Made by a program: the position numbers and the translations under genes. A stretch of 64,000 nucleotides of DNA. It comes from Actomonas aquatica (GTDB lineage Bacteria > Verrucomicrobiota > Verrucomicrobiia > Opitutales > Opitutaceae). Under the pieces are notes generated by a model, which saw only the letters and a program-made list of their open reading frames with translations, ran no database searches and had not been told where the DNA came from. The stretch is taken from the NCBI RefSeq assembly GCF_019679435.2, contig NZ_CP139781.1, forward strand, positions 3,815,753 to 3,879,752, written 5' to 3'. Numbering within the stretch: the stretch's first letter is position 1; every line of letters begins with the position of its first letter. Shown here piece after piece: positions 1 through 64,000 of this stretch.

Positions 1-480
1 CAGATCGGCGTGTATTACGGCACGTGGGGGGTGGTGGCGCTGACGGTCGGCGGTTTGGTGGGCGGCTGGCTGGTGTCGCGCTTCGGGCTGCGTCGCATGT
101 TGTGGCCGCTGGTGGCGGCGCTGCATGTGCCCAACGCGGTCTTTTGGTTGCTGGCGATTTATCAACCCGAGAGCGCGTGGCTGATCGGGGGCGGACTGGT
201 GCTGGAGCAACTCGGCTACGGCCTCGGGTTCACGGCCTATCTGGTTTACATGATGATGGTGGCGGACGGGCCGCACAAAACCGCGCACTACGCGCTGTGC
301 ACCGGCTGCATGGCCTTGGGCGTGATGTTGCCCGGCATGTTTGCCGGCTGGGTGCAAGCGCAGCTCGGTTACACCCAATTTTTTGTGTGGGTGCTGGTGT
401 GTGCGGTGCCGTCGCTCGGCGCGGTGGCGCTGGCGCAGGGGAAGATCCAGGACGGGTTTGGGCGGAAGGTGGCGGAGTAA
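1..480 (+). CDS. MFS transporter, AmpG/PAT-like, C-terminal part (5' end outside window)
   Basis: The reading frame is open from base 1, so the gene begins upstream of the window; only the last 159 residues are present. They are very hydrophobic, with about four to five membrane segments, and include GLVGGWLVSRFGLRR, a loop with the small-residue/basic pattern of MFS loops. The late segment with the AHYALCTGCMALG stretch resembles AmpG-like permeases, where the corresponding loop is YALL-like. A second AmpG-like permease lies at 56.5 kb. The substrate cannot be told from this fragment; AmpG imports anhydro-muropeptides, but many verrucomicrobial relatives sit beside sugar catabolism genes. 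A long inverted repeat follows the stop. Confidence 0.75.
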   Translation, partial: QIGVYYGTWGVVALTVGGLVGGWLVSRFGLRRMLWPLVAALHVPNAVFWLLAIYQPESAWLIGGGLVLEQLGYGLGFTAYLVYMMMVADGPHKTAHYALCTGCMALGVMLPGMFAGWVQAQLGYTQFFVWVLVCAVPSLGAVALAQGKIQDGFGRKVAE

Positions 481-504
481 GGCTCGGCACCGAGAGGCAG
501 ATGC

Positions 505-576
505 ATGTCGGGCATAAAGCCCGACCCACACTAAGAAGTCGCAAGTCCCATGTGGGTCGGGCTTTACGCCCGACAT
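505..576. repeat. Two facing REP-like palindromes forming a long inverted repeat
   Basis: The 26-nt arm 505-530 (core TCGGGCATAAAGCCCGA) is the reverse complement of 551-576 apart from one T/C difference, with a 20-nt spacer. Each arm is itself a small palindrome (CGGGC-ATAAA-GCCCG) followed by the tail CCCACA. The pair lies between two convergent genes and may act as a bidirectional transcription end or mRNA stabiliser, which is inference. The same unit recurs near 6250, 12390 and 14175. Confidence 0.85.
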
Positions 577-590
577 CGCGCTGGTCCGGT

Positions 591-1799
591 TTACTTCGCG
601 ACGGGGAAGCCGGCTTTTTTGAGGGCGCGGCGGAGGTCTTTCAGGTGGGCCGCGTCACGCGTCTCCACCGTGCAGACGGCGCGCACTTCGCTCACATCGG
701 GCCCGCTGAAGGCGCGGTCGTGGGCGATGTCGCGCACGCTGGCGCCGGCTTTGGCAATCACACGCGAGAGCGCCTCGAGTCCGCCCGGTCGATCACTGAT
801 CGTCACGGTGAGCCGACCGAGACGGCCGTCGGCGACGAGGCCGCGCTCGATCACACGGGAAAGTGTAGTGGGATCGATGTTACCACCGCAGACGGCCAGC
901 ACGACACGTTTGCCTTGCAGCTCCGGCAACTGGCCGGCGAGGAGCGCGCCGAGCGGCGCCGCGGCCGCGCCTTCGACGATGGTTTTCTCGAGCTCGAGGT
1001 AGCGCAGGATGGCGAGCGCGATCCATTCTTCGGATACAGCGACCACCTGATCGAGCAGCGGGCGGGCGAGCTCGAAAGCATTGGCACCAACCCGCAACAC
1101 AGCGAGACCGTCGGCGAGGGTGGCACGGCGCGGGATGGTGATGGGGCCGTCGTTCTTGAGTGCGGCGGAGAAACTGGCGGTGGCTTTGGATTCCACGCCG
1201 ATGACCTGGATATCGGGCTTGAGGGCTTTGGCCGCGATGGCGAGGCCGGCGATGAGACCGGCACCACCGATGGGGGCCACGATGGCATCGGCATCGGGCA
1301 CCTGCCGCAGAATTTCCAGGGCCATGGTCCCCTGCCCCGCGATGATATCGGGGTCGTCGAAACCGTGCACGTAGGCGAGGCCTTCGCGTTCGACCAGGAC
1401 ATCGGCGGCGGCGCGGGCGGCCGCAAAGTCGACGCCTTCGACGAGGACGCGGGCGCCGAGTTTTTCGCAGGTGGCGACTTTGATGAGCGGCGCGTAGTCG
1501 GGCATGACGACCGTGACCGGAATGCCGAGCAACTGGCCGTGGTAGGCGAGTCCGAGAGCGTGGTTGCCGGCGGAGGCGGCGATGACGCCCCGGCTGCGCT
1601 GGGCGGCCGGCAGACGCAGGAGCGCGTTGCGGGCGCCCCGCTCTTTGAAGGAGCCGGTGCGTTGGAAGTTGTCCAATTTACAGAAAACCTGCGCGCCGGT
1701 GAGGTCGGAGAGGGGAATCGATTCCGGGCAAGGGGTGACCGGAATCCCACTGCGGATGCGACGGGCGGCGGCGCGAATGTCAGCGAGGGTAACAGGCAT
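591..1799 (-). CDS. ilvA: Threonine ammonia-lyase (threonine dehydratase) with C-terminal ACT domain
   Basis: PLP enzyme that deaminates threonine to 2-oxobutanoate, the first step towards isoleucine. The 402-residue protein has the PLP-lysine motif SFKERGA (Lys52), SAGNHALG at 76-83 and the phosphate-binding glycine loop PIGGAGL near residue 178. The C-terminal 75 or so residues (LTVTISDRPGGLEALSRVIAKAGASV and following) form one ACT domain. Catabolic TdcB (about 330 aa) lacks ACT and the long E. coli IlvA has two, so this is the single-ACT form seen in many bacteria. An ACT domain usually means feedback control by isoleucine or valine, which is inferred here. It converges on the upstream permease and stands alone as a transcription unit. 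Confidence 0.93.
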   Translation of the reverse strand: MPVTLADIRAAARRIRSGIPVTPCPESIPLSDLTGAQVFCKLDNFQRTGSFKERGARNALLRLPAAQRSRGVIAASAGNHALGLAYHGQLLGIPVTVVMPDYAPLIKVATCEKLGARVLVEGVDFAAARAAADVLVEREGLAYVHGFDDPDIIAGQGTMALEILRQVPDADAIVAPIGGAGLIAGLAIAAKALKPDIQVIGVESKATASFSAALKNDGPITIPRRATLADGLAVLRVGANAFELARPLLDQVVAVSEEWIALAILRYLELEKTIVEGAAAAPLGALLAGQLPELQGKRVVLAVCGGNIDPTTLSRVIERGLVADGRLGRLTVTISDRPGGLEALSRVIAKAGASVRDIAHDRAFSGPDVSEVRAVCTVETRDAAHLKDLRRALKKAGFPVAK

Positions 1800-1907
1800 G
1801 GGCGCACTCTGCCCGCTCGACCAAACCGGGTGAACTGCAATCCCAATGAAAGATTCGGGGGCTGCCCCGCGCGGCTACGGAGCAGAGTTATTCCAGTTGT
1901 CCGCAGG

Positions 1908-1916
1908 TTATTCACA
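1908..1916 (+). promoter_or_regulatory. DnaA box candidate (TTATTCACA)
   Basis: This is a perfect match to the TTATNCACA DnaA-box consensus in the intergenic region between ilvA and the EF-hand gene. It is preceded by CCGCAGG; a second perfect box before dnaN has the similar flank CTCGCAG. A TTATTCCAG sequence lies 19 nt upstream. A single 9-mer can occur by chance, so function is unproven. Confidence 0.4.
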
Positions 1917-1933
1917 ATGGGCGGGGCGGGCAC

Positions 1934-1964
1934 AAAAACGCCGCGGCCTGGGGAGGTCGCGGCG
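1934..1964 (-). terminator. Rho-independent terminator of the EF-hand gene
   Basis: Read on the minus strand, a 10-bp GC-rich stem (CGCCGCGACC / GGCCGCGGCG, one G-U pair) with a 6-nt loop is followed directly by TTTTTG. It lies about 50 nt beyond the stop of the minus-strand EF-hand gene. Confidence 0.75.
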
Positions 1965-2015
1965 TCGTGGGAGGCGCGGGAAATTTGGTGAGATGCTAAC
2001 GGACTGGAACTGAGC

Positions 2016-2534
2016 TCAGTTGGTCTGGCGACCGGCGCCTTGGCCGCCGCCGCCTTGGCCCATGCCCTTGCCTTTGCCCTTGCCCATGCGGTCGCGCAGG
2101 GCGTCGCGGTGGGCGGTCCACTCGGCGTCGCTGATCACACCGTCTTTATCGGTGTCGATGCGGGCCATGAGGCGCGGGCGATTCACGGCTTCGGCACGCA
2201 TGGTGGCGTCGGCCGTGGCACGCTCTTCGGCACTGAGGCGACCATCGCCATCGGCGTCGAAACGCTCACGCATGTTGCGCATCATTTCGCGACCGGGACG
2301 CTCACCGTTCTGGCGCTTGTCCATCATGGCTTGGTGGGCAACGCCGCGTTCTTCGGCGTTGAGCACGCCGTCACCATCGGTGTCGAAACGTTCGATCATC
2401 CAGGCGGGCGGGGTGCCGCCGGGTCCGCGACCGGGAGGCGGATTGGGGGCGTCGGTGTTGGTTTGGGCGAAGAGGAAGGAGCTGCCGAAGGCACTGGCGG
2501 CGAGGAGGGTGGTAACAACGAGTTTGCGATTCAT
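2016..2534 (-). CDS. Secreted EF-hand calcium-binding protein
   Basis: The 172-residue protein starts with a signal peptide (MNRKLVVTTLLAASAFGSSF, cleavage probably after LFAQ). After a proline-rich linker come three EF-hand loops: FDTDGDGVLNAEE, FDADGDGRLSAEE and IDTDKDGVISDAE, each with Asp at loop positions 1, 3 and 5 and Glu at 12. The C-terminus is a Gly/Lys-rich low-complexity tail. It is probably a periplasmic or outer-surface calcium-binding protein of the small EF-hand type common in Planctomycetes and Verrucomicrobia. The partner is unknown. It stands alone, is followed by a clear terminator, and is divergent from the RelE-like gene. Confidence 0.85.
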   Translation of the reverse strand: MNRKLVVTTLLAASAFGSSFLFAQTNTDAPNPPPGRGPGGTPPAWMIERFDTDGDGVLNAEERGVAHQAMMDKRQNGERPGREMMRNMRERFDADGDGRLSAEERATADATMRAEAVNRPRLMARIDTDKDGVISDAEWTAHRDALRDRMGKGKGKGMGQGGGGQGAGRQTN

Positions 2535-2627
2535 GATTTTTAAGGGATTGAGATTCGCTGGTTACTGGGACAAGACGACCGCCCGAGGGTCGGGTTACAT
2601 TGCCGTTCCCGCTTCCTCTTTGCGCCC

Positions 2628-2984
2628 ATGTTTCAAGTCACCTTTGCCGAACAGGCCATGCACGAGCTCAACAAGCTCGACAAACTCACGCAGCTCACCG
2701 CGATCGAGCCGCTGAGTTCGCTGCGTCTGATCGATCTGGAGCGGCCGCGCGAGCCGCTGGGCAAGTTCGCCCGCGGTGGTCGCGATCTCTACCGGCTGCG
2801 CAGTGGTGAACTGCGGTTCTATTTTGAGGTCAGGGAGGAGGAGACGTTGCACGTCCTCTACATCCTCCACGAGCACTCGCTGGAGGATTTCCTGCTGCGC
2901 AATGGCCTGCCGGTCTCTGAGCAGCAGTTGGTCGAGCAGCACTCGAAGTTCTGGAAATACCTCGAATCGATCACCAAGCGCTAA
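2628..2984 (+). CDS. RelE/ParE-like small protein without an adjacent antitoxin
   Basis: The 118-residue protein has the order of a RelE/ParE fold: MFQVTFAEQAMHELNKLD (strand plus helix), then LGKFARGGRDLYRLRSGELRFYFEV (the central beta hairpin with the basic RDLYRLR stretch), then LHVLYILHEHSLEDFLLR. The family are ribosome-dependent mRNases or gyrase poisons. Two things are unusual: no small antitoxin ORF lies on either side, and the C-terminus is extended by about 25 residues. It lies 48 nt before pssA on the same strand and is probably co-transcribed with it. It could therefore be a domesticated RelE-fold protein rather than a toxin. Confidence 0.65.
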   Translation: MFQVTFAEQAMHELNKLDKLTQLTAIEPLSSLRLIDLERPREPLGKFARGGRDLYRLRSGELRFYFEVREEETLHVLYILHEHSLEDFLLRNGLPVSEQQLVEQHSKFWKYLESITKR

Positions 2985-3032
2985 TCCCGACGACGCGGCC
3001 ACGACGCGTCCGCCACCACTCCCCCACTCTGC

Positions 3033-3911
3033 ATGACTCCCGCTGAACCGCCCCCTCCGGAGCGCGAGGATCCGTTCTCGCCCGAAAACGCGAGCCGCAT
3101 CTATTTCCTGCCCAACCTGATGACGGCCGGAAACCTGTTCTGTGGTTTCGTGGCCTGCATCAAGTGCGTCCAGGCGCACTATCTCATGCGTGGGTCCGAC
3201 GTGATCACGCCGGGTGCGAGCGTGCTGTTTTCGGAGGCCGTGTGGCTGATCTTCGGGGCGATGGCGTTTGACGTGCTCGATGGGCGCCTGGCGCGCATGG
3301 GTGGCAAGGAGTCGCTCTTCGGCGGCGAGTTCGACTCGTTGGCCGACGTGATCTCGTTCGGCCTCACGCCGGCGTTGATGATGTTTTTCCTCATCCTGTC
3401 GCCGACCCAGGGTTATCCCATTTTCCAGAAGATCGGCTGGTGTTTCGGCTTCGTTTACCTGCTGTGTGCGGCGATCCGGCTGGCGCGATTTAACGTGATC
3501 ACCCACCCGCTCATCATCCGCGACAAAAAGTCGGGCTCGAAGGATTTCGTCGGGCTGCCGGTGCCGGCGGCGGCGGGCACGGTGGCGGCGCTGGTGTTGT
3601 TTCTTCTCAACTTGGCCAAGCACGACCGTGAGCTGCAAATGTGGGCGCTGGCCTTGCCGCCGCTGCTGCTGTTGATCGCGGTGCTGATGGTGAGCACGAT
3701 CCGCTACCCGAGCGGCAAGCAGATCGATATGCAGACGAAGACCCCGCTGGTGTCGCTGGTGCTGGTGGTGAGCGGGGCCGGCGCGATCGTGGCCTTCAAG
3801 GAAATCGGCATGCTGGTGCTGATGCTCGGCTACATCTTCTTCGGCCTGATCCGGGCCTTCCGCGAGCGCGGTCAGAAAACCACCCCGACGCCGGATGCGG
3901 AAAGCGTGTGA
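3033..3911 (+). CDS. pssA: CDP-diacylglycerol-serine O-phosphatidyltransferase
   Basis: Integral membrane enzyme joining serine to CDP-diacylglycerol to give phosphatidylserine, the precursor of phosphatidylethanolamine. The 292-residue protein has the CDP-alcohol phosphatidyltransferase signature DG-x2-AR-x8-G-x3-D-x3-D, seen as DGRLARMGG followed by GGEFDSLAD, around residues 80-105. Hydrophobic segments surround it (for example NLMTAGNLFCGFVACIKC and further ones to the C-terminus). The ATG is preceded by a proline-coding start (MTPAEPPPPERED), a cytosolic N-terminus. It is the type II (Bacillus-like) rather than the E. coli enzyme. It lies between the RelE-like gene and dnaN. Confidence 0.92.
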   Translation: MTPAEPPPPEREDPFSPENASRIYFLPNLMTAGNLFCGFVACIKCVQAHYLMRGSDVITPGASVLFSEAVWLIFGAMAFDVLDGRLARMGGKESLFGGEFDSLADVISFGLTPALMMFFLILSPTQGYPIFQKIGWCFGFVYLLCAAIRLARFNVITHPLIIRDKKSGSKDFVGLPVPAAAGTVAALVLFLLNLAKHDRELQMWALALPPLLLLIAVLMVSTIRYPSGKQIDMQTKTPLVSLVLVVSGAGAIVAFKEIGMLVLMLGYIFFGLIRAFRERGQKTTPTPDAESV

Positions 3912-4159
3912 GTAACTTGGGCGTCGTTCACCAACAAGTTTTGGGGTGTTAAAAACCCCCGCTTTGTTCGCAATTGGCTCGCAGTTATTCACAGGTCGGC
4001 GGCGAGCTCGGTTTCAGAGGTAAAACGTGGGTTGGGAGCGCAGTTATTGGCCTTTTTCGGACGCATAATAAGACGACTCCAATTACTTATTGAATCAGGT
4101 ATCTTTTGGGGTTTGTTAACTTCCGCGTTTCACGCCCTCGTGGACGCCAACCCCACGTC
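3912..4159. other. AT-richer intergenic region upstream of dnaN
   Basis: This 248-nt gap is visibly richer in A+T than its surroundings, with runs such as ATAATAAGAC and CAATTACTTATTG. It holds one perfect DnaA box (3985-3993), two copies of GCAGTTATT (at 3982 and about 4039), and a weak GGGGT/ACCCC hairpin near 3935. It should contain the dnaN promoter. The composition and the box would fit autoregulation by DnaA or part of an origin, but there is no cluster of perfect boxes. Confidence 0.5.
3985..3993 (+). promoter_or_regulatory. DnaA box candidate upstream of dnaN (TTATTCACA)
   Basis: Perfect TTATNCACA match 167 nt before the dnaN start, with flank GCAG before and GG after. It is the same 9-mer and the same strand as the box at 1908. 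In many bacteria DnaA controls the dnaA-dnaN region, so the position is meaningful although unproven. Confidence 0.5.
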
Positions 4160-5284
4160 ATGAAACTCAAGATCAACCGCGACCATTTCAGCAACGGCCT
4201 CGCCCAGGTTCTCAACGTCGTCGGCTCCAAGGCCACGATGCCCATCCTCAGCAACGTGCTGATCGAGGCCGAGGGGAACCACATCACGCTCACCACCACC
4301 AATCTCGATCTGGGCATCCGCTGTAAGATCAAGGCCGAGGTGAAGGAGGGCGGCGCGGTCACCCTGCCGGTGAAGCGTCTGGCCACCATCGTGCGCGAGT
4401 TGCCGAACCAGGACGTGAGTTTCGATTCCTCCGCCAACCACCAGGTGAAGCTCACCTCGGGCGGTTCCACCTTCCGCATCATGGGCATCGGCAAGGACGA
4501 GTTCCCGCCGCTGCCGGAGTTTGGCGACGACCGCACCTTCACCCTCGAGCAGAGCGAGCTCATCTCGATGCTCAAGAGCGTCGCTTACGCCCAGTCGAGC
4601 GACGAGACGCGCTACATCCTCAACGGCGTGTATTTCAACTTCCGCGACGGCAAACTCTCGCTGGTCGCCACCGACGGCCGCCGTCTCGCCCTCACCTCAA
4701 AGGAGATGGAAGTCCCCGAGGACGCGTCCGGCGCCATCATCCTGCCGGCCAAGACGGTCTCCGAGCTGCAGCGCATGCTCGACAAGGGCGCGAAGCTGAA
4801 GGTCTCGTTCAACGAACGCCGTGCGGCGTTCCAGATCCAGACCGACAAGGACAGCAGCGGCCTGATCGACTCCATCTACCTCTACTCGAAGGTCGTGGAG
4901 GGCAATTATCCCAATTATCAACAGGTTATTCCCAAGGAGACGCATCAGCGCATCAAGCTCGAGCGCGAGCTGCTCCAGCAGTGCATCCACCGTGCCGCCC
5001 TCGTCTGCTCGGAGAAGAGCAACTCGGTGAAGCTCAAGATGACCTCCAACCTGCTCGAGATCACGGCGCAGAGCCCGGATTTCGGCGAGGCGCACGAGTC
5101 GATGGCGATCGATTACAACGGTCCCGACCTCCAGGTGGCCTTCAACCCGCAGTTCCTGCTCGATCCGCTCAAGGCGCTGCAGAAGGACGAAGTGTTCTTC
5201 GAAGTGAAGGACGAGGTGAGCCCCGGCGTGTTCAAGACGCTCGAGAGCTTCATCTGCGTGATCATGCCGGTGCGCCTGAGCTGA
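4160..5284 (+). CDS. dnaN: DNA polymerase III beta subunit (sliding clamp)
   Basis: The 374-residue ring-forming processivity clamp of the replicative polymerase. It has the expected length and the landmark segments of all three clamp domains: [17 protein letters not shown] near the start, VATDGRRLA in the middle, [13 protein letters not shown], and the C-terminal VIMPVRLS (the usual ending is MPMR-L). The start chosen is the ATG opening [10 protein letters not shown]; an upstream TTG at 4106 would add 18 unlikely residues. Codon choice is strongly C-ending, as in a highly expressed gene, except for an AT-rich stretch at 4904-4935. dnaA is not in the window, although it is often adjacent. Confidence 0.97.
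4906..4934 (+). promoter_or_regulatory. Cluster of three DnaA-box-like 9-mers inside dnaN
   Basis: Three near-consensus words follow each other on the same strand: TTATCCCAA (4906-4914), TTATCAACA (4915-4923) and TTATTCCCA (4926-4934). Each has one or two differences from TTATNCACA. They encode [10 protein letters not shown], using AAT, TAT, GTT and ATT codons that the rest of the gene avoids. The protein segment is conserved in clamps, but the codons are a choice. A DnaA-binding role is speculative. Confidence 0.25.
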
Positions 5285-5309
5285 GCAGCGCGCCACGGGT
5301 AACTTTTCG

Positions 5310-5340
5310 GGGCCGGGCGTCATCGCGTCCGGCCCTTCTT
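5310..5340 (+). terminator. Probable terminator after dnaN
   Basis: GGGCCGG (5310-5316) pairs with CCGGCCC (5329-5335), extended inward by GCG/CGC with one bulge or wobble, and is followed by TTCTTGT. It lies 26 nt after the dnaN stop. The T-tract is short, so some read-through to the next gene is likely. Confidence 0.6.
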
Positions 5341-5357
5341 GTCTCCGCTCACGCTTC

Positions 5358-6236
5358 ATGGATTTCACCTATCCGATCGTCATCGCCATGGTGGTGTCGC
5401 TGGTCCTGTTTCAGATCAACCAGCGCCGCTCCTCGCCCCTGTTGGCGATCTTCAATCGCTGGCTGCGCTGGCTGGTGTTTGGCTTCGGCGTGGCCAAGAT
5501 CCTGGTCGATCTGGAGCTGAGCACGCGGCCCTACTGGGTTTTGGCGCTCACGGCCCTGTTGGTCTATTTCCTGATCGAGACGGTTTATCGTTGGCTGGAG
5601 ATCAAGGCGCTCAGCCTGAGCCCGATCCCGCTGTTCCCGCGCTTTCACGTGAATTCCAGCGGCGAGGAGTGGCCCACCCAACCCCGACTGCTGAAAGTCC
5701 GGGATTGGCTGCGCAAACAGGGTTTCCACGCGGTCCAGTCGCTCAAGGCCGAGCTCGCGCCGGGTTTTGCGCTGCGCATGTCGGTTTATCAGGATTCGTC
5801 CAACAAGCTGCGGGTGCAGGTGCTCTTCCTACCGCAGCCGGGCGGCAACATCGTGATGTGCGCCAGCCTGGTGTCGGTGACGACCAACGGACTGCGCTAC
5901 GTGACCGACAACCTCTACCTGCCCTTCGCGGGGTTTTATCCGGAGAACTGGCTGGTGGATCGGAGTCCGTGGCGGCGGACGCTGGCGGCGCTGGTGAAGC
6001 GCCACCGGGAGCGCTTGGAGGATGAGACCGATCCGCTCAGCGAGTGGGAGACCGAGCCGCTGGCCGATCTCAACGCCCAGCAACACGCCATGGAGCAGGT
6101 GAACACCGAGCTGGGGTTTCTTTTCCCGCATCACGAGCGCGAGGAGCACGGCAAGATGACCGTGGAGGCGCGCTACCGGGTGTGGAAGGAAGCGTGGTTC
6201 CTCAACTACTTCGGCCGCAGCGCGCGGTATGAGTGA
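5358..6236 (+). CDS. Membrane-anchored protein of unknown function
   Basis: I do not recognise this 292-residue protein. The first 90 residues contain two or three hydrophobic segments (around 5-20, 38-52 and 58-76). The remaining 200 residues are soluble and probably cytoplasmic, with a mixed alpha/beta pattern (LRMSVYQDSSNKLRVQVLFL, NIVMCASLVSVTTNGLRYVTDNLYLP) and an acidic, charged C-terminal third ending VWKEAWFLNYFGRSARYE. It starts 17 nt after the dnaN terminator on the same strand, so it may share transcripts with dnaN. Nothing suggests an enzymatic motif. Confidence 0.8.
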   Translation: MDFTYPIVIAMVVSLVLFQINQRRSSPLLAIFNRWLRWLVFGFGVAKILVDLELSTRPYWVLALTALLVYFLIETVYRWLEIKALSLSPIPLFPRFHVNSSGEEWPTQPRLLKVRDWLRKQGFHAVQSLKAELAPGFALRMSVYQDSSNKLRVQVLFLPQPGGNIVMCASLVSVTTNGLRYVTDNLYLPFAGFYPENWLVDRSPWRRTLAALVKRHRERLEDETDPLSEWETEPLADLNAQQHAMEQVNTELGFLFPHHEREEHGKMTVEARYRVWKEAWFLNYFGRSARYE

Positions 6237-6245
6237 GGGAACGGA

Positions 6246-6267
6246 GGGGTCGGGCTTTATGCCCGAA
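6246..6267. repeat. Single REP-like palindrome
   Basis: One copy of the TCGGGCTTTATGCCCGA unit (6250-6266), preceded by GGGG, between two convergent genes. It is the same family as 505-576. Confidence 0.75.
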
Positions 6268-6280
6268 ATCGTTTAAGCGC

Positions 6281-7522
6281 TCAGCGGAAGTAATCAGCGA
6301 GATTGATCGTCGCGGTGGAGTCGACCGCCTGGCCGTCTTCGAGGGCGGGCAGAAAAACGAGTTGGCGGAGGATGTGCTCGTGCTCGGGGCCGTAGAGTTG
6401 GCCGGAGCCGGCGAAGCCAGTGAAGTCGCCCTTGGCGTTGATGTTGACGAGGAGCGGTCGATCGAGGCTGCCGGGTCGGTCGAGTGCTTTGAGCTCGGGC
6501 GGAGCGAGTTCCCAGACGGGCGAGGCGGGCACGGTCTCACCGCGGTGGTTGGCCGTGTGGTCGAGCAGGAGGTATTGGCGGGCCTCGTCGGTGGTGAGTT
6601 GAAAGCGCTTTTCGGAGAGATTGGTGGCGAGCTCCTTGCCGTTGTTGAAAAGGTGGACCTTGAGCTCGAGGATCTCAAATCCGGGGGCGAGGCCCGTTTG
6701 CAAGAAGTTAACCTTCTTGGGTTTAGGGCCGACTTCCCCGATCGGTTTGTAGAAATTGATGTCTTCGATTTCGCCGTTGGGGTGGCGGATGCGGGCGAGC
6801 GCGACGCAGAATGCGTGGGCCATCGGGGTCGGGGTGGAGACGCGGAACTGGAGGCGCACGGAGTCGTGCGGATTCAGGATTTCCTGGGCCTGTTGTTCCT
6901 TGGCAGTGAAGTCTGGATCGGTGATGGCGTCGACGCGGGCGACTTCGTCCAAATGACCGCGGATCTGCGAGTTTACGCCGGCTTGCATGCGTTCGACGGC
7001 TTCTGGGGATGGCCCACCCTGCCCTCCTTGTGAGGGCAACGCGGCAATTCCCCGGGAAAGGTTGGCGGCCATCAGGGTGCCCTGGGAGAGCTGGTCCTGC
7101 TGGTAATTCATCATGTTGGTCTGGCGCCCCATCCACTTCTTCTGGGGGTCGCTGGCCGGTGAATACGTGGTCTCGTATTCGAGATCCGAAACGGTGGCGC
7201 TGAGGTCACTCACCTTGGGCACGAGTTTCCAACGGTAGCCGGTGGTGCGGTCAATTTCGTTGAGCTCGCCGGCGGCGGACTTCGCCAAGGTGGTCTCACC
7301 CACGATGTTGCGCACTTCGAGCATCTCGGTGCCCTGGGGCACAAAAAGATCGATGCCGACGAAGAGTTGGTGGGTGTGCTCGGGGGAGGCTTTGGACGTG
7401 ACGACGCGAGGCTTGGGCTGGGCGACCAAGGGTGAGGTCGTGAGCGCCAGACAAACCAGTGCGGCGGAAACAGCGATGCGCAACGCGGGTCGCCGCTGGC
7501 GCGGAAACGTGGTTTGGGACAT
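6281..7522 (-). CDS. Secreted protein of unknown function with a TonB_C-like C-terminal segment
   Basis: The 413-residue protein has a basic N-terminus and a hydrophobic signal segment (LRIAVSAALVCLALTTSPLVA, cleavage near VAQ). The central part (residues about 40-310) is not recognised; it has beta-rich stretches and an Asn/Gln-rich linker (NMMNYQQDQLSQG). The last 60 residues (PLLVNINAKGDFTGFAGSGQ, then FLPALEDGQAVDSTATINL) follow the pattern of a TonB C-terminal domain: hydrophobic strand, G-D loop, then F-x-PA-x2-G-x-AV-x-S. This is the theme of the two TonB_C proteins at 22.7-25.8 kb. It is probably periplasmic. No neighbour suggests a pathway. Confidence 0.75.
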   Translation of the reverse strand: MSQTTFPRQRRPALRIAVSAALVCLALTTSPLVAQPKPRVVTSKASPEHTHQLFVGIDLFVPQGTEMLEVRNIVGETTLAKSAAGELNEIDRTTGYRWKLVPKVSDLSATVSDLEYETTYSPASDPQKKWMGRQTNMMNYQQDQLSQGTLMAANLSRGIAALPSQGGQGGPSPEAVERMQAGVNSQIRGHLDEVARVDAITDPDFTAKEQQAQEILNPHDSVRLQFRVSTPTPMAHAFCVALARIRHPNGEIEDINFYKPIGEVGPKPKKVNFLQTGLAPGFEILELKVHLFNNGKELATNLSEKRFQLTTDEARQYLLLDHTANHRGETVPASPVWELAPPELKALDRPGSLDRPLLVNINAKGDFTGFAGSGQLYGPEHEHILRQLVFLPALEDGQAVDSTATINLADYFR

Positions 7523-7711
7523 GAGCAGATGCAGGTGGGGTGGTTTAGGTCGGGAAAGGCGAAGCGGCGAATCTTGAGGGGGCAGAGATTTGGGGCCGCA
7601 TCTCTGAGATGGCAGGTGCGCGGTAGTGTTCCCGATCCTTGGTCCGGCGCAACCGGGCCTTTCAGTTACTGTGCAGCAGCGGCGGAGCCGAGCGGCTGTG
7701 TGCGCTCAACC

Positions 7712-8860
7712 TCACCAGCCCGTGAGCTGGCGGGCGGTGGGCGCGATCTCGGTGGCGATTTGCTCCATCTGGAAAACCACCGGATGGGCGTTGAGTGGCG
7801 TGCCGGGCTGGTGTGACACCTCAACGACGGCGATGCGGTCGGAGTCGAAACCGAGGGCAGGCGCGGCGGTGGCGAGTTCGTGGAGCCAACGATAGAGGGT
7901 CGTTCGTTTTTCGGGATCGGAGCTGTCGGGATCGGCCGGATGAGGGTGCTGCATGGGGCTGCCACAGAGGATCACGGCGGCATCGGGGTGCAGGCGATGG
8001 AGGCGCGACAGCAGGTTGCGGTAGGTGGACTTGAAATGGGCCGCGTCGGGGACTCCGAGGTTGAAGTCGTTCTGGCCCAGCATGATGACGATCAGATCGG
8101 GCGTGTAGCGGCTGTGATCCCAGAGGTATTCGGGGTCGGCGGGCGTCTCGGGATGATCGGGCACGGCGCGCTCGAAGAAGGCCGGCGCGTTGGCCTGATC
8201 GGTGCGACCATCCCAGGTGCGGATGAGGCCACGACCGCCGTAAGCGACGATGTTGACCTCGGCGCCTAGGGAGCGCGCGAGGATCCAGCCCCAAGTGCGG
8301 GCGGCGTTGTTGGTGCGCGGCGTGGGGTCGGGCGTGGGCGGGAGCTGCTCGACGTAGTGGCCGGTGGTGATGGAGTCGCCGATCACCAGCACGCGACGGT
8401 CGCGAGGCGCCGGCGCGGCGAGGAGTTGGGTGGCAGTCGGATCAAACTCGAGTCCGCCAAAAGTCACGATGCCCTGCCATGCCTCGGTGCGGCGAACGAG
8501 CGACACGAGCCGACCGGACTCGGGAGCCGGTCCGGATGGCAGCGGGACAAGGTTGTCGCCCTCCTCCAGCTGCAGCACGGCGTCCGGGGCGCCATTGATG
8601 GAGAGGTTAAAGAAGCAGGTGTCGCTGTCGGCGTGCAGACGAATCGCGGGCGCCTCACCGGTGTAGGTGAAGCGCAGCTCGATGCCCGGAAAAGCCATGA
8701 GCAGACCGGAGCCATCGGCGGTAGGCGCGGTGCGGCCGATCACGGTGAGGGCCGGTGAAGTCGGCGGCAGAGTCTCGGCGTGCGACATGAGAGCGGAAGC
8801 GGTGAAGCAGAAGGAAAGACCCGCGGCGGAAAGCCAGCGAGACAGCGAACAACGAAGCAT
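7712..8860 (-). CDS. SGNH-type esterase with N-terminal jelly-roll, CE2-like (acetyl xylan esterase family)
   Basis: The 382-residue secreted protein has a signal peptide (SLSRWLSAAGLSFCFTASAL). A beta-sandwich of about 110 residues (FPGIELRFTYTGEAPAIRLH and following) precedes the SGNH core. The core has block I VLVIGDSITTG (nucleophile Ser), block II glycine in YGGRGL, block III LGQNDF (Asn) and a C-terminal NAHP histidine near residue 358. The usual Asp before the His is replaced (NAHP instead of DxHP), as is known for the Ser-His dyad of CE2 enzymes. The jelly-roll plus SGNH order is that of carbohydrate esterase family 2, which removes acetyl groups from xylan or glucomannan. Plant-polysaccharide use fits the other secreted glycan genes, but the substrate is inferred. 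Confidence 0.8.
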   Translation of the reverse strand: MLRCSLSRWLSAAGLSFCFTASALMSHAETLPPTSPALTVIGRTAPTADGSGLLMAFPGIELRFTYTGEAPAIRLHADSDTCFFNLSINGAPDAVLQLEEGDNLVPLPSGPAPESGRLVSLVRRTEAWQGIVTFGGLEFDPTATQLLAAPAPRDRRVLVIGDSITTGHYVEQLPPTPDPTPRTNNAARTWGWILARSLGAEVNIVAYGGRGLIRTWDGRTDQANAPAFFERAVPDHPETPADPEYLWDHSRYTPDLIVIMLGQNDFNLGVPDAAHFKSTYRNLLSRLHRLHPDAAVILCGSPMQHPHPADPDSSDPEKRTTLYRWLHELATAAPALGFDSDRIAVVEVSHQPGTPLNAHPVVFQMEQIATEIAPTARQLTGW

Positions 8861-8888
8861 GCCGCTTCATCGCACGACGCCCAAAAGA

Positions 8889-8952
8889 GCGCAAAACCGG
8901 ACTGCGGAAAACTGCAGTCACCAAATGGTTGCAGGTAGGCCGGGTTTTGCGC
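8889..8952. repeat. Inverted repeat between the esterase and the RNA methyltransferase
   Basis: GCGCAAAACC (8889-8898) pairs with GGTTTTGCGC (8943-8952) across a 44-nt loop that itself holds CTGCAG-type short palindromes. It lies just upstream of the minus-strand esterase start. It may affect its leader RNA, or it may be a remnant of a repeat. Confidence 0.5.
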
Positions 8953-8985
8953 GCTGCCGGTCCTGCCCGTGCCGGCCGGCCGAGG

Positions 8986-9013
8986 CAAAATTCAAAGATA
9001 TAAGATTGACCCC
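8986..9013. repeat. AT-rich 28-mer resembling a dispersed repeat end
   Basis: The stretch starts CAAAATTCAAAGATATAAG and ends ATTGACCCC. It contrasts sharply with the GC-rich surroundings. From memory, very similar 28-mers are scattered in many bacterial genomes near REP-associated transposases; I cannot verify that here. It lies 5 nt from the stop of the RNA methyltransferase gene. Confidence 0.4.
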
Positions 9014-9018
9014 TTTGG

Positions 9019-10353
9019 CTAGGATTTCACCAACGTCACGACGCACTCGAGGTGGCGGGTTTGGGGGAAGAGGTCGAAGGGCTGGACGGCGGTGAGGCGG
9101 TAGCCGGCTGCCTTGAAATGGACCAGGTCGCGCATCTGGGTGGCGGGGTCACAACTCACGTAAACGACCGCCCGCGGGCCGTATTCAAAAAGCTGAGACA
9201 GGAAACTTTCATCGCAGCCTTTGCGCGGCGGATCGATGAGCACGACGGTGTCGGCCGGCGGCAGGTCCGTCTCGAGTCCGGCAAAGATGGCGGCGGCGTC
9301 GCCGGCCTGAAAGGTGGCGTTGGTCAGGCCGTTGGCCGCGGCGTTTTCCGTCGCGAACTGCACGCTGGTTTCGCTGATCTCGATGCCGCGCACTTTCTCA
9401 AAGGCGCTGGCGCAACTGAGCGCGAAGAGGCCGCTGCCACAGTAGGCGTCCACCATGTAGCGCGCGCCGGTCGCCGCCGCCTGGTCGCGGGCGTAGCCGG
9501 TGAAAGCGGGCAGGATGAAGGGGTTGTTCTGGAAAAAGTCGCGGGCAAGGAAGTGTAGTTTCAGGGCTCCGACTTGTTCGTGAATGATGGCGTCGTGGGA
9601 GGTGACGACCCCTTCGGTGGCGTGGCGCAGGAGGAGGGTGGCGCCTTTTTTGTAGGCACCGGCAGCGAGGTTGGCGCGGACTTCGGACCGGATCTGCGGC
9701 AGGTGCGCGTTGATCGCGTCGGTTGCGATGAGGCACTCCGGCACGTCGATGATGTGGTTGCGGGTGCCTTGGCGGAGGAAGCCGATGGGTTGCGCCGACG
9801 CGTCGTCGCCGTCGCGCGGGAGGTTGAAGTGCGGGGTGATCTTGGAACGGTAGCCGAATTTTTCGGGCGAGCCGATGACGGGGTTCACCGGATGCGTGAG
9901 GCCGGCCATGTGTTCGAGCAGTTCCTCGACCTGCTGGCGCTTCCAGACGAGCTGGGCGTCGTAGTTGAGATGTTGATACTGGCAGCCACCGCATTCACCA
10001 AAGAGCGGACAGCGCGGGGTGACGCGGTCGGGTGACGGGGTGAGGACTTCGATCAGATCGGCTTCGGAGAAATTCTTCTGGTTGCGGAAAACGCGGGCGC
10101 GGACGCGTTCGCCCGGCAGGCTGAAGGGGACCATGACCACCCACGTGGATTTTGGATTCTCGATTTCGGATTCTTGATTGGCCGGCTGGTCGCTGGTCGC
10201 TGATTGCTGATCGCTGGCGAGTTCCACGCGGCCGAGGCCTACGCCGCGGTTGGTGAGCGTCGTGATCTCGAGCTCGATTTCGGCGTGATAGGGGAACGGG
10301 AAGTCCCGACGGGTTTTGGTCTTATTGCGGCCCACGGAACACACGGAATACAC
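9019..10353 (-). CDS. 23S rRNA (uracil-C5)-methyltransferase, RumA/RlmD-like
   Basis: SAM-dependent enzyme making 5-methyluridine in RNA. The order is a TRAM-type N-terminal beta domain, a four-cysteine [4Fe-4S] motif beginning CPLFGECGGCQYQHL, then a class I methyltransferase fold (DAYCGSGLFAL, LIDPPRKGCDE) with the catalytic cysteine in YVSCDPAT. At 444 residues it has the expected size. RlmD, RlmC and TrmA cannot be told apart safely; the Fe-S cluster excludes TrmA. The TRAM domain is interrupted by about 25 polar residues (LASDQQSATSDQPANQESE and following) encoded by a short-repeat insertion at 10148-10219. The start is uncertain: the candidates are GTG codons at 10353, 10344 and 10335, all inside another repeat. 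Confidence 0.85.
   Translation of the reverse strand: MYSVCSVGRNKTKTRRDFPFPYHAEIELEITTLTNRGVGLGRVELASDQQSATSDQPANQESEIENPKSTWVVMVPFSLPGERVRARVFRNQKNFSEADLIEVLTPSPDRVTPRCPLFGECGGCQYQHLNYDAQLVWKRQQVEELLEHMAGLTHPVNPVIGSPEKFGYRSKITPHFNLPRDGDDASAQPIGFLRQGTRNHIIDVPECLIATDAINAHLPQIRSEVRANLAAGAYKKGATLLLRHATEGVVTSHDAIIHEQVGALKLHFLARDFFQNNPFILPAFTGYARDQAAATGARYMVDAYCGSGLFALSCASAFEKVRGIEISETSVQFATENAAANGLTNATFQAGDAAAIFAGLETDLPPADTVVLIDPPRKGCDESFLSQLFEYGPRAVVYVSCDPATQMRDLVHFKAAGYRLTAVQPFDLFPQTRHLECVVTLVKS
10148..10219. repeat. Short degenerate tandem repeats inserted in the methyltransferase gene
   Basis: Two kinds of about 7-8 nt words run in series: GATTTTGGATTCTCGATTTC and then GGTCGCTGGTCGCTGATTGC. 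The reading frame stays open and yields a polar linker in the TRAM domain where homologues have a short loop. The style matches the intergenic repeat blocks at 11229, 31231 and 33701. Confidence 0.7.
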
Positions 10354-10401
10354 GGAAAGGTGAAAACCGAGTGTTTTCTTTTCGTGTCTTTTGGTGTGTT
10401 T
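10328..10401. repeat. Repeat block of CACGGAA words and partial inverse
   Basis: CCACGGAACACACGGAATAC followed by ACGGAAAGG gives three CACGGAA-type words at about 9-10 nt spacing. Downstream, TTTTCGTGTCTTTTGGTGTG is a loose inverse. The block lies between two divergent RNA methyltransferase genes, so it holds both leaders, and it supplies the GTG start candidates of the minus-strand gene. Confidence 0.6.
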
Positions 10402-10418
10402 GGTGGGCTTTTCGAGCC

Positions 10419-11225
10419 ATGGAACCCGAGGTCATTACCAGTTTGCAGAATCCGCGCGTGAAGCAGCTTGTGAAGCTGCGCGACCGGCGTCCGCGGGATC
10501 AGGCGGGTCAGTTTCTGGTGGAGGGCTTTCGGCAGATTCGCCGGGCGCTGGACAAGGGTTACGCGCCGGTGGAGCTGTATGTGTGTCCGGAATGGTATCC
10601 GGGTGAACAGGGCAACGAGGCGGGTTTGATCGCCGATGCGCAGGCAGCGGGGGCGCGGGTGTTTGAGTTGAGCAAGTCAGCTTTCGCCAAGGTGGCCTAT
10701 CGCGAGCGGCCCGATGGGCTGTTGGCGGTGTTGCCGCAGTGGCAGAACGGGCTCGATGACCTGCCGCTCTCCCCCACCCCGTTTTTGTTGGTGGTCGAGG
10801 CGATCGAAAAGCCGGGCAACCTAGGCACGATTCTGCGCAGCGCCGATGCGGCGGGCGTGGATGGCCTGATTGTGTGCGACCCGGTGACGGATTTGTTTAA
10901 TCCCAACGTGGTGCGGGCCTCGACCGGGGTGTTGTTTTCGGTGCCGGTGGCGATCGCCGAGAGTGACGCGGTGCGGGCTTGGTTGCAGGCGAAAGGTATC
11001 CGCAGTGTGGCGACAACGCCGTCGGCGACGCAGTTGCACACCGACGCCGATTTGACCGGATCCATGGCGATCGTGATGGGCAGCGAGCAATACGGCCTGA
11101 GCGACGACTGGCTGCGCGAAGCGGACGACCGCGTGCGCATTCCGATGGCGGGTCAGGCGGATTCGCTGAACGTGGCGATGGCGACGATCATCACGCTGTT
11201 CGAGGCGGTGCGGCAGCGAAACTAG
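10419..11225 (+). CDS. TrmH/SpoU-family RNA 2'-O-methyltransferase
   Basis: The 268-residue SPOUT methyltransferase has an N-terminal substrate-binding domain (ITSLQNPRVKQLVKLRDRRP, typical of the RlmB/TsnR group). The three SpoU motifs follow: motif 1 EKPGNLGTILRSADAAG, motif 2 IVMGSEQYGLSD, and motif 3 IPMAGQADSLNVAMATIITLFE, which forms the knot. It methylates the ribose of rRNA or tRNA; the exact site is unknown. The start is the ATG at 10419 (MEPEVITSLQ); the frame extends 48 nt further upstream through repeat sequence, which is unlikely to be translated. It is divergent from the RumA-like gene. Confidence 0.9.
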   Translation: MEPEVITSLQNPRVKQLVKLRDRRPRDQAGQFLVEGFRQIRRALDKGYAPVELYVCPEWYPGEQGNEAGLIADAQAAGARVFELSKSAFAKVAYRERPDGLLAVLPQWQNGLDDLPLSPTPFLLVVEAIEKPGNLGTILRSADAAGVDGLIVCDPVTDLFNPNVVRASTGVLFSVPVAIAESDAVRAWLQAKGIRSVATTPSATQLHTDADLTGSMAIVMGSEQYGLSDDWLREADDRVRIPMAGQADSLNVAMATIITLFEAVRQRN

Positions 11226-11228
11226 GGA

Positions 11229-11320
11229 ATTTTGAATGGTGAATAGTGAATGGTGAATGGTGAAACCCGGGCCACCTGCAGTCCTTTCACCATTCTCTAT
11301 TCACCATTCTTCATTCTACG
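11229..11320. repeat. Large imperfect inverted repeat of 7-8 nt words
   Basis: The left half, TTTTGAATGGTGAATAGTGA followed by ATGGTGAATGGTGAAA, is answered after a GC-rich loop by TTTCACCATTCTCTATTCAC then CATTCTTCATTC. The words GAATGGT and GAATAGT repeat at 7-8 nt steps. The block lies between two convergent genes. Its right half encodes the last five residues and the stop of oleD. It could fold into a hairpin of about 35 bp. Confidence 0.8.
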
Positions 11321-12367
11321 GATCAGTTCTTGGGTGCCTTCGGCCATGGTGATGGTGGGCTCGTAACCGAGGTCGCGCTTGGCGGCGGTGAGGTTGAACC
11401 AGTGGTCCTTGGCGAGTTCGGCGGCGATGAAACGGGTCATGGGCGGTTCGCCTTTGAGCGGGAGCAGGCGCCAGAGGGTTTCGCAGACGGCGCCGATGCG
11501 GGAGGCGGCGGCGAGGGAAATGCGCTTGGTGAGCGGCGGTTCGCCGAGGCCGGTGAGCAGCTCGTTGATCCAATCCCAGAGGTTCACCGGCTCGTCGTTG
11601 GTGATGAAATAAGCCCGCCCGGCCGCTGCCGGAAGTTCCTTATGCGCAAGGGTATCTGCGGAACCGTCACGTAATACGTGACAAGTGGAGAGGGCGGTTT
11701 CGGCGGCGAGGTGGGCGGCGGTGGCGTTGGTGATGTGCACCATGTCGACGCGGTTTTGGCCGGTGCCGACGATGCGCAGGCGGCCGGCGCGGGCGCGGGC
11801 GAGGATGCGCGGCACGAGGTGCGGGTCGCCGGGGCCCCAGATGAGGTGGGGGCGCAGGGCGGTGGTGAGAAAGCCGGGACGGTTGACCGCGAGCACGGCC
11901 TTTTCGGCGATGGCTTTCGTGAGCGGATAAGGGCTGGGGCAGTCGGTCGTGAGCGGCAGGGATTCGTCGGCGTCGGCGAGGTCGCGGCCGTTGTAGACGA
12001 CGCTGGGCGTGCTGGTGTGGATGAAGCGTTGCACGCCGGCGGTCTGCGCGGCGGCGAGCAGAGTCTCGGTGGCGGTGACGTTGTCGCGGTAGAAGTCGTC
12101 ATAGCGGCCCCAGACGCCGACGCGGGCGGCGACGTGGAAGACGGTCCCTACGCCTTCCACGGCGGCGGCGCAGGTGGTCGGGTCGTGCAGGGCGCCAGTG
12201 ACGACGCGGATGCCGCGGGCGGTGAGCGCGGGGCGCGGCTGGCGCGAGACGACGGTCACGTTGCGACCGGCGGCGAGGAGTTGGTCGACGAGATGGGAGC
12301 CGAGGAAGCCGGTGCCGCCGGTGACGAGGACGGGAGTGGTGGGAGGTTCGGGTTGCGGGTTGGCCAC
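11297..12367 (-). CDS. oleD: OleD-like 2-alkyl-3-oxoalkanoate reductase (short-chain NAD(P)-dependent)
   Basis: Extended short-chain dehydrogenase of the 3-beta-HSD type: VLVTGGTGFLGSHL for cofactor binding, a catalytic serine region (HTSTPSVVY) and the YxxxK pair in YPLTKAIAEK. The segments HLIWGPGDPHLVPRI and FITNDEPVNLWDWIN fit OleD, which reduces the beta-keto acid made by OleA in long-chain olefin synthesis. The identification is supported mainly by the gene lying 52 nt downstream of a clear oleC. The chosen start is GTG 12367, because the longer frame (to 12403) would read through a REP palindrome. About 20 residues around TCHVLRDGSADTLAH look inserted before AGRAYFITND and contain a perfect DNA palindrome. 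Confidence 0.85.
   Translation of the reverse strand: MANPQPEPPTTPVLVTGGTGFLGSHLVDQLLAAGRNVTVVSRQPRPALTARGIRVVTGALHDPTTCAAAVEGVGTVFHVAARVGVWGRYDDFYRDNVTATETLLAAAQTAGVQRFIHTSTPSVVYNGRDLADADESLPLTTDCPSPYPLTKAIAEKAVLAVNRPGFLTTALRPHLIWGPGDPHLVPRILARARAGRLRIVGTGQNRVDMVHITNATAAHLAAETALSTCHVLRDGSADTLAHKELPAAAGRAYFITNDEPVNLWDWINELLTGLGEPPLTKRISLAAASRIGAVCETLWRLLPLKGEPPMTRFIAAELAKDHWFNLTAAKRDLGYEPTITMAEGTQELIRRMKNGE
11666..11682. repeat. Perfect 17-nt palindrome inside oleD
   Basis: GTCACGTAATACGTGAC has perfect 7-nt arms around AAT. It falls in the part of oleD that looks inserted relative to the family, encoding the residues around CHVLRDG. It resembles a parS core but lacks the CACGTG centre. Confidence 0.55.
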
Positions 12368-12379
12368 GGAAGGACGGGG

Positions 12380-12404
12380 TGTCGGGCGTAAAGCCCGACC
12401 CACA
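12380..12404. repeat. REP-like palindrome between oleC and oleD
   Basis: TGTCGGGCGTAAAGCCCGAC plus CCACA is the same unit as at 505-530. It lies in the oleC-oleD gap, where it may form an RNA hairpin in the shared transcript. An extended oleD frame would translate it. Confidence 0.8.
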
Positions 12405-12419
12405 GGGAGGGTTGGTCGT

Positions 12420-14141
12420 TTAGGGGGGGCCCGACGGTTTGGCCGTGGCGGCCCACTTGGCGAGGGTGAGGCGGTGGATTTTGGCGTTGTGGCGGACGTC
12501 GACGGGGAAGCCGGGGTGCAGGTAAAAGGCTTCGACGCGGGCGGCGTGGGGGTGATCGGCGGCGAGGGTGCGCAGTTCCGCGATGAGGGTGGTCGCGGCG
12601 GTGGGGTTTTGCAGGAGCTGCGGGTCGCGGGGCTCGATGACGAGGGCCGGGCGTTGCGTCGGGCGCTGGCCGAGCCCGACGAGGGCGGTGCGGCGGACGG
12701 CGGCGTGTTGGTTGAAGATGGGTTCGACTTGTTCGGTGAAGAGCGGGCCGGTGGCGGTTTCGACGCGCTCGGCGGCGCGGCCGCAGAACCAGAGGCGGCC
12801 GTAGTCGTCGAGGTAACCGCAGTCGCCCATGCGATGCCAGGCGGCGGCAGAGCCGCCGGAAATCCCAGGCTCTAAATGACTAAATCCTAAATCGGAGTTG
12901 GCGGGGATTTTCGCCCGCGCGGTGGCGTCGGGTAGGGCGTCGTAGGACTGGGTGACGGTGGGGCCGCGGACGATGATTTCGCCGATCTTGAGGGGCGGGA
13001 GGGTTTTGATCTCTGACTCGGTGGCGATGGGGTCGTCGGTGAGCGCGATGATTTTGACCTCGTTGGGCGCGATGATGTGGCCGACGCAGGTGCCGGCGCC
13101 GGTGCGGGTGGCGGCGGCGGTGTGTTCGATGACGGTGGTGGCGTCGATGGTGGCGACGGGCAGGGCTTCGGTGGCGCCGTAGGGGCTGTGGAGTTCGCCG
13201 TTGGTGAGGATGGGCCGCATGAGTTCCCAAAGGGCCGGGGGCACGGGGGCGCCGGCGGAGAGCACGCGCTTCATGGTGGGCAGGGTGAGGCGCTGAGCGT
13301 GGCAGTGGCGGGCGATCTTGTGCCAGAGGGTCGGGGAGCCGAAGGAGTTGGTGACCTGTTCCTGGGTGATGGCTTGGACGATCTTGGCGGGGTCGACGGC
13401 GGCGGGTTTGGAGGGGTCGATTTCGGGGACGACAGTGGTCATGCCCAGCGCGGGGTTGAAGAGCGCGAAGATGGGCAGCATGGGGAGGTCGACCTCGCCG
13501 GGGCGGATTTCGAAGGTGTGGCGGATGAGTTCCACCTGGGCGTTGAACATGCCGTGGGCGTAGCAGACGCCTTTGGGGGCGCCGGTGGAGCCGGAGGTGA
13601 AGAGGATGGCGGCGAGTTCGTCGGTGGTGGAGGCGGCGACGGCGAGTTTGCCGGTGTCGCCGCGGTTGGAGAGGCGGGCGGTGGTGTCGCCGCGGGCGGC
13701 GATGCGGATGCGGACGGATTTGAAGGCGCCGCGGAAGAGGTGGCTGAGCAGGCGGGCGAGCGGGATGCCGAGCAGGGCGCGGGGTTGGGTGCGGCGGACG
13801 CAGGCGAGGAAGCTTTTGCGCCCCATGCCGGGGTCGATGACGACGGGCACGGCGCCGTGGGCAAAGAGGGCGAAGACGCTGGCGATGAGGGGCAGGCCCT
13901 GGCGGACCATGACGAGGACGCGGTCGCCGCGTTGCACGCCGGCGTGGCGGAGGCGGTGTTGCCAGGCGGCGGCTTCGGCTTCGAGTTCGGCGAAGCTGAG
14001 GGTGAGGTAGTCGATGGCACCGTCGGCGGTGCGGCCGCGGGGGATCTTGAGCGCCGGGGTGTGCGGCTGGCTGGCCGCCATCCGGGGAAGGTGGCGGGCG
14101 ATGTTGGCGGAGTCGGCTGGCGGAGGCGGTGGCGTCGGCAC
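12420..14141 (-). CDS. oleC: OleC, olefin beta-lactone synthetase (AMP-dependent)
   Basis: Adenylate-forming enzyme that converts the 2-alkyl-3-hydroxy acid from OleD into a beta-lactone, which OleB then decarboxylates to an olefin. It has the AMP-binding core LFTSGSTGAPKGV, then FALFNPALGMTTVVPEIDPS, SAGAPVPPALW, SPYGATEALPVA, GAGTCVGHIIAPNEVKII, RMGDCGYLDDYGRLWFCGR and the C-terminal VDVRHNAKIHRLTLAKWA, all as in known OleC proteins. The GTG at 14141 is chosen; a frame to 14219 would translate a REP element. A segment of about 12 residues (SDLGFSHLEPGISGG) before HRMGD is encoded by a short-repeat insertion. oleA and oleB are not next to it. Confidence 0.93.
   Translation of the reverse strand: MPTPPPPPADSANIARHLPRMAASQPHTPALKIPRGRTADGAIDYLTLSFAELEAEAAAWQHRLRHAGVQRGDRVLVMVRQGLPLIASVFALFAHGAVPVVIDPGMGRKSFLACVRRTQPRALLGIPLARLLSHLFRGAFKSVRIRIAARGDTTARLSNRGDTGKLAVAASTTDELAAILFTSGSTGAPKGVCYAHGMFNAQVELIRHTFEIRPGEVDLPMLPIFALFNPALGMTTVVPEIDPSKPAAVDPAKIVQAITQEQVTNSFGSPTLWHKIARHCHAQRLTLPTMKRVLSAGAPVPPALWELMRPILTNGELHSPYGATEALPVATIDATTVIEHTAAATRTGAGTCVGHIIAPNEVKIIALTDDPIATESEIKTLPPLKIGEIIVRGPTVTQSYDALPDATARAKIPANSDLGFSHLEPGISGGSAAAWHRMGDCGYLDDYGRLWFCGRAAERVETATGPLFTEQVEPIFNQHAAVRRTALVGLGQRPTQRPALVIEPRDPQLLQNPTAATTLIAELRTLAADHPHAARVEAFYLHPGFPVDVRHNAKIHRLTLAKWAATAKPSGPP
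12859..12897. repeat. Short degenerate tandem repeats inserted in frame in oleC
   Basis: The words AAATCCCA, TAAATGAC, TAAATCCT and AAATCGG follow each other at 8-10 nt steps in an otherwise GC-rich gene. Similar AAATCCCA words occur between genes at 61066-61093. The insertion falls in a loop before the conserved HRMGD motif. Confidence 0.65.
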
Positions 14142-14168
14142 GGTTGCGAGCCAGCTAAGGTGGGTCGG

Positions 14169-14294
14169 TGTCGGGCGTAAAGCTCGGGTGGTGGTGCCGA
14201 GGCTGGAAGCCTCGGCCACGGGGGGGCGGACGGGTGGCCGAGAGGCAGGGGGCCGAGGGGCAAAGCGAGAGCGGCCGAGACGGCCGCTGCTACA
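14169..14294. repeat. Cluster of three different REP-like palindromes
   Basis: Three hairpin units stand between rnd and oleC: TGTCGGGCGTAAAGCTCGGG (14169-14188), a degenerate member of the 505 family; GCCGAGGCTGGAAGCCTCGGC (about 14196-14216); and GCGGCCGAGACGGCCGC (14271-14287) followed by TGCTACA. They probably end or punctuate the minus-strand transcripts. Confidence 0.75.
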
Positions 14295-14302
14295 ACCGGG
14301 CG

Positions 14303-15484
14303 TCAGGCGTTGGCGCCTTGGGCGAAGGCGGGGAGGTCGCGGATGAGGCCGGCTTGCCAGGGGAGGAGAAGCTCATCGAGTTGCTCGGGGCTGCGCGCGA
14401 TTTGGGCGAGTTGGGAGCGGTTGGCGATGAGGGTGGGCTCGAGGTTGAGCTTGGTGGCGATCTGGTCGCGGCCGGCTTTGAGACGATCTTGGAAGGCGAG
14501 TTCGTTGGGGGTGAGCGGGCGGTGGTCGCGGTTGCGTTGGCGGCGCGGCAGGCTGGCGGGGTCGGTTTCCAGACCCTGGTGCACGGCGGCGGTGAGCGAC
14601 TTGATGAGGCGGCTGTGGCGGCGGCCGAGGTTGATGGAGGCGAGGATGGTGGCCTCGCTGTCACCGTTTTCGGCGTGCTGGGCCATGGTGAGCAGCAGCT
14701 TGTTGTTGCAGACCTTGAAGGGGGGCGTGTCGAGGCGTTCGGCGGTGGCTTCGCGCCAGTGCCAGACGGAGTGGAGGACCCCGAGGCCACGGCCGCGGAG
14801 TTTCTCGGATTTGCCGATGCGCCAGGCGTTTTCGTCGCCGGAGGGGAAGCCGGTCTGGGCGGCTTCGATCTGGCGGCGGCATTGTTGCTCGAGCCAGTCG
14901 ACGCGATCGAGTTTGCGCAGCTCCTTGGTGAGGAGGTTGCGGAGCTCCGGGAGGTGCCAGACGTCGAGGGAGGCGTAGTCGAGGAGCTTTTGGGTGAGCG
15001 GGCGTTTGGACCAGTTGGCCTTCTGGGACTCCTTGGACATGATGAGGCCGAAGTAGTCTTCCATGAGGGCGGCGAGGCCGACGCGCTGGCGGTTGAGGAG
15101 CTGGGCGGCGAGCATGGTGTCGAACATGCTCTTGCACTCGAAGCGGTTGAGGTCGTGCAGCAGGCGCAGGTCGTAGTCGCTGCCGTGCATGATGAGATGC
15201 TTGGTAGCGAGCTTCTCGTAAAGGGGGGCGAAGTTGAGCGGCGCAAGGGCGTCGACGAGGTAGACCTTGCCGTCGACCAGGAACTGCAGGAGGCAGATCT
15301 TGGTGCGGTAGCAGTTCATGTTGTCGGCCTCGGTATCGAGGGCGACTTCGTCCACGCGATCGATGGCGTCGAGCAGGGGGGCGAGTTGACCGGGTTGGTC
15401 GAGGAGTTGGTAGGCCGGTGCCGTGGGCTTCATTTTAACGCCGAAAAATTGGCGGGCGGGTCGTGGGAGGAAACGTTTGATCAT
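14303..15484 (-). CDS. rnd: Ribonuclease D
   Basis: DEDDy 3'-5' exonuclease acting on tRNA precursors and other small RNAs. Exo I is seen in VALDTEADN, exo II in IMHGSDYDLRLLHDLN and exo III in LLDYASLDVWHLPEL (Tyr and Asp of DEDDy). An HRDC-type domain follows in the C-terminal half (TPPFKVCNNKLLLTMAQHAE and later). At 393 residues the length is normal. The ATG at 15484 shares an ATGA overlap with the stop of the upstream HDAC-like gene and has AGGA 9 nt before it. An internal ATG at 15433 (MKPTAPAYQLL) is the alternative. The two genes are likely translationally coupled. Confidence 0.92.
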   Translation of the reverse strand: MIKRFLPRPARQFFGVKMKPTAPAYQLLDQPGQLAPLLDAIDRVDEVALDTEADNMNCYRTKICLLQFLVDGKVYLVDALAPLNFAPLYEKLATKHLIMHGSDYDLRLLHDLNRFECKSMFDTMLAAQLLNRQRVGLAALMEDYFGLIMSKESQKANWSKRPLTQKLLDYASLDVWHLPELRNLLTKELRKLDRVDWLEQQCRRQIEAAQTGFPSGDENAWRIGKSEKLRGRGLGVLHSVWHWREATAERLDTPPFKVCNNKLLLTMAQHAENGDSEATILASINLGRRHSRLIKSLTAAVHQGLETDPASLPRRQRNRDHRPLTPNELAFQDRLKAGRDQIATKLNLEPTLIANRSQLAQIARSPEQLDELLLPWQAGLIRDLPAFAQGANA

Positions 15485-16356
15485 GCGCGGACGTCCTCGC
15501 CGGCCCAAGCGGAGAGGAAGGCGTCGACGAGTTGGGGCAGGTCGGCGCTGTAGCCGCCCTCAAGCACGGCGGCGGCGGGAAGTCCGCTGGTGCGCAGCCA
15601 GGAGCCGAGGGTGGCGAAATCTGTGGTTTGCAAAGTCATGTTGGTGATCGGGTCGCCCTGATAGGCGTCGAAGCCGGCAGAGACGAGCACAAGGTCCGGG
15701 TCGAAGGCAATCACGGCGTCAAGAGAGTGGCGCAAGGCGTCGAGGTGGGCGGCCCGGGGCGCCAAAGGAGGTATCGGCCAATTGTGGCAGTTGCTGAAGC
15801 TGGTGAGGCCGGTTCCCGGATAGCAGGGGGATTGGTGGACGGAGGTGAAGAGGAAGCCGGGTTGGTCGGCGAGCAGGGCTTCGGTGCCGTTGCCGTGGTG
15901 GGCGTCGAAGTCCCAGACGGCGACGCGGGTGGCGCCGAGGTGGAGCTGGGCGTGGCGGGCAGCGATGGCGATCTGGTTGAGGTAGCAGAACCCCATGGGT
16001 TGGTCGGCGGTGGCGTGGTGACCGGGCGGGCGATTGAGGGCGATGACGGGTCCGCGGCCGGCGAGCGCGGCTTCGGCGGCGGCGATGGCGGCCCCGGTGG
16101 CGCGGTAGGCGTGGGTGGCGATGTCGGGGAAAAATGGGGTGTCGGCGTCGAAGTCCTCTGGGACGAGCAGGCGTTCGAGGTGGGCCGGGGTATGGCAGAG
16201 GGCGGCGTCGGTCGCGGTGGCGAGGGGCGGCTCCTGCCAGATCCAGTCGGGGTGGGCGGCGCGCAGGTGGGGCACGGTGCGGGCGAGGCGGGCGGGTTGC
16301 TCGGGGCGCGAAGCGTTGCCGTAGGCGGTGCAGTGCGGGGTATGGAGGAGGAGCAT
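15481..16356 (-). CDS. Histone-deacetylase-family (acetylpolyamine-type) zinc amidohydrolase
   Basis: The 291-residue protein has the family core: ALNRPPGHHA with the twin active-site histidines near residue 113, VAVWDFDAHHGNGTEA with zinc ligands Asp and His, LVSAGFDAYQGDP with the third zinc ligand, and VLEGGY before the C-terminus. Bacterial members deacetylate acetylpolyamines, acetoin-related or other small acetyl-amides. The real substrate is unknown. It overlaps rnd by 4 nt and is the first gene of that pair. Confidence 0.9.
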   Translation of the reverse strand: MLLLHTPHCTAYGNASRPEQPARLARTVPHLRAAHPDWIWQEPPLATATDAALCHTPAHLERLLVPEDFDADTPFFPDIATHAYRATGAAIAAAEAALAGRGPVIALNRPPGHHATADQPMGFCYLNQIAIAARHAQLHLGATRVAVWDFDAHHGNGTEALLADQPGFLFTSVHQSPCYPGTGLTSFSNCHNWPIPPLAPRAAHLDALRHSLDAVIAFDPDLVLVSAGFDAYQGDPITNMTLQTTDFATLGSWLRTSGLPAAAVLEGGYSADLPQLVDAFLSAWAGEDVRA

Positions 16357-16378
16357 GGGGGGAGCGGCGGCCGTGGGG

Positions 16379-16413
16379 AGAAAGATAAAGAGAAAGAAGA
16401 AAGAGAAAGATTG
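16379..16413. repeat. Purine-only block of AAAGA/GAAAG words
   Basis: AGAAAGATAAAGAGAAAGAA followed by GAAAGAGAAAGATTGGG is a 35-nt purine-rich stretch of 6-7 nt words between the divergent HDAC-like and queC genes. It is in the same style as the other short tandem repeat blocks. It lies in the leader region of queC and could influence its expression. Confidence 0.55.
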
Positions 16414-16447
16414 GGCAATGCGGGGGCGGACGGCTTTTTTGGGTGGG

Positions 16448-17104
16448 ATGAAGGTTGTGGTGTTATGTTCCGGCGGAATGGATTCGGTGGCGGCGCTGTA
16501 TTGGGCACGGGAGCAGCATGAAGTGGTGGCAGTGCTGAGTTTTGACTACGGGGCGAAGCACAATGCCCGGGAGATCCCGTTCGCGGCGGGGCATGCGGCG
16601 GCGTTGGGTGTGCGGCATGAGGTGGTGGAGTTGCCGTTTGTGGACCGGTTGTTTGATTCGGCGTTGCTGAAGTCGGGCGGGGAAATCCCGGACGGCCATT
16701 ACGAAGACGCCAACATGAAGCAGACGGTGGTGCCGTTTCGGAATGCGATCATGTTGAGCATTGCAGCCGGGGTGGCGGAGAGTGCCGGGGCGACCGGCGT
16801 GGTGATCGCGGCGCATGGTGGTGATCACGCGATTTATCCGGATTGCCGGGAGCCGTTTATGCAGGCGATGGGGGACGCCATGCGGCTGGGGACCTATGTA
16901 GAAGTAGCGCTTTTGCGGCCGTTCATCGCGATGGACAAGGGCCGGATCGCGGCGGAGGGCGCGCGGCTGGGGGTGGACTTCGGGCGGACCTGGTCGTGCT
17001 ACAAAGGAGGGGCGCAACACTGCGGAACCTGTGGCACTTGCGTGGAACGGCGCGAAGCGTTTGCAGTAGCGGGGCTAATCGATCCGACCGCTTATAAGGC
17101 CTAG
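16448..17104 (+). CDS. queC: 7-cyano-7-deazaguanine synthase
   Basis: ATP-dependent enzyme turning 7-carboxy-7-deazaguanine into preQ0 in queuosine biosynthesis. The 218-residue protein begins with the PP-loop VVVLCSGGMDSVAAL and has FDYGAKHNAREI, VVPFRNAIMLSIAAG and GGDHAIYPDCR. Near the C-terminus are the four zinc-binding cysteines, SCYKGGAQHCGTCGTCVER. The ATG at 16448 follows a GGTGGG ribosome-binding site. An upstream in-frame start would translate the purine repeat. No other que gene is nearby. Confidence 0.96.
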   Translation: MKVVVLCSGGMDSVAALYWAREQHEVVAVLSFDYGAKHNAREIPFAAGHAAALGVRHEVVELPFVDRLFDSALLKSGGEIPDGHYEDANMKQTVVPFRNAIMLSIAAGVAESAGATGVVIAAHGGDHAIYPDCREPFMQAMGDAMRLGTYVEVALLRPFIAMDKGRIAAEGARLGVDFGRTWSCYKGGAQHCGTCGTCVERREAFAVAGLIDPTAYKA

Positions 17105-17161
17105 TAGACCCATCGGTGAGTCATCTCTTTTTGAAAGCATGGGTTGGACGGGAGGCGTGCA

Positions 17162-20100
17162 ATGTCTCTAGCGTCCTCGGCAAGCATGACATCGACCAAA
17201 CGTCCGCCATCGCCTGAGGAACTACGTCAAGCTATCGCCCTGCGACTGGGGCTACTGGGTTGCCCGACGGGCCCCAGTGGTGGGTCGCAGGCGTTGACTG
17301 AGCTTGCTGACCCCATTTTCTCCCGCCACCGGGAGATGACGCGCCAGATGGTGGAGCGTTATGCGCCGGTGGATGGACGCATCCAGCACTTCATCAACCA
17401 GTATCTGGCGGAGCTAGGCGATCCCCCTTCCCTGCCCCTGCGCACGCTGGTCCTCGACCAGCCGGGCCTGGCGCGCGAGCTGTCGCTGCCGGATCGCGGT
17501 GACGCGACGGAGTCGCCGTTGCTCTCGAGCTTCCGTCTGCGCAACGGCGTGTTGCACAACCCGGCCAGCGATCGACGCACAACCAAGGGTGTGTTTCACA
17601 TCGCCGAGGGCGGACTGCCGGTGCCGGAAGACAAGAAGGCGACGCCGAAGCAGGCTTTTGCCAAACTGCTCGAGATGGCTTTCAAGGCCCCCGCCGATAT
17701 TATGCGGGTGCCCTACTCGGCCGATTGGGAGACGCCGGCCTCGGCCTGGGTGTCGCTCATGCTGCGCCCGCTGGTGGTGCCGGAGGTGAAGGGCTTCACC
17801 CGCGCCAAGCGCATGGAGACGCGTTTCTTCGTGCCGGGTTCGTTGGTGGCCAATCTGGACTTTGTGGAGTCGATCTTCGGCAACGGTGGCGACCCCTACC
17901 TGCCGGAGAACGATGCCGCGCTCGATATCGACGGTTGGACCGGCCACACCGGCTGCGTGATCCTCGCTCCGCATCTCGTGAGCGTGCCGAAGATCCTGCT
18001 CGGTCTCCCCCACTACGACCTCGCCACCCCGCGCCAACGCCGCGACGGCATGTGCTGGAAGGACGAGAGCGAACTCTACAACGACGGCTCGGCCTTCAAG
18101 CTGTGCGCCCGCGACGCCCGCGGTGTGGTGGTGACGCTCATCGCCGACAACTACTTCGGCTACTGCAAGAAGGAGGTGAAGACCCAGATCGGTTACGCCG
18201 CCAATCTCTACGGTGTCGCCGAAGAGGAGCACGCCGGTGGTGCGTTGGTTTACCCGTCCTACGACCTGGGTGAGGAATTCGCCGGCAGCGTGCACGTGAA
18301 GTCGCGCGGTCACTCCTTTGCCGAGGTGGTCGAGAAATACAGCGACCTCATCGACGTGAAGCCCGAGGGCTACGCGGTCGATAAGGAGTATCCGTCAATC
18401 TACTACGTGCCGGAAGACGTGCGTTTCGACCTGCCCACCCAGACGGTGGTGTGGACGGGCGATGACGGCGAGACCCGCACTCTGCCCCTGCGCGCCGGCA
18501 TCACTTACGTGCGTCCGTCGGGCTACAAGGTGGAGCTGGAGCAGCCCCCGGGTCAGACGACCTGGAACCTCGTCGGCACGGTCGCCGAGGGCACGCTGTG
18601 CCACAAGCCCTGCACGGTTTCGGGCGGCGGCAAATCGGAAATCTCCAAGGCGATCTCCGACGCCATTCTGCCCGGCACGGTGTTTGTCGCCGACTTCGAG
18701 CGCGACATGAAGCGCGTGCAGGAGCTGCTCGATCATCCGTATCACGAGCGCTTCGCCGATCCCGCCCGCCGCGGCAAGGATCACCGCCCGATCCTGAGCC
18801 CCGAGCGTTCGCTCGGCTCGGTGATCAAACTGCTCACCCCGTCGAACGACTTCTCCGAAGAGTTCAACGACTGGCTGAAGGTCATCCCGCAATACCTGAA
18901 GGAAATCGTCTTCGTGGTGAAGCGCTACTACCAGGCCGACTGGGGCGATGACTGGCGCAGCCACTTCTCGGTGGACATCATCAATGGCACGCCGGGCAAC
19001 GAGCTGAAGTGCGACAACCGCAAGCTGAGCGCGAGCTACCTGCGCGTCGGTTTCCGCGACGACGGTTCGTGGCGTGTCTTCGGTCTGCGCGAGGACTTCC
19101 ATCCCGCCGCCAAGGTGCAGATGGAAGACGACATCACGGCCTCCGTGGTGGTGCCGGCCGATCAGTTGCCGGACCGCGCCGCCGGCAGCACCCGTCTCTC
19201 GGAAAAGTTTGTCGAGAACTGCGAGACCCGTCTCTTCCAGCGCCCCGACGACGCGATCCATCGCGGTTACGACAAGCAGGCCGAGCGCGACCTCGCCGGC
19301 CCGGGCAACTTCATCTCCAACTTCGAACCGCTGACGCGCGAAGACGCCAAGGAGCTGGTGGCCGATGCCGTCAACTTCGACAAGTGGACCGCTCCGGTGA
19401 AGAAGTTGATCAAGGAAGCCGCCACGGCTCCCGACGGTGCCTCCTACTTCGTTTCGCCGGCGCATCCGCGCATCGTGGACGGCAAGCCGACCAAGAACCC
19501 GCGCTACCTGCAGATGCGCCCCGACCTCGTCGATCCGAAGTCGGCGCACCTGGCGAAGATGGCCACGCGCCTGCATCGCCGCGTCGCCGCCGACGCCGCG
19601 GTTTACACGCCGGTCGATGCGGTGGTCCCGGGCCGTCGCAACAACCCGCCGGATGTGAAGGCGGGCATTCGCGCGCTGGCGGTGTTTAACCCGATTCACT
19701 ACTTCGAACTGCCGGAGCTGTTCCTCGAGTTCATCAGCTCGATGACCGGCAAGTCCCCGTCGACCACCGGTGCCGGTTCGGAAGGCGCGCTGACGAAGGG
19801 TCCGTTCAACTGCCTGCCGGCGATCTACGATCTCAATGCCGCGCTGGTTTCGCTGCTGCTCACCGGTCACCCGGTGTTTGTGTCGGCGGCCGGTTACGTG
19901 GGTCCGAAGATGCGCGTCGATCACGACGTGAGTCTGCTCATCCCGGAAGTGTGGTGCCGCATGACGCCCGAGGAGCGCGATCCGCAGTTCCTCATCGATC
20001 ACCTCTACCTCGAGAAGTGCGAAGACATGGAGCACAACGGCGAGAAGGTGCTCTCGAGCCGCCTCGGCTACCGCATCACGGCGAAGTTTGCCCGCACCTT

Positions 20101-20605
20101 CTTCGGTCGCGTGTTCAACCATCCGCACGTGGTCTTCACCGACGACATGCTGAGGCCCGAGCTGCAGGACATGGATCTCTTTGCCGACGGCATGGAGAAC
20201 ATCTGCGTGACCCACGAGCGCGTGGCCCAGGCCTACTTCGACGACGGCACGATCGCCGATGCCTGCCCGCCGCTGGAAGCGCTGTTGCACATCATGGCCA
20301 AGGGCAACTGGAACGGCCATGGACTCGACGCGCCGGAAGTGCGTTCGATGTTCAGCCGCGAAGCGCTGGTGGAGACCGACTGGTATAAGGCCCGTCTCGC
20401 GTCCAAGCAGAAGTGGGATGTCGGTCTCTGGGAGCGTCACATCGAGTCGCTCCGACTGGTGATCGACAATCCGCGCAGCGAAGACGTGGCGGAGCGCATG
20501 GGCCTCACCGCCAAGTTGTGCGAAGCCGAGGCCGAGTTGGCCCGCGTGAGCAGCGACGATTACCTCGCCTCGCTGGTCGGCACGCTGGGTCGCCAGCCGG
20601 TCTGA
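17162..20605 (+). CDS. Probable PPi-dependent phosphoenolpyruvate carboxykinase (1147 aa)
   Basis: Very large single-domain-like protein without signal peptide or membrane segments. Stretches such as VVTLIADNYFGYCKKEVKTQ, YAANLYGVAEEEHAGGALVYP, CTVSGGGKSEISKAISDAIL (a phosphate-loop-like SGGGKSE), and SSMTGKSPSTTGAGSEGALT match, as far as I remember, the PPi-type PEP carboxykinase of Propionibacterium and Entamoeba (about 1130-1150 aa). That enzyme interconverts oxaloacetate and PEP using pyrophosphate. Database annotation is often just hypothetical protein. The start ATG at 17162 has a strong GGGAGG site 6 nt upstream; an earlier TTG does not. Codon use suggests high expression. A strong terminator follows. 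Confidence 0.65.
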   Translation: MSLASSASMTSTKRPPSPEELRQAIALRLGLLGCPTGPSGGSQALTELADPIFSRHREMTRQMVERYAPVDGRIQHFINQYLAELGDPPSLPLRTLVLDQPGLARELSLPDRGDATESPLLSSFRLRNGVLHNPASDRRTTKGVFHIAEGGLPVPEDKKATPKQAFAKLLEMAFKAPADIMRVPYSADWETPASAWVSLMLRPLVVPEVKGFTRAKRMETRFFVPGSLVANLDFVESIFGNGGDPYLPENDAALDIDGWTGHTGCVILAPHLVSVPKILLGLPHYDLATPRQRRDGMCWKDESELYNDGSAFKLCARDARGVVVTLIADNYFGYCKKEVKTQIGYAANLYGVAEEEHAGGALVYPSYDLGEEFAGSVHVKSRGHSFAEVVEKYSDLIDVKPEGYAVDKEYPSIYYVPEDVRFDLPTQTVVWTGDDGETRTLPLRAGITYVRPSGYKVELEQPPGQTTWNLVGTVAEGTLCHKPCTVSGGGKSEISKAISDAILPGTVFVADFERDMKRVQELLDHPYHERFADPARRGKDHRPILSPERSLGSVIKLLTPSNDFSEEFNDWLKVIPQYLKEIVFVVKRYYQADWGDDWRSHFSVDIINGTPGNELKCDNRKLSASYLRVGFRDDGSWRVFGLREDFHPAAKVQMEDDITASVVVPADQLPDRAAGSTRLSEKFVENCETRLFQRPDDAIHRGYDKQAERDLAGPGNFISNFEPLTREDAKELVADAVNFDKWTAPVKKLIKEAATAPDGASYFVSPAHPRIVDGKPTKNPRYLQMRPDLVDPKSAHLAKMATRLHRRVAADAAVYTPVDAVVPGRRNNPPDVKAGIRALAVFNPIHYFELPELFLEFISSMTGKSPSTTGAGSEGALTKGPFNCLPAIYDLNAALVSLLLTGHPVFVSAAGYVGPKMRVDHDVSLLIPEVWCRMTPEERDPQFLIDHLYLEKCEDMEHNGEKVLSSRLGYRITAKFARTFFGRVFNHPHVVFTDDMLRPELQDMDLFADGMENICVTHERVAQAYFDDGTIADACPPLEALLHIMAKGNWNGHGLDAPEVRSMFSREALVETDWYKARLASKQKWDVGLWERHIESLRLVIDNPRSEDVAERMGLTAKLCEAEAELARVSSDDYLASLVGTLGRQPV

Positions 20606-20650
20606 GCCGCAGCGCGGTCAGCGCGCGCGTAGTTTTGGTTCTGATACAGG

Positions 20651-20686
20651 GTCCGACGACGTTCAGTCGTCGGACTCTTTCTTTTT
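20651..20686 (+). terminator. Strong Rho-independent terminator overlapping the sulP 3' end
   Basis: A perfect 10-bp stem GTCCGACGAC / GTCGTCGGAC with GTTCA loop is followed by TCTTTCTTTTT. It ends the plus-strand PEPCK-like gene. The opposite strand of the T-tract and right arm encodes the last residues (RKKKESDD) and the stop of the convergent SulP gene. Confidence 0.88.
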
Positions 20687-22570
20687 GCGGGACTGGTCGA
20701 CGAAGATGCGGATCTCGGCGTCGCGGCGGCCGAGCACCTCGGTGGCGCGCTTGAGGGCGTCGCGGGTGGAGAGGGTCGGGTTGGTGGGCACCTCGCGGAA
20801 GAAGTTCTCCTCGCCGAGGCGCGCGATGAAACCGGAGTTGCGCAGCACGCGGGTGACCTCGCGGCCAGCACCGGAGACGATGAGCTGGCGTTTGGATTTT
20901 TTGAGGAAGTCGTGCAGTTCCTCGATGGCGATGGCGGCGGAGGCGTCGAGGTTGCGGGCGTTTTTGAGGCGCAGGATGATGACCTTGAGGGACGGGTCGC
21001 GGATGACTTCGCGGATCTGTTGGGAGAAGATCTCGGTGGAACCAAAGAAGAGGTCGCCCTCGGCGTGCAGGATGGAGATGCCGGGCACGTTGCGGCGATC
21101 GGGCGTGGGCAGCTCGGCGAGTTGGCCGTCCTGGTTGAAGTTGTATTCGGAGAGCTCGGGTTGGCCGGCCTTTTTGAGGAAGAGCATGATCGACGTGAAG
21201 GCGCCGAGGTAGATGGCGGCGTCGATGGTGAGCAGCAGGGCCGAGCTGAAGGTGACGATGAAGACGACGGTGTCGGAGTGGGTGGTGCGCAGCGCCAGCA
21301 GGAGGTTGCGGCGGTTGATGAGCGAGCAGGCGATGCCCATGACGAGCACGGCGAGGGCGGCCTTGGGGATGAAGTGAATGAGCGGCCCGATGCTGAAGAG
21401 CATCACGGCCACGATGATGCCGCCGTAGACATTGGCCAAGGGGGAGCGGGCGCCGGAGGTGTCGGAGAGCACGGAGCGCGTGAGTGAGCCGGAGGCGTTC
21501 ATGCCGCCGCAGAGGCCGCTGGTGATGTTGGCCATGCCCATGGCATACATCTCCTGGTTGACGACGAAGCGATGGCCGGCGCGGGAGGCGAGGGTCTTGC
21601 CGATGGAGGAGCCCTCGAGGATGGAGACAAAGGCGAGCGCGAGCGCGGGGGCGGCGAGGTCACCGATGAGCTGGTAGTCGAAGGTGCCGGGGAAAAAGCG
21701 CAGGTTGCCGAGGTCGAAGGTCTGCAGGTAGGCGATGTCCCAACCGACATAGCGGAACCCGATGCCCATCACGGCGGTGAGCAGGAGGGTGCCGGCGATG
21801 TTGGGCAGGAAGCGCACCCAGCGCATGAGGCCGAGGTTGATGGCGAGGGTGCCGGCGGCCATGGCGAGCTCGGGCCAGTGGGTCTGCGGGAGCTGGCGCA
21901 CGGTGGCGGCGATGATGCCGACAAAGGTCGAGGCGCCGGCGGTGCGCACGCCGAGGATGTTTTGGATCTGGTTGACGAAAATGAGCGCGGCGGCGGCGGT
22001 GATGTAACCGGTGATGACCGAGCGCGAGATGTAGTTGATCAGCAATGACGCGCGGGCGATCGCGCCGAGCACGAGGAAGACGCCCACCAGCACGACGAAG
22101 AGCGGCACGGCGAGGGCGCGGGTTTCTTCGGGCAGGCCGGTGGAGGCGACGCCGGTGAGCAGCAGGATGGCGGTGGCGTTGGTGGGCCCGAGGCAGATGA
22201 AGCGGGTGCCGCTGAAGAAGGGGCCGACGATGGCGGCGACGGCGCAGCTCACCAGACCCATGAGGGCGGGCACGCCGGCGATGAGCGAGAAGGCGATGCT
22301 CTGGGGGAAGCCGAGGATGGCGACGTTGAAGCCGGCCTTGGCGTCGGCGATGAGGGTCGAACGTTGCGGGCGGCGGAAGAGGCGGCGGCCGGGGAACCAA
22401 TCGATCTGCACGGCGCGCACGGTGGAGCGACCCCAGTAGCGCAGGATGCGACCCCAGTGGCGGCGATGGGGGCGGATCGGATCGGGAGAGGGTGCGATGT
22501 CAGCGGTTGGTTTCGCCTGCGGGGATGCGGCGGCGTCGCTGGAATCCGGACTGGGTGTCGGGTCGCTCAC
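20663..22570 (-). CDS. SulP-family anion transporter with STAS domain
   Basis: The 635-residue inner-membrane protein has a proline-rich cytosolic N-terminus of about 60 residues. The SulP membrane domain follows (AGFNVAILGFPQSIAFSLIAGVPALMGL, then FICLGPTNATAILLL), with about 10-12 hydrophobic segments to residue 470. A C-terminal STAS domain begins near VPGISILHAEGDLFFGSTE and contains NLDASAAIAIEELHDF at the usual DSSG-like site. Family members carry sulfate, bicarbonate or dicarboxylates; substrate unknown. Its last codons are made from the terminator of the convergent gene. Confidence 0.9.
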   Translation of the reverse strand: MSDPTPSPDSSDAAASPQAKPTADIAPSPDPIRPHRRHWGRILRYWGRSTVRAVQIDWFPGRRLFRRPQRSTLIADAKAGFNVAILGFPQSIAFSLIAGVPALMGLVSCAVAAIVGPFFSGTRFICLGPTNATAILLLTGVASTGLPEETRALAVPLFVVLVGVFLVLGAIARASLLINYISRSVITGYITAAAALIFVNQIQNILGVRTAGASTFVGIIAATVRQLPQTHWPELAMAAGTLAINLGLMRWVRFLPNIAGTLLLTAVMGIGFRYVGWDIAYLQTFDLGNLRFFPGTFDYQLIGDLAAPALALAFVSILEGSSIGKTLASRAGHRFVVNQEMYAMGMANITSGLCGGMNASGSLTRSVLSDTSGARSPLANVYGGIIVAVMLFSIGPLIHFIPKAALAVLVMGIACSLINRRNLLLALRTTHSDTVVFIVTFSSALLLTIDAAIYLGAFTSIMLFLKKAGQPELSEYNFNQDGQLAELPTPDRRNVPGISILHAEGDLFFGSTEIFSQQIREVIRDPSLKVIILRLKNARNLDASAAIAIEELHDFLKKSKRQLIVSGAGREVTRVLRNSGFIARLGEENFFREVPTNPTLSTRDALKRATEVLGRRDAEIRIFVDQSRKKKESDD

Positions 22571-22678
22571 GGGAATGCGGGAGACGCTGAGGTCAAAGGG
22601 GGCGATGCGTCAACCGGCAGGCGCGGGCGGAGCGGTTCGGAATTGTGGCAACCCGTTGAGTTCCGTTGGCTGCTGAAT

Positions 22679-24565
22679 ATGGAAAAACGGTTGCGATGGA
22701 TGACTGGGCTGAGTGTGGGAGTCGGACTGTGGTGTGCGTTGGGCGCCCAAGAGGAAGCGGGGGCGGTCGACGGGAAGTGGGAGGTGACCAAGGAGGAGGC
22801 GGCGTGGAAGCCGGATGGGTTGTTTGATTTGGGCAACCTGGAGCAGCCGCCGGTGCCGACGTTTCAGGCGAGGCCCGTTTACCCGATGGAACTACGCGTA
22901 GCAGGGATCACGGGGAACGCGATTGTCGGTTTTATCGTGGACTCGCATGGCAAGGTGCGGTCGGCCTACGCGATACGGGCGACGCACCCGGAGTTTGGTG
23001 AGGCCGGGGTGGCGGCCGTGTCGCAGTGGAAATTTGAGCCGGGCCGGGTGGGCGGTCGGGTGGTGAACACGCGTATGCAGGTGCCGCTCTATTTTAACAT
23101 CGTGCCGGATGCTCCCGCGCCGGCGGCAAAGGCACCAGGGATGGAGGAGGAGGAGTGGAAGCCGGATGGGTTGTTTGATTTGAGCGACCTGGAGCAGCAG
23201 CCGGTGCCGACGTCCCAGGCGAGTCCCGTTTATCCTCTGGAACTGCGCGAAGCAGGGATCATGGGAAATGCGATCGTGGGTTTTATCGTGGATAAACAGG
23301 GCAAGGTGCGGTCGCCCTACGCGGTGCGGGCGACGCACCCGGAGTTTGGCGAGGCGGCGGTGGTGGCCGTGGCGCAGTGGAAATTTGAGCCCGGCCAGAA
23401 GGACGGTCAGGTGGTCAACACGCGCATGCAGGTGCCGGTGATTTTTAACCTCCTGCCAGATGATCCCGGTGCCGCTGCGCGCGCCGAGGCGCGGAAGAAG
23501 CTGGCGATAGCGTTACCCAAGGTGAAGGACTCGGTCGATGCGGTGGGAGCATCCCATGTCCCGCCGCCCGAGCTCCAAGTGAAGCAAGCGCCGTGGGACG
23601 TCGCGCCGCAGCCGCTCAAGCAACGCAAGCCGGAGTATCCCTACGCGATGCGGCGGATCGGCGACGATGGCACGGTCGTGCTGCGCCTCTTGGTGCGGAA
23701 GACGGGAGTCGTGGATCAGGTGCACGTGTTGCGCTCGACCAATCCGGGTTTGGATGAAGCGGCGGTGGATGCGGCGCTGGATTGGGTCTTTTCGCCGGCG
23801 ATCAAAAACGGGTTGCCGATCGATGCGGAGTTGCAGGTGCCGATCATGTTCCGGATCGACGGAAAGAAGGCGCGCGACCGTTGGACGATTTCGAAAAACC
23901 TAGGGCCCTGGCCGGAATCGGTGCCGGAGGTCTTTCGCTGGGACACGGCGCCGGAGTTGGTGAGTTATGCCGCGCCGGTGTATCCGCGGGCGGCGCTGAT
24001 GGACGGCCGCAAGGGCAAGGTGCGGGTGAAGTTTGCGATCGATGAACAGGGGCGCGTGCTCACCGCGCTGCCGGCGGAGGACGGGGATCCGGACCTGATG
24101 CAGGCGGCGATCGCGGCAGTGGAGACGTTTCGGTTTAAACCGGCGCGGCGGGAGTGGAAGCCGTGCGGCGCGATCCTGAACATGGAGTTTAACTTCACGA
24201 CGAACTCGCGATCCGATGCGCCGGTTTCGCGCGACACCATACGGGTGCTCAAGCAGTTGAAGCGAGGTAAGGACCGATTCGCGGACCTGACGGAATTGGA
24301 TGGTTTGCCTGAGCCGTTGTCGCAGCGCCCGCCGAAGACGCCGCCGCAGTTGCTCAAAGAGGGAAAGGGGGGCGAAGTGCTGTTGGAGGTGGTGATCGAT
24401 CGGAAGGGTTTTGTGCGTTTGCCCAAAGTGCTGGAGGCTACGGATCCTGCGTTGGGCGCGGCGGCGATTCACGCGGTCAGCAACTGGCGCTATGCCGCGC
24501 CGCTGCGCGACGGTGAAGCGGTCGATGTCGTGGCGAAGTTGCCGGTGGTGTTTCGGGTGGAGTGA
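22679..24565 (+). CDS. Secreted protein of five tandem TonB C-terminal-like domains
   Basis: The 628-residue protein has a short signal peptide (MEKRLRWMTGLSVGVGLWCA) and no proline-rich spacer or other membrane anchor, unlike real TonB. Five copies of the TonB_C pattern (PxYP-x-E-LR-x2-G-I-x-G-x-V-x2-FIV, then A-x2-AV-x2-W-x-FEP) are seen at about 62-142, 179-259, 314-395, 430-515 and 550-628. Copies 1 and 2 are nearly identical and are encoded by a 351-nt tandem duplication. The next gene is a shorter paralogue whose three domains correspond to copies 3-5. Start ATG 22679 is chosen because the signal peptide begins there. Function unknown; likely periplasmic protein binding. Confidence 0.8.
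   Translation: MEKRLRWMTGLSVGVGLWCALGAQEEAGAVDGKWEVTKEEAAWKPDGLFDLGNLEQPPVPTFQARPVYPMELRVAGITGNAIVGFIVDSHGKVRSAYAIRATHPEFGEAGVAAVSQWKFEPGRVGGRVVNTRMQVPLYFNIVPDAPAPAAKAPGMEEEEWKPDGLFDLSDLEQQPVPTSQASPVYPLELREAGIMGNAIVGFIVDKQGKVRSPYAVRATHPEFGEAAVVAVAQWKFEPGQKDGQVVNTRMQVPVIFNLLPDDPGAAARAEARKKLAIALPKVKDSVDAVGASHVPPPELQVKQAPWDVAPQPLKQRKPEYPYAMRRIGDDGTVVLRLLVRKTGVVDQVHVLRSTNPGLDEAAVDAALDWVFSPAIKNGLPIDAELQVPIMFRIDGKKARDRWTISKNLGPWPESVPEVFRWDTAPELVSYAAPVYPRAALMDGRKGKVRVKFAIDEQGRVLTALPAEDGDPDLMQAAIAAVETFRFKPARREWKPCGAILNMEFNFTTNSRSDAPVSRDTIRVLKQLKRGKDRFADLTELDGLPEPLSQRPPKTPPQLLKEGKGGEVLLEVVIDRKGFVRLPKVLEATDPALGAAAIHAVSNWRYAAPLRDGEAVDVVAKLPVVFRVE
22805..23467 (+). repeat. 351-nt tandem duplication inside the five-domain TonB_C gene
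   Basis: The sequence beginning TGGAAGCCGGATGGGTTGTT at 22805 recurs at 23156, a period of exactly 117 codons. Long identical blocks remain, for example TGGAAATTTGAGCC and GACGCACCCGGAGTTTGG. The copies have diverged in many third positions and a few residues. Confidence 0.85.
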
Positions 24566-24723
24566 GTCGCCGGCGGACGCGGCGGGCGAGGAGTTCGCTC
24601 AGGGCCCGCGGCAAAAGCGGGGGGCCAAAGCCGCGGCAACGTCGACCGGTGACGCCGTGAATACCCGCTAAACTACGCCGCGCGGAGCTTGCGTGCCCTC
24701 AAGGAACCCGCTCGGCTCAAGTC

Positions 24724-25836
24724 ATGATCTTTCAGCGATTTGGGTCATGGTGTTCACCACATAAAATCGCGGGGTTCCTGGCCGGCACCGCTTTCTTCCT
24801 CCTCCTCTCCGGAGTCCCTGCAAGGGCTCAGGACCGCGATCCAGCGGAGCTGGACGTGCAGCCCAAGGTCACGCGCCAGCAGAAGCCCATCTATCCTTTT
24901 GCGATGCATCGCCTGGGAATCACGGGTCAGGTGATCGTTGCCTTTATTGTCCAGTCCGATGGACGCGTCGGCGCGGCCTATGCCGTCAAGGCCTCGCATC
25001 CGAGCTTCCGGCAGGCCGCGATCGACGCTGTCGAGCGGTGGCGCTTCGAACCCGGCCGGAAGGACGGCCGCGCGGTGGACGTGCGCATGCAGGTCCCGAT
25101 CATCTTTAATATTACCGGTGAACCCCAAAACCTCGGCTGGAAGGTGAAACGACCGCGCGAGTTCCCCGAGACGATCCCGCGCAAGTTTCGCTGGGACGAT
25201 GCCCCCGTGCTGGTCGACTACAGCCCGCCGGTTTACCCCCGCCAAGCCCTGCTGGAAAAGCGCTACGGCAAAGTGACGGTGAGTTTCATGGTCTCGCCCA
25301 CCGGGCAGGTCATCCAAACCCAAGCCGAGCCAGACGGCGATCCCGACTTCCAAGGCGCGGCCGTGGCCGCCGCGGAGACTTTCCGGTTCAAGCCGGCCAA
25401 ACTGGACGACGGGACGCCTTGCGGGGCCATCCTCAAAATGGAGTTCGATTTTTATCTCTCCTCCGACCGGAGCGATGCGCCCTACACCGACGAGATGCGC
25501 CGGATCATCAAGGTGCTCAGCCGCAAGCCAGACTCTTTGCCGGGCCTGAAGGATCTCGACAAGATGCCGCGGCCGGTCGCGCAGCGTGCTCCCACGGTTC
25601 CCCCGGAGCTGCAGCGGAAAGGTCAACCGGCCAAGGCCATGGTGGAGTTCATCATCAGCCGCAGTGGCCTCGTGCTCCTGCCGCGCGTGGTGGAGACCAC
25701 CGATGAAGCCTTCGGCTACGCCGCGGTCCATGCGGTGGCCGACTGGGGCTTTGTGCCGCCGGTGATCGACGGTAAACCGGTTGATGTGATCGCGCGGGTT
25801 CCCGTCGCCTACAACCCTGAGCCGAGCGGGGATTGA
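24724..25836 (+). CDS. Secreted protein of three tandem TonB C-terminal-like domains
   Basis: The 370-residue protein has a signal peptide (KIAGFLAGTAFFLLLSGVPA, cleavage near ARAQ). Three TonB_C-like domains lie at about 52-133 (KPIYPFAMHRLGITGQVIVAF), 169-250 (PPVYPRQALLEKRYGKVTVSF) and 290-367 (PPELQRKGQPAKAMVEFII). They align with domains 3-5 of the upstream gene, including the shared linkers FRWDDAPVLVDY and SDRSDAPYTDEMRR, so the pair arose by gene duplication. It lacks a membrane anchor. It is separated from its paralogue by 158 nt with only weak GC-rich hairpins and may have its own promoter. Confidence 0.82.
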   Translation: MIFQRFGSWCSPHKIAGFLAGTAFFLLLSGVPARAQDRDPAELDVQPKVTRQQKPIYPFAMHRLGITGQVIVAFIVQSDGRVGAAYAVKASHPSFRQAAIDAVERWRFEPGRKDGRAVDVRMQVPIIFNITGEPQNLGWKVKRPREFPETIPRKFRWDDAPVLVDYSPPVYPRQALLEKRYGKVTVSFMVSPTGQVIQTQAEPDGDPDFQGAAVAAAETFRFKPAKLDDGTPCGAILKMEFDFYLSSDRSDAPYTDEMRRIIKVLSRKPDSLPGLKDLDKMPRPVAQRAPTVPPELQRKGQPAKAMVEFIISRSGLVLLPRVVETTDEAFGYAAVHAVADWGFVPPVIDGKPVDVIARVPVAYNPEPSGD

Positions 25837-25874
25837 TTCTCGAAGCCCAACCGGAAATCCCCTAGCGATCTCCC

Positions 25875-26285
25875 ATGGCCGACGCCGAGACCTCCCCTAC
25901 CCCGTCTGCGCCTGAACTCGGCCAGGTCGCGATCACGGTGGCCGATTTGGCGGCGGCGACGGCGTTTTATCGCGACGTGTTGGGACTGCGGTTCCTGTTC
26001 GCGGCGGGTCCGAACCTCGCCTTTTTGCAAGCGGGGGCGGTGCGGGTGATGCTGAGTGTGCCGCAGGGGCACGGAGCGCCGGGGAAAAACTCGGCGCTGT
26101 ATTTTAAGGTCGAGCAAATCGTGGAGACGCACGCAGCGATGGTGGCGAAGGGCGCGGTCAACGAGCGGGCGCCGGCGATGGCGGCCCCGATGCCGGATCA
26201 CGATTTGTGGATCGGGTTTTTGCGGGATCCGGAAGGCAATTTGGTCGGTTTAATGGAAGAAGTGAGACCCCCGGCAGAACGATGA
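25875..26285 (+). CDS. VOC-superfamily (glyoxalase/bleomycin-resistance-like) protein
   Basis: The 136-residue protein has the paired beta-alpha-beta modules of the family: LGQVAITVADLAAATAFYRDVLGLRF first, then LYFKVEQIVETHAAMVAKG and DHDLWIGFLRDPEGNLVGLMEE. The metal-binding Glu near the end of the second module (GLMEE) is present. Members include glyoxalase I, epimerases and dioxygenases, so activity cannot be assigned. Its stop overlaps the start of the FKBP gene (ATGA), so the two are co-translated. Confidence 0.88.
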   Translation: MADAETSPTPSAPELGQVAITVADLAAATAFYRDVLGLRFLFAAGPNLAFLQAGAVRVMLSVPQGHGAPGKNSALYFKVEQIVETHAAMVAKGAVNERAPAMAAPMPDHDLWIGFLRDPEGNLVGLMEEVRPPAER

Positions 26286-26779
26286 AAGGAACGATTGTAG
26301 CGATAGTGCTCTTGGTCGCCGCGGCGGCCGGCGTGTGGTGGTATGCGGATCAGCGCAATGCGCGGATCGCGGCTGAGCGCGAAGCGGCGCGCGTGGCGGC
26401 CGAACAAGCGGTGCGCGACGAGCGGCTGGAATTGTTTGGCGAGGAGGCGCTGGCCGAAGGCATTGCCTGGACCGATTCCGGGCTGGGCATCCTGCACCTC
26501 GAGAGCGGCAGTGGCGCGAAGCCGTATCCGGGAGCGTATGTGAAATTTAAATACCGCGTGCGGCTGAAGGACGGCACGGAAGTGCAGCGGGAAGACAAAC
26601 CCACCGAGGCGCGCATCGGCCAGATGATCCCGGGGGTGTCGTCGGGCCTGCAGCAGATGCTGCCGGGTGGGCGGGCGATCCTGTTTATCCCGCCACGCTT
26701 GGGTTACGGCGGATCCGCGTATGGTCCGATTCCGCCGAACTCCGGCCTCGTGTTTGAGGTCGAGTTGCTGAAACCGTGA
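26282..26779 (+). CDS. FKBP-type peptidyl-prolyl isomerase, membrane-anchored
   Basis: The 165-residue protein has an N-terminal hydrophobic segment (GTIVAIVLLVAAAAGVWWYA) that anchors it to, or sends it across, the inner membrane. An Ala/Glu/Arg-rich helix (residues 25-50) resembling the FkpA/Mip dimerisation part follows. The C-terminal FKBP domain has YVKFKYRVRLKDGTEV, IPGVSSGLQQMLPGGRAILFIPPRLGYG and IPPNSGLVFEVELLKP. It catalyses proline isomerisation in the periplasm. The start overlaps the VOC stop by 4 nt. Confidence 0.92.
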   Translation: MKGTIVAIVLLVAAAAGVWWYADQRNARIAAEREAARVAAEQAVRDERLELFGEEALAEGIAWTDSGLGILHLESGSGAKPYPGAYVKFKYRVRLKDGTEVQREDKPTEARIGQMIPGVSSGLQQMLPGGRAILFIPPRLGYGGSAYGPIPPNSGLVFEVELLKP

Positions 26780-26798
26780 ATCCCGCGGCCCCCCCGGA

Positions 26799-26981
26799 TC
26801 AGCGGCGGGGTTGCAGGTGCGGGGGCAGTTTGAGTTTCGGCTGCGGGCAGGCACAGCTGCCGCCGCTGGCGCAGCCCACCCCACCCTGCCGTCGTTTGCT
26901 GAGGTAGGAAAACGCCAGGTAGCCGATCGCGAGGAGCACGATCAGGGGGGCGACGAGGGACTGCCAGGGAAGGTCGAACAT
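26799..26981 (-). CDS. FeoB-associated Cys-rich membrane protein
   Basis: The 60-residue protein has one membrane segment (LVAPLIVLLAIGYLAFSYL) followed by a basic stretch and the cysteine cluster GCASGGSCACPQPK. This is the layout of the small protein often placed after feoB. It ends the feo operon, 16 nt after feoB. The exact role is unknown; an Fe(II) hand-off is a plausible inference. Confidence 0.88.
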   Translation of the reverse strand: MFDLPWQSLVAPLIVLLAIGYLAFSYLSKRRQGGVGCASGGSCACPQPKLKLPPHLQPRR

Positions 26982-26997
26982 GAGAAACGTTGGGACC

Positions 26998-29109
26998 TCA
27001 GAAACCGAGGGCGGTGCCGGTCTGGTAAATGATCAGGCACAAAATCCAAGCGAAGCCGGTTTGGTAACCGATCTGAAAGAGCGGCCAGCGCCAGGAATTG
27101 GTTTCGCGTTTCACGATGGCGACGGTGCTGACGCACTGCATGGCGAACACGTAGAACACCATGAGGGTGAGGCAGACCAGCGGAGTGAATAGCGGGCGGC
27201 CGTCCGGCCAGGTGGCGGAACGGAGGGCTTGGAGCAAGGGTTCGGTGTTCTCTTCGTCTTCCTCGACGTTGAAGACGACACTCGTCGCACTGACGAATAC
27301 TTCGCGGGCGGCGAAGGAGGAGATGAGGCCGATGCCGATCTGCCAGTTAAAGCCGAGGGGCTCGATGGCGGGTTCGATGACGTGGCCGGCCTGACCGGCG
27401 AAACTTTGGGCGATCTGTTCGCTGGGCGTGGCGTCTTCGCCGGCCTTGGGGTAGGCGGTGAGGGCCCAGAGCACGATGGAGATGGCGAGGATGATGGTGC
27501 CGGCGCGTTTGAGGAAGATGCCGCCGCGCTCGGCCATTTGCAGGGCGACGTCTTTCACTCGCGGCAGGCGGTAAGGCGGCAGCTCCATGATCATGAGCGG
27601 CGGTTCGCCCTTGAGCAGGGTGCGCTTGAAGAGCCAGGCGAAAGCAAAGGCGCCGCAGGTGCCGAGGCCATACATCAGCAACATGAGGCCCACCTTGGTG
27701 AGGATGGGCACTTCGCGCGACGGCACGAGGGCGGCGATCATGAGCAGGTAAACCGGCAGGCGGGCGGAGCAGCTCATGAAGGGTGCCACGAGAATGGTGA
27801 CGAGACGGTCCTTGTGGTCCTCGATGGTGCGGGTGGCCATGATGCCGGGAATGGCGCAGGCGTAGGAGCTGAGCAGCGGGATGAAGGATTTACCGTTCAG
27901 CCCCACGCGGCTCATGAGGCGGTCCATGATGAAGGCGGCCCGAGCCATGTAGCCGGTGCTTTCGAGGAGGCCGATGAAAAAGAAGAGGATGAGAATCTGT
28001 GGGAGGAAGATCACCACGCCGCCGACGCCGGCGATGGCGCCGTCGGTGATGAGGTCGCGCAGGTCGCCGGGCGGCATGGCGGCTTTGACGCCGTCGGCCA
28101 TGGCGGCGACGGCGGACTCGATGAGTCCCATGGGATACTCGGCGAGGGTGAAAATGCTCAGGAAGAGCAGCGTCATGATCGAGCCGAGGACGGCCCAGCC
28201 CCAGAAGCCGTGGGTGACGATGGCGTCGATCCGATCGGAAACGTTTTGAGGCGCGACGGAGGCAGCGGATTTGACGGATTCGGCGGTGAGTTTGCCGATG
28301 GCGTCGTAGCGGGCCCCCACGAGGCTTCCGGACCAGTCGGTGCCGTCGTCCTGCCAGCGTTTCGTCCATTGCTGGAGGATGGCGGCGGTGCGCGGGCTGA
28401 GGGGTTGGGAGCCGGTCACGCGCACGGGATCCGGGTCGGTGAGCAGCAGCAGGGCTTCGGCGCGGGCGATGAGCGGGGGTTTTTTGTCGGCGTCTTGGAG
28501 GGAGGCCTGCAGTTCGGCGACGGCGGGGGCGATGGCGGCGGGGACGCTCCAGCGGTGTTTGGGCAGCGGCAGGTCGGAGCGGCTCATGGCGAGTTTGAGC
28601 TCGATGAGCCCGTGGCCGCGCGAGGCCTGGGCGGGGATGACGGGGATACCGAGTTCCTTTTCCAGATGGTCGAAGCGGATCTGCAGACCGGCGTTGGTCG
28701 CGACGTCGATCATGTTGACGACGAGAATGACCGGGCGGCCGAGATCCAGGATCTGGTGAACGAGGTAGAGGTTTCGCTCGAGGTTGGAGCCATCGACGAT
28801 GCAAACGATGCGGTCGGGCATCTGGGTGTCGGCGCGGCGGCCGAGGAGCACGTCGCGGGTGACGGCTTCGTCGGGTGAGCGGGCGGCCAGGGAGTAGGCG
28901 CCCGGCAGGTCGATGACGGTCATGGGGTGACCGTGCTGGGAGTAGGCGGTGCCGACTTTGCGTTCGACGGTCACGCCCGGGTAGTTGCCGACCTTCTGCT
29001 TCAGGCCGGTGAGCGCGTTGAAAAGGGTGGATTTGCCGCAGTTGGGGTTGCCGACAAAGGCATACACCGGGGTGCGGGAAGGTGTTTTAACGTGCTCGGG
29101 CAGATTCAT
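26998..29109 (-). CDS. feoB: Ferrous iron transporter FeoB
   Basis: The 703-residue Fe(II) permease has an N-terminal G-protein domain: P-loop FVGNPNCGKSTLFNALTG, G2 VGNYPGVTVER, G3 DLPGAYS and G4 NMID. A helical GDI-like region follows, then the membrane domain with two gate motifs (including IPLLSSYACAIPGIMATRTI and ILVAPFMSCSARLPVYLLM). The cysteines in both gates are present. It lies 23 nt downstream of feoA and is followed by the Cys-rich protein. Regulation by iron is suggested by the Fur-like box at 29726. Confidence 0.97.
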   Translation of the reverse strand: MNLPEHVKTPSRTPVYAFVGNPNCGKSTLFNALTGLKQKVGNYPGVTVERKVGTAYSQHGHPMTVIDLPGAYSLAARSPDEAVTRDVLLGRRADTQMPDRIVCIVDGSNLERNLYLVHQILDLGRPVILVVNMIDVATNAGLQIRFDHLEKELGIPVIPAQASRGHGLIELKLAMSRSDLPLPKHRWSVPAAIAPAVAELQASLQDADKKPPLIARAEALLLLTDPDPVRVTGSQPLSPRTAAILQQWTKRWQDDGTDWSGSLVGARYDAIGKLTAESVKSAASVAPQNVSDRIDAIVTHGFWGWAVLGSIMTLLFLSIFTLAEYPMGLIESAVAAMADGVKAAMPPGDLRDLITDGAIAGVGGVVIFLPQILILFFFIGLLESTGYMARAAFIMDRLMSRVGLNGKSFIPLLSSYACAIPGIMATRTIEDHKDRLVTILVAPFMSCSARLPVYLLMIAALVPSREVPILTKVGLMLLMYGLGTCGAFAFAWLFKRTLLKGEPPLMIMELPPYRLPRVKDVALQMAERGGIFLKRAGTIILAISIVLWALTAYPKAGEDATPSEQIAQSFAGQAGHVIEPAIEPLGFNWQIGIGLISSFAAREVFVSATSVVFNVEEDEENTEPLLQALRSATWPDGRPLFTPLVCLTLMVFYVFAMQCVSTVAIVKRETNSWRWPLFQIGYQTGFAWILCLIIYQTGTALGF

Positions 29110-29132
29110 ATCCTGGGCGCTGGGAAGTCCGG

Positions 29133-29375
29133 TCAGGCGGAGGTGGCCTCGACCATGATGTGGTCGGCTTCGGTCTTACGCAGGGTCAGGTTGTAGCCAC
29201 GAAGCTTGATTTCGATCGGATCGCCCAAGGGGGCACGGCGAAGCAGAGTGAAGGAGGTGCCAGGGAGCATGCCCATTTCTCGCAGGCGCAGAAAGGCGTT
29301 ACCCGAGAGTGGGTAGGCGCGGACGACGGCAGTGGCGCCGGTGGCCAGGCTGGAGAGGGAAACGGTGTCGGACAT
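29133..29375 (-). CDS. feoA: FeoA, second copy, adjacent to feoB
   Basis: The 80-residue SH3-like protein has LSSLATGATAVVRAYPLSGN, RLREMGMLPGTSFTLLRRAPLGDPIEIKLRGYNLTLRKTEADHI, the standard FeoA pattern with a conserved GDP-x-E-I-x-L-RGY loop. It supports Fe(II) uptake by FeoB from the cytosolic side. It is the closer relative of classical FeoA; the first copy of the operon is more divergent. Confidence 0.93.
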   Translation of the reverse strand: MSDTVSLSSLATGATAVVRAYPLSGNAFLRLREMGMLPGTSFTLLRRAPLGDPIEIKLRGYNLTLRKTEADHIMVEATSA

Positions 29376-29445
29376 GCGAAGGGCGGCGGAAAGAGTCGCG
29401 GGAGCGAAGGGTCCCGGGGAGAGACGCTGGGCCGGGGTCGAAGAC

Positions 29446-29706
29446 TCAGGCGGACATCGGCAGGGAGCCGACGGAGATCAGGATGCGGCGGGCGGCGTCG
29501 TGGCTGAGGGCGATACGGGTGCCGTTGACTTGGCAGATGATGGTGGAGCGGCCGGAGATCTTTTTGACCGTGGCGGATTCACCGAACCCGAGTTCGCGCA
29601 CGCGCTGTTTAAAGGTGCCCTCCCCTTGGAGTTCACAAACCAGGCCTGATTCGCCAGCGCCGAGCTGGCAGAGAGGGAGGCGAGTCGATTTGAGATCCTG
29701 TTTCAT
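29446..29706 (-). CDS. FeoA-like protein, first copy
   Basis: The 86-residue protein has the FeoA fold pattern (LPLCQLGAGESGLVCELQGE, QRVRELGFGESATVKKISGR, TIICQVNGTRIALSHDAARRI). It lacks the GDPxEIxLRGY loop of its neighbour; here the corresponding part is RSTIICQVNGTRIALS. It opens the feo operon; a 70-nt gap separates it from the second feoA. Two-FeoA operons are common in several phyla. The two may work as a pair. Confidence 0.9.
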   Translation of the reverse strand: MKQDLKSTRLPLCQLGAGESGLVCELQGEGTFKQRVRELGFGESATVKKISGRSTIICQVNGTRIALSHDAARRILISVGSLPMSA

Positions 29707-29725
29707 AAGGGTCGGCGAAGTCGAC

Positions 29726-29740
29726 TGAGACTCAGTTTCA
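29726..29740 (-). promoter_or_regulatory. Fur-box-like 7-1-7 inverted repeat before the feo operon
   Basis: On the minus strand TGAAACT-G-AGTCTCA is a 7-1-7 inverted repeat with one mismatch and keeps the TGA...TCA ends of the Fur 7-1-7 model (TGATAAT-n-ATTATCA). It lies 20 nt upstream of the first feoA start, where a bound repressor would block transcription. This is inferred from position and shape only. Confidence 0.5.
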
Positions 29741-29767
29741 ATGTCAATCGAGTGTGTGAAGTAGGCA

Positions 29768-29798
29768 CAAAAAAGCGCACCTCGTAATGAGGTGCGCT
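29768..29798 (-). terminator. Rho-independent terminator of the low-complexity protein gene
   Basis: Minus-strand stem AGCGCACCTC / GAGGTGCGCT (10 bp, perfect) with a 5-nt loop is followed by TTTTTTG. It lies 32 nt beyond the stop of the 29830-30621 gene and insulates the feo promoter from it. Confidence 0.88.
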
Positions 29799-29829
29799 GA
29801 GAAAGTTCTAGGTGAGGCGCAGAGCCGGA

Positions 29830-30621
29830 TCAGGTGGACGGGCTGGCGACGTCGGTCGGGTTCTCGGGAACCTCGGGAGTTTCAACCTCCTCCGGAATGT
29901 CAGGAGTTTCGGTGTCGCCGGTTTCCTCAGCCGGAGCTTCGTCGGCTGGAGCGTCGCCGGAATCACCGCTGTCACCGGAATCACCGCTGTCACCGGAATC
30001 ACCGCTGTCACCTCCGGTGGAACCTTGGGAGGCGGCGTCGGCAATGGCCTGAGAGTCTTGGCCGGTTTGTTCGGCAGCTTCTTGGGCACCTTGCTGGGCG
30101 CCGGAAGATGCGGCGGAAGTTACAGCTTGGACGTCACTTCCGGTGTTAGTGGCTGCCTGGGTGGCACCAGAAGTGGCACCAGAGGACGCGGCAGCGGCAA
30201 CGGATACGCTGTCACCGCCCGAATTGGCGGCGGCGACCACTGCGCCTTGAGTGGCACCAGCGGCCGCGGCTTGGGCGATTGCAGCGACATTACCTCCAGG
30301 AGTGGCGGCGACGGTTTCGGTCACGGCTTCGGTCACCGTAGCGGCGACGACTTGGACGATGTCGGCGGTGACAACTTCGGTGCCACCGTCGCTGGAAACG
30401 TCGGCGACGATGTCGGCCACGGCGGCTTGAACAGCGGCGGCGTCGGTCAAGTTCACGCCGGCAGCGGCGAGAGCTTGTTGAACAGCGGCTTTACCTTGGG
30501 CACCACCCGCGCGGATGGCGGCGCGTTGGGCAGCGGTGAGTGTAACCGTTTGGGCAAAAGCGACTGCACTGATCAGCATGCTGATCAGGAGGCCCTGAGT
30601 GAGGAGTCGGATGAATTTCAT
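29830..30621 (-). CDS. Secreted Ala/Gly/Ser-rich low-complexity protein with a GDS repeat
   Basis: I do not recognise this 263-residue protein. A signal peptide (LLTQGLLISMLISAVAFAQ) is followed by a short helical part resembling LTAAQRAAIRAGG. About 130 residues made almost only of Ala, Gly, Ser, Thr, Val and Gln follow (AAAAGATQGAVVAAANSGG style). Then comes (GDS) repeated six or seven times and an acidic Pro/Glu/Thr tail. There are no cysteines or aromatic residues in the repeat part. It is likely an extracellular or periplasmic structural or linker-like protein. It has its own terminator and stands next to the atp operon without an obvious link. Confidence 0.75.
   Translation of the reverse strand: MKFIRLLTQGLLISMLISAVAFAQTVTLTAAQRAAIRAGGAQGKAAVQQALAAAGVNLTDAAAVQAAVADIVADVSSDGGTEVVTADIVQVVAATVTEAVTETVAATPGGNVAAIAQAAAAGATQGAVVAAANSGGDSVSVAAAASSGATSGATQAATNTGSDVQAVTSAASSGAQQGAQEAAEQTGQDSQAIADAASQGSTGGDSGDSGDSGDSGDSGDSGDAPADEAPAEETGDTETPDIPEEVETPEVPENPTDVASPST
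29959..30012. repeat. Three perfect copies of an 18-nt unit
   Basis: GGAATCACCGCTGTCACC is repeated three times without change, encoding GDSGDS on the minus strand. The perfect copies suggest slippage-driven length change between strains. Confidence 0.9.
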
Positions 30622-30764
30622 GGTGTGGTATTAGGAACTGCTGCGGAGCGAGGATGAAATTATGATGATCGCGGGAGGGGCAAGTCAGATGATTCTCGTT
30701 ACTGATGCAAACAAATAGACGGTAGCCGAGAATTGTTACGTTGCCCCTTTTGCAGCATAATTCC

Positions 30765-30795
30765 GGCCAAATCGCATGGTGGTGGCGATTTGGCC
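30765..30795 (-). terminator. Hairpin at the end of the atp operon
   Basis: A perfect 11-bp stem GGCCAAATCGC / GCGATTTGGCC with a 9-nt loop, 15 nt after the atpC stop. No T-tract follows on the minus strand, so it may stabilise the 3' end rather than terminate by itself. Confidence 0.55.
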
Positions 30796-30809
30796 GTTGA
30801 GGCTTCGGC

Positions 30810-31223
30810 TTAGCGGCGGCGGCGTTTGAGGCCGAGCTGGGCGACGGAGAAGCGGACGACGCTTTCAAGTCGTTCCACTTCGGCGGGATCCAGATTGGTT
30901 TCTTTGGCTTCCTTCAGCGCGAGCTGGGCGCGTTGCATGGCTTTCTCGGCGGCGTCTTCGTCGATGGCCTTCTCCTCGATAGCGTGTTCGGCCAAGATGG
31001 AGATCTTGTCGCCTTGGACTTGGACAAAACCGTCACCGATGACGAGCGCCTCGGTGGCGGTGCCTTTGGTCACCCGCAGTTCACCGTCGGCCACTTGGGA
31101 AAGCAGCGGAAGGTGACCCGGGAGGACGCCGATTTCACCTTCGACGGTGGGAATGACCACGTTGTCGACGGTGTCGGAGTAGACCCGGGCTTCGGGGGTG
31201 ACGATTTCGAGAGTCAGAGACAT
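30810..31223 (-). CDS. atpC: ATP synthase F1 epsilon subunit
   Basis: The 137-residue central-stalk subunit couples rotation and can inhibit hydrolysis. The N-terminal beta-sandwich is clear (MSLTLEIVTPEARVYSDTVDNVVIP, GEIGVLPGHLPLLSQVADGEL). The C-terminal helical part (EEKAIDEDAAEKAMQRAQLALKEAKE) is present, ending in a basic RRRR. It is the last gene of the atpBEFHAGDC operon. A short-repeat hairpin block lies between it and atpD. Confidence 0.95.
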   Translation of the reverse strand: MSLTLEIVTPEARVYSDTVDNVVIPTVEGEIGVLPGHLPLLSQVADGELRVTKGTATEALVIGDGFVQVQGDKISILAEHAIEEKAIDEDAAEKAMQRAQLALKEAKETNLDPAEVERLESVVRFSVAQLGLKRRRR

Positions 31224-31230
31224 GAGTGTG

Positions 31231-31331
31231 AAGTAGTGAGTAGCGGCTAAAGAGTAGTGAGTAGGTGGGTGGAGGATGCCGTGCGGTATGATGCCGGATG
31301 CTCGCTACTCGCTACTGTCTCCTCGCTACTG
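31231..31331. repeat. Tandem GTAGTGAG-type words and inverse, between atpD and atpC
   Basis: The left half 31231-31268 (AAGTAGTGAGTAGCGGCTAA, AGAGTAGTGAGTAGG) and right half 31299-31331 (CTCGCTACTCGCTACTGTCT, CCTCGCTACTG) are imperfect inverse copies built of 7-8 nt words. A 30-nt loop separates them. The block fills the 110-nt gap inside the operon, so every atp transcript would carry the hairpin just before atpC. Confidence 0.82.
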
Positions 31332-31333
31332 AA

Positions 31334-32812
<1,479 letters not shown>

Positions 32813-33694
32813 TCAGGCCGCGGTGAATTGGGCGGCGGCGATTTCGAGAATTTCCTGAGTGATGGCGGCCTGACGGGCCTTGTTGTATTGCAGGGTGAGA
32901 TCGTCGAGGAGGCTGGTGGCGTTGTCCTTGGCGGTCTTCATCGCGACCATACGGGCGCTGTGCTCGGAAGCCTTGGTGGAGAGCGCGACCTGGTAGAGGT
33001 AACGCTTCACGTAGAACGGCAGGAGAGCTTCGAGGACGGTCTGGGCGTCGGGCTCGAAGATCATCAGCCGTTCGTCGGCGAACTCCTTGGCGCGGTCGTC
33101 GGAGTGGTCGTCGGACAAGTGGGAGACGAACTCCTTGAGGTTGTTCAACGGCAACAGCGGGCGATGGGTCGGCTCCTGCACGAGGGTGTTTTTGAAGCGC
33201 GGGTAAATGACTTCGATGGTGTCGATCTCACCCTTGAGGAAGAGGTCGATCATGAAGTCGCCCATGGCCTTGATCTCGGCGAAGGGCACCTTGTCGTGGA
33301 TGCCGAAGTCGGCGACGACGTTGCGCTTGCTGCGCGCGAGGAACTGGGCGCCCTTGCGACCGGAGACGACGAACTTGGCGTCGCCTTTGATCTCGCCGAC
33401 CAGCTTAAAGAGGTTGGCGTTGAGCGGACCGCAGAGGCCCTTGTCGGTGGTGATGAGCAGGATGCCGCGGGTCTTCACCTCGCGGGGCTGGAGGAAGGGA
33501 TGGAGGCTGCCGTCGACCTTGTCGGCGAGGGAGGCGAGCATGTCGGCCATGAGGACGGCGTAGGGCCGGCCAGCAGTGGCGGCGGCCTGAGCCTTCTTCA
33601 TCTTCGACGCAGCGACCAACTCCATCGCCTTGGTAATCTGGCGAGTATTTTTGACCGACTTGATGCGTCGGCGGATGTCGCGGGTGGAGGCCAT
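32813..33694 (-). CDS. atpG: ATP synthase F1 gamma subunit
   Basis: The 293-residue rotor shaft has the conserved N-terminal helix MASTRDIRRRIKSVKNTRQITKAMELVAASKM, the middle TTDKGLCGPLNANLFK and the C-terminal helix SEHSARMVAMKTAKDNATSLLDDLTLQYNKARQAAITQEILEI. No insert is seen. A short-repeat hairpin block stands between atpA and this gene. Confidence 0.97.
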   Translation of the reverse strand: MASTRDIRRRIKSVKNTRQITKAMELVAASKMKKAQAAATAGRPYAVLMADMLASLADKVDGSLHPFLQPREVKTRGILLITTDKGLCGPLNANLFKLVGEIKGDAKFVVSGRKGAQFLARSKRNVVADFGIHDKVPFAEIKAMGDFMIDLFLKGEIDTIEVIYPRFKNTLVQEPTHRPLLPLNNLKEFVSHLSDDHSDDRAKEFADERLMIFEPDAQTVLEALLPFYVKRYLYQVALSTKASEHSARMVAMKTAKDNATSLLDDLTLQYNKARQAAITQEILEIAAAQFTAA

Positions 33695-33700
33695 GGGAAT

Positions 33701-33798
33701 GAAGTAGCGGGTAGAGAGTAGTGGGTAGCGAGTAGGTTGGAGAGTCGGGAATTTTTCTGACGATGCTCGCTACTCGCTACTCGATGCTGGCTACTGGT
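33701..33798. repeat. Tandem GTAGCGGG-type words and inverse, between atpA and atpG
   Basis: The left half 33701-33738 (GAAGTAGCGGGTAGAGAGTA, GTGGGTAGCGAGTAGG) is answered by 33764-33798 (GATGCTCGCTACTCGCTACT, CGATGCTGGCTACTGG). The wording (GTAGNGA / CTACTCG) is close to that of the atpD-atpC block. It fills the 106-nt atpA-atpG gap completely. Confidence 0.82.
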
Positions 33799-33800
33799 TT

Positions 33801-35324
33801 TTAGCCTTGGCTGCTGGCCCACTCGTCGCAGGCGGTCTTGAGTTCGGCTTCGATCTCGTCGGTGAGTTTGGCCGTCTCGCGAATCTTGGTGAGGAGCGCA
33901 TCCTTGCGGGTGGCGAAGAACTCACGGAGGGACTCGGCGGAAGCCTGCACCTTGGCGGTGTCGATCTTGGCGTAGTAGTCCTTCTGGAGGGCCCAGAGGG
34001 TGACGACCTGTTGCTCGATCGGAATCGGGTTGAAGGCAGGCTGCTTGAAGAGTTCGACGATGCGGTTACCGCGGTCGAGCTGGGCCTTGGTTTTGGCGTC
34101 GAGGTCGGAGCCAAACTGAGCGAAGGCGGCGAGTTCGCGGAACTGGGCGAGCTCACCCTTGAGTTTACCACCGACCTGCTTGGTGGCCTTGATCTGCGCG
34201 GCGGAACCCACACGGGACACGGACAGACCGACGGAAACGGCCGGGCGGATACCCTGGTTGAAGAGGTCGGTCTCGAGGAAGATCTGACCGTCGGTGATGG
34301 AAATCACGTTGGTCGGAATGTAGGCGGACACGTCGCCGGCTTGGGTCTCAATGATCGGGAGGGCGGTGAGGGAGCCCTTGCCGTTGAGGCGCGCGGCGCG
34401 CTCGAGGAGGCGGCTGTGGAGATAGAAAACGTCACCCGGGTAAGCCTCGCGACCGGAGGGGCGCTTGAGGATGAGGGAGATCTGGCGGTAGGCCACGGCG
34501 TGTTTGGAGAGGTCGTCATAGACGATGAGCGCGTCCATGTCGTTTTCCATGAACCACTCGCCGATGGCGGCGCCGGAGAAGGGGGCGAGGTATTGGTTGG
34601 CCGGATTGTCGGCGGCCGGAGCGGCGACGATCACGGTGTATTCGAGGGCACCGGCGGCTTCGAGGGCGGCGAGGGTGCGCACGATGTTGGAGTTCTTCTG
34701 ACCAACCGCGACGTAGATGGAGTAGACCGGTCGGAACTTCGGGTCGCCGGACTCGAGGCCGACCTTGTTGATCTTGGCCTGGTTGATGATCGTATCGATC
34801 GCGATGGTGGTCTTACCGGTGCCGCGGTCGCCGATGATGAGCTCACGCTGGCCGCGACCGATCGGAATCATGGAGTCGATGGCCTGGATGCCGGTGAAGA
34901 GGGGCTGGTCGACCGACTTGCGGGCGATGATGCCGGGAGCGATGCGTTCGACGGGGAAGGTTTCCTTGGCGTCGATCGGGCCTTTGCCGTCGACCGGGTT
35001 GCCGAGGGCGTCGACCGTGCGGCCGAGCAGGGCCTTGCCGACAGGAACGGAAAGGAGCTTGCCGGTGGTGAGGACCTCGTCGCCTTCCTTGAGTTGGGAG
35101 ACGTCGCCGAGAACCACGCAGCCGACCTCATCTTCTTCCAAGTTGAGGGCGATGCCGGTGACGCCGCCGGGGAAGGTCACCATTTCGTTATACATCACGT
35201 CGGAGAGGCCATCGATCTTGGCCACGCCGTCGGCGACGGTGCGAATGCTGCCGGTGTTCTTTTTGACCGCCTTGTTGGAGAGGTTGGCGATCTGGGATTC
35301 GATTTGTTCGAGGACGGTGCTCAT
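33801..35324 (-). CDS. atpA: ATP synthase F1 alpha subunit
   Basis: The 507-residue non-catalytic nucleotide-binding subunit has the P-loop [17 protein letters not shown], then [47 protein letters not shown] and the arginine-finger region [14 protein letters not shown]. It is full length. The N-terminal [17 protein letters not shown] segment, which contacts the delta subunit, is present. Confidence 0.98.
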
Positions 35325-35382
35325 GGCTGCGCGGGGCGCGGTTGCGGTTTAAGGAGTTTGGATTGTTGAAAAAGGGGTGGGG

Positions 35383-35778
35383 TCAGACCGAAGCGGCGAG
35401 GGCGTCGAGTTGGCCGGCGACGGTGGATTCGTAAACATCGTCGCCGATGCGCACGCGCAGGCCGGCGATGAGGTCGTCGTTGCGCTTGGCGGTCGCGGAG
35501 ACGTGGCGCTTGTATTTCTGGGTGAGCGCGCCACCGATGGCACCGAGGACGGACTCGGAGACGTCGCCGGCGTGTTCCACGACGGCGTTGGTCTTGGCGA
35601 GTTCCTGGGCGATGCGGCGGTGGTAGATCTTGAGCACGGCCAGCGGTTGGGCGGGCGGGTGCTTTTCAAGATAAGCCAGCACACCGGCGACACGCTCGGG
35701 ATCGACCGCGCCGTCGGAACCAAGGCTCAGCTGGGTGAGCTGCTTGGCGAGTTCGGTGGTTTGTTTGGAGGTGGCCAC
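35383..35778 (-). CDS. atpH: ATP synthase F1 delta subunit, short form
   Basis: The 131-residue protein is about 45-50 residues shorter than the usual 175-180. The C-terminal half is clearly delta (ALTQKYKRHVSATAKRNDDLIAGLRVRIGDDVYESTVAGQLDAL). The N-terminal six-helix domain that binds alpha is reduced to about 50 residues (MATSKQTTELAKQLTQLSLG and following). No in-frame upstream start within the 35779-35828 gap restores it. It lies in the normal place between atpF and atpA. Either the family is naturally short in this lineage or the peripheral stalk contact differs. Confidence 0.85.
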   Translation of the reverse strand: MATSKQTTELAKQLTQLSLGSDGAVDPERVAGVLAYLEKHPPAQPLAVLKIYHRRIAQELAKTNAVVEHAGDVSESVLGAIGGALTQKYKRHVSATAKRNDDLIAGLRVRIGDDVYESTVAGQLDALAASV

Positions 35779-35781
35779 GGG

Positions 35782-35822
35782 GGAAAAGCGGAAACGCTGA
35801 AATTAGAAAATGCTGAGATCGA
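35782..35822. repeat. Short A-rich word repeats between atpF and atpH
   Basis: GAAAAGCGGAAACGCTGAAA followed by TTAGAAAATGCTGAGATCGAG shows the words GAAAnGCTGA recurring at roughly 10-nt steps, in the same gap-filling position as the larger blocks near atpG and atpC. It also contains GCGGAAACGC, a small hairpin. Confidence 0.5.
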
Positions 35823-35828
35823 GTCAGC

Positions 35829-36389
35829 TTAGGCGACGGTGAGCTCCTTGGCGGCGGCGTCGTTGTAACGCTTGCGCTCGTCGTCGGAGAGTTCCTTGGC
35901 CAGCACCTGGCGGGTGGTGGCGACGACGAGGCGGGCGATCTCGCCGCGAGCTTCGGCGATCATCTTGCGGTGCTCGAGCTCGGTGGCGTGCTGCGCCTTG
36001 GTGATGATCTCCTGCGCCTTGGTGGTGGCTTCCTGGGTTTGCTTCTCCATGAAGGCCTTGGCGGATTGGCGGGCCTCATCGATGATCTTGGAGGCTTCGC
36101 CCTGGGCGGTCTTGATGATCTCGGCGCTCTCCACCTGGGCGGCGTCGAGTTTGGTCTTCATCTCCTCGGCATGCTTGATGCCGGCGTCGATTTTTTCCTG
36201 ACGCTCTTCCATCGTGCCGATGACGGGCTTGATGATTTTGAAGTATACGACTGCAAAGAAGATCAGGAAGCCGATCAGCTGCAGGACGATGTAGCGTCCT
36301 TCGATACCGAAGTCACCGAGTCCGAATTTCTCCAACACGCCTTGGGTGGCACCGGCTTCGGCGGCGGCGAGGATGAGGTTGTTCAGCAT
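35829..36389 (-). CDS. atpF: ATP synthase Fo b subunit
   Basis: Peripheral stalk subunit of 186 residues. A membrane segment (YIVLQLIGFLIFFAVVYFKII) is followed by a long charged helix rich in Ala, Glu and Lys (EERQEKIDAGIKHAEEMKTKLDAAQVESAEII and on) for dimerisation and binding to delta. The ATG at 36389 (MLNNLILAAAEAG) is chosen; the frame extends a further 81 nt into the gap after atpE but would add an unlikely N-terminus. Only one b gene is seen (no b'). Confidence 0.95.
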   Translation of the reverse strand: MLNNLILAAAEAGATQGVLEKFGLGDFGIEGRYIVLQLIGFLIFFAVVYFKIIKPVIGTMEERQEKIDAGIKHAEEMKTKLDAAQVESAEIIKTAQGEASKIIDEARQSAKAFMEKQTQEATTKAQEIITKAQHATELEHRKMIAEARGEIARLVVATTRQVLAKELSDDERKRYNDAAAKELTVA

Positions 36390-36479
36390 AACGAGAGGAA
36401 GTTGAGGAGACGGAATGAAAAGGGGGGACCTCACCGGCCGGTCGAAAACGCGACCGATGAGGTAAAACAAAAACCTAGC

Positions 36480-36683
36480 TTATTTCGCGAGGAAGAGGGC
36501 GAGGATGCCGAGACCTTCGGCGAGAGCCATACCGATAATGGCCTGAACGAGGATCTTACCGGAAGCGCCCGGGTTGCGGCCGACGGCTTCAGCCGCCTTG
36601 TAGCCGATGAGGCCCACGCCGATAGCGGCGCCGAGCAGACCGAGACCAGAGGCGATGTTGCCAGAGATTTCAGCGAGGATCAT
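36480..36683 (-). CDS. atpE: ATP synthase Fo c subunit
   Basis: The 67-residue two-helix ring subunit has GLGLLGAAIGVGLIGYKAAEAVGRNPG with the polar RNP loop, then IIGMALAEGLGILALFLAK. The ion-binding carboxylate is Glu56 in ALAEGLG. The residues after it (GLG) lack the Ser-Thr of Na+-binding rings, and no Gln is seen at the helix-1 ligand position, so the ring is probably proton-coupled (inference). It lies between atpB and atpF. Confidence 0.97.
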   Translation of the reverse strand: MILAEISGNIASGLGLLGAAIGVGLIGYKAAEAVGRNPGASGKILVQAIIGMALAEGLGILALFLAK

Positions 36684-36767
36684 GATGATGTGTTGGGTTT
36701 GGAGGTTTGGTTGCAGTTGCCGCCGTGCACGCTCTTGGCATGCTCCCGACGGTAAATTGGGGAAAGC

Positions 36768-37637
36768 TTAGTGGGCCTCGGCGTGACCCTCCTCGTGGTC
36801 GTGATCGTCGCCGTGATTGCAGATGAGGCCGATGTAAACCGCGCTCAGGAGCGTGAAGACCGTCGCCTGAATGAGGCCGACCAACATCTCCATGAAGTAG
36901 AACACAAAGAAGAAGCCGGTGCCGTGGAGCAGGTTCTCACCACCAAAGATGTTGCCGAAGAGACGCACCGAGAGGGTGAAGGGACGGATGAAGATGGAGA
37001 AGACTTCGATGCAGCCCACGATGAGGAACACGAGGGTCAGGATCGGGTAGAGCCAGCCGGGGGTCTCGGCTTTATCGGCCTTGTTGCCGAAGAGGTCGAT
37101 GAAGAGGACCTTGGGGCCCGCATACTTAAAGACAATGATTGCCCAGGCGCCGAACGAGAGCAGCGCGAGCGCGATGGTGCCGTTGAAGTCGGAGGTGAAG
37201 GGACGGATGAGCGGCGTGAAGTGCTCGTGGCCGGCGGCGTCATGGCCGTGCCAGCCGATGGTGCCGACGCCGGGGATGAGGCCCATCCAGTTGTTCACCA
37301 GAATAAAGATGAAGAGCGTGGCGAGCAGCGGGAAGGCGGCCGGGAAGGCCTTCTTGCCGACGATGGGCTCGAAGAGGTCACGCAGACCGGTGATGAGCGC
37401 CTCCATGACGGCTTGACCCTTGGAGGGGCGAATGGACGGTTTGCCGACCATCCACATCAAGAGGAGGATGATGACACCGGTGAAAGCCCAGGCGGTGATG
37501 ATGGCGTTGGTGAAGGTGCCGTTGAAGAAAAGCGGCTCAGCACGCGGCGACACACCGGCACCGTCACCAGCAGCAAACGCCGTGGCGGCGGTTGCAAGAA
37601 GGAGGGCAAAATTGCGGAGTTTGGATACCCGGAACAT
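36768..37637 (-). CDS. atpB: ATP synthase Fo a subunit
   Basis: The 289-residue membrane subunit forms the proton half-channels. The essential arginine is in IRPFTLSVRLFGNIFGGENLL; MGLIPGVGTIGWHG and FTLLSAVYIGLI are other landmarks. The N-terminus (LRNFALLLATAATAFAAGDG) looks like a cleavable signal peptide, as in some other a subunits. The C-terminus is a His/Asp-rich tail (NHGDDHDHEEGHAEAH), not usual for the family and possibly metal-binding. The ATG at 37637 (MFRVSKLRN) is chosen over an upstream frame start at 37736. No atpI precedes it. Confidence 0.95.
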   Translation of the reverse strand: MFRVSKLRNFALLLATAATAFAAGDGAGVSPRAEPLFFNGTFTNAIITAWAFTGVIILLLMWMVGKPSIRPSKGQAVMEALITGLRDLFEPIVGKKAFPAAFPLLATLFIFILVNNWMGLIPGVGTIGWHGHDAAGHEHFTPLIRPFTSDFNGTIALALLSFGAWAIIVFKYAGPKVLFIDLFGNKADKAETPGWLYPILTLVFLIVGCIEVFSIFIRPFTLSVRLFGNIFGGENLLHGTGFFFVFYFMEMLVGLIQATVFTLLSAVYIGLICNHGDDHDHEEGHAEAH

Positions 37638-37676
37638 GGAGGTATTAGCGGTGCAAGTAAGGACGAGAAAGAGAGG

Positions 37677-37705
37677 TGGTAGGGGATCCCCCGGAGGTCC
37701 GTCAA
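37677..37705 (-). promoter_or_regulatory. Possible promoter of the atp operon
   Basis: On the minus strand TTGACG (-35-like) and CTACCA (-10-like, poor) are 17 nt apart, 40 nt before the atpB start. It is the only reasonable sigma-70-like pair I see in the 170-nt gap. Weak -10. Confidence 0.25.
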
Positions 37706-37807
37706 CCTCTGAAACCCTTGCAAGTTTCCCTGTCACTGAGCTAACGGGCCGGACGGTTCGGGAAAGGGACGAAACGGGGTGTCGGGCGGAAGTGGCGGTG
37801 CCCTCCC

Positions 37808-38413
37808 CTACTCTGCCGACGGCGGCGCGGCGCGCACAGCCACCAACGATTGGAAGCTGGGGGCGCGTGCTTCGAAGACGGTGCGCTGCTCAAACGGCCA
37901 GGGCGCGCCGGGCTGGAGCTGCCAATCGGGGTGGGCGGCGACGACTTCGTGGGCGACTTCGAAATACGGGGCGTGGTCGGTGCGGAAACAGAGTTGGCAA
38001 CCGGGAGCGCAGAGTTGTGCGAGGCGCGAGAGGAACGGGCCCTGGATGAGGCGGTTTTTCCAGTGGCGGCGCTTCGGCCAGGGATCGGGGAAGAGCACGA
38101 GGACGTTGCGGGTGAAGCGAGTCCCGGAGGGCAGCGCTTCTAATAAATCCTCGGCGGCGGCGCGCAGCCACGTGACGTTTTGCAGGCCGGCGCGGGTGGT
38201 TTTGCGGTCGGCCTTCTCGAGGCGCTCTTTGATGATGTCGATCGCGATGCAGTGCTCATCGGGATGGGCCTCGGCGTAGGCGGCCATGAAGTGTCCGTGG
38301 CCGCAGCCGATTTCCAGGGTCAGCGCGGGATGGTCCAGCGGCACGCGGGTGAGCGTGTCGCGCAGGGCGGTCAGGCGCTGGTGTTGGATGGCTTGGGCCT
38401 CTTCGATCGGCAT
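37808..38413 (-). CDS. trmB: tRNA (guanine-N7-)-methyltransferase
   Basis: The 201-residue SAM-dependent enzyme methylates G46 in the tRNA variable loop. It has the SAM motif LEIGCGHGHFMAAYA, the acidic IAIDIIKERLEKA and the TrmB signature VLVLFPDPWPKRRHWKNRLIQ, then RTDHAPYFE. The ATG at 38413 (MPIEEAQAIQ) is chosen; the longer frame adds 12 unlikely residues. It lies between phoR and the atp operon on the same strand. Confidence 0.95.
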   Translation of the reverse strand: MPIEEAQAIQHQRLTALRDTLTRVPLDHPALTLEIGCGHGHFMAAYAEAHPDEHCIAIDIIKERLEKADRKTTRAGLQNVTWLRAAAEDLLEALPSGTRFTRNVLVLFPDPWPKRRHWKNRLIQGPFLSRLAQLCAPGCQLCFRTDHAPYFEVAHEVVAAHPDWQLQPGAPWPFEQRTVFEARAPSFQSLVAVRAAPPSAE

Positions 38414-38494
38414 GGGCGCGGGTAAAAGGGGCCGCGCGCAGCGGGGCAAGCGTCAAGCGGAGGCCGCCGGCGACTGCGCGTCGGCGGGAGTGGG

Positions 38495-39772
38495 TCACTC
38501 GTGGGTCGTTTTACCGGCCGGGAGGGTGAGAATGAACGTGGTCCCCTGCCCCACCGTGCTGTCGACGCTCACGCGTCCGCCGTGGAGCTGGATAATGTGT
38601 TTTACGATGCTCAGGCCGAGGCCGGTGCCGCCCTTGTCGCGGGAGCGGCCTTTTTCTACCCGGTAAAAACGCTCAAAAATGTGCGGCAGATCGGCCTCGG
38701 GGATGCCCTGGCCGGTGTCGGCGACGAGGATCTCGATCTCGCTGGTGCGCCGCTTGGCCGAGACCGCGATGCGCGAGCCGGCCGGGGTGTATTTGAGGGC
38801 GTTATCGAGGAGGTTTTCGAACACCTGGGTGAGTTTCAGCGGGTCGATCAGGAGGGGCTCGATTGCGGGGTCGATGTCGCCATCGATCTGGTGGTGCTCG
38901 GCGGCGGGGCGACCCCGGTAATCCTCGAGAATACCGCCGACGAGGGACTGCAGAGAGGTGGATTCCCGCTGCAGTCCGGGATTGATCGATTCGAGGCGTG
39001 AGAGCGTGAGCAGGTCCTCCAGCAGGGAATTCAGACGCTCGGTGTGGCGGTGAATGGTGGCGAGGAAGCGGGTGCGGTCGGCGAGCTCCATCTCGTGATG
39101 GCCGTCGACAAGGGTTTCGACGTAGCCCTTGATCACACTGAGCGGGGTGCGGAGTTCGTGGGAGACGTTGGCGACAAATTCCTTGCGGACCAACTCGAGG
39201 CGTTTCTGGCGGGTGATGTCGTGGAGCACGAAGAGCGCCCACTTCCCTTTGCCGCCGTCGAGGGCGGGAATGGTGCTGCCGGTGACTTCGACCCAGCGGG
39301 TGTCCTGATCTTCGTCAAATTCGATGGCGTGCTGCGGCTCTGCCCTGCCCTTGCGCACGGCATCGACGTAGTTGAGGAAGGCCACGCTGTGGAGGACGAC
39401 CTCCAGCCGCTGATCGATGATGTTGGTCGCCTTGGGGAAGATGTCCTGCAAGGCTTTGTTAGCCAGTAGGATATGGTTGTGGTTGTCCACCAGCAGCACG
39501 GCCTCCTGCAGGCTGCCCAGGGTCGCCTCGAGTTGGGTGATCTGGCTGGACTGCTGTTGCTCGAGTTCGCCGACCTTCAGGATCAGGGCGTTGCTCACCT
39601 GGCAAAAGCGGTCCCAGTCGCGGTCGAGGGTGCCGGGATGTTCGTCGCGGAGAAAGGGCTGTCGGCGCTCGAGCGAGGCTTGCAGGCTGCGCAACGCGTT
39701 GCGGTGTCGAACCAGTTTACGCCACAGCAGCAGGACGACGACAGCGAGCGCGAGGGTGACGGTGGTGAGCAT
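38495..39772 (-). CDS. Sensor histidine kinase, PhoR-like
   Basis: The 425-residue protein has one N-terminal membrane segment (TTVTLALAVVVLLLWRKL), a short linker and a PAS domain (LEATLGSLQEAVLLVDNHNHILLANKALQDIF) up to about 200. The HisKA domain follows (FVANVSHELRTPLSVIKGYVETL, phospho-accepting His). The HATPase domain has N box FENLLDNALKYTP, G1 VADTGQGIPE and G2 GGTGLGLSIV. Cytoplasmic PAS plus a single anchor and its PhoB-like partner fit PhoR, which senses phosphate through PstSCAB/PhoU, but none of those genes is here. It follows the response regulator by 66 nt. Confidence 0.9.
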   Translation of the reverse strand: MLTTVTLALAVVVLLLWRKLVRHRNALRSLQASLERRQPFLRDEHPGTLDRDWDRFCQVSNALILKVGELEQQQSSQITQLEATLGSLQEAVLLVDNHNHILLANKALQDIFPKATNIIDQRLEVVLHSVAFLNYVDAVRKGRAEPQHAIEFDEDQDTRWVEVTGSTIPALDGGKGKWALFVLHDITRQKRLELVRKEFVANVSHELRTPLSVIKGYVETLVDGHHEMELADRTRFLATIHRHTERLNSLLEDLLTLSRLESINPGLQRESTSLQSLVGGILEDYRGRPAAEHHQIDGDIDPAIEPLLIDPLKLTQVFENLLDNALKYTPAGSRIAVSAKRRTSEIEILVADTGQGIPEADLPHIFERFYRVEKGRSRDKGGTGLGLSIVKHIIQLHGGRVSVDSTVGQGTTFILTLPAGKTTHE

Positions 39773-39838
39773 GCGGAGCGAGACGGGGCGGCACGGTGAA
39801 GCGGAGCGACACCGACGACCGCGAGAGAATCGTCGCTT

Positions 39839-40558
39839 TTAAGCGGATGACTCCTGGGCCCGGCGTTCTGCCATGCGGTAGCCGACGCCGCGGATCGTTT
39901 CAATCCATTCGGCTTCTTCGCCCAATTTCTCGCGGAGGCGGCGAACGTGGGTGTCGACGGTGCGGGTCTCGATCTCAGTCTCGTAGTTCCAGACGTTGAT
40001 CAGGAGGTGCTCGCGGGTTTGGACCCGGCCGCGGCGCTCCATCAGGAGGTGAAGCAGCTTAAATTCGGTCGCGGTGAGCTCAACGACGTCGCCGTTGATT
40101 TTCACCTCGTGGCGCTCGGCATCGAGTTCGATGGCGCCGGCGATGAGCTTGGGCTGCGCGTCGACCGGCTTTTCGGAGGTGCGGCGCAGGATGTTCTGCA
40201 CGCGCAGGACGAGTTCCTTGGTGCTGAAAGGCTTGCAGATGTAGTCGTCGGCGCCGGTCTCGAGGCCCTGGACGCGGTCGTTTTCTTCGACTTTGGCGGT
40301 CAGGAAAATGACGGGCACCTGCTTCAGCTTGGGATCCGCCCGCAGCATGCGGCAGATCTGGATGCCGTTGATCTCGGGCATCATCACATCGAGGATGACG
40401 AGGTCGGGCAGCATGGAGCGTGCAATGCCGATGCTCTGCGTCGGGTCGTTGACGGTCTCCACCGCGAAGCCCTTTGCCTTGAGGTGATAGGCGACCAAAT
40501 CGGCGACATCAGACTCGTCGTCTACAACCAGGATTTTCTTGCGAGAGTTCTCGGACAT
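39839..40558 (-). CDS. OmpR/PhoB-family response regulator
   Basis: The 239-residue protein has a receiver domain (KILVVDDESDVADLVAYHL, phospho-acceptor Asp57 in LVILDVMMP, switch Thr in FLTAK, Lys in YICKPF). A winged-helix DNA-binding domain follows (VELTATEFKLLHLLMERRGRV, then RTVDTHVRRLREKLGEEAEWIETIRGVGYRM). It is the partner of the following kinase and most like PhoB. It lies 96 nt downstream of mnmG. Confidence 0.92.
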   Translation of the reverse strand: MSENSRKKILVVDDESDVADLVAYHLKAKGFAVETVNDPTQSIGIARSMLPDLVILDVMMPEINGIQICRMLRADPKLKQVPVIFLTAKVEENDRVQGLETGADDYICKPFSTKELVLRVQNILRRTSEKPVDAQPKLIAGAIELDAERHEVKINGDVVELTATEFKLLHLLMERRGRVQTREHLLINVWNYETEIETRTVDTHVRRLREKLGEEAEWIETIRGVGYRMAERRAQESSA

Positions 40559-40654
40559 TTTGGCGTGTTTACCTCTTCGCGGGGCGTCGTCCTAGTCGAA
40601 TCTCCTCCCGTTTCACAATTGTTACAACATGCGCAAAGATGTTGCGAAAAGTAT

Positions 40655-42547
40655 TCAGGCAGGCGGCTTCCGGCGGCGCTGCGCCTCGATAAAGATTAGT
40701 AAGATGCTGATATCAGAGGGGTTAACGCCACTGATGCGGCTGGCCTGGCCAAGCGTAAAGGGTTGGGTCTCGGCGAGCTTTTGCGCACTTTCGTGGCGCA
40801 GGCCTTTGATTTGGAGGTAATCGAGACCGACGGGAATCTGGACTTTCTCGATGTTGGCGAGCTTGGCGATTTGGCGCTGTTCGCGCTCCAGGTAGCCCTT
40901 GTAGCTGACGCGGTAGAGCACCTCTTGGCGCGATTCAGTCGGCAGGTTTTGGAAGTCGGTCGGCAGCTCCGGCCACTCGCCGTCGCCCTGCGATGCGCGG
41001 CGAATGCGATCGCCAAAAGTCCCCTGCCCTCCCCCGGGTCGCTTGGATTCAAACCACTCAATCCAGTGATCGACGGTGGCGACTTTGGCCTCCATGCGCG
41101 CGAGTCGAGCGGGCGAAACCAGCCCGTGTTCGCGGGCGTGTGGCAGCATGCGGTTTTCGGCGCTGCCGTGGTTAAAGAGCAGGCGGTGTTCGGCCCGACT
41201 GGTGAACATGCGATACGGCTCCTTGGTGCCCTTGGTGACGAGATCGTCGATGAGCACGCCGATGTAGCCTTCGGCGCGGCCAATCACGAGCGGCGGCTCT
41301 CCCCTCGCCTTATGCACCGCGTTCACACCCGCGATCAGGCCTTGGGCGGCGGCCTCTTCGTAGCCCGAAGTGCCGTTGATTTGGCCCGCAAAAAACAGGT
41401 TTTCCACCTTCTTGGACTCCAGGGATGGGAAAAGCTGCGTAGGCGGCGCAAAGTCATACTCGACCGCATAGGCCGGGCGTAGCAACTGGGCCTGCTCGAG
41501 GCCGGGCACGGATCGCACCATGGCCATCTGCACATCGAACGGCAACGAGGTGGAGAGGCCGTTGATGTAATACTCGTTGGTCGAGCGGCCTTCGGGCTCG
41601 AGAAACAGCAAATGACGCGGTTTATCGGCGAAACGGACAAACTTATCCTCGATACTGGGACAATACCGGGGACCCGTGCCTTGGATCTCACCCGAATACA
41701 TGGCGGACTTGGCGAGGTTGTCCCGCACGATCTGGGCGGTTTCCTCGGTCGTGTAGGTCATCCAGCACGAAACCTGGTTGGTGCCGGGCTGCCACCCGAG
41801 GCGATCCTCGCCGGTTTGTTCCACGTGGAACAAGTGCTCGTCCTGGCGGGTTTCGTGGAATGCAAAGCAGGTCGGAGCCTCGTCGCCACGCTGCTCAGTC
41901 ATCTTGCTGAAGTCCAAGCTACGGCCCAGCAGCCGCGGAGGTGTGCCGGTTTTGAGGCGTTGGAGCTCAATTCCGGCCTGTTCGAAGGATGCAGAGAGGG
42001 TTTTGGCGGAAAAATCCCCCATGCGGCCGCCTTCGTTTTTGTTGGTGCCGATGTGCATGAGGCCGCGCAGGAAGGTGCCGGTGGTGACGACGACGGTGTG
42101 CGCGGCGAATTCGAGGTCCAGATTGGTTTGCACGCCGGTGACGCGGTCTTTGGCGAAGGTAAGCCCAGTCACGGTGGCTTGGAAGAGCTGCAGGTTGGGC
42201 TGCAGCTCCAGGGTGTGCTTCATCCGAAATTGGTAGGCCTTCTTGTCGGATTGGGCGCGAGGGGACTGCACGGCGAGTCCCTTGGATTCATTGAGCAGGC
42301 GGAACTGAATGGCGGTCAGGTCGGTGTTGATGCCCATCTCGCCACCCAGGGCATCGATCTCGCGCACCATCTGGCCCTTGGCTTGACCACCGATGGCGGG
42401 GTTGCAGCTCATGGCGGCGACCGTGTCGATGTTTCCGGTGAGGAGGAGGGTGTTGGCGCCCATGCGGGCAGCGGCCAGGGCGGCCTCGCAGCCGGCGTGA
42501 CCGCCACCGCAAATGATAACGTCGTATGGTAAGCTATTGAATAGCAT
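40655..42547 (-). CDS. mnmG: tRNA uridine 5-carboxymethylaminomethyl modification enzyme MnmG
   Basis: The 630-residue FAD protein works with MnmE to install cmnm5 on the wobble uridine of several tRNAs. It has the FAD site DVIICGGGHAGCEAALAAARMG, then NPAIGGQAKGQMVREIDALGG and TGTFLRGLMHIG, the second motif FAGQINGTSGYEEAAAQGLIAG and the C-terminal helical domain (YKGYLEREQRQIAKL). Its ATG begins directly after the mnmE stop with no gap. The gene carries a perfect parS-like 16-mer at 41817. Confidence 0.98.
   Translation of the reverse strand: MLFNSLPYDVIICGGGHAGCEAALAAARMGANTLLLTGNIDTVAAMSCNPAIGGQAKGQMVREIDALGGEMGINTDLTAIQFRLLNESKGLAVQSPRAQSDKKAYQFRMKHTLELQPNLQLFQATVTGLTFAKDRVTGVQTNLDLEFAAHTVVVTTGTFLRGLMHIGTNKNEGGRMGDFSAKTLSASFEQAGIELQRLKTGTPPRLLGRSLDFSKMTEQRGDEAPTCFAFHETRQDEHLFHVEQTGEDRLGWQPGTNQVSCWMTYTTEETAQIVRDNLAKSAMYSGEIQGTGPRYCPSIEDKFVRFADKPRHLLFLEPEGRSTNEYYINGLSTSLPFDVQMAMVRSVPGLEQAQLLRPAYAVEYDFAPPTQLFPSLESKKVENLFFAGQINGTSGYEEAAAQGLIAGVNAVHKARGEPPLVIGRAEGYIGVLIDDLVTKGTKEPYRMFTSRAEHRLLFNHGSAENRMLPHAREHGLVSPARLARMEAKVATVDHWIEWFESKRPGGGQGTFGDRIRRASQGDGEWPELPTDFQNLPTESRQEVLYRVSYKGYLEREQRQIAKLANIEKVQIPVGLDYLQIKGLRHESAQKLAETQPFTLGQASRISGVNPSDISILLIFIEAQRRRKPPA
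41817..41832. promoter_or_regulatory. parS-like ParB-binding site inside mnmG
   Basis: TGTTCCACGTGGAACA is a perfect 16-nt palindrome and an established parS form (as in Pseudomonas; Bacillus has TGTTTCACGTGAAACA). It lies in the coding sequence of mnmG, in a gene that neighbours parAB in many bacteria. Reported genomes keep parS sites mostly near the origin. Confidence 0.8.
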
Positions 42548-43918
42548 CTATTTACCTATGCAAAAGGTCGCGAAAAGGCGGTCCAGCATGGCCTCGTTGT
42601 CGATCCGGCCGCCGATTTCACCAAAGGCGTCCACCACGCCACGCAGATCGCTGGCCAGCAGTTCGGTGGGGCCGGAAGAGCGGAGGTTGGCCAAGGCGGT
42701 TTCGAGGCAATCCGTGGCGCGGCGCAGGGCGTCGGCATGGCGGGCGTTGATCGCGATCTGGTCGCCGGCGTCGCCGGGTCGGAAGCGGTCGGCGATTTCG
42801 GTGATGCGTTGCTCGAGCGTGGTCAGGCCCTCACGGGTGCGGGTGGAGAGGGGGAGGGCGGGGAGTTCGTCCGGCGCCTCGGCCACTGGCGGCTGGCCTT
42901 GCAGTAGGTCAACCTTGTTTAGCACGACCAAGGTGGTGTTCGGGTTGAGGCGATGGGCAACTTCGGCGGACAGAGGTGGGGCAGGGTGGTTGGCATCCAG
43001 CACGAGCAGGGCGAGGTCGGCCTCTTCGATGCGCTCGTAAGTCTTTTGAATGCCCAGCGCTTCGACGGTGCCGGGGGTGGGGTTGAGTCCGGCGGTGTCG
43101 ATGAGGCGTAGGCAGTGCGGACCCACCATGACCGTTTCCTCCAAGTAGTCGCGGGTGGTGCCGGGCTCGTCACTCACCAGGGCGCGTTCGCGGCCAAGGA
43201 GGGCGTTGAGGAGGGAGCTCTTGCCGGCGTTGGGTTCGCCGAGGATGACCGTCTTGATACCTTCGCGGAGCAGGTCACCGTAGCGATGGGTGGCGAGGAG
43301 CTGCTGTGTTCCACGTAGAACACTGTTGAGGATATCGACCACGATGACGCGGTCTTCGTCAGGCAAATCTTCCTCGGGAAAATCGATGTAGGCCTCCACG
43401 CGAGCGAGGCCTAGCAGAAGCTCGTCGGTGAGGCGGGTAAGGTGCTGGCCAAGGCTGCCGCGGAGCTGTTGATTTGCTGCCGCAATGGCGCGGGCGCTAC
43501 GGGCGTGGATGAGGTCCATGACGGCCTCGGCCTGACTCAAATCCAGGCGGCCGTTCAGGAAAGCGCGGCGGGTGAATTCGCCGGCGTCAGCGGCGCGACA
43601 ACCTCGTTTAAATAAATCATCCAGAACGAGTTGAGCGATGAGCGGGTTGCCGTGCGTGGAAATCTCCAGCACGTCTTCTCCGGTGTAGGATTGGGGGCCG
43701 GCGAAGTAGGTCACGAGCACATCGTCGACTACGCTGCCGGCGGTATCGCGGTAGGCGCGGTGGCTGGTTTGGCGGGGGCGGAGCGAGGCGCGGAAAATGG
43801 CCTGGGCGAGCTGGGCGCAATCAGGCCCGCTGACCCGCACCACGGCGATCGCCGCCGTGCCCGGAGCGGTGGCCGGCGCGGCAATGGTGTCGATGGTATT
43901 GGCGGTGTCTTCGATCAT
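42548..43918 (-). CDS. mnmE: tRNA modification GTPase MnmE
   Basis: The 456-residue partner of MnmG. The N-terminal folate-binding domain (DTIAAPATAPGTAAIAVVRVSG, then GEFTRRAFLNGRLDLSQAEAVMDLI) is followed by the inserted G domain (P-loop ILGEPNAGKSSLLNALLGRER, G2 EPGTTRDYLEE, G3 DTAGL, G4 NKVD). The C-terminal catalytic Cys is in LFATFCIGK. All motifs are intact. It is the first gene of mnmE-mnmG. It contains a one-mismatch parS sequence at 43307. Confidence 0.98.
   Translation of the reverse strand: MIEDTANTIDTIAAPATAPGTAAIAVVRVSGPDCAQLAQAIFRASLRPRQTSHRAYRDTAGSVVDDVLVTYFAGPQSYTGEDVLEISTHGNPLIAQLVLDDLFKRGCRAADAGEFTRRAFLNGRLDLSQAEAVMDLIHARSARAIAAANQQLRGSLGQHLTRLTDELLLGLARVEAYIDFPEEDLPDEDRVIVVDILNSVLRGTQQLLATHRYGDLLREGIKTVILGEPNAGKSSLLNALLGRERALVSDEPGTTRDYLEETVMVGPHCLRLIDTAGLNPTPGTVEALGIQKTYERIEEADLALLVLDANHPAPPLSAEVAHRLNPNTTLVVLNKVDLLQGQPPVAEAPDELPALPLSTRTREGLTTLEQRITEIADRFRPGDAGDQIAINARHADALRRATDCLETALANLRSSGPTELLASDLRGVVDAFGEIGGRIDNEAMLDRLFATFCIGK
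43307..43322. promoter_or_regulatory. Second parS-like site, inside mnmE (one mismatch)
   Basis: TGTTCCACGTAGAACA differs from the palindrome at 41817 at one base only. It lies 1475 nt away, in the neighbouring gene. Two such 16-mers so close together are unlikely by chance. Confidence 0.7.
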
Positions 43919-43993
43919 GCGGACAGCCAGACCGAACCGCGGAACGCGTCGGACGCAAAACGAAACGGAAGCGCGCGGTTAGTCGCTGCAGCC

Positions 43994-45244
43994 CTACAAG
44001 GGTTCAACCCGGCTGCCGTCGGCGACGCGGTCGCCCGGATACACGATGACGGTGTCGTCTTCGTTAAGGCCGGCAGTGACTTCGGTGACGATGCCGTTGC
44101 TCAAACCGACTTCGACCGTGCGCTCCCGGGCTGATCCGCCATCGAGGACGAAGGTGTGCCAGTGGCCGTCGCGTTGAAAGAGGGCGCCGGCGGGGACTTG
44201 CAGCGAATCGTCGCGGCGGGCGCGTTCGATGCGTGCTTCCACGCGGTAGCTGTCGCCGAGGGTGGGGCGCTCGGTGATCGGCGTGACGAGGTCGGCGAGC
44301 ACGTTCACGCGTTGTTCTTCGACGCCGAGGGCGGAGACTTTGGTGAAGGCGGCCGGTTCAACCAGGCGCACGCGGGCCTCCAGCGGTGATTCGCCGCCCC
44401 ATTGTTCGAGCCAGACGGTGGCACCGGGTTGGATGGCGACGCCGTCGCGCGACAAGACCTCCACCCGCACTTCGAGGTCGGTGGGGTCGCCGACTTCGAG
44501 CAGGGGCGTGCCGCCGGCGACGATGCGGGCGCTTTCCTGCATCACCCGCAGCACGCGGCCATCGACCGGCGAGGTGATTTGCATCGTCGCGCTGGCGTTG
44601 CCCGCAGGATCGGCAATGCCGCGGTCGAGCACGGCTTGGGCTTGTTCCAGTTCGTAGCGGGCCACCTGCAGCGCGAAGGTGGCGGCGCGGTCCTCCTGGG
44701 CAGCGGTGCGCTCGCGGTTTTCGGCAATGTCGAGTTCCTGTTGGGAAACGAGGCGGTCGGAGAACAGGACGCGTTGGCGCTTGGCTTCGGATTGCGCGAG
44801 ATCGAGGGCAGCAGCGGCGCGTTCGCGCTGGGCTTCGGCCTGGGCCACTTGGCTTTCGGCGGCGCGCACACGGGCTTCGGCTTGAGCGCGGCTGCGGGCA
44901 TCGAGGATGTCGCCGCTGGCGGGCTCAAGCACGGCGAGCACGGTTTCGCCGGCGATGACGGGGGCGCCGGGCTTGAGGGTGATGCGTCGCAGGTGACCGG
45001 ATACAGGGCTGGAGATCACGTAACGGTGGCGCACTTGGGTGACACCCTCCTCATTCACGGTGGCAACGAGTGGAGCGCGCACCACGAGGGCGGTTTCAAC
45101 GGGCAAGGGGGAGGGCCAGAGACCGGCCACGATGAGTGCGAGGAGCACGGCACCGGCGATGTAGCGCCAGCCCTTGCGGCGACGTTGATGCTGATCGCCG
45201 GCGGTGGGGTCGAACGGGGTGGGGGGATCGGAGGAGTCCGTCAT
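43994..45244 (-). CDS. HlyD/RND-type membrane fusion (periplasmic adaptor) protein
   Basis: The 416-residue protein has a basic cytosolic start and one membrane segment (GWRYIAGAVLLALIVAGLW). The lipoyl halves (VSGHLRRITLKPGAPVIAGETVLAVLE and MQITSPVDGRVLRVMQESARIVAGGTPLLEVGD) flank a long Ala/Glu/Arg-rich coiled-coil hairpin. Beta-barrel and membrane-proximal domains end the protein. The ATG at 45244 is chosen; the frame upstream is a shadow of the permease gene. It is the third gene of an ATPase-permease-adaptor operon, MacAB-like in logic. Confidence 0.92.
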   Translation of the reverse strand: MTDSSDPPTPFDPTAGDQHQRRRKGWRYIAGAVLLALIVAGLWPSPLPVETALVVRAPLVATVNEEGVTQVRHRYVISSPVSGHLRRITLKPGAPVIAGETVLAVLEPASGDILDARSRAQAEARVRAAESQVAQAEAQRERAAAALDLAQSEAKRQRVLFSDRLVSQQELDIAENRERTAAQEDRAATFALQVARYELEQAQAVLDRGIADPAGNASATMQITSPVDGRVLRVMQESARIVAGGTPLLEVGDPTDLEVRVEVLSRDGVAIQPGATVWLEQWGGESPLEARVRLVEPAAFTKVSALGVEEQRVNVLADLVTPITERPTLGDSYRVEARIERARRDDSLQVPAGALFQRDGHWHTFVLDGGSARERTVEVGLSNGIVTEVTAGLNEDDTVIVYPGDRVADGSRVEPL

Positions 45245-45269
45245 GGCGGTGTAAGTGAAATACGGATAC

Positions 45270-47633
45270 TTAATCGCGGGCCTTAAGTGCGCTGACCAAA
45301 TCGAGTTGGTTGAGTTTACGGCAGGCGATGATCGCGGAGAGGGTGGTGGCGAGCACGATGACCAGCGTGGCGTAAGCGTAGTTGCCGGGAGTGAGGATGA
45401 GGGGCAGGCGCACCGTCTCGGTATTGATGCTCTCAAGGAGTTGCGCGGCCATGCCGGAGCCGAGCCACAAGCCGAGCGGCAGGGCGAGAGCGGTGAGCAC
45501 CACGAGTTCGCCGACGAGCACGCTGCCCACATCGCCTTGGCTGAAACCGAGCACGCGCAGGGTGGCGAGTTCGCGGGCGCGCTCGGAGAGCGCGATGCGG
45601 GCGCTGTTGTAGACGATGCCAAAGGCGACGATGGTGGCGAAGGTCGAGTAGAGCACCTGCAACATGCCGATACTTTCGGCGGTGGTGTCGCGGAAGCTCT
45701 GCCGCATGGCGTCTTTGATGACGACCCCGGAGGCTTGCGGGGTGTCCTTGAGTTCGCGCATGAAGCGCGGCCAGTCATCGCGGGCGACCGTCATGAAGGC
45801 GCCGGAGATGCGATCGCCTTCACCGAGGGCGCGGTTGAGCGCGTCGAGTCGCATGTAGGCGGCGATGCCGGCAAAGTCATCGGCGAAGGCGGCGACTGTA
45901 GTGGAAAACTGGCGACGTTTGCCCTGCAGCACTTTGATGGTGATGGGGTCGCCGGGGCGCACCTGCAACGCGTCGCCCAAGGTGCGGGAAATGATCACGC
46001 CCTCAGCAGGGAGGGTGAGAGGCTCTTGGTTGGGACCGAGCACGCGGTTGAGGTGGCCGTCGGCGGAGAGACCGTTGAGTCCGAGACGACGGGTGCGATG
46101 ACCGGAAATGAGTTCCACGGACACGCCACGAAAGGGCTCGGCTCGCACCACGCCGGGGAGTTGGGCGAAATCATGCACGGCGCGCAGCGGACCGGGTTCG
46201 ACGAGCGAGACGGTGACGGACTGCCGCTGCACGACGTCCCATTGGAAATCGAGCACGAAGCGGATGCCGTCGCGAAAGGCGTTGGGGATGATCAGAATGC
46301 CGGTGGCCATGGCGAGCGCGATGGCGGTGAAGCAGGCCTGCCACGGTTTACGCTCCAGGTTGCGCAGGGACATGCGCAGCGTGACGGAGAACCAGCGGGA
46401 GATGCCGGCGCGCTCCACGAGAGAGGGGCGAAAGCTCGCGGGCGGCTCGGGACGCATCGCTTCGGCGGGAGCGAGACGCACGACCTTGCGCACCGCACCA
46501 GCCACACCGAGCAGGGCGGCGGCGGAGCTGGCGATCAACGCGCCGAGGATGGCGCCGGTGGCGGGCACAAACTCCAGCTGCGGGAAGCGGAAGAACAGGT
46601 GATACATATCCACCAGTTGATAGCCGAAGGCGAAACCGCCGAGCGCGCCGAGCAGCGTGCCCACCACCACGATGGCGAGGGCGAATTTGATGAAGTGCCA
46701 TGCGATGGTGCGGTGGTTAAAACCGAAGGCCTTGAGAACCGCGATCTGTTCGCGTTGCAGCGCGATCTGTCGGCTCATCACCGAGTGGGTCATGAACGCG
46801 GCGACGCTGAGGAAGACCAAGGGGAAGCCGAACGAGAGGCCTTCGAGCACGCGGATTTCGTCGCTCACGCGCACATCGGAGGGATGGTCGTCGCGGCCGT
46901 AGGCACCGAGGCCGCCGTAGGGTTCGAGGATGCGATCGAGCTCGGCGATGACGCCGGAATCGGACGCTCCCGGAGCGAGGGTGAGGGCGACGGTGTTGAA
47001 GGCGCCCTCGAGGTTGAAGGCCTCGGCGAGTTCCTGTTCGCGCATCCAGAAAATGCCGAAGGTTTTGTTGTCGGGCAGAGCGGAACCGGGTGGTGCTTCG
47101 AAGACGTATTGCGGGGCGAGCACGATGCCGGCGATGCGCAATTCGAGTCGGCTGCCGTTGAGCACGGCGGCGATGCGGTCGCCGGGCTGGAGGTCGTTGG
47201 CTCCGGCGAAGGCTTCGCTGACGAGCACCTCGTGGTGGCTCGTTGTATCCAAAAGTTGGCCACGCCGGAGGTAGAGTTGATGCAAGACCTGCGGGCGTCG
47301 GTCAGGGAGGGAGTTGATGAGCCCGGAAGCGGGGGCGACGACGGCCGGGAGATCGAGGGTGACGCGCACCTCAATGCTGGTTTCGAGGGCGGCGACGCCG
47401 GGGATGGCTGCGAGTTCGTCGCGCACGCTGTCGGGCGCGCGTTTGAGGGCGGCGAAGACTTCGCCGAAGTGGTGTTGCTCGTAGTAGCCGTCGCGCGCGG
47501 TGTTGAGCGATTTGATCAGGCTGCGCGTCATGATCATCATTGCGAGTCCGCAAGCCATGACGAGGGCGACGGCGAGGGCCTGCGATTTCAACGCGCGCAG
47601 GTCGCGCAGCAGTTTCAGATCGAGCAGGTCCAT
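45270..47633 (-). CDS. ABC transporter permease, FtsX family with two FtsX domains
   Basis: The 787-residue protein has an N-terminal membrane segment (ALAVALVMACGLAMMIMTRSL), a periplasmic domain and a first FtsX membrane unit near residues 270-400 (SFGFPLVFLSVAAFMTHSVM). A linker and a second membrane segment with its own periplasmic domain follow, ending in the last FtsX unit (LYSTFATIVAFGIVYNSARIALSERARELATLRVLGFS). The double layout (about 8 membrane helices) marks large lipoprotein/macrolide-type export permeases. The substrate is unknown. It lies between its ATPase and its adaptor. Confidence 0.9.
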   Translation of the reverse strand: MDLLDLKLLRDLRALKSQALAVALVMACGLAMMIMTRSLIKSLNTARDGYYEQHHFGEVFAALKRAPDSVRDELAAIPGVAALETSIEVRVTLDLPAVVAPASGLINSLPDRRPQVLHQLYLRRGQLLDTTSHHEVLVSEAFAGANDLQPGDRIAAVLNGSRLELRIAGIVLAPQYVFEAPPGSALPDNKTFGIFWMREQELAEAFNLEGAFNTVALTLAPGASDSGVIAELDRILEPYGGLGAYGRDDHPSDVRVSDEIRVLEGLSFGFPLVFLSVAAFMTHSVMSRQIALQREQIAVLKAFGFNHRTIAWHFIKFALAIVVVGTLLGALGGFAFGYQLVDMYHLFFRFPQLEFVPATGAILGALIASSAAALLGVAGAVRKVVRLAPAEAMRPEPPASFRPSLVERAGISRWFSVTLRMSLRNLERKPWQACFTAIALAMATGILIIPNAFRDGIRFVLDFQWDVVQRQSVTVSLVEPGPLRAVHDFAQLPGVVRAEPFRGVSVELISGHRTRRLGLNGLSADGHLNRVLGPNQEPLTLPAEGVIISRTLGDALQVRPGDPITIKVLQGKRRQFSTTVAAFADDFAGIAAYMRLDALNRALGEGDRISGAFMTVARDDWPRFMRELKDTPQASGVVIKDAMRQSFRDTTAESIGMLQVLYSTFATIVAFGIVYNSARIALSERARELATLRVLGFSQGDVGSVLVGELVVLTALALPLGLWLGSGMAAQLLESINTETVRLPLILTPGNYAYATLVIVLATTLSAIIACRKLNQLDLVSALKARD

Positions 47634-47705
47634 GAGCAGAAGACGGGTAGGGCGTGACCGCCGGGCGCGCCGTCGGTGGTAATGGCGTCGGAGGGGCAGG
47701 GGGGC

Positions 47706-47729
47706 GGTCGGCCCGGCGGTCCGACCCTA
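47706..47729. repeat. REP-like palindrome (GGTCGGCCCGG type)
   Basis: GGTCGGCCCGGCGGTCCGACC plus CTA is a hairpin of the same subfamily as 61101-61126. It lies in the 128-nt gap between the ATPase and permease genes, in the transcribed region of that operon. Confidence 0.75.
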
Positions 47730-47761
47730 TCTTGGCATTGCGGCGCGTTTGTCGTCATCGG

Positions 47762-48481
47762 CTACCATTCCAGTTCGCTCACGGGGCGCGGGGAGGGATT
47801 GAGGCGCGGTTCGCTGAGGTGGCCGTCGGACATGGTAAATACGCGGTCGGCCATCTCGGCGAGGATGGCGTTGTGGGTGATGACCACGGTGAGGGTGCCG
47901 AGCTCGCGGTTGATGCGCTGGATGGCTTCGAGCACGAGGATGCCGGTCTTCACATCGAGCGCGCCGGTGGGTTCGTCGCAGAGCAGGATCTCGGGTCGTT
48001 TGGCGATGGCGCGGGCAATGGCGACGCGTTGTTGTTCTCCGCCGGAAAGCTGAGCGGGGAAGTGGTGCGCGCGGGCGCTGAGGCCGACGAGATCGAGCGC
48101 CTCGGCCGGGTCCATCGGGTCGCGGGCGATCTCGGTGATGAGGCCGATGTTTTCGCGGGCGGTGAGTGACGGGATGAGGTTGTAGAACTGAAAGACGAAA
48201 CCGACGACGTCGCGGCGATAGGCGGTGAGGCCGGCCTCATCGGCGCGACCGACGTCCCAGCCGCGGTAGTGGAGCGAACCGCCGGTGGGGGTATCGAGGC
48301 CGCCGACGAGATTGAGCAGGGTGGATTTGCCGGAGCCGGAAGCGCCCAGGAGGACAACGAGCTCGCCGCCGGGCAGATCGAGGTCGACCTCACGGAGCGC
48401 GCGCACTGCGGCGTGTCCGGTGCCGTAGGTTTTGCTCAGGCGACGGGCCACCAACAACGAAGAGGCGTCAGGCGTGCTCAC
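47762..48481 (-). CDS. ABC transporter ATP-binding protein (MacB/LolD type)
   Basis: The 239-residue ATPase has Walker [21 protein letters not shown], the Q-loop in [20 protein letters not shown], signature [16 protein letters not shown], Walker [14 protein letters not shown] and the H-loop VVITHN. It powers the FtsX permease encoded downstream. The GTG at 48481 ([12 protein letters not shown]) is preferred; another GTG at 48502 would add seven residues. It is the first gene of the export operon. Confidence 0.93.
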
Positions 48482-48576
48482 AAACCTGCAGCCAAGTTGC
48501 ACTGCGCGTCTGGCGCAAGCGTGACGCCGGGATGGACGCGAGATAGCGAACCGGTCTGGGCGGCGCGACGTGCCGG

Positions 48577-48972
48577 CTAGTTTGCCGGTGGGGTCTGCAG
48601 GATGATGGGGAGCATTTTGTCGCGGCGGCGGATCTCGAGTTTCACCGACTCGTCGTGGCCGAGGGTGAAGGCGGCGGTGATCTGCTTTTGCGTCATGTCC
48701 AAGGTCAGTTGACTATTGATCGCGATGATCTCGTCGCGGCGCCGCAGGCCGCAGCGGTCGGCGATGCCACCGCGGGTGATCCTGGTCACGTAAATGGGTT
48801 TGTTACTGTCGGCGGGTTGGGAAACCGCGAAGCCGAGCACGACGTGGCGCTCCGTGTTCACGTCGACGCGATCCAGTTCAACGACGGTGTCGTCCTCGCT
48901 GGCGCGACCGATGGTGGGCGCCAGGGCGAGACAAAGCGGAAGCAGCAGCGCGAGGGTGAGGCGCTTAGTTTT
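48577..48972 (-). CDS. Small secreted PDZ-domain protein; start codon not identifiable
   Basis: The 131 or so residues begin with a good signal peptide ([20 protein letters not shown], cleavage near GRAS). A PDZ domain follows ([55 protein letters not shown]). It is probably periplasmic. No ATG, GTG or TTG precedes the signal peptide in frame; codons upstream are ACG ACG ACC, and the next candidate lies deep in a shadow of the Sel1 gene. The coordinate given starts at the first Lys codon. The gene overlaps the end of the Sel1-like gene by 8 nt. ACG or CTG initiation, frameshifting from the upstream gene, or a sequence error are possible. Confidence 0.65.
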
Positions 48973-49837
48973 GGTCGTCGTTGGCCTGAGGGTCCGGCGC
49001 GGGGGTCGGAGTCGGCGGAGGAGGAGGGGGAAGCGAGATCGTGGGGACACCGATCGAAGGTGAGGTTGGGGATACGGAGGGGAGGGAAGGGGAGGTCGGA
49101 CCGCCGATGGTCGGCTTGGGCAGAGTGACCTTGGTCGGAGCCGGGGCAACGGGCGGAGCGAAGCTGCGGTCGGGTTCCGGTGCGGAGGCGGCCACATCGC
49201 CACGCGGATCGAGTTTGCCGAGCTCAGCCTTGAGGGTCTCGAGGCGGGCTTCGGCTTTGGTGATGCGGTCGGGATACTTGCGCAGACGGTGTTTAACCTG
49301 ATCGACGGAGCTTTCGCCGATGCCGTTTTCGGCGCCGAGCATGAGCCAGGCGAGGCCTTCGGTGTAATCGCGTTTCACGCCGCGGCCGCTCACATACATG
49401 GCGCCGACGTTGTGCATGGCGGTGTTGTTGCCGGCGGCGGCGGCGCGACGGTAGAGATCGAGGGCCTTGGTGTAATCCTGCGGCTGATTGAGCAGGCCGT
49501 CGTGGGCGATCTTGCCGAGGCGGAAGAGGGCCTCGTGATCACCGTCGGCGGCGAGTTCGCGCAGGATGGTGAGGGCTTGGGCGGGGTCGGCGTCGACTTT
49601 GCCCGGGTAACCCTCCTCCAGCATGATGGCATAGTGAAGGCGGGCGGCGGGATTGCCGGCCTTGGCGGCGGCGATCATCTCGTCGACGTCGGTCCAGGAG
49701 ACACCGCCGCCTTCGGTGGAGAGCAGGATGGGTCCGCCGTCGGATTGCGCCGACAGGGGGAGGGCAGGCCACGCCAGCGCGAGGCCGGCGAGGCTGGAAA
49801 CGGTGACGAGGAAGCGACGGGGAGTCTTAGGACTCAT
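48965..49837 (-). CDS. Secreted Sel1/TPR-repeat protein
   Basis: The 290-residue protein has a signal peptide ([20 protein letters not shown], cleavage near LSAQ). Sel1-like repeats follow ([69 protein letters not shown]). The C-terminal third is a proline-rich, disordered tail ending in [14 protein letters not shown]. The ATG at 49837 overlaps the recA stop by 11 nt, so it is translated from the recA mRNA. Sel1 proteins mediate protein contacts; partner unknown. Confidence 0.85.
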
Positions 49838-50909
49838 CCTTGTCGGCTTCTTCGCCGGTGACGCTGGTGCCGCCGGTGACATTCACTTTGGCGTAGACGG
49901 CGTCCATGACCTCCTTGGCGAGCTCGGGCTTTTCCTTGAGCGTGGCCTTGGCGGCGTCGCGGCCCTGGCCGATGAGGTCGCCCTTGTAGGAGATCCAGGC
50001 ACCGCGTTTCTCGAGGACCTTGTGTTCGAGACCGAGGTCGAGGACGGAGCCGGTGGTCGAGATGCCCTCGTCATACATGATGTCGAACTCGCACTCGGTG
50101 AAGGGGGCGGCGACCTTGTTTTTGACGATCTTGATCTTGGTGCGGTTGCCGATGACCTTGCCGTCGGGCTGCTTGAGCTGCTCACGGCGGCGGATGTCGA
50201 TGCGGACGGAGGAGAAGAACTTGAGGGCGCGACCGCCGGGGGTGGTTTCGGGGGAGCCGAACATCACGCCGATCTTTTCGCGGATCTGGTTGGTGAAGAT
50301 GCACACGCACTTGGTCTTGTTGACCACGGCGGTGAGGCGGCGCATGGCCTGCGACATGAGGCGGGCCTGGGAGCCGACGGTGGCGTCGCCCATCTGGCCG
50401 TCGAGTTCGGCCTTGGAGACGAGGGCGGCGACGGAGTCGATGACGATGACGTCGATGGCGTTGGAGCGAATGAGGGTCTCGGCGATGTTGAGCGCGTCCT
50501 CACCGGAGTCGGGTTGGGAGACGAGCAGGTCGTCGAGGTTCACGCCGACGACGCGGGAGTATTTTGGGTCGAGGGCGTGCTCGACGTCGATGAAGGCCGC
50601 GAGGCCGCCCTTGCGTTGGGCTTCGGCGATGACGCTCAAACAGAAGGTGGTCTTACCGGAGGATTCGGGACCGTAGATTTCCACGATGCGGCCGCGGGGC
50701 AGGCCACCCACGCCGAGGGCGAGGTCGATGGCGAGCGAGCCGGTGGAGATCGTCTCGACCTGCATGCGGGTGTTGTCGCCCAGACGCATGATGGAGCCCT
50801 CGCCGAATTGCTTGGTGATGGCGCTGATGGCGAGGTCGACGTTCTTGCGGGCGGCGACTTCGGTGGTGGGGGCGGCGGCGGTGGTTTTGGCGGGGGCGGA
50901 ACGGGCCAT
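49827..50909 (-). CDS. recA: Recombinase RecA
   Basis: The 360-residue strand-exchange protein has Walker [21 protein letters not shown], the [17 protein letters not shown]1 region, [52 protein letters not shown] (L2 with GG-RALKF) and a C-terminal acidic tail. A 20-residue Ala/Thr-rich N-terminus precedes the core. The downstream overlap with the Sel1 gene suggests a recA-sel1-PDZ operon. I saw no clear LexA box in the 359-nt upstream gap. Confidence 0.98.
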
Positions 50910-51268
50910 GGAACAGGAAATAGCGGGTTGATGGTGACGGAAATGCGGCGAAACGATGCCGCTTTGACTAAAGAAACGAACCGTGGCGCGGGAATCTTTC
51001 AGCGCAAGCGCGGACGCGGGACGTTTGCGGCGAAAAAAGCACGAAAGGATGCTCGAACCTTGCCTGAGCGGGCGGGGGAAGGACCGTCCTCCGGAGCGGT
51101 GCGCTGGATCGGAAAACCCGGTCGGGCCGGTGGCTTAGGAGATCAGCCCTGCTCGTCAGCTCCATTAATGAAGGAAATAAGGGGAACTATCCGCTTGATA
51201 GGTCCGAAACCCGCTCTTTATTTCCCGGGACTTTTGTCCCGGTTCACACCCAAGCAAATATCTGTCCT
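50910..51268. other. 359-nt divergent intergenic region between recA and glutaredoxin
   Basis: It should hold the recA promoter on the left and the glutaredoxin promoter on the right. The right third is AT-richer. At 51225-51242 there is a perfect 7-bp hairpin CCGGGAC-TTTT-GTCCCGG, 27 nt before the glutaredoxin ATG, in its leader. No gene, LexA consensus or riboswitch could be recognised in the rest. Confidence 0.5.
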
Positions 51269-51604
51269 ATGAAGATCAAAGCCTACCTTAAGCCTCATTG
51301 CGGATGGTCGATGGGCGTCCGCGCCATCATGCAGAAGTATGGCCTCCAGTATGAGGACATCGACATCATCAACAACCGCGACAACTACGCCGAGATGGTC
51401 CAGAAGTCCGGTCAGCCGCTCTCGCCCTGTGTCGAGATCGACGGCGTGATGCTGGCCGATGTGTCCGGCGAGGAAGTGGAGAATTACATGCTCTCCAATG
51501 AACTGGTGAAACCGACCGAAAAAGGAACCGACGTGGCCACCAACGCCGGCTGCTCCGACGAGGAGCACGAGAAGATGGCCTCCCAGACGATTCGGTTCTT
51601 CTAA
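51269..51604 (+). CDS. Glutaredoxin-like protein with CGWS motif
   Basis: The 111-residue thioredoxin-fold protein starts MKIKAYLKPHCGWSMGVRAIM, so the active-site position is CGWS (monothiol type; dithiol forms have CPYC and typical monothiol CGFS). The cis-Pro segment is seen in GQPLSPCVEIDGVML. The C-terminal 25 residues add a second Cys (NAGCSDEEHEKM). It may act in Fe-S transfer or protein deglutathionylation. A strong terminator follows, and gltB stands downstream. The leader carries a hairpin. Confidence 0.85.
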   Translation: MKIKAYLKPHCGWSMGVRAIMQKYGLQYEDIDIINNRDNYAEMVQKSGQPLSPCVEIDGVMLADVSGEEVENYMLSNELVKPTEKGTDVATNAGCSDEEHEKMASQTIRFF

Positions 51605-51634
51605 GCGAGGTCACGCCCAGCTTCCACTCTCCGG

Positions 51635-51668
51635 GGCCGGACTCGCTTTTAGCGACCGGCCTTTTTTA
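51635..51668 (+). terminator. Rho-independent terminator after the glutaredoxin gene
   Basis: GGCCGG (51635-51640) pairs with CCGGCC (51656-51661), extended by TCGCT/AGCGA after a 2-nt bulge, loop TTT, followed by TTTTTT. It lies 30 nt after the stop and separates the gene from gltB. Confidence 0.88.
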
Positions 51669-51753
51669 TCCCCACGCGAGACCGCGTCCTCGGCGTGGCT
51701 CCTGCTCCTTCTCTCCCCGACTTACTGCCAGTTCACCCTCTCCAGCACTTACT

Positions 51754-56301
<4,548 letters not shown>

Positions 56302-56339
56302 GCTACGCCGGCGTAGTTTAAAAGCCAATACACTCTCCA

Positions 56340-56370
56340 CGGGCGCCCCGCAACGGGCGCCCGTTTTGTT
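56340..56370 (+). terminator. Rho-independent terminator after gltB
   Basis: CGGGCGCCC (56340-56348) pairs perfectly with GGGCGCCCG (56355-56363), 6-nt loop, followed by TTTTGTT. It lies about 40 nt after the gltB stop. Confidence 0.88.
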
Positions 56371-56468
56371 GGGCGGGCACGGTGGCCGGTCCCATCGGAC
56401 GGTGTGTGGCCGCCCTGGTGTGCGGCCGCGAGTTGCCTCTCCGCCCAAACGACCGCACTGTTCCCGCC

Positions 56469-57653
56469 ATGCCCACGCGTTGGAAATTTGCCCTGCTGTA
56501 TTTCAGCGAAGGCGCGCCGATTGGTTTCCTGTGGTGGGGATTGCCCACGCTCTTGCGGCAGGACGACGTGGCGGTCGAACGCATCGCCGCGCTTACCGCG
56601 ACCCTCGCTTTGCCGTGGACGCTCAAGTTCCTCTGGGCGCCGCTGGTCGACGCCTGCCGAAGTTCACGCTGGGGCTTTAAGCATTGGGCGGGCGCGGCGC
56701 AGCTGGGCATGGGCGCGTGTTTGTTGCCGCTCATCTGGATCGATCCGGCGACGCACTTCGGTGTGTGGTTTGGACTGCTGCTGACGCACGCGGTGTGCGC
56801 CGCCACGCAGGACGTCGCCATCGATGCGCTGGCCATCAACGCGGTCGAATCGACGGAGCGTGGCAGCCTCAACGCTGCCATGCAGATCGGCATGCTCGGC
56901 GGCCGCAGTCTCTTTGGCGGCGGTGCGATTGTTTTGGTCGGGTGGGGTGGTTGGCCGGTGCTGTTTGGCGCGTTGCTGACCGCGATCTGGTTGTCGTTGC
57001 TGGTCTTGTGGCGCGGGGTGGAGGAGCCACCAAAAGCCGAGGGGGAATCGCGGCGCTTCTGGACGACCTTGCGCGCCGGTTTTTCGCGGCGCACGACGTG
57101 GCTCGGACTCGGCTTCGCGCTCATCGCGGGCGCGGGTTTTGAAACGGTGGGCGCGCTGGCCGGACCGTTGTTGGTGGACCACGCGGCGTCGAGTGGCACG
57201 GTCGCGACCTTCTTCGCTTTTCCGGTGGTGATCGCCATGGCGATCGGCGGTTGGGTGGGCGGACGTTGGAGTGACCGCGGTCCGCGGCCGGTGCGCGCGG
57301 GCATTGCGCTCGTCGCGCTCACGCTGGCGGTGCTACTGGTCGCACTCGCGGCCAAGAGCGGCGCGAGTGTGCCGCTGCTCATCACGACGTTGGTGGTGGT
57401 GTATCTCACCATCGGCGCGTTCACCGCGATTTCCTACGCCTTGTTCATGGACCTCACCGATCCCGCACTCGGCGCGACGCAGTTCAGCACCTTCATGGCC
57501 GCGACCAACGGCTGCGAAGTCTGGGCGGTGGCGGCGGGCGGCCTCTTGGTCGGCCGACTCGGCTACGGTCCCGGCTTCAGCCTGATGGCCCTGGCCGGAC
57601 TCCTCGGTTTGGCGGTGTTGTGGGCGCTGACGCGAAAAGCGCGCACCGCTTGA
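56469..57653 (+). CDS. AmpG-like MFS permease
   Basis: The 394-residue inner-membrane protein has about 12 hydrophobic segments. The AmpG pattern is visible: MPTRWKFALLYFSEGAPIGFLWWGLPTLLRQ at the start, ALPWTLKFLWAPLVDACRSSRWG for the first loop and the TQDVAIDALAINAVESTERGSLNA motif of loop 4-5. AmpG imports GlcNAc-anhydroMurNAc peptides; relatives in Verrucomicrobia may carry other sugars, so substrate is uncertain. The ATG at 56469 is chosen as the first codon of the AmpG-like N-terminus. It is followed after 31 nt by an amidohydrolase and may share its operon. Confidence 0.88.
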   Translation: MPTRWKFALLYFSEGAPIGFLWWGLPTLLRQDDVAVERIAALTATLALPWTLKFLWAPLVDACRSSRWGFKHWAGAAQLGMGACLLPLIWIDPATHFGVWFGLLLTHAVCAATQDVAIDALAINAVESTERGSLNAAMQIGMLGGRSLFGGGAIVLVGWGGWPVLFGALLTAIWLSLLVLWRGVEEPPKAEGESRRFWTTLRAGFSRRTTWLGLGFALIAGAGFETVGALAGPLLVDHAASSGTVATFFAFPVVIAMAIGGWVGGRWSDRGPRPVRAGIALVALTLAVLLVALAAKSGASVPLLITTLVVVYLTIGAFTAISYALFMDLTDPALGATQFSTFMAATNGCEVWAVAAGGLLVGRLGYGPGFSLMALAGLLGLAVLWALTRKARTA

Positions 57654-57684
57654 GTCGAACGCGGTCCAACCTTACCACTGCTTT

Positions 57685-58497
57685 ATGATCGTCGACTGCC
57701 ATACCCACCTCAATCACTACGACGAAACCACGACCTCGCCGCTGCAGGCGCGTTACGAGGAACTGCAGGAGTCGCTCGCGTTCAACAAAGTCGACTACGC
57801 GCTCATCCTCACGTCCTACAAAGTGAATGAGCACCGGCCTTCGACGCGGGAGGTGGTGGAGCTCACCGCCGATAACCCGAAGATGGGCGTCGTCGCCGGC
57901 GTGAGTTTCCTCAATTACCGCGAGCGGGATCTGCGCGAGTTGGCCGACTACCTGAAAGACGGCCTCGTCAAAGGCCTGAAGCTCTACCCGGGCTACGAAC
58001 CGTTTTATCCCTACGATTCCCGTTGCCGCGTGCTCTACGATCTGGCGCAGGAGTTTGATGTGCCGGTGATGATTCACACCGGCGACACCTACTCGCCGCG
58101 CGCCAAGGTGCGTTTCGCGCATCCGCTCGCGGTTGATGACGTGGCGGTGGATTTTCCGGAGCTCAAACTGGTGATCTGTCATGTAGGGAATCCGTGGATA
58201 CGCGACGCCATGGAGGTGGTTTACAAAAACAAGAACGCCCACACCGACATCTCCGGTTTCGTGCTCGGGGACTTCACCGAGCGTTTTGAGAAGTTCATGC
58301 TCGAGCAGGTGAAGGACATGATCCTCTACGCCGGTGACCCCAACTACCTGCTCTACGGCACGGACTGGCCGATCTGCCGCATGCGCACCTACCTCAAGTT
58401 TGTGCGTGGTTTGGAGCTGCCCGAGGCGCACTACGAAAAGCTCATGTGGAAGAACGCGAACCGGCTGTTTAAGCTCGGTTTGGAAGCGGAGGGTTAA
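57685..58497 (+). CDS. Metal-dependent amidohydrolase (amidohydrolase-2 family)
   Basis: The 270-residue TIM-barrel protein has the N-terminal metal site MIVDCHTHLNHYDE (HxH), KLYPGYEPFYPYDSRC, the catalytic His in VPVMIHTGDTYSPRA, the second His in KLVICHVGNPWIRD and the Asp in YLLYGTDWPICRM. This is the layout of ACMSD/gamma-resorcylate decarboxylase-type members and of many hydrolases. The substrate is unknown. It lies directly downstream of the AmpG-like permease. Confidence 0.88.
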   Translation: MIVDCHTHLNHYDETTTSPLQARYEELQESLAFNKVDYALILTSYKVNEHRPSTREVVELTADNPKMGVVAGVSFLNYRERDLRELADYLKDGLVKGLKLYPGYEPFYPYDSRCRVLYDLAQEFDVPVMIHTGDTYSPRAKVRFAHPLAVDDVAVDFPELKLVICHVGNPWIRDAMEVVYKNKNAHTDISGFVLGDFTERFEKFMLEQVKDMILYAGDPNYLLYGTDWPICRMRTYLKFVRGLELPEAHYEKLMWKNANRLFKLGLEAEG

Positions 58498-58518
58498 GGG
58501 CCACCTGTGTAGCAACAA

Positions 58519-58584
58519 GGGCCGCCGCTTGCGGCGTGCCGTGGGTCCGGTCGGTAGGATGCGGCGCGCCGCAAGCGGCGGCCC
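58519..58584. repeat. Perfect 18-bp inverted repeat between amidohydrolase and glucosidase
   Basis: GGGCCGCCGCTTGCGGCG (58519-58536) pairs perfectly with CGCCGCAAGCGGCGGCCC (58567-58584) over a 30-nt loop; each arm is also a small palindrome (GCCGC-TT-GCGGC). This is another subfamily of the REP-like elements, here in paired form as at 505-576. Confidence 0.85.
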
Positions 58585-58661
58585 TACACGGGCAAGACCC
58601 CCTCGAATGGGGGAGAGCGCGGCGGTTGATCCGGTGGCGGCGCACCGTCACGCTTTGCGCC

Positions 58662-60170
58662 ATGTCCCAAACCCCTGCTGCTGCCGCGCTGTCCCGTCGT
58701 CGTTTCCTGCAATCCTCCGCGCTCGCCACGGGCGCCCTCGTTGCCGCGCCCGCCGTTCACGGCGCGACCCCGGCCCCGGCCCCGACCGGCGCGGGTGCCG
58801 ATTGCACGCACTTCCCGGCCAACTTCATGTGGGGCGCAGCGACGTCGTCTTACCAGATCGAAGGCGCTGCCGAGATCGATGGTCGCAAGCCGTCCATTTG
58901 GGACACTTTCGCCCGCACGCCCGGCAAGGTGCACAACGGCGACACCGGTGACGTGGCGATCGATCACTACCACCGCTTCCGCGAAGACGTGAAGCTCATG
59001 GCCGATCTCGGCGTGAAGCACTACCGTTTCAGCATCGCCTGGCCGCGGGTGATTCCGGATGGCCGCGGGGCACTGAATGCCAAGGGCGTCGATTTCTACA
59101 AACGACTCCTCGATGCCTTGCAGGAGCACGGTATCGAGCCGGCCGTTACGCTCTACCACTGGGACCTGCCGCAGACCCTGCAGGACGAATACCGCGGTTG
59201 GGAAGACCGTCGCATCGTCGACGATTTCACCGCCTACGCCGAAGCCATGGGCAAGGCGTTGGGCGATCGCGTGCCACGTTGGTTCACGCTCAACGAGGTC
59301 AGCACCTTCGCCATGATCGGTTATGGCGTGGGATACCCGGGGCACCACGCGCCTGGCGTCGAGTTGCCTGATCGCGCCGCCCTGCATCGCGGCATCTTTC
59401 ATGCCGTGCTCGCCCACGGTCGCGGCGTGCAGGCGCTCCGCGCCACCTGCAAAGCCGACGCCCAGATTGGGATCGCGGAGAACTATCACGCCTACGCGCC
59501 GATCATTGAAACCGAGGAACACATCGCGGCCGCGCACCGCGCCTTTGCCCTCGATGAGGCCAACGCGTCCATCATCATGCCCATCCTCACCGGTCGCTAT
59601 AACCCGGAGTGGGTGGAGAAGATGAACGGTGCCGCGCCGCAGGCGACCGACGCCGAGTTGAAGGACATCGGCACCCCCATCGATATTCTGGGCTTCAACT
59701 GCTACCACGGCGGTTACGCTCAGGCGGCCGACAATGCCGCCGGCTTTGACGTCGTGCCGACCCCACGCGCCTTCCCGCGGATGAACATTTCCTGGCTCAC
59801 CGTGACGCCGGAGGCGATCTACTGGGGCATTCGCCAAATCGCCGACGTGGCCGGCCAGCCCGACCTTCCGATCGTGATCAGCGAAAACGGCTGTGCCGAC
59901 GCCGCCGAAGCCAACAGCGCCGGCCTCGTGCGGGACATCGATCGCATCATGTATCTGCGCCAATACCTCGGTTACGTGCAGCGCGCGGTGCGCGAAGGGT
60001 ATTCGATCGCCGGATACTTCCCCTGGAGTCTGGCCGACAACTTCGAGTGGGCGGAAGGTTACGCCAAACGTTTCGGCATGGTGCACGTCGACTTCGAGAC
60101 GCAGAAGCGCACGCCCAAGCTCAGCTACCACTGGTTCCAGGAAGTCATCCGCCAGCGTCGGGTGGTTTAA
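58662..60170 (+). CDS. Secreted GH1 beta-glucosidase (Tat signal)
   Basis: The 502-residue enzyme starts with a twin-arginine signal (SRRRFLQSSALATGALVAAPAVHGA), so it is exported folded. The GH1 core follows: FMWGAATSSYQIEGA, LGVKHYRFSIAWPRVIPDG, the acid/base Glu in WFTLNEVSTF, the nucleophile Glu in PIVISENGCAD, and YFPWSLADNFEWAEGYAKRFGMVHVDF. The acid/base motif is NEV instead of the nearly universal NEP, although the Glu is kept. It hydrolyses beta-linked glucosides or related sugars. The ATG at 58662 begins the Tat signal. A REP pair lies upstream. Confidence 0.93.
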   Translation: MSQTPAAAALSRRRFLQSSALATGALVAAPAVHGATPAPAPTGAGADCTHFPANFMWGAATSSYQIEGAAEIDGRKPSIWDTFARTPGKVHNGDTGDVAIDHYHRFREDVKLMADLGVKHYRFSIAWPRVIPDGRGALNAKGVDFYKRLLDALQEHGIEPAVTLYHWDLPQTLQDEYRGWEDRRIVDDFTAYAEAMGKALGDRVPRWFTLNEVSTFAMIGYGVGYPGHHAPGVELPDRAALHRGIFHAVLAHGRGVQALRATCKADAQIGIAENYHAYAPIIETEEHIAAAHRAFALDEANASIIMPILTGRYNPEWVEKMNGAAPQATDAELKDIGTPIDILGFNCYHGGYAQAADNAAGFDVVPTPRAFPRMNISWLTVTPEAIYWGIRQIADVAGQPDLPIVISENGCADAAEANSAGLVRDIDRIMYLRQYLGYVQRAVREGYSIAGYFPWSLADNFEWAEGYAKRFGMVHVDFETQKRTPKLSYHWFQEVIRQRRVV

Positions 60171-60218
60171 AACATCACGCTTGCCGCTCCGGTGCGGCTG
60201 GCCTCTGTTGGGCCTCCC

Positions 60219-60551
60219 ATGTCGCACCCTGCTTCCTTCTCCGACGTCACCGTCGACACCAAGGCCAATGTCTATTTCGACGGCGCTGTCGTTTCGCACA
60301 CCGTGCACTTCGCCGATGGCTCCAAGAAGACCCTAGGTCTCATCCGTCCCGGCACCTACCACTTCGGCACCGCCGCCGCGGAGCGTATGGAGATCGTGGC
60401 CGGCGCCTGCTCGATCGTCCTCGATGGCACGACCGAGTCCGCCGACTACGCCGGTGACACCTTCTTTGATGTGCCGGCCAACAGCGGCTTCACCATCACC
60501 GTCGCCGCGGGCGGTGAGTTTTGCGAATACATCTGCTCTTACCTGAGCTGA
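60219..60551 (+). CDS. ppnP: Pyrimidine/purine nucleoside phosphorylase
   Basis: Small cupin enzyme (110 residues, usual length about 95-105) splitting nucleosides with phosphate. The family pattern is clear: VYFDGAVVSHTVHFADGSKKTLGLIRPGTYHFGTAAAERMEIVAG, TFFDVPANSGFTITV and the C-terminal CEYICSYL. The ATG at 60219 is chosen; the frame starts nine residues earlier without support. It lies 48 nt after the glucosidase and 25 nt before the DUF5069 gene. Confidence 0.92.
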   Translation: MSHPASFSDVTVDTKANVYFDGAVVSHTVHFADGSKKTLGLIRPGTYHFGTAAAERMEIVAGACSIVLDGTTESADYAGDTFFDVPANSGFTITVAAGGEFCEYICSYLS

Positions 60552-60576
60552 CCCCGACCCCAATCCCGCTCCCGCC

Positions 60577-61041
60577 ATGGCCAAGTCGAAACCCATTCCC
60601 GGTTCCACCGGTGAGGTGCTCACCTCGCTGCCGTCCCCCTACCTGCCGCACCCGGCGACCGGCTTGCTCTACCTGCCGCGCATGATCGCGAAGTGCCGCT
60701 ACGTGCAGCAGCACGGCGAGCTGCCCAAGAGCTATCGCAAAAACTACAAACGCGGGCTCGATCGTTTCCTGTCGATGCATCTGGGCGTGGATCCGGTCCA
60801 GATCGAGGAGGCGGTGCACAGCGCGGCCGACGACGCCGAGCTCGATGCCAAACTCCTCGCGCTCTTCCCCGACGATGTGCGCGCGGCCAAGTGGAATCGC
60901 GAGCTGGTGCAAAAGGGCATGACTGAAGCCGGTCGCGAATTCCTCGCCGAGGCGCTGGGCAACATGGGCTGCAACGATCGGGTGGGCGAAATCATCAGCG
61001 TGCCCGACCTGATCGATTTCGACGAAGGTCGGATCGAGTAG
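60577..61041 (+). CDS. DUF5069-family protein
   Basis: The 154-residue soluble protein has the DUF5069-type pattern (HPATGLLYLPRMIAKCRYVQ, GELPKSYRKNYKRGLDRFL, MGCNDRVGEIISVPDLIDFDEGRIE). The family is widespread in Verrucomicrobia and Planctomycetes with no assigned function. The N-terminal 20 residues (MAKSKPIPGSTGEVLTSLPS) look flexible. It is the last gene of this plus-strand run. Confidence 0.8.
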   Translation: MAKSKPIPGSTGEVLTSLPSPYLPHPATGLLYLPRMIAKCRYVQQHGELPKSYRKNYKRGLDRFLSMHLGVDPVQIEEAVHSAADDAELDAKLLALFPDDVRAAKWNRELVQKGMTEAGREFLAEALGNMGCNDRVGEIISVPDLIDFDEGRIE

Positions 61042-61065
61042 CCGGCGCGGTGGCGCCGGAAATCC

Positions 61066-61181
61066 CAATCACCAACGGGTCAAATCCCAAGCTCAGGCGC
61101 GGTCGGCCCGGCGGGCCGACCCTACCTTAAACTTAACCTTCGACCTTAAACTAAGGCTCGGTCGGAGGCCCGAGCCTACGG
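61066..61181. repeat. Mixed repeat block: AAATCCCA words, two REP palindromes and CTTAAAC words
   Basis: 61066-61093 has AAATCCCA twice, as in the oleC insert. 61101-61126 is the hairpin GGTCGGCCCGGCGGGCCGACC plus CTACC. 61121-61156 has ACCTTAAACTTAACCTTCGA and CCTTAAACTAAGG, again 7-8 nt words. 61155-61181 is the hairpin GGCTCGGTCGGAGGCCCGAG plus CCTACGG, which overlaps the stop of the BNR-repeat gene. The block lies between convergent genes and probably ends both transcripts. Confidence 0.75.
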
Positions 61182-62207
61182 CAGCGGCAGGAAGCCGAGG
61201 TCGTTGGTCAGGGCACCGTCGACGCCGCCATCCTGCCAGCCGGCCGCGTCGTTGAGGTCGTTCCAGACGACGCCTTCCTCGAAGGTGCCGGTCCACAGCA
61301 CGCCGGACTTTTCCGGATGGAAGGTGAGGGTGAGCACGTTGGGGCTGGGCAGGCCGTCGTTGGTCTGGGCCCACGTTTTGCCGCCGTCGCGTGAAACCCA
61401 TACGCCGACGTCCCAGCCGCCCACGGCGAGGGTGTTGGCATCGGTCGGATCGACGGCCACGGCGTAGAGGTTGGCGTCGGCCAATTGCGGCGCGACCTGG
61501 TGCCAGGATTTGCCGTCGTCGGTGGAGAGCCAGGCGCCGGTGCCTTCGGTGCCGACCAGCCACACACCGCTGTCGGGCGCGCCGTGGCGCACGCGCAGGA
61601 TATTGCGAGCGGGCACGGCTTCGACGCGATGCCAGGAATCGGCGCCGTCGGTGGAGAGGTAGAGCCCGGAGGCGTTGCCCAGCAGCAGGCGCTGCGGGTG
61701 GGCCGGATCGAGGGCGAAGGAGCGGGTGAAGTGCTCCGGCAGGCCGGTGTCGACGAAGGTCCAGGTCTCGCCGCCGTCGCGGGAGCGCCAGGGGCCCCAG
61801 CCGGTGGCGGCGTAAACCGTGTCGCCGTCGGTCGGATCGATCTCGATCTCGTAAACGTCGCTGATGCGCCAGTCGGTGACCATGCGCCAGGAGCGACCGC
61901 CATCGAGCGAGCGCACGATGCCGTTACCGCAGGCGAGGAAGATGCGGCTGTCGTCGGCGGGATCGACCGCGGCGCTGTTGACGGCCTGGATCTTCGGGCC
62001 GAAGGAGTGCCACTCGCCGCTGGCGGCGCGCACGAAAACGCCCGCGTCGGTCGGGATGGAGGAGTTCTGCTGCGCCTTGGTGAAGGCGGCGGCCATGAAC
62101 AGCTTGGGCGAGGTTTCGGCGGCGGCGGTCAACGCCGTGGTGACCGTGGCGGCGGCGACAGCGAGACCGAGGGAGGCGTGGAGTCGGGAGAGAGTGAAAC
62201 GCTTCAT
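61176..62207 (-). CDS. Secreted BNR/sialidase-like beta-propeller protein
   Basis: The 343-residue protein has a signal peptide (LHASLGLAVAAATVTTALTAAAE) followed by repeated Asp-box motifs (SxDxGxxW): SLDGGRSWR, SRDGGETWT, STDGADSWH, STDDGKSWH, SRDGGKTWA. These mark a beta-propeller as in sialidases or Vps10-like glycosidases. I see no clear catalytic arginine triad, so it may only bind glycans. The start ATG 62207 overlaps the stop of the upstream gene (ATGA), so both are co-translated. A REP hairpin covers its stop. Confidence 0.87.
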   Translation of the reverse strand: MKRFTLSRLHASLGLAVAAATVTTALTAAAETSPKLFMAAAFTKAQQNSSIPTDAGVFVRAASGEWHSFGPKIQAVNSAAVDPADDSRIFLACGNGIVRSLDGGRSWRMVTDWRISDVYEIEIDPTDGDTVYAATGWGPWRSRDGGETWTFVDTGLPEHFTRSFALDPAHPQRLLLGNASGLYLSTDGADSWHRVEAVPARNILRVRHGAPDSGVWLVGTEGTGAWLSTDDGKSWHQVAPQLADANLYAVAVDPTDANTLAVGGWDVGVWVSRDGGKTWAQTNDGLPSPNVLTLTFHPEKSGVLWTGTFEEGVVWNDLNDAAGWQDGGVDGALTNDLGFLPLP

Positions 62208-64000
62208 GGGGCCAGCGGGACGATGCGGGTGGTGGTGGCGGAGGCGTCGAAATCGAGCTCGCGGCGTTCGGTGCCGAAGCGGATTTCGAGTTGGTGGCTT
62301 TCGCGGGCGGCCTGGGCGAAGGGCCCGTCGAAGAGCGGCCAGGACTCGTAGGGGAGCGGCTCGCCGTCGATCAACGGACGCTCGCCGTAGGTGCCGGAGA
62401 GCACCGTGCCGTCGAGACTGGTGAAGGTCACGGTCGGCGTGGGTTCGGTGGCGAAGTCGAGCGGCAGGGCTTTGACCGCCGTTTGGAAGTCGGCAAAGGA
62501 GGCGTAGGCCGAGACCGGGGCGACTTGGACGACGTAACCGTTCTTCGGATACTCGCTCACGCGCACCCGGTGGCCGGCGCCCCATTCGTCGTGACGGGCG
62601 CTGATCCAGGCACCGGCGCCGCCGGCGAGCAGGCCGGTCCAGTCGGAGGGACGCCACTCGCCGGGTTGGAAGGGACGGTAGGCGATGTAGGTCGGACCGC
62701 CGATGGCGAAGATCCAGCCGGAGTCGTCTTCGGTGACTTCCGCGAGGTCGCGGGAGAAGAAGGTGTTGAGGTGTTGGAAGGGCGCGTCGGGCGCGATGTC
62801 GTAGAGACCGATGAGGGCCGACTTGGATTGGAAGACCTGCTCGTAGGGCGAGCCGCTCATCATTTTGTCGGGCGACGTATAGTCGACTTTGGAGCGGGCG
62901 ATGAGATCGACCACGTCGTCCCACTCGGCGCCGAAATACATGGTGCCTTCCTTGGCCGAGTAGTGCGGGTGGAGAGCGAAGAAGGTGTTGGCGATGCCGA
63001 GCGGTTTTTCCTCAAACCAGTTGAGGCTCCAGGTCTGTTGTTGGATGGGTTGGAGCAGGCCGCCTTGACTGGAACCGAGCAGATAGTCCGGCGTGACGTA
63101 GCTGTATTTGTAGACCGGCGTGGTCATGTGGTCCTCGATCTCAAAGGCGTCGGGACCGGCGTGGCGCATGCGCCAGCGGGTGCGTTTGAGTTCGCGGTGC
63201 TCGTAGGGCACATCGCGGTAGGTGGCGATGCGTTGGAGGATGGGCGGCGGGGTCCAACCGCTGAGCGCCACGATGAGGGCGGAGCCATTGAGAGTGAGTT
63301 CGTGTTGATCCCAGAGCAACCAGGCGAGGGCGCTCGAGGCACCGAGCGCGGGTTGCATGGCGTGCTTCGGGTAGATGCGGCTGTGGGCGCCGCCGTAAAC
63401 GCCGCCGATGTTTTCCACCGCGAAGTCGAGCAGTTCATACTCGAGCATCATGGTGGCCTGTTGGCGAAGTTCCGGGTCTTCGCACCAACCGGCGAGCAGG
63501 CCGAGGGCGGAGACGTAGGGATCGATGTAGTTGGGCGAGTCGTATTCGCCGCGGCCGTAGGCGGTGGTGATCTTGATCCAGTCGAGGATGTATTCCTTGG
63601 CTTCGGCGCGGTTCTCGGCGGAGGACTTGCCGTTATACCAAGCCTCGGGCGGCAGGTCGGACCAGGTCTCGGCGGCGAGGTAGAGGCTGGCGTAATACAT
63701 CAGCCAATGGTTCTCGGTGTCGCCGCGGAAGGGGAAGTAGGTGCGCCAGGCCTCGCGGATAACCGCCCAGTCGGACGGTGCGAGATGGGGCTCACCGGCC
63801 TTCATTACGAGCACCATGGGATACATCCAGAACATGGCGCCGGAGGGTTCCTTGGTGAGTTCGCGCAGACGATGGCGGGCCCACTCGAGATTGGTGCCGC
63901 GGGCGAAGTTGGCGGCGACCCAGGGGAGACTGCCCCACTCGGGGTTGTCGGCTTGGGTGCGCTCGATGTAACGATTGATGAGCTGCTCGCTCCGCGCGTG
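62204..64000 (-). CDS. Large protein of unknown function, heparinase/lyase-like toroid possible (5' end outside window)
   Basis: The frame is open to base 64000, so the true start lies beyond the window; 598 residues are present. The N-terminal part is Trp/Tyr-rich and helical (WAVIREAWRTYFPFRGDTEN, HWLMYYASLYLAAETW), typical for (alpha/alpha)n toroids of polysaccharide lyases and glycan-binding proteins. The C-terminal third is beta-rich (TVTFTSLDGTVLSGTYGERP, LEIRFGTERRELDFDASATT). The order toroid plus beta-sandwich resembles heparinase/alginate-lyase proteins, but I cannot point to catalytic residues, so this is only a suggestion. It is co-translated with the BNR protein. Confidence 0.65.
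   Translation of the reverse strand, partial: HARSEQLINRYIERTQADNPEWGSLPWVAANFARGTNLEWARHRLRELTKEPSGAMFWMYPMVLVMKAGEPHLAPSDWAVIREAWRTYFPFRGDTENHWLMYYASLYLAAETWSDLPPEAWYNGKSSAENRAEAKEYILDWIKITTAYGRGEYDSPNYIDPYVSALGLLAGWCEDPELRQQATMMLEYELLDFAVENIGGVYGGAHSRIYPKHAMQPALGASSALAWLLWDQHELTLNGSALIVALSGWTPPPILQRIATYRDVPYEHRELKRTRWRMRHAGPDAFEIEDHMTTPVYKYSYVTPDYLLGSSQGGLLQPIQQQTWSLNWFEEKPLGIANTFFALHPHYSAKEGTMYFGAEWDDVVDLIARSKVDYTSPDKMMSGSPYEQVFQSKSALIGLYDIAPDAPFQHLNTFFSRDLAEVTEDDSGWIFAIGGPTYIAYRPFQPGEWRPSDWTGLLAGGAGAWISARHDEWGAGHRVRVSEYPKNGYVVQVAPVSAYASFADFQTAVKALPLDFATEPTPTVTFTSLDGTVLSGTYGERPLIDGEPLPYESWPLFDGPFAQAARESHQLEIRFGTERRELDFDASATTTRIVPLAP

Follow-up and report, generated by a model that had tools for sequence, protein, structure and literature searches.

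Two Neighbouring, Putatively Exported Proteins of Tandem TonB C-Terminal Domains in Actomonas aquatica: Possible Motor-Less Binders of Receptors

Introduction

It has long been asked how a cell with dozens of receptors manages with a single TonB protein or only a few. A stretch of 64,000 nucleotides of Actomonas aquatica, referred to as the window (contig NZ_CP139781.1; 3815752 is added to a window position to obtain the contig position), carries two neighbouring genes whose products, P0001 and P0002, consist of tandem TonB C-terminal (TonB_C) domains. What would such proteins do in the periplasm? A naturally occurring protein with close copies of the receptor-gripping domain and no motor would act as a competitor or buffer, and would open the sharing of TonB to direct test in this bacterium, whose receptors number over 60. 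Chu, Peacock and Vogel reportedly described two serial C-terminal domains in TonB proteins, as well as MecR1-TonB fusions, in 2007, and most such proteins are said to have had a transmembrane anchor. Howard et al. in 2001 reportedly observed that transport through FecA and FhuA is inhibited when the periplasmic domain of TonB is produced in E. coli.

Domain Composition

The features of the gene pair are as follows.

22679..24565, + strand, P0001, five tandem TonB_C domains, 628 aa including the stop (open reading frame, Pfam)
22679..22747, + strand, possible cleavable export signal, P0001 residues 1-23, cut site placed by eye (home-made score)
22871..23101, + strand, P0001 domain 1, TonB_C, inside the housekeeping-TonB clade (profile search, domain tree)
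23222..23452, + strand, P0001 domain 2, TonB_C, sister to domain 1 (profile search, domain tree)
23627..23857, + strand, P0001 domain 3, TonB_C, opening the conserved C-terminal three-domain module (profile search, tree)
23858..23971, + strand, P0001 linker between domains 3 and 4, also in P0002 (alignment, AlphaFold2)
23972..24196, + strand, P0001 domain 4, TonB_C, diverged (profile search)
24197..24340, + strand, P0001 linker between domains 4 and 5, predicted ordered (alignment, AlphaFold2)
24341..24556, + strand, P0001 domain 5, TonB_C, diverged, without the YP motif (profile search)
24724..25836, + strand, P0002, three tandem TonB_C domains, 370 aa including the stop (open reading frame, Pfam)
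24724..24828, + strand, predicted cleavable export signal, P0002 residues 1-35, ending in ARA, cut by eye (home-made score)
24883..25113, + strand, P0002 domain 1, TonB_C, TonB-like (profile search)
25225..25455, + strand, P0002 domain 2, TonB_C, diverged (profile search)
25591..25815, + strand, P0002 domain 3, TonB_C, diverged (profile search)

The count of five and three TonB_C-like domains given in the initial annotation is borne out. Pfam TonB_C (cut-off 24.6 bits) matches five stretches of P0001 (254.8 bits) and three of P0002 (146.4 bits), and each of the eight domains scores above the cut-off (40.5 to 69 bits in the genome-wide profile search). Residues 304-628 of P0001 and 41-366 of P0002, linkers included, are 44% identical in an alignment that spans 327 columns and has 3 gap positions, in agreement with the earlier statement that the paralogues share their linkers. 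By Pfam, P0001 and P0002 both lack signalling, Plug and receptor domains, and neither has a TolA C-terminal domain above its cut-off; domain 4 of P0001 yields a partial TolA match just below it (24.5 against 25 bits), and P0002 none at E<=1. Both proteins also match the model for MxcH-type receptors (NCBIfam NF038079), repeatedly and only over its first 90 or so positions, with scores of 186.8 (P0001) and 91.7 (P0002) against a cut-off of 925; plug and barrel are missing here.

Export and Lack of Motor Parts

Export signals were judged with a home-made score instead of SignalP, internal stretches of the same proteins serving as control. P0002 (3.32) lies above the 95th percentile of the control (3.07) and below the 99th (3.53). 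P0001 (3.07) lies only at the 95th percentile, and the case for export therefore rests on the family, 22 of whose 23 members reach at least that value, with 16 of the 23 below the control maximum (3.89). Both N-termini satisfy a permissive cleavage-site rule. The signal peptides of the initial annotation are thus likely once the family scores are considered, as is export of both proteins, and weakly supported for P0001 taken alone.

Past the signal, the highest 19-residue hydropathy is 1.22 in P0001 and 1.45 in P0002, and a lipobox and a later membrane segment are absent from all 23 family members, the window pair included. No inner-membrane anchor bearing the histidine motif that contacts the motor (SVSLHAG in the genome's own TonB) was found in either protein, nor a periplasm-spanning rod ahead of the first domain, which begins about 41 (P0001) and about 18 (P0002) residues past the assumed cut site; on anchor and rod the initial annotation is upheld. 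It had named linkage to ExbBD as an observation that would count against it. In the genome's own TonB operon an ExbB-family gene and two ExbD genes adjoin (Pfam); none of the nine ExbD matches of the genome is near the window pair, such linkage being a common, not an obligatory, trait of TonB transducers.

Predicted Fold

AlphaFold2 agrees with the TonB_C fold that had been proposed for these domains (mean pLDDT 81.5 for P0001 and 88.2 for P0002), and by prediction they resemble the TonB C-terminal domain (PF03544; 6i97 chain D, 1u07, 2gsk, 2grx). The best solved structure for domain 2 of P0001 (Z 12.3, rmsd 1.6, 89 residues) and for domain 1 of P0002 (Z 12.6, rmsd 1.7, 89 residues) is 6i97 chain D, which is TonB bound to the receptor FoxA. 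TolA domain III is distantly alike in fold (Z 4 to 6.5); its structures rank well below TonB, the best Z values being 6.5 against 12.3 for P0001 and 6.3 against 12.6 for P0002. Both proteins are nearer to TonB in structure as well as in sequence. No solved structure other than TonB and TolA exceeded Z 3.5, and the matches are to single domains, not to the three-domain arrangement.

The initial annotation had envisaged soluble scaffolds. For the last three domains a floppy scaffold is not supported by the model of P0002 (pTM 0.81), whose linkers have pLDDT values above 90 except for a dip to 65 at residues 131-140. In P0001, pLDDT falls below 50 at residues 396-400 of the linker between domains 3 and 4, and the linker between domains 4 and 5 contains a predicted helix (residues 518-529). 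Since these linkers are mostly predicted to be ordered, the last three domains are, in the models, a semi-rigid module and not beads on a string.

TonB Ancestry and the TonB-Box Strand

Domain 1 of P0001 is 64% identical to the end of the genome's own housekeeping TonB and 77% identical to domain 2 over 97 aa (dN 0.13, dS 0.27, dN/dS about 0.46). In the domain tree, whose labels (anchored, single, double) were assigned by rule, both lie within a 13-row clade together with seven anchored TonBs (SH-aLRT 97). By this phylogenetic evidence, both domains were copied from the housekeeping TonB end only recently.

Retention was measured against 44 residues invariant across eight TonBs. Domains 1 and 2 of P0001 keep 34 and 35 of these and domain 1 of P0002 keeps 34; for domains 2 and 3 of P0002 the numbers are 17 and 22, and for domains 4 and 5 of P0001 they are 15 each. 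According to PMC6699858, residues 332-337 of TonB form the pairing partner of the TonB box in the FoxA-TonB complex, mainly through backbone hydrogen bonds. The counterparts of this stretch, accurate to plus or minus one residue, are PVIFNL in P0001 domain 2 and PIIFNI in P0002 domain 1, the own TonB having PIVFNI. Nearly all residues of the strand that grips the TonB box are retained in domains 1 and 2 of P0001, and the beta-3 strand is preserved in three of the eight domains. Substitutions occur elsewhere. The own TonB has RR in FEMRRAGI, close to where the FoxA-contact residues R266 and R271 fall; at this place domain 1 of P0001 has RV, domain 2 has RE, and domain 1 of P0002 has HR. The TonB-invariant REFE is PEFG in both of these P0001 domains and PSFR in the P0002 domain.

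It was also considered whether the two proteins are themselves clients of TonB. From 20 receptor N-termini of the genome, 16 boxes were picked by eye, omitting four receptors without a clear box, and 14 went into a matrix, two being dropped as unalignable. The lowest training score is 14.3; the best segments of P0001 and P0002 reach 0.6 and 1.3, compared with shuffled 95th percentiles of 4.9 and 3.2. With no box-like segment above those percentiles, the client role was rejected, and both proteins look like binders instead. Some relatives have AQDVTV-like mature N-termini, which recall enterobacterial TonB boxes and are unlike the boxes of this genome, whose type is VxLxxFxVTGS.

Distribution and Conservation of the Family

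The survey of multi-TonB_C proteins that had been suggested shows that the pair is not unique. Of 61 genomes sampled from its taxonomic family, no fewer than 15 have proteins with three or more tandem TonB_C domains and signal-like N-termini, and in a sample of 288 genomes of the phylum full-length matches are confined to that family; some relatives were taken from open frames and not from gene-caller models. Domain order and linkers of the C-terminal module are preserved across genera, and 19 alignment columns are invariant in the 23 members. The module is old, and across genera its three domains cluster by position in the domain tree, in which 62 of 117 inner branches are open. P0002 and its sister-species homologue differ by a dN of 0.48 at a dS of about 2, which is near saturation. 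TonB-clade copies are rare in other members, being found in L072 and the two-domain L033. The TonB origin of domains 1 and 2, the spread of the family and the order of the linkers go beyond the initial annotation.

For the tree, domains under 35 bits were omitted, and M56 and split-gene loci were kept out of the tandem set. Some rows need comment: in L004_sol2 and L024_sol1 a locus end has truncated the window proteins, L049 is a TonB that the rule labelled unanchored, L006 is the sigma-factor protein of the same genome, which it labelled anchored, and the L058 rows come from the split gene of G046.

Possible Roles

It is tentatively proposed, with somewhat less than even confidence, that P0001 and P0002 are exported, non-energised TonB-domain binders of receptors, which would hold them or shield them from TonB. 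Both would be located in the periplasm, where they could not be energised. Domains 1 and 2 of P0001 and domain 1 of P0002 would most likely take up receptor TonB boxes, each box being added as an extra beta strand as in TonB, with no motor attached. Held or shielded in this way, the 60 or more receptors would compete less, or in a more ordered manner, for the TonB of the cell. Of the box and receptor binding suggested in the initial annotation, the part concerning these three domains is made plausible by their retained TonB-invariant residues, as is the suggested competition with TonB; box binding by all domains is not supported, given the losses in domains 4 and 5 of P0001 and in domains 2 and 3 of P0002. 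The domains other than the TonB-like three, above all these four, belong to the semi-rigid module common to the family and would more likely bind another partner or form an assembly platform. A wider view, in which the family is a lineage-specific control of TonB-dependent uptake, is rather doubtful. Motor-less multi-TonB proteins, in part cloned from the own TonB, would sit on receptor TonB boxes by way of their TonB-like domains, the conserved semi-rigid module would dock them to one partner used in common, and a small number of TonB motors would thereby be shared among many receptors in a regulated fashion.

Other readings have to be weighed against that of receptor binders. The proteins could be soluble partners of surface-signalling systems, their TonB_C domains reading the state of a receptor and informing membrane-bound regulators instead of competing with TonB. 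A 437-aa frame of the same genome combines sigma-70 regions 2 and 4 with a C-terminal TonB_C and adjoins a receptor frame that contains STN and Plug, and a relative in G030 carries three TonB_C domains on the same polypeptide as an M56 (BlaR1) peptidase, Secretin_N, and an STN match below threshold; unmotorised TonB_C thus occurs in signalling-type proteins of the lineage. The window pair itself contains no signalling domain, no neighbouring regulator or STN protein was seen, and this role is considered unlikely. A similarly low probability is given to envelope assembly, where the module would bind Tol-Pal-type or other periplasmic proteins like the C-terminal domain of TolA, with domains 1 and 2 as a late addition. 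The near-threshold TolA match of P0001 domain 4, the conservation of the module in contrast to the rare TonB-clade copies, and the loss of most TonB-invariant residues in P0001 domains 4 and 5 would fit, whereas the far higher Z values of TonB structures and the still TonB-like first module domain of P0002 would not.

That the pair are by-products of repeated duplication of the TonB end, with little or no function, is quite improbable. The number of TonB_C matches varies from 1 to 36 per genome in the taxonomic-family sample, and P0001 domains 1 and 2 are young and have the dN/dS noted above; the constant module order and linkers, the invariant columns, a dN of about a quarter of the near-saturated dS in P0002, and the lack of lipobox and later membrane segment throughout the family speak against this reading. 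Least probable are true TonB proteins whose inner-membrane anchor was missed and whose ExbBD pair is encoded elsewhere. In favour, the hydrophobic N-termini could escape cleavage and P0001 has a modest export score; the missing SVSLHAG-like motif, the satisfied cleavage-site rule, the lack of a rod before the first domain and of any ExbD close by all argue against it.

Returning to the proposed receptor binders, comparison with known systems defines what is particular to them. The own TonB is close in sequence to P0001 domains 1 and 2 and P0002 domain 1; the window proteins depart from TonB in their tandem domains, the lack of anchor, rod, and adjoining ExbBD, and the divergence of the other domains. 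Like the two-domain TonBs of 2007 they have consecutive C-terminal domains, but no detectable anchor, and the domains are three to five in fixed order. Like the construct of 2001 they would be unanchored TonB domains in the periplasm; that one was a laboratory construct of a single TonB, while these are natural, multi-domain, and conserved. The new use of the domain claimed in the initial annotation is weakened by the tandem domains reported in 2007, and also by the numerous further TonB_C proteins of the same genome in which no anchor is evident. TonB_C in this lineage often stands without energy-transducing parts, which is a warning for annotation. Secreted tandem TonB_C proteins are not described among the literature matches listed, which come mostly from outside subscription journals, nor are they mentioned in the abstract, section 8 and matching passages of PMC12204202.

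Receptor Numbers and Genomic Context

The genome has 63 Plug matches at E<=1e-4. Receptor-rich genomes manage without an expansion of TonB_C, as seen from G026, G031, and G018 with 144, 120, and 75 first-look Plug candidates, yet 3, 2, and 3 TonB_C matches. With genome size removed and kinship ignored, the partial correlation between TonB_C and Plug counts is 0.22 (P 0.09) when genomes with 64 or 65 matches are given their first-look candidate number, and 0.26 (P 0.04) with a ceiling of 64. Receptor number as an explanation of TonB_C number is therefore weak after correction for genome size.

Around the pair, the following features were noted.

22570, start of a divergent upstream gene
25875..26285, + strand, glyoxalase-family gene just downstream, gene order shared with the sister species; listed as context and not as a proven partner
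26207..26779, + strand, FKBP-type prolyl isomerase, downstream, gene order shared with the sister species; listed as context

Neither P0001 nor P0002 has a receptor gene next to it. The promoter scan returned no promoter-like sites, and six terminator-like sites were found against 4.3 expected by chance. The neighbourhood was rejected as a functional clue, the genes of relatives lying mostly at unrelated places and the surroundings not being kept outside the genus. The exceptions are the sister species, which retains the sulfate-permease, glyoxalase, FKBP, and FeoB genes (Pfam names), and G051 and G002, two members of one genus with common surroundings.

Composition, export and genomic setting of the tandem proteins

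The two proteins under study are encoded by the following open reading frames, which lie 158 bases apart on the same strand and in which no family besides TonB_C exceeds the Pfam cut-off.

22679-24565, + strand: P0001, 628 amino acids, five TonB_C stretches (Pfam, 254.8 bits)
24724-25836, + strand: P0002, 370 amino acids, three TonB_C stretches (Pfam, 146.4 bits)

In a six-frame TonB_C search of the whole genome, which gave 33 matches at E<=0.01 (32 of them above the cut-off), these eight domains score 40.5 to 69 bits each. A signal-like N-terminal stretch, rated with a home-made score and not with SignalP, is present in both proteins; a lipobox is absent from both, and neither has a hydrophobic segment after the signal (19-residue hydropathy maxima 1.22 and 1.45).

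The same score was applied to 23 extracted tandem proteins with at least three TonB_C domains in series, including the window pair and excluding those of G003 and the split gene of G046. Internal stretches of the same proteins, best of five starts each, served as control; in them the score was 3.07 at the 95th percentile and 3.53 at the 99th, and peaked at 3.89. P0001 scores 3.07, equal to the 95th percentile, and P0002 3.32; 22 of the 23 proteins reach that percentile, the exception being L084 (2.33), and 16 stay under the control maximum. Judged by this distribution, export looks likely for the group taken together, but the case for P0001 alone is weak. A lipobox is found in none of the 23, and their highest post-signal hydropathy is 1.48. 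Lipobox-like signals occur in a two-domain relative (L082:9111-9935, LAGC) and in a one-domain protein (L085:7226-7666, FAGC), which are possibly lipid-anchored versions.

None of the nine ExbD matches of the genome is near the window. A full motor operon, comprising an ExbB-family gene (Pfam MotA_ExbB, 93.5 bits), two ExbD genes and TonB, is located elsewhere; this housekeeping TonB of 228 amino acids carries SVSLHAG near the N-terminus, followed by a linker and one TonB_C domain. The genome has 64 Plug matches at E<=0.01 and, therefore, a large receptor set. Among the ORFs read, ten others with TonB_C are short, have one or two domains and, by eye, a signal-like N-terminus (L002, L005, L007, L009, L011, L012, L013, L016, L018, L019), so that it is common for TonB_C proteins of this genome to have no evident anchor; among these proteins, P0001 has the most domains. 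At genome position 4077956 (L026), Sel1 repeats precede a TonB_C domain in a protein whose N-terminus is signal-like by eye.

Predicted fold and receptor grip

The AlphaFold2 model of P0001 (24 family sequences) has a mean pLDDT of 81.5 and a pTM of 0.55, with ten-residue pLDDT means of 78 to 97 in the domains and low values in linkers 1-2 and 2-3; residues 511-550, between domains 4 and 5, reach 90 to 97 and include a helix at 518-529. For P0002 (23 module sequences, the module being the last three domains of tandem proteins), the mean pLDDT is 88.2 and the pTM over the three domains 0.81, and thus their mutual placement is predicted with some confidence. Its linkers exceed 90 except for a drop to 65 at 131-140; since the equivalent P0001 residues 396-400 fall below 50, the module may be flexible at its first joint. 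Structure comparison, also run with Foldseek, retrieved TonB C-terminal domains as the closest solved structures of P0001 domain 2 (Z 12.3, rmsd 1.6 over 89 residues) and P0002 domain 1 (Z 12.6, rmsd 1.7 over 89 residues), FoxA-bound TonB (6i97 D) being the top match.

Of 44 positions invariant in eight TonBs of the family, domains 1 to 5 of P0001 keep 34, 35, 24, 15 and 15, and domains 1 to 3 of P0002 keep 34, 17 and 22; the medians of other members are 26 (last-but-two), 17.5 (last-but-one) and 18 (last). In the FoxA-TonB structure, the TonB box joins TonB residues 332-337 as a parallel strand, mostly through backbone bonds, and R266 and R271 add side contacts (PMC6699858). The counterparts of this strand, placed by structural-alignment offset and uncertain by one residue, read PIIFNI in P0002 domain 1, PVIFNL in P0001 domain 2 and PIVFNI in the genome's own TonB, and both arginine positions are occupied by other residues in these two tandem domains. 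From this comparison, the main receptor grip looks kept in three domains, with the side contacts changed.

Origin of the domains

In a tree of 120 domains over 86 columns, which leaves 62 of 117 inner branches open and uses partly rough labels, domains group by place, with 4 (last), 4 (last-but-one) and 7 (last-but-two) changes versus 20.5 to 21.2 for shuffled labels. This clustering suggests that the three-domain module predates the genera. Domains 1 and 2 of P0001 are sisters (support 90) within a clade holding seven anchored TonBs (SH-aLRT 97), of which the genome's own is closest; similar domains of G054 (L033) and G020 (L072) fall into the same clade. The two share 77% identity over 97 residues (dN 0.13, dS 0.27) and, on these sequence grounds, are a young duplication; the copied unit takes in the pre-domain segment (LFDLGNLEQPPVP versus LFDLKNLDEQPTP in TonB). 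P0002 and its homologue at the same place in the sister species are 49% identical (dN 0.48, dS near 2).

Distribution

P0001 is matched at E<=1e-30 in 21 of 61 genomes of the taxonomic family, its own included, some matches being plain TonBs. Reading of the frames revealed proteins with at least three TonB_C domains and no other recognised part in 14 genomes; G003 has a five-domain protein beside a four-domain one, and the further genome G030 has three domains inside an M56 peptidase. Tandem proteins occur in at least 15 of the 61 genomes, a lower bound from the part read for them. In a phylum sample of 288 genomes (25 of the family and 263 others), considering the best six or seven candidates per genome, P0002 at E<=1e-25 matches 11 genomes, all among the 25, and none of the 263. 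One of these, G026, matches via a single TonB domain; among the same best candidates, the other ten are the sole genomes with full-length matches to a module profile, which outside the family meets one or two domains.

Side-by-side tandem genes are seen in several genera (L073, L081, L083, L085, L117, L115 and the window). A distinct four-domain subgroup supplies one member of the neighbouring pair in G040, G054 and G027, and of a pair 6 kb apart in G034; this pairing suggests that the two products act together. In G046 (L087:8813-10509) the tandem gene appears split, a 457-amino acid ORF with three domains overlapping a 110-amino acid ORF that holds the last domain and is devoid of an export signal.

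Two TonB C-terminal domains in series were reportedly noted by Chu et al. in 2007, so that double domains are not new. Among the papers listed in literature searches, no account of anchorless proteins with three to five such domains was seen.

Possible role

The best-supported reading is that of an unmotorised receptor-holder. Exported TonB ends without a motor would be able to hold receptor TonB boxes, thereby competing with TonB or keeping receptors in readiness; the diverged domains of the attached semi-rigid module would bind something else. Competition has a precedent, as production of the TonB periplasmic domain in E. coli is reported by Howard et al. (2001) to inhibit FecA and FhuA transport. 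A simple dose rule is disfavoured, because three family members have just 2 or 3 TonB_C matches despite 75 to 144 Plug candidates and because TonB_C and receptor counts correlate weakly once corrected for genome size. The main rival is a signalling role, since the same lineage has TonB_C both in a sigma-factor protein, which neighbours an STN receptor, and in an M56 protein that also carries Secretin_N and matches STN below the threshold.

The sigma-factor frame, near 5.53 Mb of the own genome (L006:1468-2778, - strand, and L099), combines sigma-70 regions 2 and 4 with a TonB_C domain at the C-terminus and, by eye, a hydrophobic segment. The adjoining receptor has STN and Plug domains, and the frame may encode a sigma factor that reads this receptor directly. 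The M56 (BlaR1) peptidase of G030 (L086:6856-10224; 1123 amino acids) contains Secretin_N and three TonB_C domains, its STN match being the sub-threshold one, and is followed by a 150-amino acid single-TonB_C protein with a signal-like N-terminus.

Two further ORFs of the window may be recorded.

17144-20605, + strand: 1153 amino acids, without a Pfam match at E<=0.001; the sister species also has it next to the tandem gene, and it may resemble a diphosphate-type PEP carboxykinase
29830-30621, - strand: alanine-rich, with GDS repeats, an acidic tail containing proline and, by eye, a signal-like N-terminus
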